Origin: a virus
Length of the DNA: 40,003 nt
Virus record (IMG/VR): IMGVR_UViG_3300047354_000101
Span: 1 to 40,003 of that record
Direction: 5' to 3' (one strand)
Shown: piece after piece, positions 1 through 40,003 of the stretch
Layout of the letters: each line of letters opens with the position of its first letter
How positions within the stretch are numbered: position 1 is the first letter of the stretch
Notes under the pieces: generated by a model
Told to the model about the DNA's origin: nothing
Database searches by the model: none
Seen by the model: only the letters and a program-made list of their open reading frames with translations
Made by a program: the position numbers and the translations under genes

Positions 1-361
1 ATTGAAATGAAACACTTTTTTTAGATTTCCAGGTCTTAAGTCATTGATTTTATTACATTTTTTATGTTTTATTCAACTGATTATCTATCAGTTACCATTT
101 AATATGTGTTTCAAAACTACCTAACCCCTTGATATTGTTACAGAATACCACCTAGTGAGTATAAAACCTTTTTTTGCTTAGTATAGTATCAACATTTTCT
201 AAAATAACTTACATTAATTTCTTCAGTAAAAACAAACACTTAACAAATTAATTCAATTTATTTCACATTTTTATCATTTTTTACTTGTATTAATTTTGAT
301 TACATGCTCTACTTTAATCATCAGCAAGGCAACTAGCCAAGTTGGTAAGAAGTAAAAGAAA

Positions 362-469
362 GTTTTTAGTTTGAGAAAAGCGTTCTTTTAGTAAGCATAA
401 GAAACTAAGTCTTATTAATCGCAACAAAACAAAATAGAAGGTTTCAGTTTTGAGATAATCGTTCTTGTA
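362..469. repeat. Diverged direct repeat pair, 29 bases, 79-base period
   Basis: Bases 362-390 and 441-469 match at 22 of 29 positions by manual alignment, sharing the core GAGA-A-A and the block CGTTCTT. Between the copies lies a small hairpin (ATAAGA / TCTTAT around a 7-base loop). Repeats like this in the non-coding start of phage genomes are often protein-binding or origin elements; the role here is inferred only. Confidence 0.5.
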
Positions 470-484
470 ACAACTTTCCCAAAA

Positions 485-523
485 CATTTTAAAAAAACTT
501 CTTGACTAACAAAGTTTAAAATG
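485..523. repeat. Inverted repeat / stem-loop with a 12-bp stem
   Basis: CATTTTAAA-ACTT (485-500, with three extra A as a bulge) pairs with AAGTTTAAAATG (512-523) around an 11-base loop. It is the strongest hairpin of the AT-rich section and sits just before the GC-richer structured block. It may be a terminator-like or origin-related element; no long T run follows on the plus strand. Confidence 0.5.
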
Positions 524-564
524 CTCAACTGATAATACGAAAAGACAAAAGGAAACGACAACCT

Positions 565-870
565 TTTAAAAAAATAGTGCAAGTGCGATACTTAAGACAT
601 CGAACCTATCAAGTGCAACTTCACTATACGATAGATGCGAATGCTTACCCATATGTGGGCAAGACATGGGCTAACTAGGTGTGCCAAAAGGGTGGTAACT
701 TCTTAGACTAGACAAGTGCCAAGTAAGAGGCTTGTTGAATATGGGAAAAGTGCGACCAACGAAATCCTAGGGTGGTCAATGGTAAGTAGGCGAGAAATTT
801 CTAGAAGGGCAAGTTTTGTTTGTTGTCTTGTCCTTTCCCTACGGTGCTAGGGCTTTAATCTACAAACTAT
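565..870 (+). ncRNA. Candidate structured non-coding RNA
   Basis: This gene-free block has much higher GC than its surroundings (27/60 in 601-660 and 28/60 in 661-720, against 8/60 in 241-300), the usual signature of a structured RNA in an AT-rich genome. Stems that can be drawn by eye: 574-584/618-627, 645-652/666-674, 699-705/724-730, 754-758/773-777, 805-813/827-835 and 837-841/848-852. The motif AAGTGC occurs four times (581, 611, 714, 748) and AGGGTGGT twice (689, 769). No tRNA, tmRNA, RNase P or 6S hallmark is recognised. The strand is assumed plus because it precedes the rightward arm; no clear promoter of its own is seen. Confidence 0.4.
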
Positions 871-941
871 ATTACATGAAAAGTGAGCTAAGAGTTTAAG
901 AGAAAAACACTTGGGTTATATACCTAAAACAATTACCTTAT

Positions 942-1050
942 GGCATCAAGATAAATGCCTCATGTAGTGAATTAACCTAATGACTAAGGGCATTGTGAAT
1001 ATTTTTTATAATGCCCTTTACATTGTGTTGTTAAAGGGTATAATGCCCTT
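942..1050 (+). promoter_or_regulatory. Cluster of GGGCAT/ATGCCC hairpins before the first early gene
   Basis: Three related stem-loops follow one another: GGCAT 942-946 with ATGCC 955-959; AAGGGCAT 986-993 with ATGCCCTT 1011-1018; AAGGG 1034-1038 with CCCTT 1046-1050. The 12-mer TATAATGCCCTT occurs at both 1007-1018 and 1039-1050, 32 bp apart (about three helical turns). The middle hairpin, followed by TTTAC, could end transcription of the upstream RNA block; alternatively the repeats are operator sites, since one lies exactly on the promoter -10 box. Which of the two is inference. Confidence 0.5.
1017..1044 (+). promoter_or_regulatory. Sigma70-type early promoter
   Basis: TTTACA (1017-1022), a 16-base spacer and a perfect TATAAT (1039-1044) lie 35 bases before the start of the first gene. 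The -10 box sits in the loop of the third hairpin of the repeat cluster, so access may be controlled by a repressor or by structure. It would begin the main rightward early transcript. Confidence 0.6.
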
Positions 1051-1078
1051 AACTTTAACCATTAATGGAGAATACAAC

Positions 1079-1435
1079 ATGGCTATTAAAACAATCAATG
1101 CAACTTTTTGGAAACAATCAACGGGTTTAACGGGTCAAAACTTGACACAATCAAACCAAAAAAAGTTTACTAGAGTTGCTAAGAAGTATAAAAAGGTTAC
1201 AGAAAAATCACTTTCTAAGACTAGATTATACAAGGCTAGTAGGGTTGGAGCAAGAAACTTGAAGAAGGAGTTTGGTACTAGAATTGGTAGTACTAGCATT
1301 GCGACCTTTGAAATGTTACTTACTGCAATTGATAAAGAACTCAATGGAGTTAAGCACTCTATTGAATTTGGTGAGTTTCAAGTTAAGTCTTACAATGACT
1401 TTGCTAACTCAACTGCTACTAGGAAAAAAGCCTAG
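1079..1435 (+). CDS. First early protein, basic, unknown
   Basis: A 118-residue protein. The frame is open upstream to 980, but the ATG at 1079 is chosen because GGAG (1067-1070) lies 8 bases before it and the promoter box (1039-1044) would otherwise be inside the gene. It is rich in Lys, Arg, Ser and Thr, mostly in the first 75 residues, with no membrane segment and no family I recognise. Being the first gene behind a strong early promoter and flanked by a strong hairpin, it is a candidate host-takeover or nucleic-acid-binding protein; that role is inferred from position and charge only. Confidence 0.75.
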   Translation: MAIKTINATFWKQSTGLTGQNLTQSNQKKFTRVAKKYKKVTEKSLSKTRLYKASRVGARNLKKEFGTRIGSTSIATFEMLLTAIDKELNGVKHSIEFGEFQVKSYNDFANSTATRKKA

Positions 1436-1444
1436 TAAGGTTAA

Positions 1445-1481
1445 GTACAATGTGATATATTCCCCTTGTATCGCATTGTAC
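1445..1481 (+). terminator. 13-bp hairpin after the first early gene
   Basis: Bases 1445-1457 pair with 1469-1481 over 13 bp with one G-T wobble and an 11-base loop, followed by CCTTTAAC. It directly follows the first early gene. It may be a partial terminator or an mRNA-stabilising 3' end that sets the first gene apart from the rest of the operon. The T run is short, so complete termination is doubtful. Confidence 0.55.
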
Positions 1482-1521
1482 CCTTTAACTACACAACTAA
1501 ACCAACTTAGGAGAATACCCC

Positions 1522-1725
1522 ATGACTAGTAGACAAGAATTATTTATGATGTTAGATAGAGTTAATAAATCTTACAATCTAGAACTTGACTTAAATCATT
1601 CATCAATATATGGTGGTTGGCAATTAACAAATAAAGAAGGCAGTACTATAATTAAACATAGAGTACCCATAAGAGAAATGTTATCTTTTCTTGATGGTAT
1701 GAGTAAAGCAAAGGAGATGTTATGA
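1522..1725 (+). CDS. Small early protein, unknown
   Basis: A 67-residue protein with a good ribosome site (AGGAG about 10 bases before the ATG). It is acidic to neutral with a central Trp-Gly-containing stretch and no motif I can name. Its leader resembles that of the first gene (CCCTT...AACCA...GGAGAATAC), suggesting duplicated translation signals. Its stop overlaps the next start as ATGA, so the two are translationally coupled. Small early phage genes of this kind often act on host processes; nothing here shows which. Confidence 0.65.
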   Translation: MTSRQELFMMLDRVNKSYNLELDLNHSSIYGGWQLTNKEGSTIIKHRVPIREMLSFLDGMSKAKEML

Positions 1726-1826
1726 AAAAAACAATTACTGAAAAAGAATTTAAAATAGCAGTCTTGAGAATATGCTTAAACAAAATATTACTTGACAACA
1801 TAAAAAAGAAACTAACAAATCAGTAA
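1722..1826 (+). CDS. Very small protein, 34 residues, unknown
   Basis: The ATG overlaps the upstream stop (ATGA) and AAGGAG at 1711-1716 gives a strong ribosome site. The peptide is Lys- and Ile/Leu-rich with an amphipathic helix-like pattern and no membrane segment. The coupling and ribosome site are the only evidence that it is real; the next gene begins 15 bases later. Confidence 0.45.
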   Translation: MKKTITEKEFKIAVLRICLNKILLDNIKKKLTNQ

Positions 1827-1840
1827 AGGATATTACCCCC

Positions 1841-2431
1841 ATGATTACAACTAAAAACATAATAGCTATATACAAACTAGCTAAACCAAGTGAGATAAAA
1901 CATGGCTTAACTTGGTACGTCAACGCTAACTCAGACTGTAGGGAGATAGCTGAGAAACTTGAACTACCCTTACATATTGTGATAGGGGTAGTATCTGCAC
2001 TAAGTCCTAATAACAAGTGGGAACGTAACATAATCAATGCAGAAGATTTATGTACTGCCTTTATCAATGGGCAAGATATGGATAGCATCAAGGTTAGCAC
2101 ATATCATAAGATGAAGGAGAAAGCATGGAGTATATTACAATCAATGCCAAGCTATGATGAAACTATTGATATACTCAATGGCAAGAAAATTGTATCATTC
2201 TTTAGGAATATAAGTGGAGATGAAACTGATATTACTATTGATGGACATGCTAGAAATATCTACTACAATGATAAACAAGGCTTGACAACACCTAATACAA
2301 ACATTAAAAAGAATGAGTATAAGGATATACAAAAGGCATATGCTAGGGCATCTAAAAAGCTAGGTATCAAGGCATACGAATTGCAAGCTATAACATGGGT
2401 AGCATGGAGACGAATACATGGAATTACATAA
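1841..2431 (+). CDS. Conserved phage protein of unknown function (cyanophage DUF7178-like)
   Basis: A 196-residue protein. It resembles a protein I recall from marine and cyanophages, with the blocks VSALSPNNKWERN (about residues 51-63), a central TIDGHARN and a C-terminal AYELQAITWVAWRR. The helical layout with a conserved Asp-Gly-His and an Asn/Trp-rich block hints at a helix-hairpin-helix-glycosylase-like fold, but this is a guess. It begins the block of replication-independent early genes; its 3' end overlaps the next gene by 14 bases in another frame. Confidence 0.7.
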   Translation: MITTKNIIAIYKLAKPSEIKHGLTWYVNANSDCREIAEKLELPLHIVIGVVSALSPNNKWERNIINAEDLCTAFINGQDMDSIKVSTYHKMKEKAWSILQSMPSYDETIDILNGKKIVSFFRNISGDETDITIDGHARNIYYNDKQGLTTPNTNIKKNEYKDIQKAYARASKKLGIKAYELQAITWVAWRRIHGIT

Positions 2432-2684
2432 CGTATCACTTAATAGGTTAGTACCTATATACTTAATGAGTTCATACTTATACTATGAATGTGATTTGAA
2501 TGTACTAAAAGATGAAGAATTTGACTATGTCTGTAAAAAGTTATATGATAATTTTGATGACGTTACACATATGCACAAACACTTACTTGATAAAGATAAC
2601 TTGAAGGCAGGTAGTGGATATGGTATAACTTATACAAATATGATTATGAGTAGTGCTATGAGTTGGTATAAGGAGAATGAATAA
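2418..2684 (+). CDS. LigA-N-terminus-like small protein
   Basis: An 88-residue protein with the pattern SYLYYECDLNVLKDEEFDYV (about residues 19-38). It recalls domain Ia of NAD-dependent DNA ligases, where a tyrosine pair and a D-E/A-E/Y-D motif bind NMN. The adenylation and later domains are absent, so it cannot ligate on its own. Small stand-alone proteins of this look are frequent in marine phages and their role is not known to me. It starts inside the previous gene and shares one base with the next start. Confidence 0.65.
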   Translation: MELHNVSLNRLVPIYLMSSYLYYECDLNVLKDEEFDYVCKKLYDNFDDVTHMHKHLLDKDNLKAGSGYGITYTNMIMSSAMSWYKENE

Positions 2685-2842
2685 TGATACAAAAAAATGA
2701 TGTAGCTACAAAACTAAAACAGATAATAAAAGTAGCTAGAGAATATGAGATAGATGCTGACTCACAAATAGATGGGTATGACTATTTAATTAATGACGTA
2801 GAAAAACTTTTGAAGGAGATGCAACATGATACAAGTAACTAG
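2684..2842 (+). CDS. Small protein, 52 residues, unknown
   Basis: The ATG shares a base with the upstream stop (TAATG), and AAGGAG lies about 9 bases before it. The peptide is helical with mixed charge (many Lys, Asp, Glu) and no motif. Its 3' end overlaps the next gene by 17 bases. Reality rests on coupling and ribosome site. Confidence 0.5.
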   Translation: MIQKNDVATKLKQIIKVAREYEIDADSQIDGYDYLINDVEKLLKEMQHDTSN

Positions 2843-3041
2843 ACAATCTGTATTGACAAGAAAAATAAATACAATGGAACTACCTATATCACAAGAGCAT
2901 CTAGATATCTATGATACTGTAGGAGATATACTAGTACAAGATGCTTTTCCTAATTTAGATAAGGAGCAACGTGAGTTCTTGATAAGTGGTATAACACCCC
3001 AAGAATGGAATGAAACTTTTGGAGAAGAGGAGAATGAATAA
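2826..3041 (+). CDS. Conserved small phage protein with an EWNETFG end
   Basis: A 71-residue acidic protein with AAGGAG before the start. It matches a small family I recall from many phages: an RK..TMELPI start, a central acidic helix, and a C-terminal block of the form REFL-SGI-P-EW---FG (about residues 48-66). The family's function is unknown to me. It shares a base with the next gene (TAATG), continuing the coupled string of small early genes. Confidence 0.7.
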   Translation: MIQVTRQSVLTRKINTMELPISQEHLDIYDTVGDILVQDAFPNLDKEQREFLISGITPQEWNETFGEEENE

Positions 3042-3256
3042 TGAAACATTGGTATACTAAAGAAGAAATGGGCGAAGGTTTCCAATATAATCAAGAAGAA
3101 CATGATGACAATCAATATAATTCCTTGGTTGTTATTGATGAGCATGAAGAAAACACCATGCGAACTAAGTATCTCATAAGAGATGTATGGGATATGGAGA
3201 AACTACTTGACTTAAAGAAACATTTAGATAATATAATATTAGATAGGAGACAATAA
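3041..3256 (+). CDS. Small acidic protein, unknown
   Basis: A 71-residue protein rich in Glu, Asp, His and Asn in its first half and helical, charged in its second half. There is no membrane segment or recognised motif. GAGGAG precedes the start and both ends are coupled to neighbours by TAATG overlaps. It belongs to the early small-gene string. Confidence 0.65.
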   Translation: MKHWYTKEEMGEGFQYNQEEHDDNQYNSLVVIDEHEENTMRTKYLIRDVWDMEKLLDLKKHLDNIILDRRQ

Positions 3257-3546
3257 TGGCTAAAAATCAATTTGGAAAATCAAAAGAAATAGACAATGCT
3301 TATGCTACATATAGAGTTGACAACCCTAGTAATGGCATGTATTTTGAATGGAAAATCCTTAAGACATACCAAGTAAAGTCTAATGAGGATAAAAATGAGT
3401 ATGCTAGATGGTTTACTGCATGTAAATCCCCTATGACATACGATAGTTGGGAGTATGGAGATGCCTACATAAGTGAAATCATGTCTGTAAACCCTAAATT
3501 AATCAATGCAACTGAAGAATGGAGAAAAGAATATGACATTAACTAA
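3256..3546 (+). CDS. Small protein with aromatic-rich core, unknown
   Basis: A 96-residue protein; AGGAG lies before the start, which shares a base with the previous stop. It has conserved-looking Tyr/Trp spacing (YFEWKILKTYQ, then YARWF and a Cys-containing turn, then DSWEYGDAYISE), suggesting a small beta-rich fold. I do not recognise the family. Its last 14 bases overlap the start of the membrane protein that follows. Confidence 0.65.
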   Translation: MAKNQFGKSKEIDNAYATYRVDNPSNGMYFEWKILKTYQVKSNEDKNEYARWFTACKSPMTYDSWEYGDAYISEIMSVNPKLINATEEWRKEYDIN

Positions 3547-3736
3547 TAAAATGATACTAATGATATGCCTAATGTTAGGAACTGCTATGTTTATCAATGG
3601 GTTAAACGAGTTAATGTATGAAGTAGGTTTGGTTTATATACTATCATACACCCTATCAATCGTAATGTTATGTGTAGGCATTCGACTACTAACAAAAATA
3701 GAGGATAATACAAATGGAAGAGGAAGAACTGTATAA
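3533..3736 (+). CDS. Small membrane protein with two transmembrane segments
   Basis: A 67-residue protein. The ATG at 3533 is chosen over the one at 3506 because GGAG (3521-3524) lies 8 bases before it. Two hydrophobic stretches (about residues 6-23 and 30-50) predict a hairpin in the inner membrane with a short polar tail. It could act in host-envelope alteration, superinfection exclusion or as an early membrane effector; no sequence motif supports one choice. Both ends overlap neighbours. Confidence 0.6.
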   Translation: MTLTNKMILMICLMLGTAMFINGLNELMYEVGLVYILSYTLSIVMLCVGIRLLTKIEDNTNGRGRTV

Positions 3737-3824
3737 TCTATTTGAGGAAACTCTTAGAGATGATGAAGAAGACTGTTTACCCTTAGAAGAAATACCAACT
3801 TTATATGGAGATTGCTATGGCTAA
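3714..3824 (+). CDS. Very small acidic protein, 36 residues
   Basis: An ATG within the end of the membrane-protein gene opens a 36-residue frame that is strongly acidic (about a third Glu/Asp, two Cys). GAGGA lies about 11 bases upstream. It fills the only gap between the membrane protein and the next gene, which supports it being real. Small acidic phage proteins can mimic DNA; that is only a thought here. Confidence 0.4.
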   Translation: MEEEELYNLFEETLRDDEEDCLPLEEIPTLYGDCYG

Positions 3825-4095
3825 TGTAAGTGCAAAAGTAACTGAGATAAATCTAAAAGTAAAACCACAAGAGTTATCAATACTTCTTGATGCTCTTTAT
3901 GATGCTATGAGTGAAATGGAAACTGTTAATGATGACTTCTCACTAGTAACTTTGAATGTAGAAGGTAAGCTACCTTTCTATAAAGTAGAAAAAAAATCTG
4001 ACCCACACGTTAGGGAATGGTTTATCAAGTATAGAAGATTAGCTGTACAACTAGATAGAATGTATGTTAAGGTAATAAAACTAGGAGGAGTATGA
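3817..4095 (+). CDS. Hypothetical protein, 92 residues
   Basis: The start at 3817 is chosen over 3805 because GGAG (3807-3810) stands 6 bases before it. The protein is soluble and helical, with a Glu/Met/Asp-rich centre and a basic C-terminal third. No family is recognised. It directly precedes the methyltransferase gene with a 2-base gap and shares its transcript. Confidence 0.6.
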   Translation: MANVSAKVTEINLKVKPQELSILLDALYDAMSEMETVNDDFSLVTLNVEGKLPFYKVEKKSDPHVREWFIKYRRLAVQLDRMYVKVIKLGGV

Positions 4096-4097
4096 TA

Positions 4098-5291
4098 ATG
4101 AACGTGCTAAGTTTATTTGATGGTTGTAGTGGTGGTCAAGTTGCCTTACAAAAGCTAGGTATCCATGTAGACAACTACTATGCAAGTGAGATAGATAAGT
4201 ATGCAATCAAGGTAACTCAAGCTAACTTTCCTAACACTATTCAGCTAGGAGATGTTACACAAGTAAAGCCTAGTGAAAGGGGTATGGGTGTTGACTATGC
4301 CTTAGACTATGACCCACCTATTGATTTACTTATGGGTGGTTCGCCATGTCAAGGTTTCTCATTCGCAGGACATCAGCTTAACTTTGATGACCCACGTAGT
4401 AAGTTATTCTTTGACTTCATACGTATCAGAGATGAGTGTATGCCTAAGTATGTACTGCTAGAGAATGTACGAATGGCTAAGAAATCACAAGATGTAATAT
4501 CTAAGTATATGGGATTTGAACCACAAGCATTGAACTCAAGCAAAGTATCAGCACAAAATAGATACAGATTGTATTGGTTTGGTAAACGTGTAGGCGATAG
4601 CTATGAGCAGATACCTATACCCCCTATGATTGAAAAGGGTATCACTATGCAAGACATACTAGAAGATGGCTATGCTACAGATGAGATGACTAGCAATGGC
4701 AAGTCACATTGTCTTACTGCAAGATACAATGGTGCAGTATGGTGGAATAGTATTGAACGTAAGCAACGTACTATGGTACTCAAGGATAATCCTACCATGT
4801 CTAAAGATGGATTGATTAGGGTTGGTACTGCTGACCTCAAAGGGCATGACTCAATCAAGCGAGTGTATGCACAAGAAGGTAAAGCACCTACACTCACCAC
4901 CATGCAAGGTGGACATAGAGAACCAAAGGTTGCAGTAGGTAGAATTGTGAATCGTAGACTTGATGAGAATGGTACACGAAAGGATTACCAACTTGAACTA
5001 CCTTACACAAGACAGATAGAAGTTCGCAAAGATGAGAAGTCTAACTGTCTCACTACTGTACAAAAAGATAACGTGCTAGTGTCTAAAGATATGTGGCGAA
5101 AGCTAACACCACTTGAGTGTGAACGATTGCAAACACTACCTGACAACTACACCAATCATGTATCAAACTCACAACGATACAAAATGATTGGCAATGGATG
5201 GACAGTTGATGTGATTGCACATATACTCAAGGGTATACCATTAGCTGAGACGTGGCATGAAATGTATAACAATAACAAGGAGTTAGTATAA
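4098..5291 (+). CDS. DNA (cytosine-5-)-methyltransferase
   Basis: A 397-residue SAM-dependent enzyme that methylates carbon 5 of cytosine in DNA. Motifs in order: SAM-binding LFDGCSGG (residues 6-13), catalytic PCQ loop with Cys84 in GGSPCQGFS, ENV (122-124), QNRYRLYW (153-160), then after a long target-recognition insert a C-terminal TPLECERLQ and IGNG block. All key residues are present. The start at 4098 is preferred to the ATG at 4092 because AGGAGG (4083-4088) is 9 bases before it but only 3 from 4092. No restriction enzyme is adjacent, so it is probably a solitary phage methylase protecting DNA from host restriction. Confidence 0.93.
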   Translation: MNVLSLFDGCSGGQVALQKLGIHVDNYYASEIDKYAIKVTQANFPNTIQLGDVTQVKPSERGMGVDYALDYDPPIDLLMGGSPCQGFSFAGHQLNFDDPRSKLFFDFIRIRDECMPKYVLLENVRMAKKSQDVISKYMGFEPQALNSSKVSAQNRYRLYWFGKRVGDSYEQIPIPPMIEKGITMQDILEDGYATDEMTSNGKSHCLTARYNGAVWWNSIERKQRTMVLKDNPTMSKDGLIRVGTADLKGHDSIKRVYAQEGKAPTLTTMQGGHREPKVAVGRIVNRRLDENGTRKDYQLELPYTRQIEVRKDEKSNCLTTVQKDNVLVSKDMWRKLTPLECERLQTLPDNYTNHVSNSQRYKMIGNGWTVDVIAHILKGIPLAETWHEMYNNNKELV

Positions 5292-5797
5292 TGAATAGAT
5301 TTATTATTGAGAAGACACCACATGAGATTGCTAAGTCTCTATGTGACCAACACGTAGTCAAGATGCCACTTGAAGAAGCACAGATGCTATGCACTACACT
5401 ATGGCATCATGCACCACAGTATGCAGAGGAGCATGACTTGTACAAACCTGTGCATCAGAAGCACCCTTGCACGTTATGGGCAATGGAGTGTCAGCTTAAT
5501 TACATATGGGCATTTAGTTTGTATGATGCTATGTTGACTGAGTACACTAACAGATATAAAAAGATACATGGTGCAGTCAAACACTTCACACCTTTATGGG
5601 AAGGCAGAAAGTTTGTACCTGATTGGAAGAACTTTATGACACCACACCCACAATGCTTTAGTGGGCATGATGATTTGAAGACAGATGAGAGTTTTCCTAT
5701 TGAAGCATACAGAGCATTTTATAAAGTTGACAAACTTAGATTTGCTAGGTATAAGTATACACAGAAACCACAATGGCTAGAAGGAGAAGTAGCATGA
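5291..5797 (+). CDS. Pyrimidine-dimer DNA glycosylase-like protein (Pyr_excise family)
   Basis: A 168-residue protein with the pattern I recall for small phage proteins annotated as pyrimidine dimer DNA glycosylase: CDQHVVKMPLEEAQMLC near residues 18-32, YKPVHQKHPC about 51-60, a W---NY-W block and a terminal A-YRAFY--DK--FA-Y----P-W pattern. These enzymes excise UV photoproducts, which suits a sunlit-ocean phage. Its distance from classical T4 DenV makes the exact activity uncertain. AAGGAG precedes the start, which shares a base with the methyltransferase stop. Confidence 0.7.
   Translation: MNRFIIEKTPHEIAKSLCDQHVVKMPLEEAQMLCTTLWHHAPQYAEEHDLYKPVHQKHPCTLWAMECQLNYIWAFSLYDAMLTEYTNRYKKIHGAVKHFTPLWEGRKFVPDWKNFMTPHPQCFSGHDDLKTDESFPIEAYRAFYKVDKLRFARYKYTQKPQWLEGEVA
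5727..5755 (+). promoter_or_regulatory. Sigma70-type promoter inside the 3' end of the glycosylase-like gene
   Basis: TTGACA (5727-5732), exactly 17 bases, TATAAG (5750-5755): 11 of 12 consensus positions. It lies about 40 bases before the start at 5794 and could drive the next genes including the integrase. Confidence 0.5.
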
Positions 5798-6426
5798 AAG
5801 TAAAACAGTTAATCAAAATCGCAGAAGCAATAACAGGTAAACTACCTGCAGATATGTATGAGTTAGATGAGGTAGAACATAAATCTTATCATAGAGATGA
5901 ACCTATACGAATAGCAGACATGGATGTTGTGTACTTAGTCAGAGCATTTAGGCATCAAGAACGTATGCTGAACAGGCAAGTAGGTGTTACAGATACGGCA
6001 CTCAAGATAGCTAAGGAACGTGACATGTGGAAAGAGAAAGCCATGAACATGGTAGAGAAACAATCATTCAACAAAGTCAAAGAAGCCTTGGCTGAAGTGA
6101 ATAGGCAACCTACTGTTAAGGCAGAAGCATATGACATAGCATGGAAAGAAGTAGATAGGTCTAATGCAAGGGCAAATATGTGGAAGAAAGAGTATGAGAA
6201 GGCAACACACAAGAAGGGTTGCAACTATGTATTCAGCGAGATACCTAACGACACAGAAGGTCAAGCGTTTGTTGACACTATGAAGAAGTATCTTAACAAA
6301 GAATCATATAAGATGCGAGTACGTGGACAACACATCAAGGAAGAACTCAAGGGTACAGGTGCTACCTGTTTTGGTCAAAGATTGGATGAGTCATCTCATA
6401 TGAGAGTTTATGTGGATATTAAATAA
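5794..6426 (+). CDS. Hypothetical coiled-coil-like protein
   Basis: A 210-residue protein. The start at 5794 is chosen because it overlaps the previous stop as ATGA and AAGGAG lies just upstream; the longer frame from 5773 has no such site. The middle (about residues 45-140) is a long charged helix with many Met, Lys and Glu, likely coiled coil. The C-terminal part holds a single Cys pair far apart and a basic GQHIKEELKG segment. No family is recognised. It is the first gene after the 5727 promoter. Confidence 0.65.
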   Translation: MKVKQLIKIAEAITGKLPADMYELDEVEHKSYHRDEPIRIADMDVVYLVRAFRHQERMLNRQVGVTDTALKIAKERDMWKEKAMNMVEKQSFNKVKEALAEVNRQPTVKAEAYDIAWKEVDRSNARANMWKKEYEKATHKKGCNYVFSEIPNDTEGQAFVDTMKKYLNKESYKMRVRGQHIKEELKGTGATCFGQRLDESSHMRVYVDIK

Positions 6427-6437
6427 GGAGAAATACT

Positions 6438-6902
6438 ATGCCTGTATATGATAAGGATGGAAACATAGAAAAATGGAGTTGGTATGATATTTTTTGGGAT
6501 GTCGAGAAAAAAAAGTTCTTTCCTCCTAGATGGTGGGTAAAACATTTAGCTGAACAGTCTGAGGATGATTGGGAATTGCCTTGGTTTATTCAGAGTAAAA
6601 TATATTGGCTCAACGATTATCTAGATTGGTTGAAGCAACCTAGAGGTGTTACATCAACTGTACAACCATTTAAAAAGAAATACATAATAAAAAGTTTGTA
6701 TGATTCTGATTACTTTGATTATGATGGAGCAGGAGATTGTTACACAGTAGAGGAAAGATATGATGTACATGATTCTTTGGATGACATCTTAAAATCACTA
6801 AAGAAAAATATCAGATGTGAAAATGGAATGAAACCTAAATTAGACACAGTAGAAGAGTATTGTCAGGAGTTTGGGTTTGAAGTTTATGAAAGGTTGTATT
6901 AA
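6438..6902 (+). CDS. Hypothetical Trp/Tyr-rich protein
   Basis: A 154-residue acidic protein with AAGGAG 8 bases before the start. Its first third is very rich in tryptophan and other aromatics (for example WSWYDIFWDV and PPRWWVKH), and its centre has an unusual DYDGAGDCYTVEERYD segment. No transmembrane segment is evident. Function unknown. Its stop shares a base with the integrase start. Confidence 0.65.
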   Translation: MPVYDKDGNIEKWSWYDIFWDVEKKKFFPPRWWVKHLAEQSEDDWELPWFIQSKIYWLNDYLDWLKQPRGVTSTVQPFKKKYIIKSLYDSDYFDYDGAGDCYTVEERYDVHDSLDDILKSLKKNIRCENGMKPKLDTVEEYCQEFGFEVYERLY

Positions 6903-7798
6903 TGCAGTTAAAAAACTTAGCAGATGAGTACTATTTATCTAGTGATTTCAGTATGTTAGCAGATAAAACTAAAGCAGACTATCAATACTTTCTAGGTGTC
7001 ATGCTTGATACATCTGTCGATGGTAAGAAATTGTCAAGCACAAAATTACCAAAGATGTCAGGTGCTAAGGCTAGACGAGCATATGAAGTGTGGCTAAAAC
7101 GTGGCATTTCTATGGCTAATCATATATGCTCTGTAGCAAGGAAACTATTTTCATTTGCTATGGAGATGGGGTATGCTGAGAGCAATCCATTTTCTACATT
7201 CAGAAGAAAAGCTACCCATGTTAGGAAAGTTGTATGGACAAAAGACCAAGTTTGTCAATTTCTTGACTATGCCTATAGTGAATTTAAGTATAGGAACATA
7301 GGATTGATTGTACAAATGGCTTACGAATGGTGTCAAAGAGTAGGAGATATGAGAATGTTAGAGTTTTCTAGCATAGATTTTGATAAAAGTGTGCTAAATT
7401 TGCAACAGTCGAAGAGAAGAAGTGTGGTTCATCTACCAATTTCACTTGACTTATTAGAAATGCTTAAACAGCAGAAGGAAGAGTATGGTTTTCAGTCTTA
7501 TGTCGCACCCTACCCAACAGCGATGAGAGGAGCATACGAGCCATATTCTCTTCATAGGCTTTCAAAGGTAGCAAGAAAGGTAATGAAGCTCTGTGGACTG
7601 CCTGATGAGCTAAGAATAGCTGACTTAAGACGAACAGGAACTACTGAGATGGTAGAAGCAGGTGTATCTATGGGTCAAATTATGTCTGTCACGGGTCACG
7701 CTAACCCCAATAGTGTGAAACCTTACATGAAAAATACTTATGCCTCTGCAGAAAATGCATTGACAACTCGAAAAAAGTATGCTATAAGCACAGGGTAA
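6902..7798 (+). CDS. int: Tyrosine recombinase (phage integrase)
   Basis: A 298-residue site-specific recombinase that would insert or excise phage DNA at att sites. An N-terminal SAM-like core-binding domain (residues 1-105) precedes the catalytic domain. Seen active-site residues: Arg146 (WCQRVGDM), Lys171 (SKRRS), Arg243 (ADLRRT), His266 (TGHANP) and Tyr275 (KPYM). The usual first His of the HxxR box is Ala240; I recall this variant in marine phage integrases. Its place among early genes, far from any recognisable attP or repressor, is notable. It may be active in lysogeny or be a relic. Confidence 0.92.
   Translation: MQLKNLADEYYLSSDFSMLADKTKADYQYFLGVMLDTSVDGKKLSSTKLPKMSGAKARRAYEVWLKRGISMANHICSVARKLFSFAMEMGYAESNPFSTFRRKATHVRKVVWTKDQVCQFLDYAYSEFKYRNIGLIVQMAYEWCQRVGDMRMLEFSSIDFDKSVLNLQQSKRRSVVHLPISLDLLEMLKQQKEEYGFQSYVAPYPTAMRGAYEPYSLHRLSKVARKVMKLCGLPDELRIADLRRTGTTEMVEAGVSMGQIMSVTGHANPNSVKPYMKNTYASAENALTTRKKYAISTG
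7760..7788 (+). promoter_or_regulatory. Sigma70-type promoter inside the 3' end of the integrase gene
   Basis: TTGACA (7760-7765), exactly 17 bases, TATAAG (7783-7788): 11 of 12 consensus positions. It is the obvious promoter for the primase-helicase-polymerase block that begins at 7844 after a 45-base gap, and would separate replication from integrase expression. Confidence 0.6.
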
Positions 7799-7843
7799 GT
7801 GCCGAACAAAAGAATATTATATAACATATAAGTGAGATATACA

Positions 7844-8617
7844 ATGAATATATATAACTATGTAAATGATTTACAGCTAAGTGTAGGAGAAAGTAAAAGA
7901 CTTACTTGTCCTAACTGTAATGGTTATAAAACATTTACAGCTACCAATAATATGGGTAGACTGTTATGGAATTGTTATAAATCTACTTGTAAGATTTCAG
8001 GCTCGACACGTGTTCATCTATCTGTAGATGATATACGTGATGCGATTACAGGTGATGTTCTAGATTTTGATAGAGAAGAATTTGTAATGCCTGAATACGT
8101 GGTGTCACATAACTACAGAAAGGAAGTGATGGACTTCTGCAAACTGTGGGATTTAGATTGTGACAAATTGAATCTACACTACGATGTCAAGGACAAGCGA
8201 GTTGTATTTCCTGTCGAGCATGGCGATTACATTGTCGATGCAGTTGGTAGGTCAGTAACAAAGTTATTACCTAAATGGAAAAGATATGGAAAAAGTAGCT
8301 TGCCTTTTGTTCATGGTTGTGGTAGTGTAGCAGTTGTTGTTGAGGATTGTGTTAGTGCATCTGTGGTAGGTAGTGATGTATTAGTTGGGGTAGCTGTGTT
8401 GGGTACGTCATTGGCAGAGTCTCATAAGAAGTATCTTTCACGATTCTCAACAGCAATCATAGCACTCGACCCTGATGCCTTACCTAAGACACTATCGTTT
8501 GCAAAAGAATTGAGAGGATACGTACAAGATATTAAAATAATTAGATTGACAGATGACTTAAAATATCGTAAGGAATCTGATATGGAAAAACTATTAACCC
8601 TAACCCCAAAGGAGTAA
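7844..8617 (+). CDS. DNA primase (T7 gp4-like zinc and Toprim domains)
   Basis: A 257-residue stand-alone primase that would lay RNA primers for replication. Residues about 20-55 hold a zinc ribbon (CPNC, then NCYKSTC) used in template recognition. The C-terminal half has Toprim signs: VEDCVSA (conserved Glu), VLGTSL and ALDPDA (the DxD metal-binding pair). The ATG at 7844 is preferred to the GTG at 7832. In T7 primase and helicase are one protein; here the helicase is the next gene, 4 bases downstream. Confidence 0.85.
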   Translation: MNIYNYVNDLQLSVGESKRLTCPNCNGYKTFTATNNMGRLLWNCYKSTCKISGSTRVHLSVDDIRDAITGDVLDFDREEFVMPEYVVSHNYRKEVMDFCKLWDLDCDKLNLHYDVKDKRVVFPVEHGDYIVDAVGRSVTKLLPKWKRYGKSSLPFVHGCGSVAVVVEDCVSASVVGSDVLVGVAVLGTSLAESHKKYLSRFSTAIIALDPDALPKTLSFAKELRGYVQDIKIIRLTDDLKYRKESDMEKLLTLTPKE

Positions 8618-8621
8618 CAAC

Positions 8622-9845
8622 ATGGAACTATCGTTAATAAGAAGTCTTATGGATAAAACATTCTACGATGACCACAGAGGAGCAAAGTGTCCTGATAGGT
8701 TATTCAGTAAGGATGTTCGTAAGATTAAACAGTCTCTCGACAAAGCTATGCATACATACGAGAGAACAGTAACACCTGATGAGATTGAAGCATTGTTCAT
8801 GTCTAACAATCCATCAATGACTACTGCACAGAAACAAGCATACTCTGCTCTGTTTGCTAACATCAAGAAGGAGCAACCACTTGGAACAGACATTGCACAG
8901 GAAGTACTATCTAAATTGTTTCAGCAAGTTGTTGGCGAGGACATTGCCAATCTTGGGTTTGACTATGTTAATGGTGCTAAATCCTCTCTTGAACCCCTTA
9001 GAAATCTTCTTGAGATGTATGGGGATGATTTTACACCTAACCTTAACATAGAATGGGATGACATCTCTATTGAGACACTTCTAGCTAAGAATGATTTAGA
9101 AGCTAGATGGACATTCAATATACCTACTTTGACACGTAAGGTAGATGGTATCAACGCAGGTCACTTGATTGAGATAGGTGCTAGACCCAATACAGGTAAG
9201 ACATCTTTCCATGCATCGTTGATTGCAAGTCCAGGTGGTTTTGCACATCAAGGTGCTAAGTGTGTTATCCTATGTAACGAAGAAGGTTATCACAGAGTTG
9301 GTGCAAGATACTTGACGGCTGCCACAGGCATGACTGTTCACGATGTCAAGAATAATCCTAGTGAAGCACAAAGAAGATACAAGCCTGTGTTTGATAACAT
9401 CAAGATACGTGATGCATCAGATAGAGATATGGCATGGGTCGAGAGTGTGTGTAAGGCATATCAACCTGACATACTAGTACTAGACATGGGAGATAAATTT
9501 GCAAGGACAGGTGGGTTTGCTAGACAAGATGAAGCACTCAAAGCTAATGCAATACATGCTCGACAGATAGCTAAATCATACAACTGTGCAGTTCTTTACA
9601 TGTCACAGCTATCTGCTGAAGCTGAAGGTAAGATTGTATTGAATCAATCCATGATGGAAGGCTCACGTACAGGTAAGGCTGCTGAAGCTGACCTGATGAT
9701 ACTGATAGCAAAGAACCCACAAGTAGAAGGACAAGACGAAGAAGATATACAGAGACATCTTAATGTAGTTAAGAATAAGTTATCAGGTTGGCATGGCTCA
9801 GTTCATTGTGAACTTGATTATAGGACAGCGAGGTATACAGCATGA
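8622..9845 (+). CDS. Replicative DNA helicase (DnaB/T7 gp4-like)
   Basis: A 407-residue RecA-fold ATPase that would unwind the fork as a ring. The N-terminal 150 residues are helical, like a DnaB N-domain. Walker A is GARPNTGKT (186-194, Lys193), Walker B is the ILVLDMGD strand in the second half, and a conserved glutamate (NEEGY) follows the first strand. The SQLS-E and MM-GS-TGK blocks near the C-terminus fit DnaB motifs 3 and 4. AAAGGAG lies upstream. It overlaps the polymerase start by 4 bases, completing a primase-helicase-polymerase operon. Confidence 0.9.
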   Translation: MELSLIRSLMDKTFYDDHRGAKCPDRLFSKDVRKIKQSLDKAMHTYERTVTPDEIEALFMSNNPSMTTAQKQAYSALFANIKKEQPLGTDIAQEVLSKLFQQVVGEDIANLGFDYVNGAKSSLEPLRNLLEMYGDDFTPNLNIEWDDISIETLLAKNDLEARWTFNIPTLTRKVDGINAGHLIEIGARPNTGKTSFHASLIASPGGFAHQGAKCVILCNEEGYHRVGARYLTAATGMTVHDVKNNPSEAQRRYKPVFDNIKIRDASDRDMAWVESVCKAYQPDILVLDMGDKFARTGGFARQDEALKANAIHARQIAKSYNCAVLYMSQLSAEAEGKIVLNQSMMEGSRTGKAAEADLMILIAKNPQVEGQDEEDIQRHLNVVKNKLSGWHGSVHCELDYRTARYTA

Positions 9846-11857
9846 AGCTGACGTTAGACGTAGAGAATACTGTCACACATAGGGGTGGCAAGCTACATCT
9901 AGACCCATTCGAGGAGAATAACAAACTCGTTATGGTTGGATGCCTGACTGATACAGGCAAGGAGTATTTGTTTAGAGATGACTTCACAGGTGTGCAGGAA
10001 TTACTAGACGAAGCTACAATCTTGATTGGTCACAACATTGTTCATGACCTATTGTGGTTGTGGGAATGTGGATTCAAATATGATGGTCCTGTCTTTGATA
10101 CAATGCTTGGTGAATACATCTTGCAACGTGGACAGAAAGAACCGTTATCACTAGAAGCATGTGCTATCAGGCATGACTTAGATACTAAGAAACAAGATAC
10201 AATGAAAGAGTACTTTAAGAACAATGTATCTGTGGATGAGATACCACCACAAGAGTTATCTGATTATCTGTCTGCTGACTTGAAAGCTACACAACAGTTA
10301 AGTGATTCTATCTACAGAAGATTGAACACAGTAGAGAATGCTAGTCTGATGGAGACTGTTATCTTTACTAACCAAGTAGCTATCTCACTAGCTAAGATAT
10401 ATCAACGTGGATTTACAGTTGACAAGAATGCCTTAGATTCAGTACGTGTACAATTTGAACAAGAGAAACAAGACATAGAAAGGAGACTAAACAAACAAGT
10501 AAAAGAACTAATGGGTGATACACCTATCAACTTAAACAGTCCTGAACAGATGTCGTGGGTTATATACAGTAGAAAGCCTCTCGACAAGACACTATGGGCA
10601 AATAACTTTACACCGTACATGGATGCTACAGATTATAGGCAAATGGTAGCTACTAAGTCTACCATAGTATATAAAACAAAGGCAGAGCAGTGTAATGATT
10701 GTTCAGGTGCAGGACATATTAGAAAGGTAAGGAAAGATGGAACTCCTTTTGCTAGACCTACCAAATGTAGTAGTTGTGATTCTAGTGGCTACATATTTAT
10801 TCCTGACAAACATGTGATAGGTGGACTCAAGTTTAATGCACCTAATGCCAAGTGGGTTAGTGCTAATGGTTTTAGTGTCAACAAGACTAACCTAGGTACA
10901 TTGTATACTATTGCCAAACAAAAGAATATGACTAATGCTATGAACTTCTTATCAGACTTACAGAGACTATCAGCATTAGATACTTATCTGTCATCTTTTG
11001 TGGAAGGTATACAAACTCATATCAAGCCTGATGGTAAGTTACATGTACGATTACTACAGCATAGAACTGCTACAGGCAGGTTTAGTGGTGCTGACCCTAA
11101 CATGCAGAACATGCCTAGAGGTGGTACGTTTCCTGTTAAGAAAGTGTTTGTGTCACGTTGGAAGGGTGGCAAGATACTTGAAGCTGACTTTGCACAGTTA
11201 GAGTTCAGAGCTGCTGCATTTTTATCACAAGACCAAACTGCAATGAAGGAGATTGAAGATGGATTTGATGTTCACAGTTATACTGCTCGTGTTATTAGTG
11301 ATGCTGGTGAAAAGACTTCTAGGCAAGAAGCCAAAGCACATACCTTTGCACCACTCTACGGAGCAACAGGATTTGGCAGGACACCTTCTCAGGCTACATA
11401 TTATAAACACTTCACAGACAAGTACAAAGGAATCGCACTATGGCACACCAGATTGGCTAAAGAAGTTATGACTACAGGTAAGATAAAGATACCTTCAGGT
11501 CGAGAGTTTTCCTTCCCTGATGCTAAGAGATATGCAAGTGGTAAGATAACCCACTTCACGCAGGTTAAGAATTATCCTGTACAGAGTTTTGCTACTGCTG
11601 ATATAGTTCCACTTGTACTTATGCATATAGATAAGCTACTGTCTACGTTGAAGTCCTGTGTTGTGAATAGTGTACATGATTCAATTGTCATAGACATACA
11701 TCCGGATGAGGAACAACAAGTATTGTCTCTACTAAAGTCAGCAAATGATGAACTACTAAACATTATAAATCGCAAGTTTAATATAGATTTTAATGTGCCA
11801 TTATTACTAGAAGCAAAAATAGGTAATAATTGGCTTGACACCAAAGACGTTTTGTGA
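9842..11857 (+). CDS. Family A DNA polymerase with DnaJ-like zinc insertion
   Basis: A 671-residue replicative polymerase. The 3'-5' exonuclease has DVE (residues 6-8), N65-xxx-D69 and Y142-xxx-D146. Between exonuclease and polymerase sits a zinc-finger-like insertion: CNDCSGAG (284-291) and CSSCDSSG (309-316), the CxxCxGxG pattern of DnaJ, a hallmark I associate with HMO-2011-type phages. Polymerase motifs: A with Asp449 (ADFAQLEFR), B with Arg494, Lys498, Phe502, Tyr506, and C with His612-Asp613. The residue equivalent to E. coli Pol I Phe762 is Phe. All catalytic residues are present. Confidence 0.95.
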   Translation: MKLTLDVENTVTHRGGKLHLDPFEENNKLVMVGCLTDTGKEYLFRDDFTGVQELLDEATILIGHNIVHDLLWLWECGFKYDGPVFDTMLGEYILQRGQKEPLSLEACAIRHDLDTKKQDTMKEYFKNNVSVDEIPPQELSDYLSADLKATQQLSDSIYRRLNTVENASLMETVIFTNQVAISLAKIYQRGFTVDKNALDSVRVQFEQEKQDIERRLNKQVKELMGDTPINLNSPEQMSWVIYSRKPLDKTLWANNFTPYMDATDYRQMVATKSTIVYKTKAEQCNDCSGAGHIRKVRKDGTPFARPTKCSSCDSSGYIFIPDKHVIGGLKFNAPNAKWVSANGFSVNKTNLGTLYTIAKQKNMTNAMNFLSDLQRLSALDTYLSSFVEGIQTHIKPDGKLHVRLLQHRTATGRFSGADPNMQNMPRGGTFPVKKVFVSRWKGGKILEADFAQLEFRAAAFLSQDQTAMKEIEDGFDVHSYTARVISDAGEKTSRQEAKAHTFAPLYGATGFGRTPSQATYYKHFTDKYKGIALWHTRLAKEVMTTGKIKIPSGREFSFPDAKRYASGKITHFTQVKNYPVQSFATADIVPLVLMHIDKLLSTLKSCVVNSVHDSIVIDIHPDEEQQVLSLLKSANDELLNIINRKFNIDFNVPLLLEAKIGNNWLDTKDVL

Positions 11858-11863
11858 TATAAC
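11835..11863 (+). promoter_or_regulatory. Sigma70-type promoter at the 3' end of the polymerase gene
   Basis: TTGACA (11835-11840), exactly 17 bases, TATAAC (11858-11863): 11 of 12 consensus positions, with the -10 box directly after the polymerase stop. A start near 11870 gives a leader of about 24 bases with AAAGGAG before the ATG at 11894. This is the cleanest plus-strand promoter in the window. Confidence 0.7.
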
Positions 11864-11893
11864 AATAAAACTTTAACAAAGGAGAAAATATAT

Positions 11894-12796
11894 ATGAGTG
11901 ATTTAGTAACTATTGATACTACCAATTATGCCGCAATGGCAAAGGCTATGGGCATAGCAGGAGAGAATACTTCTACAGATAAGAAGTCTAATACTCTGCC
12001 AAGGTTAAAGATAAACCATTCACCTATTATGGGTGAAGCAGAAGTACAAGGCAAGTCTATGAATGTAGAAGTTGTGCAAGGTGGCACATACAAGTTGGAT
12101 ATACCTGACGATAAGGCTGTATATTCATCTTCAGCTACCATAAGACCTTTTCTACAGCGATTTATGTACAAAAGGTTTCTTAAGAATATGAATGCGAAGC
12201 CTGGTGAGCCTATGGGCACGTATCATAAAACTCTTATGGCAGATAATCTCAATATAGACCTGAAAGATAATCAAGGTGGGTTTAATTGTGGTAAGCCATC
12301 AGGGTACATTCAAGACTTCAAATCATTACCTGAGAAGACGCAGGAACTTATTAAGCAGATAAAAAGAGTTCGTGTTGTATTTGGTTTAGTTGACTTAGTT
12401 AATCCTGTAGACGAAAAGGGTAATGGAGTTGAGATAGACAGTCAACCATTTATATGGGAGATTGATAATAGGGATGCCTTCAAGATAATGGCTATGCCTT
12501 TTACCAAGCTATCTCAAATGAAGAGACTACCTGTTCAGCATAACGTGACTCTTGGTACAGAGCAAAGAAAGTTACCTAATGGTAATTCCTTTTATCTTCC
12601 TACTGCAAGCCTAGATATGTCTAAGACTATTGATTTAACTAGTGCAGACCAAGAGATGTTTGCTAATTTCTTATCTTGGGTAGAAAACTACAATAGCTAT
12701 ATCATCAGTGAATGGGATGCTAAGGCAAGTCACCACGACGAAGATGATAACTCTGTAGTTAGTGACTTCATAGATATTGAAGAAGAGGTAGCCTAA
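11894..12796 (+). CDS. Abundant replication-associated protein, possible ssDNA-binding protein
   Basis: A 300-residue protein behind its own strong promoter and an AAAGGAG ribosome site. The body is mixed alpha/beta with several basic and aromatic stretches (for example FLQRFMYKRFLKNM), and the C-terminus is strongly acidic (DEDD...DIEEEVA), as in T7 gp2.5 and bacterial SSB, where the acidic tail recruits replication partners. No OB-fold can be proven by eye. Position between polymerase and the nuclease genes fits an SSB or recombination mediator. This is inference; the family is not one I can name. Confidence 0.6.
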   Translation: MSDLVTIDTTNYAAMAKAMGIAGENTSTDKKSNTLPRLKINHSPIMGEAEVQGKSMNVEVVQGGTYKLDIPDDKAVYSSSATIRPFLQRFMYKRFLKNMNAKPGEPMGTYHKTLMADNLNIDLKDNQGGFNCGKPSGYIQDFKSLPEKTQELIKQIKRVRVVFGLVDLVNPVDEKGNGVEIDSQPFIWEIDNRDAFKIMAMPFTKLSQMKRLPVQHNVTLGTEQRKLPNGNSFYLPTASLDMSKTIDLTSADQEMFANFLSWVENYNSYIISEWDAKASHHDEDDNSVVSDFIDIEEEVA

Positions 12797-13647
12797 TGCA
12801 ACACCGTGGTGAATTGGCGATTAGTCAGTACTTAGAGAATGCTTCTAAGGGCTTGACATCAATGAGTGATGAGACTATCAATCGTGTAGGCGAAGAAATA
12901 AAGGAAGCACTCAAACGTCAGTTTGCAGGTGGTAATAAGCGAGATGGGTTTAGGTTACGTATGTCAAATATAGGTAGACCTTCATGTCAGCTATGGTTTG
13001 AAAAGAACAAGCCTGAGACTGCGTTACCTAGACCCACTACGTTTGTTATGAACATGATGATTGGTGATATAGTTGAGTCTGTATTCAAGGCACTACTAAC
13101 TGAAGCTAAAGTAGCATACAAAGATAGTGATACTGTAGCCCTTGAAATTGACGATAAAACTACTATATCAGGTTCATACGATTTAGTTGTTGATGATGCA
13201 GTTGATGATATCAAGTCCGCATCTGATTGGTCTTACAAGTATAAGTTTGATTCATATGAATCGTTAGCATCAGGAGATAGCTTTGGTTATGTTGGACAGC
13301 TTGCAGGTTATGCAAAAGCATCAGGCTACAAAGCAGGTGGTTGGTGGGTTGTAAACAAAGCCAATGGTCAGTTTAAATATGTTCCTGCTAACATTGATAT
13401 GGATGAAGAACTTACTAAGATAAAAAAGAATATCCAAGCGGTTGAATCGGAAAAGCTAGTACGGTGCTTTGAACCTGAACCTGAAACTTTTAGGGGTAAA
13501 CCTACAGGTAACATGGTACTAAATAAAAACTGTACATTCTGTTCATATAGGCAATCGTGTTGGGAAACTCTTAGAGAATTACCTGCACAGATGTCTCAAG
13601 CTAAAGAACCTAAGATGGTTCAATATGTAAAGATGAAAGGAGAATAG
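12796..13647 (+). CDS. PD-(D/E)XK exonuclease, RecB/Cas4-like with Fe-S cysteines
   Basis: A 283-residue nuclease. The catalytic core is seen as SGSYDLVV (Asp129) and DDIKSA (Asp138, Lys140), followed by a GQLAGYA helix typical of the RecB nuclease family. Four cysteines (Cys64 in PSCQLW and Cys246, Cys249, Cys255 near the C-terminus) match the split iron-sulfur cluster of Cas4 and AddB enzymes. It probably resects DNA ends in recombination or host DNA breakdown, filling the role of T7 gp6 exonuclease. Coupled to the preceding gene by a shared base. Confidence 0.85.
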   Translation: MQHRGELAISQYLENASKGLTSMSDETINRVGEEIKEALKRQFAGGNKRDGFRLRMSNIGRPSCQLWFEKNKPETALPRPTTFVMNMMIGDIVESVFKALLTEAKVAYKDSDTVALEIDDKTTISGSYDLVVDDAVDDIKSASDWSYKYKFDSYESLASGDSFGYVGQLAGYAKASGYKAGGWWVVNKANGQFKYVPANIDMDEELTKIKKNIQAVESEKLVRCFEPEPETFRGKPTGNMVLNKNCTFCSYRQSCWETLRELPAQMSQAKEPKMVQYVKMKGE

Positions 13648-13648
13648 C

Positions 13649-13870
13649 ATGAGTAAATCACTAGATGAACTAAAAGCCAACATTGAAGAGATGGAAAAGC
13701 AATTAGCTGAAGCAAAGAAAGAGTATCGTGACCTACGTACTGCAGGTCTACGTGATGCAATCGAAGCTAGGAAAGCAGCTGACGAAGCAGTAAAAGAAGA
13801 ACTTAAAAACTTAGGATATTCAAATACTTATTCGTATAGTAATCCATTTATCTCTTGGCGAAACTTCTAA
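13649..13870 (+). CDS. Small coiled-coil protein, unknown
   Basis: A 73-residue protein with AAAGGAG upstream. Residues 1-55 form a highly charged continuous helix (Lys, Glu, Ala, Asp) with heptad-like spacing, so a coiled-coil dimer is likely; the tail is Ser/Tyr/Asn-rich with a final SWRNF. It sits between two nucleases and may assist one of them, though no motif shows this. Its stop abuts the GTG start of endonuclease I. Confidence 0.6.
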   Translation: MSKSLDELKANIEEMEKQLAEAKKEYRDLRTAGLRDAIEARKAADEAVKEELKNLGYSNTYSYSNPFISWRNF

Positions 13871-14329
13871 GTGTCTCCTCATAAACTAAGAAGAGAAGCT
13901 ATAAAGCATGGGTATAGGAGTGGGTTAGAACATACTATCTCACTCTACCTAACTAAGTTGAAACATAGCTATGGTTATGAATCAATCAAGATAGAATGGG
14001 AAGACTTAGCCTACAGAACCTATACCCCTGACTTTATATTAAACAATGGAATTATAATAGAAACTAAAGGAAGATTTCTAGCTATAGACAGAAGAAAACA
14101 TTTAGCTATACAAAAGCAACATCCTGATTTAGATATTAGATTTGTATTCACTAACAGTAGAAGTAAACTAAGAAAAGGTGCTAAATCTACGTATGGTCAA
14201 TGGTGTGACAAACATGGTTTTAGATACTACGACAGAATAATACCTGAAGATTGGCTCAAAGAAAAAGGCAAAAACAAACATCCCAAATTTATTAAGTTTG
14301 CAGGGAATAAAGTTAGGAGAATCAAATGA
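13871..14329 (+). CDS. Endonuclease I, Holliday-junction resolvase (T7 gp3-like)
   Basis: A 152-residue resolvase that cuts branched DNA before packaging and helps degrade host DNA. The active-site set of T7 endonuclease I is present at nearly the same positions: Glu20 (SGLE), Asp54 (TPDF), Glu64 and Lys66 (ETKG). It starts with GTG placed directly after the previous stop (TAAGTG), with no clear ribosome site, so translation probably depends on coupling and may be kept low. Length agrees with the family. Confidence 0.93.
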   Translation: MSPHKLRREAIKHGYRSGLEHTISLYLTKLKHSYGYESIKIEWEDLAYRTYTPDFILNNGIIIETKGRFLAIDRRKHLAIQKQHPDLDIRFVFTNSRSKLRKGAKSTYGQWCDKHGFRYYDRIIPEDWLKEKGKNKHPKFIKFAGNKVRRIK

Positions 14330-14676
14330 AGAACATACTAAGTAAAATAAAACCAGAAGATTTTGTAATAGGAATCAGACCTGACATGGATGAGAATAAC
14401 GTATGGACAGGGGAGATTCATATGAGTATTGTAACAGATAAAAATAATCCCCTGGATGATGATGATTACTACTCACTTCTTGCTTTCTGCAAAGTCATTT
14501 GTTCATCTGTTCCTGCTATGGAAGAAGATGATTACATACGAAAGAAGTTAGAAGATAAGGCTATTGAGTTTGACGAGTATACAGATGCACCTCAAAAGAA
14601 AAAAGGAAAAGTTGTTGACAAACAGGGCAATGTTGTGGTATTGTCTTTTGATGCAGAGACTAAAGGCAATGCATAA
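14326..14676 (+). CDS. Hypothetical acidic protein
   Basis: A 116-residue protein, strongly acidic in the first 90 residues (many Asp and Glu, including a DDDDYY stretch) with a short Lys-rich segment after it. The shape recalls small phage proteins found beside DUF3310 genes, but I cannot name a family. AGGAGA lies upstream; it overlaps endonuclease I by 4 bases and shares a base with the next gene. Confidence 0.6.
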   Translation: MKNILSKIKPEDFVIGIRPDMDENNVWTGEIHMSIVTDKNNPLDDDDYYSLLAFCKVICSSVPAMEEDDYIRKKLEDKAIEFDEYTDAPQKKKGKVVDKQGNVVVLSFDAETKGNA

Positions 14677-14981
14677 TGTTAAGGCATATGGAGTATATGA
14701 AACGAATGGCAAGTAAATTAGATAATGAAGAAGACACAGTTAAGTATTTAAGTGGTTCTAAAAAGGAAGACATGGTTAATCACCCTGCTCATTATAATAA
14801 AGCAGGTATAGAAACAATTGATGCAATTGGAGCAGCTACCAATGAAGGCTTTAAGTATTACTTACAAGGTAATATATTAAAGTACATATGGAGATACGAA
14901 TATAAAAATGGTGTTGAAGACTTAGAAAAAGCACAGTGGTATCTCAAAAAACTTATAGAGGTAACCAATGATAAGAGTTAA
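14676..14981 (+). CDS. DUF3310 family protein (SaV-like)
   Basis: A 101-residue protein with the family signature: VNHPAHYNKAGIETIDAI (about 34-51), GFKYYLQGNILKYIWRY (about 58-74) and the closing NGVEDLEKAQWYLKKLI. Members, sometimes labelled nucleotide kinase-like or SaV-like, are very common in phages; the biochemical role is not established. A start further in (14688 or 14706) is possible because no strong ribosome site precedes 14676. Confidence 0.85.
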   Translation: MLRHMEYMKRMASKLDNEEDTVKYLSGSKKEDMVNHPAHYNKAGIETIDAIGAATNEGFKYYLQGNILKYIWRYEYKNGVEDLEKAQWYLKKLIEVTNDKS

Positions 14982-15129
14982 AATTATGCTTACTCTACAA
15001 GTAGACCCTGAAGACTATCCTATACCTTCTGATGGAGATGTCACTGAAGACTTTGAGGACTACATGCATGAGCTGTTTCACGATTTAGAAGGTGTCAAAG
15101 TTAAGAACATGAAAATATTAATGGAGTAG
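14968..15129 (+). CDS. Small acidic protein, 53 residues
   Basis: An ATG 14 bases inside the end of the DUF3310 gene opens a frame to 15129. The peptide begins with a beta-strand-like IRVKIMLTLQV, has an acidic PSDGDVTEDFEDYMHELFHDLEG-type middle and ends with a second strand (VKVKNMKILME), so a small folded beta-alpha-beta domain is plausible. It fills the gap before the reductase gene and its last codons carry that gene's GGAG ribosome site. Confidence 0.6.
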   Translation: MIRVKIMLTLQVDPEDYPIPSDGDVTEDFEDYMHELFHDLEGVKVKNMKILME

Positions 15130-15132
15130 AAA

Positions 15133-17046
15133 ATGTTAAATAATTATTTACCAACAGATTATCAAAACTTCATAGCACTGTCTCGCTATGCAAGGTGGAA
15201 AGAAGATGAGCAACGAAGAGAGAATTGGGGAGAAACTGTAGACAGATACTTTGACTACATGGAGAACCATCTCAAGAAAAAGCATAACTACAATCTAACA
15301 AAGGCACTCAAAGAAAAGATATCAGAACAGATAATGAACCTAGGTGTTATGCCTAGTATGAGAGCTTTGATGACTGCAGGACCTGCTTTAGACAGATGCC
15401 ATGTAGGTGGCTACAACTGTAGTTATATACCTGTAGATAGTCCACGTAGCTTTGACGAATGTATGTATATACTTATGTGTGGTACAGGTGTAGGTTTCTC
15501 TGTTGAACGTGAGAATGTTGACAAGCTACCCATTGTCAATGAACACTTCGAGGACAGCACTACTATCATCACTGTCGCTGACTCTAGACCTGGTTGGGCA
15601 AAAGCATTGAGAGAACTCATAGCTATGTTATACGTAGGGCAAGTGCCTACTTGGGATGTATCACAGGTAAGACCTGCAGGTGCTAGACTAAAAACATTTG
15701 GGGGTAGAGCATCAGGTCCTGCACCATTAGTTGAGTTGTTTCAGTTCTGCATACAGAAGTTTAAGAATGCTAAAGGCAGAAGACTCTATCCAATTGAATG
15801 TCACGACATCATGTGTAAGATAGGTGAAGTAGTTGTTGTAGGTGGAGTGCGTAGGTCTGCTCTTATCTCTTTATCTAACTTAGGCGATGACCAAATGAGA
15901 CATGCTAAGTCAGGTTCATGGTGGGAGAATGAAGGGCAGAGAGCATTGGCTAATAACTCTGTAGCATTTAAAGGTAAACCTGAGATGGGTACATTCATGC
16001 GAGAATGGACATCATTATACGAATCTAAGTCAGGTGAACGTGGTATATTTAATCGTAAGGCTGCTCAAGTAAAGGCATCAGAAAATGGTAGAAGAGATAC
16101 CAATCATTACTTTGGATGTAATCCATGTAGTGAGATTATTCTTAGACCATATCAATTCTGTAACTTAACTGAAGTAGTATGTAGGTCTACAGATGATTTA
16201 TCTACCTTAGAAGAGAAGGTACGTATAGCTACAATACTTGGTACATTCCAAGCTACACTTACAGACTTTAAATACTTACGTAAAATATGGAAAGATAATA
16301 CAGAAGAAGAAAGATTACTAGGAGTTTCATTGACAGGCATATTAGACAATACTATATGGACTGAAGATGTTCTAGAAATATTAAGAACAGTTGCAGTAGA
16401 AACTAATAAAAAGGTAGCTGAAGATTTAGGTATACCACAATCAACTGCTATCACCTGTGTAAAGCCAAGTGGTACAGTTAGTCAATTAGTTGACAGTGCA
16501 TCAGGTATTCATGCAAGACATAATGACTACTATGTTAGAACTGTACGTGGCGATAACAAAGACCCCCTTACACAGTTTATGAAAGCAAGTGGTATACCAA
16601 GTGAGCCTGACGTTATGAAACCTGATAGCACTACTGTGTTTAGTTTTCCTATGAAGTCACCTGACGGTGCTGTCACTAGAACAGAAATGTCTGCTATTGA
16701 ACAGTTAGAAGTTTGGCTTATGTTCCAAAGACATTGGTGTGAACACAAACCTTCTATTACCGTATCTGTTAAGGAAGATGAATGGATGGATGTAGGAGCA
16801 TGGGTGTACAAGAACTTTGATGAAGTATCAGGTATATCTTTCTTACCATTCAGTGACCATACATATGCTCAAGCACCTTACCAAGATATAGATGAAGCAA
16901 AGTATTATGCCTTATCACACGAGATGCCTGAGTCAATTGATTGGTCTAAGTTAGCAGACTTTGAGAAGGAAGATACCACATCAGGTGGAAGAGAGTTAGC
17001 TTGTACAGCAGATGCCTGTGAAGTAGTTGACTTAACATCTAATTAA
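15133..17046 (+). CDS. Adenosylcobalamin-dependent (class II) ribonucleotide reductase
   Basis: A 637-residue monomeric enzyme that makes deoxyribonucleotides for phage DNA synthesis using vitamin B12. Residues match the Lactobacillus leichmannii type: Cys96 (YNCSYIP), catalytic Cys332 in CNPCSEI, Cys343 in QFCNL (same 11-residue spacing as Cys408/Cys419 there), and the C-terminal redox pair C-x4-C (CTADAC) near the end. A CVKPSGTVSQL block fits the substrate-phosphate loop. Class II needs no oxygen, but needs host or environmental cobalamin. GGAG lies 6 bases before the start. Confidence 0.94.
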   Translation: MLNNYLPTDYQNFIALSRYARWKEDEQRRENWGETVDRYFDYMENHLKKKHNYNLTKALKEKISEQIMNLGVMPSMRALMTAGPALDRCHVGGYNCSYIPVDSPRSFDECMYILMCGTGVGFSVERENVDKLPIVNEHFEDSTTIITVADSRPGWAKALRELIAMLYVGQVPTWDVSQVRPAGARLKTFGGRASGPAPLVELFQFCIQKFKNAKGRRLYPIECHDIMCKIGEVVVVGGVRRSALISLSNLGDDQMRHAKSGSWWENEGQRALANNSVAFKGKPEMGTFMREWTSLYESKSGERGIFNRKAAQVKASENGRRDTNHYFGCNPCSEIILRPYQFCNLTEVVCRSTDDLSTLEEKVRIATILGTFQATLTDFKYLRKIWKDNTEEERLLGVSLTGILDNTIWTEDVLEILRTVAVETNKKVAEDLGIPQSTAITCVKPSGTVSQLVDSASGIHARHNDYYVRTVRGDNKDPLTQFMKASGIPSEPDVMKPDSTTVFSFPMKSPDGAVTRTEMSAIEQLEVWLMFQRHWCEHKPSITVSVKEDEWMDVGAWVYKNFDEVSGISFLPFSDHTYAQAPYQDIDEAKYYALSHEMPESIDWSKLADFEKEDTTSGGRELACTADACEVVDLTSN

Positions 17047-17055
17047 TGTTAGAAT
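17027..17055 (+). promoter_or_regulatory. Possible promoter at the 3' end of the reductase gene
   Basis: TTGACT (17027-17032), exactly 17 bases, TAGAAT (17050-17055): 10 of 12 consensus positions. It would drive the last genes of the plus-strand arm. It overlaps the start of the small 17046 frame, so a transcript from here would begin inside that frame. Confidence 0.4.
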
Positions 17056-17207
17056 CTGCTGAGTTATTATGGTGGCAATGGTGGTTACTTATCGCCATTT
17101 CCATCAACACAACTATAAACTTAATCGTGTTCTTTAAAGGTAGGAAGCTACACATTAGAGAATTTTTACATTTAAAACCAAAACCAAAAAGAAAGGTTAA
17201 AGAATGA
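17046..17207 (+). CDS. Small membrane protein, 53 residues
   Basis: The ATG shares a base with the reductase stop (TAATG), and the stop overlaps the next start as ATGA. A Trp-rich hydrophobic stretch (about residues 7-31) predicts one membrane segment, followed by a very basic tail (PKPKRK). No ribosome site stands out, so coupling is assumed. Function unknown; the membrane anchor with cationic tail is the only clue. Confidence 0.5.
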   Translation: MLESAELLWWQWWLLIAISINTTINLIVFFKGRKLHIREFLHLKPKPKRKVKE

Positions 17208-17752
17208 CATTATTTACTGACTTTAGTAGAGATAATACAAGTATAGATGCCGTAAGTACAGCCGAGGTATCTAAAATAGATGGAGAGTTGTGGTATGTAA
17301 GACCATCAGGTAGACGAGAAAGATTAGGTTCTTATCTGCGTAAGAATACAAAACGTATGTTTGTTAATGGTGTGTACATACCAACATCACATCCTCTACA
17401 TAGACCAGGTAGATACAAATCATTAGACGATGCGTGGTCACATCAAAAGATAGAACAAACAAAGGAAGGAGAAATATATGCTATAACAAATACAGCTTGG
17501 ATTAATTGGTACAAGATTGGTAAAGCAGTCAACGCTAAAGATAGATTGAATGCTTATCAAACAGGTTCTCCTTTCAGAAACTACGAATTAGTTACAGCAT
17601 TCAAAGTTAACAATCGCCATGTAGCTGAAAGAAAGATACATAAATTACTTGTTAAACATAAATATAATAAAAAGGGTGAGTGGTTTTATATAGAAGAGTT
17701 AGACGAATTAAAAGCAATCTTTGATAAACAGGAGAAGAAGAATGAGAAATAA
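17204..17752 (+). CDS. GIY-YIG-superfamily protein (T5orf172-like)
   Basis: A 182-residue protein. The C-terminal half looks like the T5orf172/MUG113 branch of GIY-YIG nucleases: GEIYAITN (about 89-96), WYKIGKAVN (about 102-110) with a following Arg114, then a VAERKIH helix with a Glu and the terminal KGEWFYIE. The N-terminal 85 residues are basic and may bind DNA. It could be a free-standing homing-type or host-DNA nuclease. Reductase genes are frequent homing targets, and it sits just behind one. AGAAAGG lies upstream. Confidence 0.8.
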   Translation: MTLFTDFSRDNTSIDAVSTAEVSKIDGELWYVRPSGRRERLGSYLRKNTKRMFVNGVYIPTSHPLHRPGRYKSLDDAWSHQKIEQTKEGEIYAITNTAWINWYKIGKAVNAKDRLNAYQTGSPFRNYELVTAFKVNNRHVAERKIHKLLVKHKYNKKGEWFYIEELDELKAIFDKQEKKNEK

Positions 17753-17990
17753 AAGACCTCAACATATTATCAAGCACATGTTTGATAGGGGTTATGCATC
17801 GTTTACAAATAAACCGTATACACGAAATGTTCGTGGAGCAAGAGTTATTATTGCTACACCACCTAAAAAATCAAATGTCTTAGAACAAAAGGAATGGACA
17901 CGTGGTTACAATGCAGCATATTTTAATCAGCTAGAAAGGGTAAAGAAGGATGAAGCTAGAAGAAGAAGCAAAGAAATACATGCAGGATAA
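17742..17990 (+). CDS. Small basic protein, unknown
   Basis: An 82-residue protein. The ATG at 17742 with GGAGAAG upstream is chosen over an in-frame TTG at 17721. It is very basic (many Arg and Lys) with a C-terminal WTRGYNAAYFNQLERVK block that resembles helices of small phage DNA-binding proteins, but no family is recognised. It overlaps both neighbours (11 and 41 bases). Confidence 0.6.
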   Translation: MRNKRPQHIIKHMFDRGYASFTNKPYTRNVRGARVIIATPPKKSNVLEQKEWTRGYNAAYFNQLERVKKDEARRRSKEIHAG

Positions 17991-18339
17991 GTTAGTTATA
18001 GCAGAAGTAATGACTGCTGAGTTTTATGAAATGAAAGCAGGACAGACAGCCATCTTTCCTGAACACAAAGCTCTAGAGTATTTAGCTCTAGGCTTAACAA
18101 GTGAAGCAGGAGAAGTAGCAGGTAAGGTAAAGAAACTTATACGTGATGGTGAGGATATGGAAGGCTTTGAGTTAAAGAAGATTGCCATAGCATCAGAGAT
18201 AGGTGACGTACTTTGGTATTGTGCTATGATGGCTAAAGAGGTAGGTGTTCCATTGGATGAGATTATGAAAGAAAACTTGAAGAAGTTACATGGAAGAAAA
18301 GTACGTGGAACATTACATGGGTCAGGTGACAATCGTTAG
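17950..18339 (+). CDS. mazG: MazG-like nucleotide pyrophosphohydrolase
   Basis: A 129-residue all-helical enzyme. The signature GLTSEAGEVAGKVKK (about 50-64) and EIGDVLWYCAMMA (about 84-96) gives the E-xx-E and E-xx-D metal-binding set of the MazG/dUTPase-like superfamily. It hydrolyses (d)NTPs to monophosphates or may affect ppGpp; in marine phages it is a common auxiliary gene. It is the last plus-strand gene and ends 4 bases into the end of the opposing virion operon. A start at 17983 or 18010 cannot be excluded. Confidence 0.88.
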   Translation: MKLEEEAKKYMQDKLVIAEVMTAEFYEMKAGQTAIFPEHKALEYLALGLTSEAGEVAGKVKKLIRDGEDMEGFELKKIAIASEIGDVLWYCAMMAKEVGVPLDEIMKENLKKLHGRKVRGTLHGSGDNR

Positions 18340-20234
18340 TTACGTGCCATTAGTCCACCACGGTTTTTGTCTATAGCTTTGTATAAATTTTTTAAAGAGT
18401 TATAGTCTTCTATTAGATTCGTATCTATTAACACAGTATCTAATTCATTAAAAAAGTAGTTGTCAAATATTAAATTGCCTCTTTGTTTTATTGGTGATAA
18501 TTCTTCTTTACTCATTGCCCTACCAAAAATTTCTTCAGCAGTTTCATCTACTGTCTCTAGGGCATTCTCATAAGCAGAGTCCATAGCTTGTGTAAATTCA
18601 TAGTCAGCAGACTCAGCATGTTTGTCAAGCTCTTTATATTTATTTAGATTTTTTTCTCGTCTTTTTGTATAGATTTTATCAATGTTTGACATGCTATCCA
18701 TAAAATCAATTTCAGCTTTATTAAGCTGTTCTTTTGGTAATTTTGATTGCTCTAATGCTAAATCAAAATCATCATACTTTGATTCAAAGTTGTCCATAAA
18801 CTTGTACAAATCTATATCATCTAACTTGTCAGCATCAGCTTTGGGTACGTCAGAGAGAACTTGTTCTAATTTAGTCATCTCTCTCACAGGAGATGGTTCA
18901 CGTTTTGTTGTCATTGCCATCAATCCACTTTTTTGTTTTTCGCCACTTCCTATGCCTATACTTTTAGGATTTAATGGACCATCGACAGCTTCTCCACCAC
19001 GTAAGTAATTAATATCGGCAGTGATAAACGGTCTATCAGATTTTAATGCTTCAGCTAGTCGATGGTTGCCTTCTGTTACGTAAGGTGTGCCATCCTCTGT
19101 GACTGTTATCTTTATGTTCGTAGGTTTGTATCCTTCTTTCTTTATTTTTCCTTCTAGCTCTTCTAATTTATTGAACATGCCCGTACCTGCATCGCCAGTC
19201 ATTCTAAAGGCATCTTCACCCATCTCACCTTTTATACCTTGTAACTCCTTTGGATTAAACTTAACATTATTTGCTCTGCCAGTAATACCTTCATATAAAC
19301 CCACAGGACTTGCATTAGGATTTCTTTCCATATATTCTTTATTCTGCCTTATCTTTTTCTCGACATAAGTTTCGCCTGTGAGAACATCTTTACCTGCAGG
19401 ACTGTCTATTCTTATAGTCGCATCTTTTCGTAGGTCATTGAATGATACGTTTTGTGATACAAGAGATGGTTGACGTTTGCTAGTCATAGCAGCCATTTCA
19501 CTTTTAGCAGGTCTAAATATTTCAGGAAACGCAACCTCTATTGAGTCTTTTGCATTATCATATTTACTAGAAAGATAGTTCTGTATATCTACATCATTTG
19601 ACAACCCATCAATCAAGTCAGAATGTTGTTGAGTATTCATGTTAGGAAATTGTTCTCTTGGTAATTCCGCATACAGTAAATCTTTACTAGTAGGTTTCTT
19701 ACCTAATTTTTTATCTAACTCAATCTTTGCTGCCGCTAACTGTTTTAGTTGTGCTTCTGACTTTTTGCTTTTTAATGCTTTATCTTCAAGTACCTTACTA
19801 GTCTTAAGCATTATGTCGGCAGCCTCATCTAAATTGCCTTCTTTAACTAAATCTTGTATTTTATCTCTAGCGGCATTCTTACCTATTCTTGATACAAATC
19901 CTACTCCTGGTAGTAAACCTAGTGCAGTTAGACCTGCAAATGCTGTGCCTAAACCTAAGTTCACTAAATCTTTTTCTTTGTATCCCTTTTTCAAAAGTTC
20001 ATAGGCACGTTCAAAGTCTTCAGGTGCTTCTTTATATCCAATGATATCACCTGTGACAGGAGCTACTGATGCACCTGCGTATAACATCTCTTCAGGTGTC
20101 ATAGGTTTTGTGCCACTTGCATCAACAACCTGCTGAAACTCTGTCTTGCCTACTTCACGTTCTGCACGTTTCTGTTGAGCATCAGCGAACATTCTATCTG
20201 TTTCAGTTCCTAATTCAAATCCACGTATTGCCAT
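18336..20234 (-). CDS. Large virion-associated protein with ParB-like motif
   Basis: A 632-residue protein ending the minus-strand operon. Residues about 88-120 form a glycine/alanine hydrophobic stretch able to enter membranes. A ParB/Srx-like element is seen at about 374-400 (strand, then YVTEGNHRLAEAL), where a conserved His-Arg pair lies. A near-repeat MTSKRQPS/MTTKREPS occurs at about 250 and 441, and the C-terminus is GLMARN. Position after other big proteins suggests an ejected internal virion protein with possible DNA-directed activity; that role is inferred. Confidence 0.65.
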   Translation of the reverse strand: MAIRGFELGTETDRMFADAQQKRAEREVGKTEFQQVVDASGTKPMTPEEMLYAGASVAPVTGDIIGYKEAPEDFERAYELLKKGYKEKDLVNLGLGTAFAGLTALGLLPGVGFVSRIGKNAARDKIQDLVKEGNLDEAADIMLKTSKVLEDKALKSKKSEAQLKQLAAAKIELDKKLGKKPTSKDLLYAELPREQFPNMNTQQHSDLIDGLSNDVDIQNYLSSKYDNAKDSIEVAFPEIFRPAKSEMAAMTSKRQPSLVSQNVSFNDLRKDATIRIDSPAGKDVLTGETYVEKKIRQNKEYMERNPNASPVGLYEGITGRANNVKFNPKELQGIKGEMGEDAFRMTGDAGTGMFNKLEELEGKIKKEGYKPTNIKITVTEDGTPYVTEGNHRLAEALKSDRPFITADINYLRGGEAVDGPLNPKSIGIGSGEKQKSGLMAMTTKREPSPVREMTKLEQVLSDVPKADADKLDDIDLYKFMDNFESKYDDFDLALEQSKLPKEQLNKAEIDFMDSMSNIDKIYTKRREKNLNKYKELDKHAESADYEFTQAMDSAYENALETVDETAEEIFGRAMSKEELSPIKQRGNLIFDNYFFNELDTVLIDTNLIEDYNSLKNLYKAIDKNRGGLMARN

Positions 20235-23200
20235 TAATCTTCTAGCCTAATCTTTTCCATGGTTAATGCCCATTCATACAACGGCATCACTTCACCTGTT
20301 GTAGTCTCTATTGTTCTATTTAAGTTAGAACGTATGTCTTTAATCTCATCAGAACCACCATCAGCAAAAGACATCTTACCTTCTCTCATTAATCTCTTGT
20401 ATATTTGATTGATTGTTTTTCTTGAATCTTCTGAGAGTTTGTCAAAAACTTGCTCTTTAACAACACTAAGTTTACCAGTGCCTTCACTGTCAGCATCTAT
20501 TTGTTCTCTAGCATTTTTCTTAGCTAAATCTACAACTTCTTTTGCCTTAGCTTTTAGATAATCCCTTTTTTCCTGCTGCGTTTGTCTACGCTTATACTCA
20601 TCAGATGTAATGACCTTTTCCATTCTTTCGCTTAAATTAGTTTCTGCACCTGCCTCACTTAAACTGTGTCTTGTATAAACATCAACCAAGTCATTTTTAT
20701 CTCTTTTATATATGTTATAGTACTGAAGATTTAACCTTGACATCTCATCCTGTAGTGTATTTTTCTTCGGTCTTCTTGTAAAACCAAACATTTGTTTTTC
20801 TAATGGGTTAATAGATATTACTCTGCCTGTCATTGTTGGGTCAGCTAGTGGCTTATCATAATCAGGACCTAAATCAGGTAGAGCACGGAATCCTCTTTTC
20901 ATTACTATATCTAAAAAGTTTACTTCTTCTGAATCTCTAGTTTCAGGAACATACCTAGACTCTTTATCAAATTGACTGTATAAATCTTTGAATGTAGATA
21001 CAGGTATAGTAAATGTGTTGATAATATTAGCTACAAATTCACCTAATATTTTTGTACCTTTATCACTAAAGTCACCTTCACCTGTTGCGTCATCTACTAT
21101 TTTATCCAAAGCATAAAAACCATAACCAGTTCTAAACTGAGAACCTGCTAGAGCTTGTAAAGTATCCCTAACATAATTCTCACGACCCGCTGAGATATCA
21201 GATATATCTCTTTCTCCACCCACATTTGATTTATCCCATCTATAGTATATATCTGCTGCTAACATAAAAGGTGCAAAAGGTCCATACAAAGACTTACCAT
21301 CAACTATATCACCTTTATCATCTCTGAACTCATTCCAAGTGACTCCATCTCCTTGTTGTTCTCTCCATGCCAAAGCAGTCATAAACATACCTAAACCTGC
21401 CATCTGTTTAGCAGCCTTTTCTTTTACAAGTTTACTATCTTTAAAACCTTCTAATGTTGTCTTTTTATAACCTGCTTTTTTACCTATATTTTCTAAACCA
21501 AGATAGCCTATTACAGGTGCGTGGTCATATAAAAATTTCATTTGGTTAGCTACGAATCTAGGGAAAGGCATAAAAGAAGATATAACAAAAGGCATATCTC
21601 TATGAGCTTTTAAAAATCCTCTAGTCTTTCTAGCAAGAAATCCTTTATCTGCACCTTCAAAAGAAGACTGATAAACAAACTCTAAGGAATCCTGTATAGA
21701 CTTGTTCATTAGGTCATCAGGTATCTGACTAAACTTACCTTCTGCAATAATTTGGTCTAGGTCATTTCCTAAATCTTTTAAGTTAGCATCCTTTATTCTT
21801 CTTCTTAATGATGCTGTTAACATAGCCTGTTTAAAAAAGTTATCAGACAAAGTGTTTAAGTAGTTTAATTTTGTTCCTACTTTTGCTAGTCCTGATTCAG
21901 CACCTGTTGTTGAAGCCAAATCTGCTGCATCCCTAAATAGCTTACGTGCTGTGTCAGGCATATTTTTTTCTAATAGCTTTCTAGTCACATTAGCTTCAGA
22001 AGGATTAAACATATACTTAGCCACATCTACAACACCATCAAGGGGATTCCTAATATTTAGTATATTATCTGCAACTCTAACACCCATATCTATAGCAACT
22101 CTTAAACCTGCGTTTATGTTGTTACGCATTGTAGTTGCAGGTTGAGATGTCATAGCTCCTAGTCTTAGTCTATCTAAGTCTTTCCAAAATGTACCTTTGT
22201 TAGCATTCTCTGCTATCTCACCTGCTTCACGAGCAGTTACAGTAGACACACCATAATCTTCTAGAGCTTTTAAACTATCTGTTAAACCACCTATAGCTTG
22301 CTTTAGATTACCCGCAGAACCCAAAGTTCTACCTGCATCAGATAGCTCTGCTTTGTATAGTAAAGAAAACTTATCTGCAGTAAGATTATATTCTCTTAGT
22401 ATTTTTGTTATTTCTGGGATTTTTAAATCGCCATCGGCTATGGCTCTTTGAAGTACGGATGTTATTCTTTGCCCTTTTTTTCTTTTGATTTTACCTGCCT
22501 TAAATAGGTCTAGGGCTGCCGCTTGAATGTTTTCTACTAAATCAGTTGGTAACTTACCTGTCAAAGTTCCCATGCCTTTAGCATCAGCAATGTCTCGCAT
22601 AATACCTTGACCCAAAGCAACTTTCTCAGGGTCTAATGCTTTTAGATTATCATTGACATAATTATAAGTTCTTTTTAGTTCTTTATTATTAGCAACCTTT
22701 TTAATTGTTGCCTTTGCTTTCTTATTGGCAGTTTCAGCTATAGCTGTCTCAGCTTCTTCTGCTACATCTAATTTACCTTTGGCTTTCAGTGCTTGCTTTG
22801 TCTGCAGATATCCTGTTCCTGCACCTATAGTTCCACCAGTAAGACCTGACAGTCCTGTAGTCAAAGCTATATTACCATAATCTATTTCGTCTTGGTATCC
22901 TGTCTCTTCCCTAGTCATCTCTTGAGCAGTACCTTGAACCGCACCAATACCTGCTTCAGTCAATCCTGCACGAATAGCACTTTTCTTTATGCCTTCTCCA
23001 AGTAATTTCTTTATGCCTAGCTTTGCTACATTAACACCACTAAGAGCTGCAAGTTTACCTGCACCACCTGTAGCTATACCTGCATAAGTAGAAGGTGCTG
23101 TTGCTACACCTTGAATGTAGTCACCTGCTGCGTCAAAGAACCCTTCACTTTTTTGTGTCTCAAACAAGTCTATGAGTCTAGCAAACTGTTCTTTATCTCG

Positions 23201-23452
23201 TTGATTAGCATTTTGTGCATATTCTAAGTCACGTATAGCAGTAACTTCATTAACGTTTTGATAACGAAAATGTTCCATATACGCATCGTAGACATCTTCA
23301 GGAGTTGCTAAATCTTCTTCTGAATAGCCTTCTCGCTTTATAAGAAAACCTTTAGCATCATCTACAAATTCATCGTTCTCTATAATGTTTTCTTTAACTT
23401 TATCTTCATCGTCAAGATAATTATAGCTACGTTTTTGTTGTGCTTCTAGCAT
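20234..23452 (-). CDS. Giant internal virion (ejection) protein
   Basis: A 1072-residue protein, the largest in the window. The ATG at 23452 is chosen over the TTG just before it; AAGG lies upstream. Features: acidic helical N-terminus (1-110), a long Gly/Ala-rich amphipathic region (about 115-220) like the membrane-entering parts of T7-type internal proteins, a large helical middle, another hydrophobic segment near 645-680, and a charged helical C-terminus. No lytic transglycosylase motif was found by eye. Size and position match the gp16/gp15-type ejection proteins of podoviruses. Overlaps the next gene by one base. Confidence 0.65.
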   Translation of the reverse strand: MLEAQQKRSYNYLDDEDKVKENIIENDEFVDDAKGFLIKREGYSEEDLATPEDVYDAYMEHFRYQNVNEVTAIRDLEYAQNANQRDKEQFARLIDLFETQKSEGFFDAAGDYIQGVATAPSTYAGIATGGAGKLAALSGVNVAKLGIKKLLGEGIKKSAIRAGLTEAGIGAVQGTAQEMTREETGYQDEIDYGNIALTTGLSGLTGGTIGAGTGYLQTKQALKAKGKLDVAEEAETAIAETANKKAKATIKKVANNKELKRTYNYVNDNLKALDPEKVALGQGIMRDIADAKGMGTLTGKLPTDLVENIQAAALDLFKAGKIKRKKGQRITSVLQRAIADGDLKIPEITKILREYNLTADKFSLLYKAELSDAGRTLGSAGNLKQAIGGLTDSLKALEDYGVSTVTAREAGEIAENANKGTFWKDLDRLRLGAMTSQPATTMRNNINAGLRVAIDMGVRVADNILNIRNPLDGVVDVAKYMFNPSEANVTRKLLEKNMPDTARKLFRDAADLASTTGAESGLAKVGTKLNYLNTLSDNFFKQAMLTASLRRRIKDANLKDLGNDLDQIIAEGKFSQIPDDLMNKSIQDSLEFVYQSSFEGADKGFLARKTRGFLKAHRDMPFVISSFMPFPRFVANQMKFLYDHAPVIGYLGLENIGKKAGYKKTTLEGFKDSKLVKEKAAKQMAGLGMFMTALAWREQQGDGVTWNEFRDDKGDIVDGKSLYGPFAPFMLAADIYYRWDKSNVGGERDISDISAGRENYVRDTLQALAGSQFRTGYGFYALDKIVDDATGEGDFSDKGTKILGEFVANIINTFTIPVSTFKDLYSQFDKESRYVPETRDSEEVNFLDIVMKRGFRALPDLGPDYDKPLADPTMTGRVISINPLEKQMFGFTRRPKKNTLQDEMSRLNLQYYNIYKRDKNDLVDVYTRHSLSEAGAETNLSERMEKVITSDEYKRRQTQQEKRDYLKAKAKEVVDLAKKNAREQIDADSEGTGKLSVVKEQVFDKLSEDSRKTINQIYKRLMREGKMSFADGGSDEIKDIRSNLNRTIETTTGEVMPLYEWALTMEKIRLED

Positions 23453-23465
23453 CAATTAACCTTAT

Positions 23466-24770
23466 TTAATATTCAAGACTTATTAAGTTGGGGTCACCAC
23501 CCATTGCTTCTATTTCTTTTTGTTTTGCTTTACCCTGTATTCTCACAAATCTTTTATATTGAGAGTTATTTTTATTTTTTCCATATGCTTCATATCTATC
23601 TAGTTTATCTTTATTCCACTTTTTTACCATTTCATCTATGGTTTTATTTTCTGAAGTAGTAACTTTTTTACCATCTCCACCACCTTCTTTTCCTTCTGCT
23701 TTTTCTATTTCTGATTTTGTTGTTTTTGCAGGTGTCCATCCTCCTGGGATTATTGGAATTTCTTCTCCTTCATTTAATTTTTCAATGTTTAATTTTGTTG
23801 GTCCTTCTTCAGTTCTTATTTCATACTTTCTTTTTACTATATCAGCAGCTAATTTTCTGTCATTAAATGCAGGACTATTTGGGTCTCTTACTAACATAGT
23901 CACTTCACTAAGTAATTTAGATGTAATTCTCTGTGCATAGTTATTATTATTTGCAGTATCTCTACTAAAGACAGGATTTCCATAATTATCTAATGTAGCT
24001 GCTTGTATCTTCATAGTAGTAGATGTCCATGCAGCAAGGTCTCTTTTAAGTGAACTTTCTGTAGTCTCATCTTTACGTAGAAATTTAGAAATTAAATCTG
24101 AACCTTTTTCTGTACGTTGTACTTGAGATGTATCAAAATCTACTATATCTGATTCATCTTTTTCTACATCCATTGCAGCAAACCTTGTCTTAATATCTGA
24201 TACAATATCTGTATCTCTATCAGTACCCTGTATAATATTTTTAAGAAAATTTGTTCTCTTAGGTGCTTCAACATTATCAGCAAGCTCATTAAATTTCTGA
24301 CCTTTTCCTACCAAACTTTCTATTATTTGACTGTGAGTTAAACCACTTATTTTATCTTTATATTGTTCGGAAACTTCGTATATAGAATTTATATCATATG
24401 TAGGATTTGCAACTTTAAACTTTATTAAAGTATCTAGTTCTCCTGATTCTAAAGCCTTACCTGCTACAGCAGCGTTTATACCTAATTCTTTTGCTTGTTT
24501 TATTTTAGGCTCAACTTCTTTTCTTCTAATCTTTCTTCTTTTTAGGTCTTCTGCTTTAAATCTCATTTTTGCGTCTGTAGCAGCTTTAATTATAGCATTT
24601 CTTGTTTCTCTATCTGCTTTTTGTTTTTCTTCTATGCCTTCAGCAAAACCTTGAAGAAGATATGGGTCTTCTTTAGCTGCATAAGCTGCAATCAACGCAG
24701 CTGCACCGCCTCTAACATATTTATTGTCAAACTTACCAAAAAAATTATTGTTGTTTTCTTCTTCTGCCAT
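23466..24770 (-). CDS. Virion-arm hypothetical protein, 434 residues
   Basis: A predominantly helical, charged protein. A small Ala-rich hydrophobic patch lies near residues 14-28 (GGAAALIAAYAA), followed by a very basic helix (KDLKRRK-type) around 70-90. A glycine-rich linker (EGGGDGK) stands near 365. Placed between the giant protein and two small proteins in the late operon, it is probably an internal virion protein, but no family is recognised. It shares a base with the upstream gene (TAATG type). Confidence 0.6.
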   Translation of the reverse strand: MAEEENNNNFFGKFDNKYVRGGAAALIAAYAAKEDPYLLQGFAEGIEEKQKADRETRNAIIKAATDAKMRFKAEDLKRRKIRRKEVEPKIKQAKELGINAAVAGKALESGELDTLIKFKVANPTYDINSIYEVSEQYKDKISGLTHSQIIESLVGKGQKFNELADNVEAPKRTNFLKNIIQGTDRDTDIVSDIKTRFAAMDVEKDESDIVDFDTSQVQRTEKGSDLISKFLRKDETTESSLKRDLAAWTSTTMKIQAATLDNYGNPVFSRDTANNNNYAQRITSKLLSEVTMLVRDPNSPAFNDRKLAADIVKRKYEIRTEEGPTKLNIEKLNEGEEIPIIPGGWTPAKTTKSEIEKAEGKEGGGDGKKVTTSENKTIDEMVKKWNKDKLDRYEAYGKNKNNSQYKRFVRIQGKAKQKEIEAMGGDPNLISLEY

Positions 24771-25276
24771 TAACCTCTCCTAGCCATCAAACCTGTAGGC
24801 ATTTCGTTTTCAGCCTCTATATTATTTTCTTCTTCTATATTGTCTTGAGGTGCTAGAGAATCTGTTTCATACACCTTATCAACAGCTAAATTAATACTAG
24901 TGTCCCTTACTTCTGATTCTATATCTCTTTCAGTTCCTGTTACATATTCTATATCTTGACTGTCAGCTAAGAACATTACCATTTCCATAATAATGGGTAA
25001 TGTCAACATGCCTACATCAATACTGTGCACACCATTCATAACACCTGTAGTTTGCATAGCATTTGCAATCATGGTTACAGGCATTTTTGTTTCTAGTAAG
25101 TTTAAGACATTATCATTAAAGGCTTCATCTTCCATTTTGGCTAAATAAAATTGTGCAACATCATCAATTTCTGTATACTGAGCTGGTTGTTGCCAAGGTC
25201 TAGCACCTACTTCATGTGTCATGCCCATGCCTGGAACAGGTAAGTCAAATACAGGTTCTTTTCTATTTTCATACAT
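24770..25276 (-). CDS. Virion-arm hypothetical protein ending in GLMARRG
   Basis: A 168-residue acidic protein. The first 35 residues are Pro/Gly-rich, the middle is helical (NVLNLLETKMPVTMI...), and the last 40 residues are strongly acidic before a short basic end, GLMARRG. The same short ending (GLMAR) closes the 632-residue protein of this operon. I recall such tails in other marine phage structural proteins; they could be a packaging or processing tag. Starts 4 bases after the preceding gene's stop. Confidence 0.6.
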   Translation of the reverse strand: MYENRKEPVFDLPVPGMGMTHEVGARPWQQPAQYTEIDDVAQFYLAKMEDEAFNDNVLNLLETKMPVTMIANAMQTTGVMNGVHSIDVGMLTLPIIMEMVMFLADSQDIEYVTGTERDIESEVRDTSINLAVDKVYETDSLAPQDNIEEENNIEAENEMPTGLMARRG

Positions 25277-25280
25277 TGTA

Positions 25281-25526
25281 TTACACTTTCTTTTTCATGT
25301 TATTTCTTTGCTGTCTTATGGCTATAAAATAGTCTAGTGCTATTTCTATAGGCTCTTGTTCTTTACTTTCATCATCTGTCTTTTTTTCTTTTAGTCTTTT
25401 TAGCAAACCACCAAAATTATTATTTTTCTTAGGTGCAGTTGATTTACCTGCTACTTGCATTGTTTTTGCTAGTGCATCAAATTTAATATATGCTTCTCTA
25501 GCTGGATTATTTATCATTTGTGCCAT
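25281..25526 (-). CDS. Small basic helical protein in the virion arm
   Basis: An 81-residue Lys-rich protein with a helical start, a low-complexity APKKNNN linker near residue 35, a charged helix (LLKRLKEKKTDDESKEQEP) and a basic end. No recognised family. It lies between two presumed internal virion proteins and may be a scaffold-like or packaged component; evidence is position only. Confidence 0.55.
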   Translation of the reverse strand: MAQMINNPAREAYIKFDALAKTMQVAGKSTAPKKNNNFGGLLKRLKEKKTDDESKEQEPIEIALDYFIAIRQQRNNMKKKV

Positions 25527-25541
25527 TTATATATTCCCTAT

Positions 25542-27497
25542 TTAAAAAATACTACTTATAATTTTTCCTAACGCATTTTTACCTGCCGCTGATTTGGAAG
25601 CATTTGCTGCATATTGTTGGGCTTCTTTACTTACTTCAGCTACAGCTAGGGCATTGATTCTATCTAACTCACTTTCACCACTTCTCCATGCCCATTCCAT
25701 AGTGTCAGAAAAATAATTCCACATGTTAGCATAAGCTGTGTTGGATACATCTAGAACTGCTTTTGCATTCAACTCGTTAGCACGATTGATTGCGGCAGTA
25801 TCTGCTGTAGCTATCTCTCTTCTCCATACTGCATTGCTTTGTGCAATCTGTAACTGGTTGTTTGCATTGAATTGGTCACGTTGATTTCTAACTTCAGCAT
25901 TAAATCGTTCTATAGTATTCTCTTCACCTGCATTAAACTGTGCCTGTGCATTTGATTGTGTCGCATTAAATTGGGATATGTTATTGGCTAAATTTGCCAT
26001 AAATTGATTTGTCTGATTCTCAGAAGTAGCATTAAACTGTGCCGCTGCATTCTTCGCCGCTTGGTCTGTTAATATAGATTGAGTTAAAGTTTGTGTATTA
26101 AACATAGCAGTTTGTTGTTCATTACTTAAGTTAGCCATTTCCATCTGCAAGAAGTTTTGTGCATTTTGTACAGCAGCCTGTTGATTGTTACTTAGATTAG
26201 CCATATCTAATTGTGACAATGCAGCTGCTTCAGCCATAACCATAGCTTGCTTGTTACTTAAGTTCTGTAGGTTCATTGTATTTACAGCACGACTATTCTC
26301 CATAGCAATGTTCTGCTCTGCTGTAAAGTTCATATTAGCTATATCACCAATTCTAGCAGAGTTTTGTACCCTTGCCTGAAATGCTTGGTCAAACTCTTGA
26401 CCCATAAAAGTTGCACGTTGTTGTGCTGCAAGCATAGCTCTCTGTTGTCTGTTAGATAAGTTTTGTGTTTCAAATTGTGCTTGGATATTAGCATCAGCCT
26501 GTGCTATTGGAAGGGCAGATTCTAATGCACCTTGTATAAGTGCCTGACCTGCAATACTAGACGCACCCAAACCTCTAGCTGCCAATTGTCCTTGAATACC
26601 ACGTAGTGCTCCTGCTGCCCAAGGGGGTGGGTTATTCATATCAAAGTCAGCAGTTAATTCTTTTAGTTGACCTTGTACTGTTGCTTTTTCTGTTGGGGTA
26701 GCTGTGGCAGCTTCAATCTGTTCTGTAAACTTAGCTGCTTTTTCTGCATCTGCTACACCACTAATTAATTCGCCATCCTGTATCTCACGCTGTACAGGAT
26801 TTTCCATTATATAGGCATTGCCTTGTGCAGCATCTAAATCAGATACAGCAGACTTTGTTTGTTGTGCAGCTACAACTTTAGCTCTTGGGTCATTAGGGTC
26901 TGTCTGAGCAGGTAAATTAGCCTCTACAGCCGTTCTAACATCATCTGTACTTGTCGTTGCATCATACTTAGAAGCATCTACTTGTTGGGCATCATCAGCT
27001 TTAGTTGTGTCTGCCTTACTTACTGTGGCATCTGTCTGTGTTCCAACTTCACCTGTTCCTGTTTTTATCTCTTGTCGTGGGTCAGTTTGTATTGTTTCAG
27101 CTTTTGTAACAGCACCTTCAGGTATTGCACCTGTTTTTGCCATCCCTGCTGTTACATCTGTTACATTTGCAGGTCTTGTTTTTTCAACTTCATTACCATC
27201 TTCATCAGTCTCTGTGTATGTTACATCCTTATATAAATCTTCTTGACCTTCGCCTGTACCTACTGTAGGAACATCTGCTTGTGTTTGTTTAGGTGTTGTT
27301 GTACCACCTTCTTGCATCCTACGTACAGCACCACCCTGTGCCATCTGCATAGCACGTTCATTATACATATTCATCATGTTTTGTTTATCAGGATTCTGTT
27401 GTAAGTAACTATCAAAGCCTTCCAAGCTACCTGTATAACCCATACTGTTAGCTATCTTTTGTAATCCTTGTGGCTTAAAGCCTTTAAACATTGCCAT
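25542..27497 (-). CDS. Repeat-rich virion protein (Gln/Asn/Ala helical repeats)
   Basis: A 651-residue protein. Residues 1-65 carry a MAQGGAVRRMQEGG-type motif, 65-290 are Thr/Asp/Glu-rich and probably disordered, and about 325-560 form a long alpha-helical repeat region: four copies of NLSN(R/K/N/E)Q, then several FNA---N---QF units. The last 80 residues include a Trp-rich helix. Such proteins recur in marine podoviruses between tail and internal-protein genes and could form a long trimeric or tube-like structure. AAGGAAT precedes the ATG. Confidence 0.65.
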   Translation of the reverse strand: MAMFKGFKPQGLQKIANSMGYTGSLEGFDSYLQQNPDKQNMMNMYNERAMQMAQGGAVRRMQEGGTTTPKQTQADVPTVGTGEGQEDLYKDVTYTETDEDGNEVEKTRPANVTDVTAGMAKTGAIPEGAVTKAETIQTDPRQEIKTGTGEVGTQTDATVSKADTTKADDAQQVDASKYDATTSTDDVRTAVEANLPAQTDPNDPRAKVVAAQQTKSAVSDLDAAQGNAYIMENPVQREIQDGELISGVADAEKAAKFTEQIEAATATPTEKATVQGQLKELTADFDMNNPPPWAAGALRGIQGQLAARGLGASSIAGQALIQGALESALPIAQADANIQAQFETQNLSNRQQRAMLAAQQRATFMGQEFDQAFQARVQNSARIGDIANMNFTAEQNIAMENSRAVNTMNLQNLSNKQAMVMAEAAALSQLDMANLSNNQQAAVQNAQNFLQMEMANLSNEQQTAMFNTQTLTQSILTDQAAKNAAAQFNATSENQTNQFMANLANNISQFNATQSNAQAQFNAGEENTIERFNAEVRNQRDQFNANNQLQIAQSNAVWRREIATADTAAINRANELNAKAVLDVSNTAYANMWNYFSDTMEWAWRSGESELDRINALAVAEVSKEAQQYAANASKSAAGKNALGKIISSIF

Positions 27498-27507
27498 ACT
27501 GTATTCC

Positions 27508-27696
27508 TTACTTCATCACTATTGCTACAACCAAAGCTACCACCCCAAGTGTACCCACCATAGACATAGCTTCTATTCGCCACATTCTTTTATCTAGAGT
27601 ACAAAGTTTGTCATTGACCATTTGGTATCGGACAGCACACTCTTTCTCATGTGCTTCTAGTTCCATTTGTACTTGGAGTTCAGGTTTCATTTCCAT
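27508..27696 (-). CDS. Holin-like small membrane protein (XhlA-like layout)
   Basis: A 62-residue protein. The ATG at 27696 is chosen because AGAGGA stands 6 bases before it and it avoids overlap with the upstream gene; the frame is open to 27756. Residues 1-42 are a charged helix with a HEKEC-VRY pattern suited to a coiled coil; residues 43-60 are one membrane segment ending in MK. This coil-plus-C-terminal-anchor layout resembles XhlA-type holin partners, so a lysis role is plausible. No endolysin is seen nearby. Confidence 0.55.
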   Translation of the reverse strand: MEMKPELQVQMELEAHEKECAVRYQMVNDKLCTLDKRMWRIEAMSMVGTLGVVALVVAIVMK

Positions 27697-27721
27697 TTTT
27701 AATCCTCTATTAATCATACTA

Positions 27722-28345
27722 TTATTCTGAGAAGGCATAGTACCAACCCGTAGCAATATATTTGGTGTTTGATATAGGTGGATTACCCCTATGAGTATGA
27801 GTAAAAGAGGATGGGAATAACACCATGCTACCTTTTTTTGGTTTAACTCTCATACTATGATACAAAAACTCCAACTCACCACCTTCTTCAACATCGTTTA
27901 AAAATATACTCCAAACTAAAAATCTTTGTTTAGTTTGCTGACTAGCACTTTCATAATGCCAATCATGAAAGCCACCACTTTGAGTTGTTTCTTGAAATTT
28001 AAATTCTGTAAAATCAACAATATTATTATCCGATATTTCCTTCAAGGCTTCTGCCATTGTATTGGAATACACTTGCAAACCTTCTACTAAACAATTAGTA
28101 AATATATTACCTAAGTTACCACCAAAGTTTATATTTTGATAAACTTGTAGACCAGTTAAATGTGTTAAATATAATGTTCCTGCCCTTTGTGTATCTTGTC
28201 TACCTTTTCTGTTGTCTATAGTTGTTTGTTGTTTATAATTCTTTTCTGGATTTTTCATATTCTCAACAATAAAATCACAAATCTCAGAACTGAGCATATT
28301 ATCTATAGTCATAACAAAGTTTTTCACATGGACGTTTTTCTTCAT
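27722..28345 (-). CDS. 2OG-Fe(II) oxygenase, variant with HxE
   Basis: A 207-residue double-stranded beta-helix protein, last of the accessory cassette. The metal site would be His130-Tyr-Glu132 (in GGFHDWHYES), with the third ligand His183 or His185 in FPSSFTHTHRG and Lys195 as the likely 2-oxoglutarate anchor. The carboxylate ligand is Glu where Asp is usual, and the anchor Lys where Arg is usual in this cassette. The GGELEF and VLFPS segments match the prolyl-hydroxylase-like group. Substrate unknown. Its start overlaps the QueC-like gene by 4 bases. Confidence 0.75.
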   Translation of the reverse strand: MKKNVHVKNFVMTIDNMLSSEICDFIVENMKNPEKNYKQQTTIDNRKGRQDTQRAGTLYLTHLTGLQVYQNINFGGNLGNIFTNCLVEGLQVYSNTMAEALKEISDNNIVDFTEFKFQETTQSGGFHDWHYESASQQTKQRFLVWSIFLNDVEEGGELEFLYHSMRVKPKKGSMVLFPSSFTHTHRGNPPISNTKYIATGWYYAFSE

Positions 28346-29043
28346 AGTGGCATACCTTTATCATCATATATATTCATTTTTCTGTGGTTGTTGCATTTAG
28401 GACAGTCATTACAATGCCATTCAGTTGAAAGGCAACTTCTAACCATTTTTTTCAAATCTATTTCTAATGTATCCCAAGCCTCTTTTTTATTTTTAAATCT
28501 ATCTATACCTTCACCTTTGTATACAGTAGCTGGAGTACAAAAGTCTATATCAGAGTTTTGCAACCTTGAACCCACATCAATATAAAATTGCATTTTTTCC
28601 TTTGTGTAGTCACCAGGAAGACAATGGTGACCATAAACTTCTGTGTCGTTTTCGTGCTTTACGTATTTTTGTCTTAATATTTCATCTGAAAAACTATAGT
28701 GACCCATCCACATACGATCAATGTTATAATTATTGCAAAACATTGCTCCATAAAAAACACACCATTGATTATCTGTGCCAAAATAGGTGCTCTCGTTTTC
28801 TTCATTTAATGTTGTCATTACAGTAGCTTGTGAATATTCAAAATCACCATATTTTTTACTCATATACTGAAGAATACTATTTGCAGCAGTATTTTGTAAA
28901 CGCACTCTACCGTGCATCCTTTCTGCCCAACCTAACTCAATATACAAAACTCTTACTTTTTTTCTCTCTTGTAGAAAGTGTTTAAGTAATACTGTGCTGT
29001 CTATGCCTCCAGAAAATAAAAGTAAATCAGTTGCTTGATTCAT
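28342..29043 (-). CDS. QueC-like PP-loop ATPase (7-cyano-7-deazaguanine synthase family)
   Basis: A 233-residue protein. The PP-loop SGGIDST (11-17) binds ATP, and four cysteines Cys204, Cys211, Cys214 and Cys217 near the C-terminus match the zinc site of QueC, which turns carboxy-deazaguanine into preQ0 using ammonia. The DFCTPATVYKGEGIDRFKNK-type stretch before the zinc site also agrees with QueC. The central QueC motif with a PGRN turn is not recognisable, so substrate may differ. No QueD, QueE, FolE or DpdA gene is in the window. It sits between two dioxygenase genes and overlaps both. Confidence 0.78.
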   Translation of the reverse strand: MNQATDLLLFSGGIDSTVLLKHFLQERKKVRVLYIELGWAERMHGRVRLQNTAANSILQYMSKKYGDFEYSQATVMTTLNEENESTYFGTDNQWCVFYGAMFCNNYNIDRMWMGHYSFSDEILRQKYVKHENDTEVYGHHCLPGDYTKEKMQFYIDVGSRLQNSDIDFCTPATVYKGEGIDRFKNKKEAWDTLEIDLKKMVRSCLSTEWHCNDCPKCNNHRKMNIYDDKGMPL

Positions 29044-29716
29044 CTAACGTTTGCAACTTTTTCAACTCATTTAGACTATCATCTAAAAAGGGATAATTCT
29101 CAGATACCATTGTTGGTTGTGACCTCGGTCTGTTTCTTAAATATATAGGATTAATACCACGACCAAAATAATTAAAATTTATTGTCATTCTATATGGAAC
29201 ATTTGTAGGTGCTGAACTAGAATGAGGAGTAGCTGAATTAAATATTAGTATTCTATTTGCTTTTGACTCTATTTCTGTGCCATCTGCTAAATAAGTAGGA
29301 GCATCACAATCACTAAGAAAAAATAAAGCACCAACTGTGTAATATGCATAATCAATATGAGGTGCATGAATATAATGTTCTTTAGCACTCACATAAAAAT
29401 TACACTTAATTCTCATTAAAGCATTAATGTATAGTTTAGAAGCTAAAGCTGTAAAAGGTTCTACATTAGTAGAAGTATTCCATTGATCTCTTGCAAGTCT
29501 TTCATTGTTAAATATAGAATTTACCATGTAAAAATCGTTATTAGAAACATCATTGTAATTTATGCTTGGAGCAATAATCCAACCCATTTCACTTTCCATA
29601 TAGTCTTTCATGTGACCAAATTCTTGCCAAGGTAAAAATTCGTCATATACAGCATAAAAAAAATCACCATAAAATGTTTCTTTTTTGCAAGCCTCTAAAA
29701 ATTCATTTTTGTTCAT
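29027..29716 (-). CDS. 2OG-Fe(II) oxygenase-like protein
   Basis: A 229-residue protein. The metal triad is seen as His120-Ile-Asp122 (IHAPHID) and His165 (SATPHSS), with Arg176 (PYRMTIN) in place to bind 2-oxoglutarate; strand patterns between them fit a double-stranded beta-helix. The N-terminal 100 residues are aromatic-rich and unlike the other cassette oxygenases. Substrate unknown. It overlaps the QueC-like gene by 17 bases and follows the next oxygenase with a 6-base gap, with only a weak ribosome site. Confidence 0.75.
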   Translation of the reverse strand: MNKNEFLEACKKETFYGDFFYAVYDEFLPWQEFGHMKDYMESEMGWIIAPSINYNDVSNNDFYMVNSIFNNERLARDQWNTSTNVEPFTALASKLYINALMRIKCNFYVSAKEHYIHAPHIDYAYYTVGALFFLSDCDAPTYLADGTEIESKANRILIFNSATPHSSSAPTNVPYRMTINFNYFGRGINPIYLRNRPRSQPTMVSENYPFLDDSLNELKKLQTLDESSN

Positions 29717-29722
29717 TTTACT

Positions 29723-30286
29723 CTACCTAAAATTAGAACCACGAACCCAACATACTAAACTATACCTTGTTCCTTTAGTTACTGGTATAACTCCATGTCT
29801 CACGTAAGAAGGAAAAAATATAGCTGTTCCTTGACTTAAAGAGTCTTCAACTACAAATTTTTCTTTATCATCTGGGAACTCAAACGTTCCACCTTCATAA
29901 TATTCTGGTGCTGTTAGTTGAATAGAAACAGAAAGTTTTCTTACTAGTTCATTTGATGGTACATTATCGTAAATACCATCTTCATGCGGTTTATAAAAAC
30001 CTTGATTTTTTTCATCATACTTTGTTATTTGAAAATTTTCTGGTTCTAATAAATCAAAATTATAAAACTCATTATTAACTTTACTAATTAACTGAAGTAT
30101 GGGGGTGTATATATCTAAATACTTTATACTTCCACAAAGAAAACTTGTTTCACTTTTTCTTATGGTGGGTTGGTTTCTGCCTCCATCAGTTAACGCTGAT
30201 GTAAATCCTGATTGTGCTACTTGTATTATTTTATTGCATAAATCTGAAGAAATAGCGTTTTTAGCTACGATAATATTTCTCTTCAT
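29723..30286 (-). CDS. 2OG-Fe(II) oxygenase (prolyl-4-hydroxylase/PiuC-like)
   Basis: A 187-residue compact dioxygenase, the most canonical of the cassette. His101-Glu-Asp103 (YKPHEDG), His164 (VRHGV) and Arg174 (KGTRYSL) form the iron and 2-oxoglutarate sites, with YEGGTFEF and AIFFPS strands typical of P4H-type enzymes. They use oxygen and 2-oxoglutarate to hydroxylate a protein or small-molecule substrate; which is unknown. Start and stop are coupled to neighbours (ATGA overlap upstream). Confidence 0.88.
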   Translation of the reverse strand: MKRNIIVAKNAISSDLCNKIIQVAQSGFTSALTDGGRNQPTIRKSETSFLCGSIKYLDIYTPILQLISKVNNEFYNFDLLEPENFQITKYDEKNQGFYKPHEDGIYDNVPSNELVRKLSVSIQLTAPEYYEGGTFEFPDDKEKFVVEDSLSQGTAIFFPSYVRHGVIPVTKGTRYSLVCWVRGSNFR

Positions 30287-30960
30287 GTTCTTCTCATTTC
30301 TGGTATTGGATAGTACGGAGCATTTATGTTAAAAAAACTAATAAACGTAAGTCTTTCTTCATTTGGCTTTAAGTTTAACATTGCTCCATGTAGGTTTGAG
30401 CCATCAAAGCCTATTAACTTGTTGTAAGAAGAATTAAATAAACAATCTAATTTGAACTGATTTAAATGATTATTTAATTCTTTATAATAATCATCCATAT
30501 TTAAATTAGGACTTTTATTATAATATTCAATTTTTGCAGTGGGATCACATGCAGCATGATTAAATCCACTTTTTTGCGAATACAAAGCAGTGCCACAAAA
30601 ATTGTTTTCTGAAAGATATATTATAGCAGTAAATTTTGACTCGTGATCTCCGTGTACCCACCCTTTTCCTGGGTGTTCTTTATTTAAAATATGAGCTTCC
30701 GCATCTTCATACCTTATTTTTTGAAAAGAAGAAGTCGTTTCATATGTCAAGTTTTTGAATTGATTATAGTCGGGATATAAAAGTCTTAAAATTCTCCAAT
30801 TAATTTTTTGTATAAGATCATGGCTCTGCTCATCTTTTGCTTCTGCCCTTAGTCCTGGATAATTTCCAGGTGGTTTTTCGTATGCTAGTGATTCAGCAAA
30901 CTCTTTAATGTAACTAGGTTTTTCAAAAAAATTATTTACTTGTAAACTTGGATAATTCAT
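30283..30960 (-). CDS. 2OG-Fe(II) oxygenase-like protein (DUF6445-like)
   Basis: A 225-residue protein. His103-Gly-Asp105 (WVHGDHESKF), His191 (NLHGAM) and Arg203 (EERLTFISFF) give the expected metal and cosubstrate residues. The order WVHxDHxSKF...IIYLS and the later GFDGSNLHG recall the DUF6445 family, from memory. A long insert (about 125-180) separates the halves. It overlaps the first cassette gene by ATGA and has no ribosome site, implying coupled translation. Confidence 0.75.
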   Translation of the reverse strand: MNYPSLQVNNFFEKPSYIKEFAESLAYEKPPGNYPGLRAEAKDEQSHDLIQKINWRILRLLYPDYNQFKNLTYETTSSFQKIRYEDAEAHILNKEHPGKGWVHGDHESKFTAIIYLSENNFCGTALYSQKSGFNHAACDPTAKIEYYNKSPNLNMDDYYKELNNHLNQFKLDCLFNSSYNKLIGFDGSNLHGAMLNLKPNEERLTFISFFNINAPYYPIPEMRRT

Positions 30961-31493
30961 GTTGATACCGACATATTTTCATATAAACTTGGTCTACCAT
31001 CATATTTAAACTCTGGATAAAACTGACCATCTTTTTCTATGTAATGTAAAAAAACTTGCCTATGCCAATCGTATTGTAACTCATGTCTCCAATGCTCTTG
31101 TTCACATCCTTTGTAAATTACACCTTCTCCAGTATTTAATTTAAAAACATTATCGTCTACATTTATTGTCCACATATCTTCTTTATGTGATGCGTCTATA
31201 CATAAAGTGACACTTACCTCACATGCTTGTCTGTCTGTATGTGGAGGACAATCTTGTGTTTTGTAATATGTTCTCCAAAAAGAATACGTTGGAACAAGTT
31301 CTTTTCCATACGCTTCTTCTACTTTTGGTTTAATAAAGTGTAACAAATTTTCAAAAACTGGATCAGCATAAATACTTTTTGTCCCAGTAAACCTAGGTTC
31401 TGTAGAAGGATTTATTAAGTTTTCAAGATAAGCCATGTGCCCAGAAAGACACTTAGTATGATCTTTTTCTAAAAATTTTATAATCTTATTCAT
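30957..31493 (-). CDS. 2OG-Fe(II) oxygenase, first gene of the cassette
   Basis: A 178-residue dioxygenase-fold protein. His85-Thr-Asp87 (PPHTDRQACEVS), His134 (CEQEHWRH) and Arg145 (WHRQVFLHY) are in the expected order; the GVIYKGCEQEHW block is typical of a group of phage oxygenases I have seen in cyanophages. A perfect sigma70 promoter ends only 5 bases before its ATG and no ribosome site is present, so it is probably translated from a leaderless mRNA. Substrate unknown. Confidence 0.82.
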   Translation of the reverse strand: MNKIIKFLEKDHTKCLSGHMAYLENLINPSTEPRFTGTKSIYADPVFENLLHFIKPKVEEAYGKELVPTYSFWRTYYKTQDCPPHTDRQACEVSVTLCIDASHKEDMWTINVDDNVFKLNTGEGVIYKGCEQEHWRHELQYDWHRQVFLHYIEKDGQFYPEFKYDGRPSLYENMSVST

Positions 31494-31498
31494 AAATA

Positions 31499-31527
31499 AT
31501 TATACCATAAAGTATTTATTATGTCAA
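31499..31527 (-). promoter_or_regulatory. Perfect-consensus sigma70 promoter for the oxygenase cassette
   Basis: On the minus strand TTGACA (31527-31522), exactly 17 bases, TATAAT (31504-31499): 12 of 12 positions. The ATG of the first cassette gene begins at 31493, so transcription should start at or within a few bases of the start codon. It lies in the only sizeable gap (37 bases) between the tail-fibre module and the cassette. Confidence 0.8.
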
Positions 31528-31530
31528 GTA

Positions 31531-31911
31531 TTAAGACCACGGAAAAGATGCAGCAAAATTACCATCGGAATCAGTTGAACCTTTAGCAATTGATCCATCA
31601 ATTTTTTCTTTAAAGTCTATGTTGTTTTCAACTCCAGTTTTAATCTCAGCTAATTGGGTAGACCCAACCCTACCTTCAATCCAGCTTATTACATTTGCTT
31701 TTGTAACAGAACCATATACAGTAAAGCTACTGTCTATATTATCTACATTCATATCTAAATCAAAGCCTGCTTCAGAAGTTATACTGTTAATAGTTTCACT
31801 TGTTCCAGTTAAAGTTGCTTCTACCCTAAGTATTGCATCATTATATGTAGTTCCATTTTTTGTAATATCTTTAGTATGTAAAGTGTTTATTGTCCAAGCA
31901 TATGTTGCCAT
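31531..31911 (-). CDS. Small putative virion protein (cyanophage DUF7936-like)
   Basis: A 126-residue beta-rich protein beginning MATYAWTINTL, with a central GTSETINSITSE... segment and the end AASFPWS. Layout and start recall a small protein found next to tail-fibre genes in cyanophages (possibly DUF7936), whose function is not known to me. It shares a base with the glycine-rich gene upstream and is the last gene before the cassette promoter. Confidence 0.6.
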   Translation of the reverse strand: MATYAWTINTLHTKDITKNGTTYNDAILRVEATLTGTSETINSITSEAGFDLDMNVDNIDSSFTVYGSVTKANVISWIEGRVGSTQLAEIKTGVENNIDFKEKIDGSIAKGSTDSDGNFAASFPWS

Positions 31912-33224
31912 TATTCTGTTCCTCCTGCGACTGTGCCATTATTTGTAAAAGTTACGTTTGATATACCTTCAATATATTTTCCTGCGGCTCCAACTGAACC
32001 CCCTGCTCCTCCTGCATTTCCTGATGTTGTTGATGGTGTTCCCGTTGCTCCAGTAGCCCCAGCACTTCCAGCTTGACCATATCCGCCGCCAGTTCCACCA
32101 GTTCCACCTGCACCACCATTACCTGCTTGACCTGTTGAACCTGCTGAACCACCTGAACCTGCGTCACCCCCCGGTTGATTATTAAAGCCTCTTCCTAATC
32201 CACCCGCACCTCCAGCACCTCCAGTGTGTCCTGCTACTTGAGTTTGTTGTGATTGTGGAAAGGTTCTAAAAACTCTATATTGAAATCTTCTACCTACTTG
32301 AAATTGATTTTCACCTTGCTCTTTAGTTACAGGGTACATACCTCCTTGTGGTGCTCCCCTATTATAAGTATACTGACCTTGAGTAAATGATGTACGATTC
32401 AACGGACCTTCAGGAAGACTAGGAGCACCAGTAGCAGGACCAAATTGTACTCTTGATCTTCCATCTGGGTAAACTACTGAAGTACCAAGCTGAGATGGGA
32501 ATCCATAAGGAGTAAAGCGAAGAGGTGCAGGATATTGTCCAAAAGACTGTGCTGTTGCCCACGCATAGAAATTATTACCTGGGCCGAGAAAGAACGGACC
32601 TTGTGTAACAGTTTGTTGTTGTTGCTGACTTAAATCTCCACCAACACCTCCGCCACCTCCACCAGAGCCACCTCCACCTCCAGCTAACATGCTTCCATTA
32701 TTAACTAGAGTTACGGCTACTGATGCCTTAAAAGCATCTCCTCCAGGAGAACCATTACCACCAGTTCCACTATTCGCACTTCCACCAGAGCCACCTCCGC
32801 CTCCAGCACCTATTATACTACCGTTATTTGTAATAGTAATAGTTCCAGCACCACCACTATTTGCCTCAAGAGCATATTCAGAAGTGTTATTTGTGCCTAA
32901 AGTAACTGAAGAAGGTATTACAACATTTTTTGGATAATCTACTCCATAATCTGTAGACCCAAATAAACTAGATAGGTTTTGATCTGTTGCATTTGAAGAG
33001 TATGTAAATGTAAAACTTTTAGCAGTTCCATAATAATCGCTTAATTGCAATTCGCCACTTGTAGGCACATCTGCGGCATCATTAGTAGCATTGTTGTCAG
33101 GGCTTTTAGCTCTAATATTAGAACCACCTCTATATAAACTGCCTAGTGGAACTTGTCCTGAACCACCTATAAATTCAGTTCTTAAATCTGAAAACTTTAC
33201 TTGTCCAGAAGGAGTAATAGCCAT
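31911..33224 (-). CDS. Glycine-rich tail adhesin-like protein
   Basis: A 437-residue protein. Residues 1-60 are a probable fibre-attachment domain (SGQVKFSDLRTEF), about 70-135 are beta-rich, then two blocks dominated by glycine (about 137-200 and 330-415, with GGAGG, GGGGGSGG and GATGATG runs) separated by a 130-residue Gln/Pro/Phe-rich insert. This resembles phage adhesins whose glycine blocks pack as polyglycine-II sandwiches and whose inserts bind the receptor. It lies directly after the S74 fibre gene. DNA here is much more GC-rich than the cassette downstream. Confidence 0.7.
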   Translation of the reverse strand: MAITPSGQVKFSDLRTEFIGGSGQVPLGSLYRGGSNIRAKSPDNNATNDAADVPTSGELQLSDYYGTAKSFTFTYSSNATDQNLSSLFGSTDYGVDYPKNVVIPSSVTLGTNNTSEYALEANSGGAGTITITNNGSIIGAGGGGGSGGSANSGTGGNGSPGGDAFKASVAVTLVNNGSMLAGGGGGSGGGGGGVGGDLSQQQQQTVTQGPFFLGPGNNFYAWATAQSFGQYPAPLRFTPYGFPSQLGTSVVYPDGRSRVQFGPATGAPSLPEGPLNRTSFTQGQYTYNRGAPQGGMYPVTKEQGENQFQVGRRFQYRVFRTFPQSQQTQVAGHTGGAGGAGGLGRGFNNQPGGDAGSGGSAGSTGQAGNGGAGGTGGTGGGYGQAGSAGATGATGTPSTTSGNAGGAGGSVGAAGKYIEGISNVTFTNNGTVAGGTE

Positions 33225-34970
33225 TTAATTACCTCTTAATTCATTTATTTCTTGCTTGAGTTCTTTGATTGACTCAATTAATAGACCTATGATTTGGTCG
33301 TACTGTACAGTCTTATATGCTACACCATCATCCATCTTCAATGGTAACTCTTTCTCACTTACTGCACTTGGTAAAACCTTTTCTACTTCTTGTGCAATAA
33401 CACCAGCAGATTTCTTACCATCTGCTTTGTATGTGAATGTGTAACCATTTAACTGACTTACTTTGTCTGTAGCATTTTCAATCTTCTCAATGTCTGTCTT
33501 CAGTCTTTCGTCTGATACAGTTGTTGAGAAAGCAATAACGTCACCATCTGCATGGAAGTCACCATCTGATTCCATACGAAATTCTTCGCTATTATTAATA
33601 ATGTAACTAATGTTACTAGCTCCAATAGTAATTCTATCTTGGTTACTAGCACCTTCAAATTCACCACTTGATGACTGCACATTACCAGTTACATAGATGC
33701 CATCTGATGTTGTGGCTAGTTTTTGGCTGTTGTCATGATAAAGTGCTACTGCACCATCAGCAGTAAACTGACCCATAGTTTCGCCAGTATATTTTTGAAG
33801 TGATATTGCACCATTACCTCGAAGAATAAGACTACCTGTACCAGTATCGTCTATGTATGAGTGAGTACCATCGTGATAAATCTTTAGGTCTTGGCTAGAA
33901 CCTAATTGTAATATGTCATCGTCTTGTAGGCTTACATTATTGTGCATAGTTAGCTGACCACTAATATCAGCATTGCCATCTACATCAAGACTGTCTGACT
34001 GTAGTTCACCTGTGATGTCTACGCCATCTGTTTTGGTGGCGAGTTTGGAGGCGTTGTCATAATAAAGTGTTACTGCTCCATTTGAAGCAACTAAAACACC
34101 TTGTTCTCCAGTTAAACTCTGTAATCTAACAGAATCAGATGCTCTAATATATAAATTACCAGTACCAGTATCGTCTATATAACTGTTACTGCCATTGTGA
34201 TAAATCTGTAAGTCAGACCCTGCACCAAACACAGCCTTCACGTTATCACTAAAAGATAAATCACCTGATGTTTTGGTATCTGCTGCATCACTTCGTAGAA
34301 ACTGTGTACTGTCAAGGCTGTCAAGTGTAGTAGCATTGATTGAACCACTGTCAGATAAATCAGTTGAAGCGATAGTAATGTTTGCTGAACCATCAAAAGA
34401 TTGACCTGCAATAGTTCGTGCAGTTTCAAGTGTTGTGGCTGTGTCAGCATTTCCTGTCACATCACCTGTAACGTTGCCTGTAACGTTGCCTGTAAGTGTG
34501 GCAGTAATTGTACCTGCACTAAAATTACCACTGCCATCACGAGCAACAATCGTACTTGCTGTATTAGCATTAGTAGCATTTGATGTAACAGTAAATGTAC
34601 CACCTTCAGACGATACAGAACCGCTTATGCCTGTTCCTGATGTTGCACCTGCAGCCACATAGTTACCTGATGTTTTAGTTCCAAGTGTAACAGCATCGTT
34701 AGCTATCTTGTCTGTGGTCACATTTGCGTCTGCAATTTTTGCTGTTGTGATATTGGCATCTAATATTTTTGCAGTTGTTACAGCGTTACTTGCTATACCT
34801 CCCGCAGCAATCTGTGGTCCTTCACCTGATGTACCATCGTGTGAGTGTCCTGTTGTGCCATTAAAAGCACTTTGTAGGGCATCAAACTCACCATCAAGGT
34901 CTGAAGCATTAATCACGTTACCATCAGCAATATTATTTGCTGTATCATTACGAGTATATCCGTTTCCCAT
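33225..34970 (-). CDS. Tail fibre with S74 intramolecular chaperone
   Basis: A 581-residue fibre. The N-terminal part is Asp/Ala/Thr-rich with repeated TGNVTGNVTGDVTGN-type turns, the middle has two tandem ~95-residue repeats (each with IYH(N/D)G-xSYIDDTGTG), and residues 486-581 are a Peptidase_S74 chaperone starting at SDERLK, the expected self-cleavage site, ending in a coiled coil. Such chaperones fold the beta-helical trimer and are then cut off. It should recognise host surface sugars. One base separates it from the next gene. Confidence 0.9.
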   Translation of the reverse strand: MGNGYTRNDTANNIADGNVINASDLDGEFDALQSAFNGTTGHSHDGTSGEGPQIAAGGIASNAVTTAKILDANITTAKIADANVTTDKIANDAVTLGTKTSGNYVAAGATSGTGISGSVSSEGGTFTVTSNATNANTASTIVARDGSGNFSAGTITATLTGNVTGNVTGDVTGNADTATTLETARTIAGQSFDGSANITIASTDLSDSGSINATTLDSLDSTQFLRSDAADTKTSGDLSFSDNVKAVFGAGSDLQIYHNGSNSYIDDTGTGNLYIRASDSVRLQSLTGEQGVLVASNGAVTLYYDNASKLATKTDGVDITGELQSDSLDVDGNADISGQLTMHNNVSLQDDDILQLGSSQDLKIYHDGTHSYIDDTGTGSLILRGNGAISLQKYTGETMGQFTADGAVALYHDNSQKLATTSDGIYVTGNVQSSSGEFEGASNQDRITIGASNISYIINNSEEFRMESDGDFHADGDVIAFSTTVSDERLKTDIEKIENATDKVSQLNGYTFTYKADGKKSAGVIAQEVEKVLPSAVSEKELPLKMDDGVAYKTVQYDQIIGLLIESIKELKQEINELRGN

Positions 34971-34972
34971 TT

Positions 34973-36499
34973 TTATCTCCTAGCGTTGGTAATATACTGC
35001 AGGGTAGCAGCGTCTATAGTAAATGTCGTATCTACGTTTGTTTCATCAGTTTCGTATATAACAGAGACAGTAAAACCTGAACCTACTGTTTGCACTTCAT
35101 AATAACTTTGTTGTTTTCCACCAAATGTAGATGTTCCAAAAGTTCCTGAGCCGTAGATAGTCGAACCTGCCGAATCACTAGACAAAAGAATTGAATTAGG
35201 TTGAATTGAATTAGGTTGGTCAAAATCAAATTTAAGTGTTTTTCTTAAGTCAAATTCACCGTTTGCATCTAAATAAGTAGTACTCTTATATATAGTCTTA
35301 CGAACCTTTGGGTCACCTAAAGGAATAAAGGGTGTCGCAAAGGTTGCAGGTATTGGTGTTCCATCAAAACTATTTCCCTGCTCCATACGATACACATATC
35401 CATCACTTGCACCAAAATACACAAATTCATTTCGCCCATCGTATTCACTATAAGCTACGTAAACATTAAAGCCACGTAAGTCATTAAACGATAAGCCACC
35501 TTCTAGCTGAGTTGCTGCAATTCCTTTTGCTGCATCGTTTGTGTACCCTGCGTTAAAACCAAATATTCTGTACTGACTTTTTTCACGAATAACTGTACTA
35601 GTAAAACCAACGGGACTACTACTAACTAAATCTAGTATTTCAGCCTGTATTGGTTTTGATACCGCAGCAAGACTAAAGTCACCTATTCTATCTGTGGCTG
35701 AGAATAATCTTAACCCATCAGGTCCTAAAAATATAACATCGCCACCTATTTCTTGAATAGTATCTTCAGCTACACAACCTAAATCACGAGACACAGGTTG
35801 TTGTATAAAGTCAGCTACACTATTACCGTTAAGTACATTTATACTGTTTTCACTAAATATAATTAATTGCTCACGGAAAACTATTAAACCTGTAATTGTG
35901 TCTCCTATATTGAGTATACCACCCCCATTAGCAATTGTCAAGTCGTTATCTTTATAAGGTGCAGAAAAGACTAGATTTTTTCCGTTTCCAAACATTATGT
36001 GGTTTTTAAAATTTACTACAAAACTTGCACCTAATACATCTACTGGTAAAGAACTTAATTGTTCAAAGGTAGTTCCATCAAATCTGTAAGGCTTACCTGC
36101 TCCATCAACAAGCATAAGTTTTTCTGTGCCATCAAAATCATACTTTACAAATCTTACTTTACTTGAACCACCAACTGTAACACCTGCACTATTGTAAGTT
36201 GCATTGTCACTTATCTGTGTCCATCCTGACCCACTAGACCTAAATAGGTCATTTCCTCGTACAGCATATACAGCGTCACCATACCTATGAAGACCTCTAA
36301 TAAGACCTGTATTTGGAATAGTAGACGTATCAAACTTTTCATATCCTTCTACTTTTCTGTATCCGCCGAATATAGAAGGCTCAAAGTTACGCAGTATACG
36401 TGCTGAACCAGGTGCTTGAAATCCTTGCTGATAAGGAGAAAGATTTGTTATCAAGCCACCTTTAAATTCAAATGAATGGGTTTGCCATGCGTCTGCCAT
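34973..36499 (-). CDS. Tail nozzle/stabilisation protein (T7 gp12 / P22 gp10-like role)
   Basis: A 508-residue beta-rich protein with repeated blade-like strands (GDAVYAVRGNDLFR, FDGTEKLMLVDGAGKPYRFDGT, GDVIFLGPDGLRLF) that suggest a beta-propeller. Its N-terminus (FKGGLITNLSPYQQG...ARILRNFEPS) is typical of marine podovirus nozzle proteins. Together with the adaptor gene upstream it would form the tail tube through which DNA leaves. Shares a base with that gene. An internal TTGACA-N17-TATACT on the coding strand (35941-35913) may be accidental. Confidence 0.75.
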   Translation of the reverse strand: MADAWQTHSFEFKGGLITNLSPYQQGFQAPGSARILRNFEPSIFGGYRKVEGYEKFDTSTIPNTGLIRGLHRYGDAVYAVRGNDLFRSSGSGWTQISDNATYNSAGVTVGGSSKVRFVKYDFDGTEKLMLVDGAGKPYRFDGTTFEQLSSLPVDVLGASFVVNFKNHIMFGNGKNLVFSAPYKDNDLTIANGGGILNIGDTITGLIVFREQLIIFSENSINVLNGNSVADFIQQPVSRDLGCVAEDTIQEIGGDVIFLGPDGLRLFSATDRIGDFSLAAVSKPIQAEILDLVSSSPVGFTSTVIREKSQYRIFGFNAGYTNDAAKGIAATQLEGGLSFNDLRGFNVYVAYSEYDGRNEFVYFGASDGYVYRMEQGNSFDGTPIPATFATPFIPLGDPKVRKTIYKSTTYLDANGEFDLRKTLKFDFDQPNSIQPNSILLSSDSAGSTIYGSGTFGTSTFGGKQQSYYEVQTVGSGFTVSVIYETDETNVDTTFTIDAATLQYITNARR

Positions 36500-37227
36500 T
36501 AGATAACAGACCTAGAAAATCCCATCCTACCACCACCTGTATTCTGTGGTATCATTGTAGAACGCAAATAATATGTTCTGTTGATTAATACAATACGCAT
36601 ATTCTTTATACCTTCATCAAACTTTTGTTTGGCTACCATTGCGTCTTGTGAATTACCACGGAATAAATAAGCATAGTGCATTGCACCATCAACAATAATA
36701 TGTTTAAATCTTTCAGGAACAGCAGGAACATCATCGTGCAGAATTAAATCTACAGGAACACGATAGTATTCATACACAAGTGTATATGCCTTATCGGGTT
36801 CAGGAGTAAGTATATATTCTAAAGCAGGTCCATGTGCCACCATTTGTGGTACGCCACTTCTACCATTAGTATTATATTCTTGGTCTACATATTTATCTAA
36901 ATATTCTTCGTAGGCTATGATGCCTAGTTTTGTTGTTGCATTACCTAGTGTTGCGTTTTCTTTTATTCTAAAGCTATCAAAGTCAACTAGCTTTGCATCT
37001 TGAGGAAATGAGTATCTTGTTACATTAGCAGATAGTGTATCTTCTTGTTCTACATGATTAAAGGGCCAATTAAATTCATGTTGATTAATATCACGAAGAG
37101 ATGCATTGATTGCGTCTTTTACTTGAGCATAAAAACCTGTAGCAGTAGCAAAGTTACTTGATGTTAGCTCTGTTTCATTTAATCTGCGATTTACTTGATT
37201 AACAAGTTCTAAATAATTATAAGCCAT
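36499..37227 (-). CDS. Tail tubular/adaptor protein (T7 gp11, P22 gp4-like role)
   Basis: A 242-residue protein starting with YLELVNQVNRRLNETEL, then an N-W-P-F block (HEFNWPFNHVEQ) and a conserved VYEYYRVPVDL strand, all usual for the head-tail adaptor rings of marine podoviruses. It should sit between portal and nozzle. Shares a base with the genes on both sides, as expected in a tail-assembly operon. Confidence 0.78.
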   Translation of the reverse strand: MAYNYLELVNQVNRRLNETELTSSNFATATGFYAQVKDAINASLRDINQHEFNWPFNHVEQEDTLSANVTRYSFPQDAKLVDFDSFRIKENATLGNATTKLGIIAYEEYLDKYVDQEYNTNGRSGVPQMVAHGPALEYILTPEPDKAYTLVYEYYRVPVDLILHDDVPAVPERFKHIIVDGAMHYAYLFRGNSQDAMVAKQKFDEGIKNMRIVLINRTYYLRSTMIPQNTGGGRMGFSRSVI

Positions 37228-37571
37228 TAATTTTCCCTTATTCGCATCTTAACAGTTCTTTCTGCTTGACTTCCTGTACTGTCAACTATGTTGCATGTAA
37301 AAATATATTCACGATTAAGTACCCCACCACCTAAATTAATAGTGGCTACTGTATCTGTATTAGTTTGAGCTATATTTTGTATACTGTCAGTTACAGCATT
37401 AGATGACGCAGTTGTTAGTGTTTGTCCTGCAGCTAACGTTGTCTTACCTATTTCAGGTGTTTGAACTGACCATGTAACAGATGATATCGTAGCAGAATCT
37501 AAAAACCTAGACCAATCAATACTATAATCTAAACTTTCATCTGGGTCTTTTGTTGTCCAACGAAATGACAT
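37227..37571 (-). CDS. Small tail-associated protein (fibre-tail adaptor-like)
   Basis: A 114-residue beta-sandwich-like protein: FRWTTKDPDESLDYSIDW at the start, a central VTWSVQTPE strand and a C-terminal REYIFTCNIVDSTGSQAERTVKMRI block. This layout fits small Ig-like proteins called phage fibre-tail adaptors in marine phages. Identification is from memory of the pattern, so moderate. It abuts the adaptor gene. Confidence 0.65.
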   Translation of the reverse strand: MSFRWTTKDPDESLDYSIDWSRFLDSATISSVTWSVQTPEIGKTTLAAGQTLTTASSNAVTDSIQNIAQTNTDTVATINLGGGVLNREYIFTCNIVDSTGSQAERTVKMRIREN

Positions 37572-37580
37572 TAAGTTCTC

Positions 37581-38450
37581 CTATGCAGCAACTCTTCGTT
37601 CAGCCACTGTATCTTGTCTTGGTATGTACACAACTCTTTTTCTGTCATAGTCATCCGCAACAAAGTTAAAAATTATTCCTGTTATTGTAGGAGTACCAAC
37701 TGAAAATGTTCCAACCACACCTGTAAGACCTGCAGTAGTATGAAGTGTTAATGAGCCTATAGCACCCGTTGCAAATACACCTGTTGCTATTCGTTCTAGT
37801 GGTTGGTCTTCTACTTCACCAACTTGACCTACACCTTCAACACCTATTAGTGTTACAGTATTACTGTGCTCTAAAGAACCTATGCCACCTGTTGCAGATA
37901 CACTTGATACTTTTTCAGCAATATTAACCTGAACAGAACCTACTGCTGTAGTTCCTATAACGCCTGTAGCAATTGGCTCATCTACATTAGGACTTAACGT
38001 ACCTATAGAACCTGTCATAGGCGAACCTGTCACAGGAACACGGTTAATAGACCTAATACTAAGTCCTGCTGCGTTTACAGTAAATGTTCCTACAACGCCT
38101 GTAAGTTTTTCTGTTACATGGTTGGTTACAGTGTTGACAGCACCTGTAGCACTTATCCCCGTCAGATAAACATCTATATTTGGAGATACTGTGCCTACAC
38201 TAGTTGTACCAACCACACTTGAAAGTGTTACAGTATTACTATGCTCTAATGTACCTATAGAACCTGTAATAGCAGGTGTAACATTAAGTGGTTCTGTGAT
38301 GTCTACTTCAAAAGCATTTATATGTATAGTACGAGTAAGAGCAGTTGCACTTACACCTGTTATAGCAACGTCAGCAGAGACAACACCATAACTTGCAGTG
38401 CCATAGTTACCTACACCATAAATACCATCATCAGTACCGTAGAACGACAT
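37581..38450 (-). CDS. Repeat-rich beta structural protein
   Basis: A 289-residue protein built from about ten degenerate units of 20-25 residues of the form GV-ATGAIGSL--(H/N)--- with recurring VTL and VGT strands. Several units share the exact segment LEHSNTVTL. Such low-complexity beta-repeat proteins occur between capsid and tail genes in marine phages and may be head-fibre or decoration proteins. No enzyme motif. The final 25 residues are charged (YDRKRVVYIPRQD). Confidence 0.6.
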   Translation of the reverse strand: MSFYGTDDGIYGVGNYGTASYGVVSADVAITGVSATALTRTIHINAFEVDITEPLNVTPAITGSIGTLEHSNTVTLSSVVGTTSVGTVSPNIDVYLTGISATGAVNTVTNHVTEKLTGVVGTFTVNAAGLSIRSINRVPVTGSPMTGSIGTLSPNVDEPIATGVIGTTAVGSVQVNIAEKVSSVSATGGIGSLEHSNTVTLIGVEGVGQVGEVEDQPLERIATGVFATGAIGSLTLHTTAGLTGVVGTFSVGTPTITGIIFNFVADDYDRKRVVYIPRQDTVAERRVAA

Positions 38451-38461
38451 GTTCTACTCCT

Positions 38462-38899
38462 TTAAGCTATACGAACAATAGCGTTTGATGCGTTAGCAGT
38501 TGGGAACTCTATAGTTAAATCACCTGCAGTAGCAGATACCGTACCACCAAAGTCGATGACAGCGATAGCAGAGTTACTATTTGCAGTGTTATATATAATA
38601 CAACCATCAGCAGATACAGTTACGTTTGCAAATACTTCGTCAGTAAAGTCTACAGTAGCAGTTGTACCATCTGTTGCAATAGTTGCACCATCTAGTGCTT
38701 GACCACCTGCAGTATAATTTGTACCGCTTGCTTCATCAGAGTTACCTGTTACGTCAGAATAGTTAGTTGTAGCAGCACCATATGTACCTGTTGGGGATGC
38801 TTTAATAAGTGCTAGTTTAAGTGAATCAGTATCAAGGTCGTGTAAGCCACCTAGTAACTCGGACTTAAAACTTGTGCACATTGCAGTCGTGATAGCCAT
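38462..38899 (-). CDS. Small capsid/head-associated protein
   Basis: A 145-residue beta-rich protein (CTSFKSELLGGLHDLDTDSLKLALIKA at the start, then Thr/Asp/Ala strands). I recall this N-terminal pattern from many phage structural proteins encoded just after the coat gene. Probable head decoration or completion protein. It has a clear AGGAGA ribosome site and is separated from the upstream gene by a hairpin. Confidence 0.65.
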   Translation of the reverse strand: MAITTAMCTSFKSELLGGLHDLDTDSLKLALIKASPTGTYGAATTNYSDVTGNSDEASGTNYTAGGQALDGATIATDGTTATVDFTDEVFANVTVSADGCIIYNTANSNSAIAVIDFGGTVSATAGDLTIEFPTANASNAIVRIA

Positions 38900-38929
38900 T
38901 TATAATCTCCTATAATATCACATGTTGTA

Positions 38930-38953
38930 AAGGGCAACCCTAAAGCTGCCCTT
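38930..38953 (-). terminator. Hairpin between capsid genes
   Basis: AAGGGCA (38930-38936) and TGCCCTT (38947-38953) form a 7-bp perfect stem with a 10-base loop, followed on the minus strand by TTAC. It lies in the 67-base gap after the gene ending at 38967, where a partial terminator would let capsid genes be transcribed more than tail genes. The 3' arm and flank are the same 11 bases as at 1012-1022. Confidence 0.5.
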
Positions 38954-38966
38954 CACTTACATTAAG

Positions 38967-39449
38967 TTAAGCTAAAGTGTCTCTATCTACTTCGTCAGCA
39001 GACATATCACCTTGGTCACCTATATCCATCATCATTGCGTATACACGGATTTTACCTGCACTGAATGATGCACCACTACCTGCTAATAACACATCAATAG
39101 TGTCAGCAGAAGTAGAAGCAGTCAAACCTGTGATTGCAATTTGAGGAGCATAAGCACCATCGGCTGCACCATCAATATCAAAAGTTGCAACAAACTCATC
39201 AACGTCACCACCTGTAAAACCAAGTGATGCTGTTGCGTCTGTACCAGTATTCTGAGTTGCACTTTCTACAACCTGAAGACCTGCAGCCACAACAAGAGTA
39301 TTAGCTGGAATTGTGATAGCTTGAATGGTATCACCGTTAGGATTAATACTATTAGCAGTTAAGTCAATAACATTATCTATATAGTATACGTTTCTGCCTC
39401 TCTGGGAGTTGCCAGAAGCGGCTTTAAGAACAGCAGTAATATTCGCCAT
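38967..39449 (-). CDS. Capsid-associated (decoration-like) protein
   Basis: A 160-residue Thr/Ala/Gly-rich beta protein (for example TANSINPNGDTIQAITIPANTLVVAAGLQVVE-type strands) with an acidic C-terminus. It directly follows the major capsid gene by 13 bases with its own AGGGAGA ribosome site. Position and composition fit a decoration or cement protein; no family name is certain. Confidence 0.65.
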   Translation of the reverse strand: MANITAVLKAASGNSQRGRNVYYIDNVIDLTANSINPNGDTIQAITIPANTLVVAAGLQVVESATQNTGTDATASLGFTGGDVDEFVATFDIDGAADGAYAPQIAITGLTASTSADTIDVLLAGSGASFSAGKIRVYAMMMDIGDQGDMSADEVDRDTLA

Positions 39450-39462
39450 AATTCAATCTCCC

Positions 39463-40003
39463 TTACGCTAAGTGATAAGCACAAGTAGCGATTGCTTCAG
39501 GGCGAAGTATCTTTCTACCGTACAAATGCATACCACGAACAATATCAGCAAAAGAATCAGGGTCTCTATAAGTCTCTGTCTTGTTGATTTGCTCGGCAGT
39601 AGCTACTGATGAAGAATGACCAGCAACAATTATACCAAAGTCAGTAGAACTGTTAGTACCAGTATTAGATGGTCCAGTACCTATTTTTGGTAGATTGTTT
39701 GACTGATAAACCTTGAAACCATGTAGGTTGTTTAGGATTAAACCATTCTGTAGTCCAGTACCACCAAAGTCTGCATCAAATAATCTTGAATCTTCATCCT
39801 TTAGTACTTCTATAAATACAGGGTCTAATACTAACCATCTACCATTAGTGTCAACATTCTGTTGGTCTAATAGTCTTGACATTCTAGCTATAACAGTTAA
39901 TGGGTTTCTATCTCCATTAGCAGGAGCTGCAGAAGTAGCTGCACCTGTTCTTGGTAAGATAGCTACAGCATCACCTGCTGAACCACCGAAGTCTCCTGCA
40001 TCA
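39463..40003 (-). CDS. Major capsid protein, C-terminal part (P22 coat-like), cut by window edge
   Basis: The frame is open through the right edge, so only the last 179 residues are seen; the Met at 39882 is internal, because in-frame coding sequence (ending PLTVIARMSRLLDQQNV) continues upstream. The segment WLVLDP-FIEVLKDEDSRLF and the later YGRKILRPEA-A are typical of P22 gp5-type coat proteins of podoviruses, from memory. It forms the icosahedral head shell. Confidence 0.8.
   Translation of the reverse strand, partial: DAGDFGGSAGDAVAILPRTGAATSAAPANGDRNPLTVIARMSRLLDQQNVDTNGRWLVLDPVFIEVLKDEDSRLFDADFGGTGLQNGLILNNLHGFKVYQSNNLPKIGTGPSNTGTNSSTDFGIIVAGHSSSVATAEQINKTETYRDPDSFADIVRGMHLYGRKILRPEAIATCAYHLA

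Follow-up and report, generated by a model that had tools for sequence, protein, structure and literature searches.

Few large structured RNAs show strong covariation, and, to our knowledge, the known phage examples, GOLLD and ROOL, large ornate RNAs that also occur in bacteria, are still without an assigned function. OLE and raiA are large structured noncoding RNAs of bacteria that have conserved core segments. Structured RNAs of marine phages have also been described, such as manA and wcaG from marine metagenomes and cyanophages (PMC2864571), while temperate phages carry the c4 antisense RNA (RF01695), a regulatory RNA with pairing segments. RNA-based replication origins are found in phages as well (PMC7157519); those of mycobacterial prophages lie by parABS and, like ColE1 RNA II, involve noncoding RNAs of a few hundred nucleotides, in phages intergenic. 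The RNA described here resembles GOLLD and ROOL in being large, noncoding, built of many helices, located in phages and supported by covariation, but it is smaller (about 430 nt) and has no tRNAs nearby. OLE and raiA belong to another lineage and context, manA and wcaG are gene-associated cis-regulatory elements, and no sequence is known to be shared with the prophage origins or with ColE1 RNA II.

None of the Rfam families named above matched the locus. A scan of Rfam 15 with the window and four relatives gave no gathering-level match, and targeted scans with the GOLLD, ROOL, OLE and raiA models gave none at E values up to 3 to 5, in agreement with the preliminary description, which could not match the region to a large phage ncRNA such as GOLLD or ROOL and proposed such a scan. 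ARAGORN found no tRNA or tmRNA genes, and an RNase P-like reading of AGGGTG...GGTAAGAG was rejected, as it had no Rfam support. A paper on this phage group makes no mention of a noncoding RNA; preprints and most subscription journals lay outside the literature search, so that an earlier description is possible. With a fold preserved while its sequence diverged, the RNA very probably represents a new noncoding RNA family of marine phages.

The window, that is, the whole 40,003-base IMG/VR record analyzed here, is a contig of a marine podovirus of the HMO-2011 type, a group described as widespread and dominant among ocean phages (PMC9038755). The podovirus assignment made earlier was upheld by the DNA polymerase, a family A enzyme with a DnaJ-type insert that is 65% identical to those of Puniceispirillum phage HMO-2011 and Roseobacter phage CRP-345. 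Rightward genes between 1079 and 18339 encode a methyltransferase, integrase, primase, helicase, the family A polymerase and RNR, and the structural genes run leftward. In relatives with more left-hand sequence, the leftward late operon begins about 1.5 kb before gp1, the first early gene, which places the gene-free first kilobase of the window between two divergent operons, the leftward late operon on one side and the rightward early operon on the other. Among the other genes, a cytosine methyltransferase lies at 4092 to 5291 and a tyrosine integrase at 6902 to 7798 (phrog_1, E value of 7.5e-33), so the phage may be temperate; a leftward gene at 28342 to 29043 has a weak QueC-like match (phrog_1550) and may act in the modification of DNA or nucleotides.

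A new large structured RNA had been proposed at 565 to 870, and this proposal was supported by the covariation, the absence of a protein and the absence of an Rfam match. The interval itself proved to be only the middle of a longer unit, predicted to span about 537 to 966 on the plus strand (∼430 nt), with conserved structure from about 543 to 966; it is conserved in about 50 viral contigs and supported by covariation, and its 5' end was set from the position of the promoter and its 3' end from the last covarying helix. The interval is indeed richer in GC than its AT-rich flank (41.8% compared with 25.9% for positions 1 to 536, with a minimum of 12% in 50-nt windows of the flank), but the value is not the ∼45% first given, and among all 306-nt windows of the genome 11% have a GC content at least as high. 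The repeats noted there were counted correctly, with AAGTGC at 581, 611, 714 and 748 and AGGGTGGT at 689 and 769, but they are not conserved as repeats: relatives carry AAGGGC, AAGGGT or AAGAGT at 611 and do not keep the copy at 689, and only the copies at 748 and 769 are strongly conserved. A role for the motifs as functional repeats was accordingly rejected. Similarly, the good stems read from the single sequence had a minimum free energy no better than that of shuffled sequences (z = +0.89 on the plus strand and -0.02 on the minus strand), so that the evidence for the fold is comparative. The region was confirmed as gene free, with no open reading frame of 50 or more amino acids; the frames present in the window and its close relatives are short, with none long or shared, and close relatives encode no protein across it; the preliminary description had named such a protein in homologous phages as refuting. 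With a length well above 200 nt and no conserved open reading frame, the unit has the size and coding properties of a large structured phage noncoding RNA.

On the plus strand, at a fixed place heading the early operon, the RNA has a conserved fold with no fewer than 12 helices and with two pseudoknots. From 5' to 3', P1, the pseudoknot PK1 and P3 are followed by a core closed by P5 and containing Pa, PK2, H and Pd, and then by Pf and a 3' domain with Pg and Ph. P1 (AAGG/CCTT, 549-552 with 562-565, with a conserved ACGAC in its loop) is fully paired and changes on both sides in three of its four pairs, its arms being AAGG/CCTT, AGAG/CTCT or AGAC/GTCT. PK1 is a small H-type pseudoknot with a stem at 581-584/590-593 and loop bases 586-589 pairing with 599-602; its loop-to-3' pairs change together (GC:9 AU:3 and AU:6 GC:6), and its stem, as read by eye, is AAGT/ACTT, GAGT/ACTC, TAGT/ACTA or AGGT/ACCT across subfamilies. 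P3 has an outer helix (606-610/630-634) and an inner one (612-615/622-625) whose third pair occurs as GC, UA or AU; subfamily B has other hairpins instead.

The core is closed by P5, which joins 638-649 with 781-792 and, over 10 pairs, shows changes on both sides in 6 and 98.3% pairing. Within it, the Pa hairpin (653-656/664-667, loop GGGCAAG) has the arms ATGT/ACAT, ACGT/ACGT, ACAT/ATGT, GCGC/GCGC, AGCC/GGCT and others, and its loop (658-661) pairs with 682-685 to form PK2, which covaries across subfamilies as GGCA/TGCC, GGCG/CGCC, GACAG/CTGTC, GATAG/CTATC, ACTAT/ATAGT, ACTTT/AAAGT and AATTC/GAATT. The long-range helix H (675-679 with 766-770) links the two most conserved segments; it is invariant inside subfamily A, to which the window belongs, and switches at every pair across subfamilies (CTAGG/CCTAG, CCAGA/TCTGG, CGTGG/CCACG). 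The Pd hairpin (712 to 735) is 100% paired and keeps a CCAAG-type loop in all four subfamilies. Downstream of the core, the Pf hairpin (807 to 833, arms GGGCAAG/CTTGTCC, loop TTTTGTNNGTTGT), which also served as a search pattern, has covarying arms (GGCTAG/CTAGTC and others); subfamily D and some members of B have lost it or have something else in its place. In the 3' domain, Pg (874-879/960-965) changes on both sides in four of six pairs and is 92% paired over its five variable pairs, and Ph (942-946/955-959) changes on both sides in three of five and is 80% paired. Some subfamilies have swapped or lack the 5' part, Pf or the 3' domain, and the core is affected much less, a pattern that points to a modular RNA built around a conserved working center. 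In subfamily A, the loops of P1 (ACGAC) and Pf (GTTGT) could form a kissing pair, but this is not kept in B and the idea was dropped.

Covariation, which had been named as a check, was strong. For the subfamily of the window, 12 sequences aligned with MAFFT (alignment A3, 72% mean column identity) were compared with a proposed structure of 61 pairs; 97.4% of the cells were paired, 26 of the 61 pairs changed on both sides, and the covariation score was 0.328. The shuffle control yielded 87.8% paired cells, 12.7 both-side pairs and a score of 0.149, and none of 500 shuffles matched the real structure for four of the five measures. The slid-partner control, which flatters the structure because this was drawn from the same sequences, yielded 31 to 44% paired cells, two or three both-side pairs and a score of at most 0.077. 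When the alignment alone was used as input, RNAalifold recovered P1, P3, P5, Pa, H, Pd and Pf, in a structure in which 26 of the 73 pairs covaried.

The test was extended to 26 sequences across subfamilies, in which the strands of Pa, H and PK2 were aligned by hand because MAFFT left the groups one base out of register. Helix H rendered 130 Watson-Crick cells out of 130, PK2 118 out of 130, and Pa 99 paired cells out of 104, whereas shuffling the 3' strands among sequences, which ignores their relatedness, gave means of 74% for H (maximum, 86%), 66% for PK2 and 75% for Pa. An automatic check of string order was passed by 22 of the 26 sequences; the four that failed belong to subfamily C, where one Pa string had been entered as AGGC for GGGC, with extra unpaired cells as the only effect. 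Parsimony on a tree that was itself derived from this RNA gave one to seven pair-state changes per pair, so that pairs changed repeatedly. Cells that were not Watson-Crick held G-U 33 times and A-C 8 times, as expected of an RNA read from the plus strand. Altogether, the locus almost certainly encodes a conserved structured RNA.

Homologues were found at the same genomic place in about 50 other IMG/VR contigs by searching with gp1, the DUF7178 protein, a gp1 profile and short RNA patterns, followed by nucleotide profiles, and were grouped by eye into subfamilies A to D. One contig, IMGVR_UViG_3300047376_000517, is not independent, being 99.9% identical to the window. A covariance model made with sequences of subfamilies A, B and C retrieved further B members, with E values between about 1e-13 and 1e-5, and gave weak hits in D (0.01 to 0.02); subfamily D has the 5' domain and Pd in common with the others and a reduced core, and in one contig (L032) the match is confined to the 5' domain. 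Thirteen contigs with a short-pattern match only (L155-L158, L162, L172, L174, L177, L178, L180, L183, L184 and L186) were put down to chance. In host genomes, a first RNA pattern gave zero matches and a second gave one, in a Lachnospiraceae contig, which was rejected as unsupported by any RNA model, so that there was no credible match overall; four subfamily queries against phage DNA records gave no relevant match. Neither HMM nor covariance model detected the RNA in the stretches examined of HMO-2011, CRP-345, CRP-1, CRP-207 and HTVC033P, and it is thus not essential to HMO-2011-type phages. Cultured phages of this type have a gene-free gap of their own, of 0.9 to 1.5 kb, at the same place (L167, 3837 to 4719; L168, 3119 to 4046; L169, 3416 to 4896), with stretches common to CRP-1 and CRP-345 that have no similarity to the RNA and possibly constitute a different element.

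A putative sigma-70 promoter for the RNA lies on the plus strand at 502 to 530 (TTGACT at 502-507, 17 nt, TCAACT at 525-530), ahead of the predicted start at about 537. Its -10 box is poor in the window, and a simple consensus scan of the window does not list it; as a consensus match, a TTGACN-17-(TA..) site directly precedes P1 in most members, in all four of the subfamilies. At the other end, a hairpin at 986 to 1018 (plus strand, 14-nt arms, 5-nt loop) stands beside the -35 box of the early-gene promoter and may mark where the RNA ends or is processed. Several A members and most B members have a hairpin of differing sequence there, and some A members have none. There is no clear U-tract or intrinsic terminator after the RNA in the window, so transcription may read through into the early operon. 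The early-gene promoter itself (1017 to 1044, plus strand, TTTACA-16-TATAAT) has 11 of 12 consensus bases, and relatives have all 12 (TTGACA-TATAAT); across the family, the separate promoter of the next gene is often close to consensus. The RNA was first described as immediately upstream of the early promoter region, and a further hairpin lies between the two. The promoter precedes gp1 (1079 to 1435, plus strand), a neighbor outside the RNA that encodes a basic protein of 118 amino acids. Independent transcription of the RNA is likely on these signals.

The position and the promoter suggest early expression by the host polymerase, which, together with the variable gene behind the RNA, leads us to prefer a trans-acting early RNA. 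Host RNA polymerase would transcribe it from its own promoter after DNA entry, among the first phage transcripts; transcription would stop, or the RNA be trimmed, near the 986-1018 hairpin, and gp1 and the early operon would restart at 1017-1044. The RNA would fold into the compact P5-closed core, with a pseudoknotted domain on its 5' side and a 3' domain that can be exchanged, and might act in trans as an early scaffold or decoy for a conserved host target, through invariant single-stranded core segments, aiding takeover, counter-defense or the choice between lysis and lysogeny. The trans step is the least certain, and the whole account has in our judgment slightly better than even chances. 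The RNA heads the early operon of an abundant ocean phage group, a position in which one would look for takeover functions; with a compact, defined core it suits structural work, and it could serve as a marker for marine metatranscriptomes.

The same signals could also be read as those of a cis-acting leader, transcribed from 502-530 into gp1, whose fold would act on the early mRNA through its elongation (antitermination), its stability or its translation. The RNA does share a strand with the early genes that directly follow it, and no clear U-tract terminator intervenes, but the near-consensus promoter between it and gp1 would make a leaderless early mRNA, and known antitermination RNAs are smaller. 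Nor is the same gene always behind it, as in a leader or riboswitch: other small open reading frames replace gp1 in five contigs (L017, L019, L106, L165 and L032) while the RNA stays, and gp1 relatives occur without the RNA in L134, L138, L148 and HMO-2011. Since most homologues were found via gp1, the share of loci in which gp1 follows the RNA is, besides, biased upward. A gene-specific leader is therefore unlikely.

Slightly less probable is a replication origin in which the transcript primes or regulates DNA synthesis, in the manner of ColE1 RNA II or the mycobacterial prophage origins. The locus is part of the largest gene-free stretch of the window, lies between divergent operons and adjoins AT-rich DNA that contains a 37-nt direct repeat; the phage encodes an integrase and a polymerase of family A, and cultured relatives have a gap of ∼0.9 kb there too, with other sequence. 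However, related phages with the same set of replication genes have no such RNA. The two copies of the direct repeat, at 354 to 390 and 433 to 469, upstream of the RNA, are 76% identical and 79 nt apart; positions 300 to 500 are also conserved in relatives and may correspond to a second small structured element or to iterons.

A bolder reading, to which we give only a small chance, would be an immediate-early, modular RNA machine whose core is pseudoknotted and whose outer domains can be exchanged, and which redirects host machinery or blocks a defense system in abundant ocean bacteria, acting by itself as an RNA-only assembly, a ribozyme or a multi-target decoy; it would then be categorically new. 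An RNA-only assembly of the GOLLD, ROOL or OLE kind, with copies joined via loops into a dimer or cage, is very improbable: size class, phage location and multi-helix architecture are similar, and RNAs of that kind assemble into homo-oligomers (PMC12286853), but there is no sequence-structure match to those models, and a covarying palindromic loop was not found in a search by eye. A reading without RNA, as DNA-level sites (operators, a packaging or a recombination site) or a small protein, is barely credible and already largely refuted: regulatory DNA is expected between divergent operons, but the covariation is nested and pseudoknotted, with an excess of G-U over A-C, and the open reading frames are short and unshared.

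Two further elements were observed next to the early-gene promoter. In B, C and D loci (L119, L125 and others), and not in subfamily A, a hairpin within the 70 bases that precede the gp1 promoter contains a conserved internal loop with CGCTAG opposite CAGTTAAGCA, resembling a protein-binding or tertiary-contact motif. In the window, an inverted repeat, AAGGGTATAATGCCCTT (1036 to 1052), encloses the -10 box of the gp1 promoter; the corresponding repeats of relatives have other arms (GGGTGTAATGTCACACCC, AGGCATAATCTGCCT), as would be seen if an operator had changed specificity.
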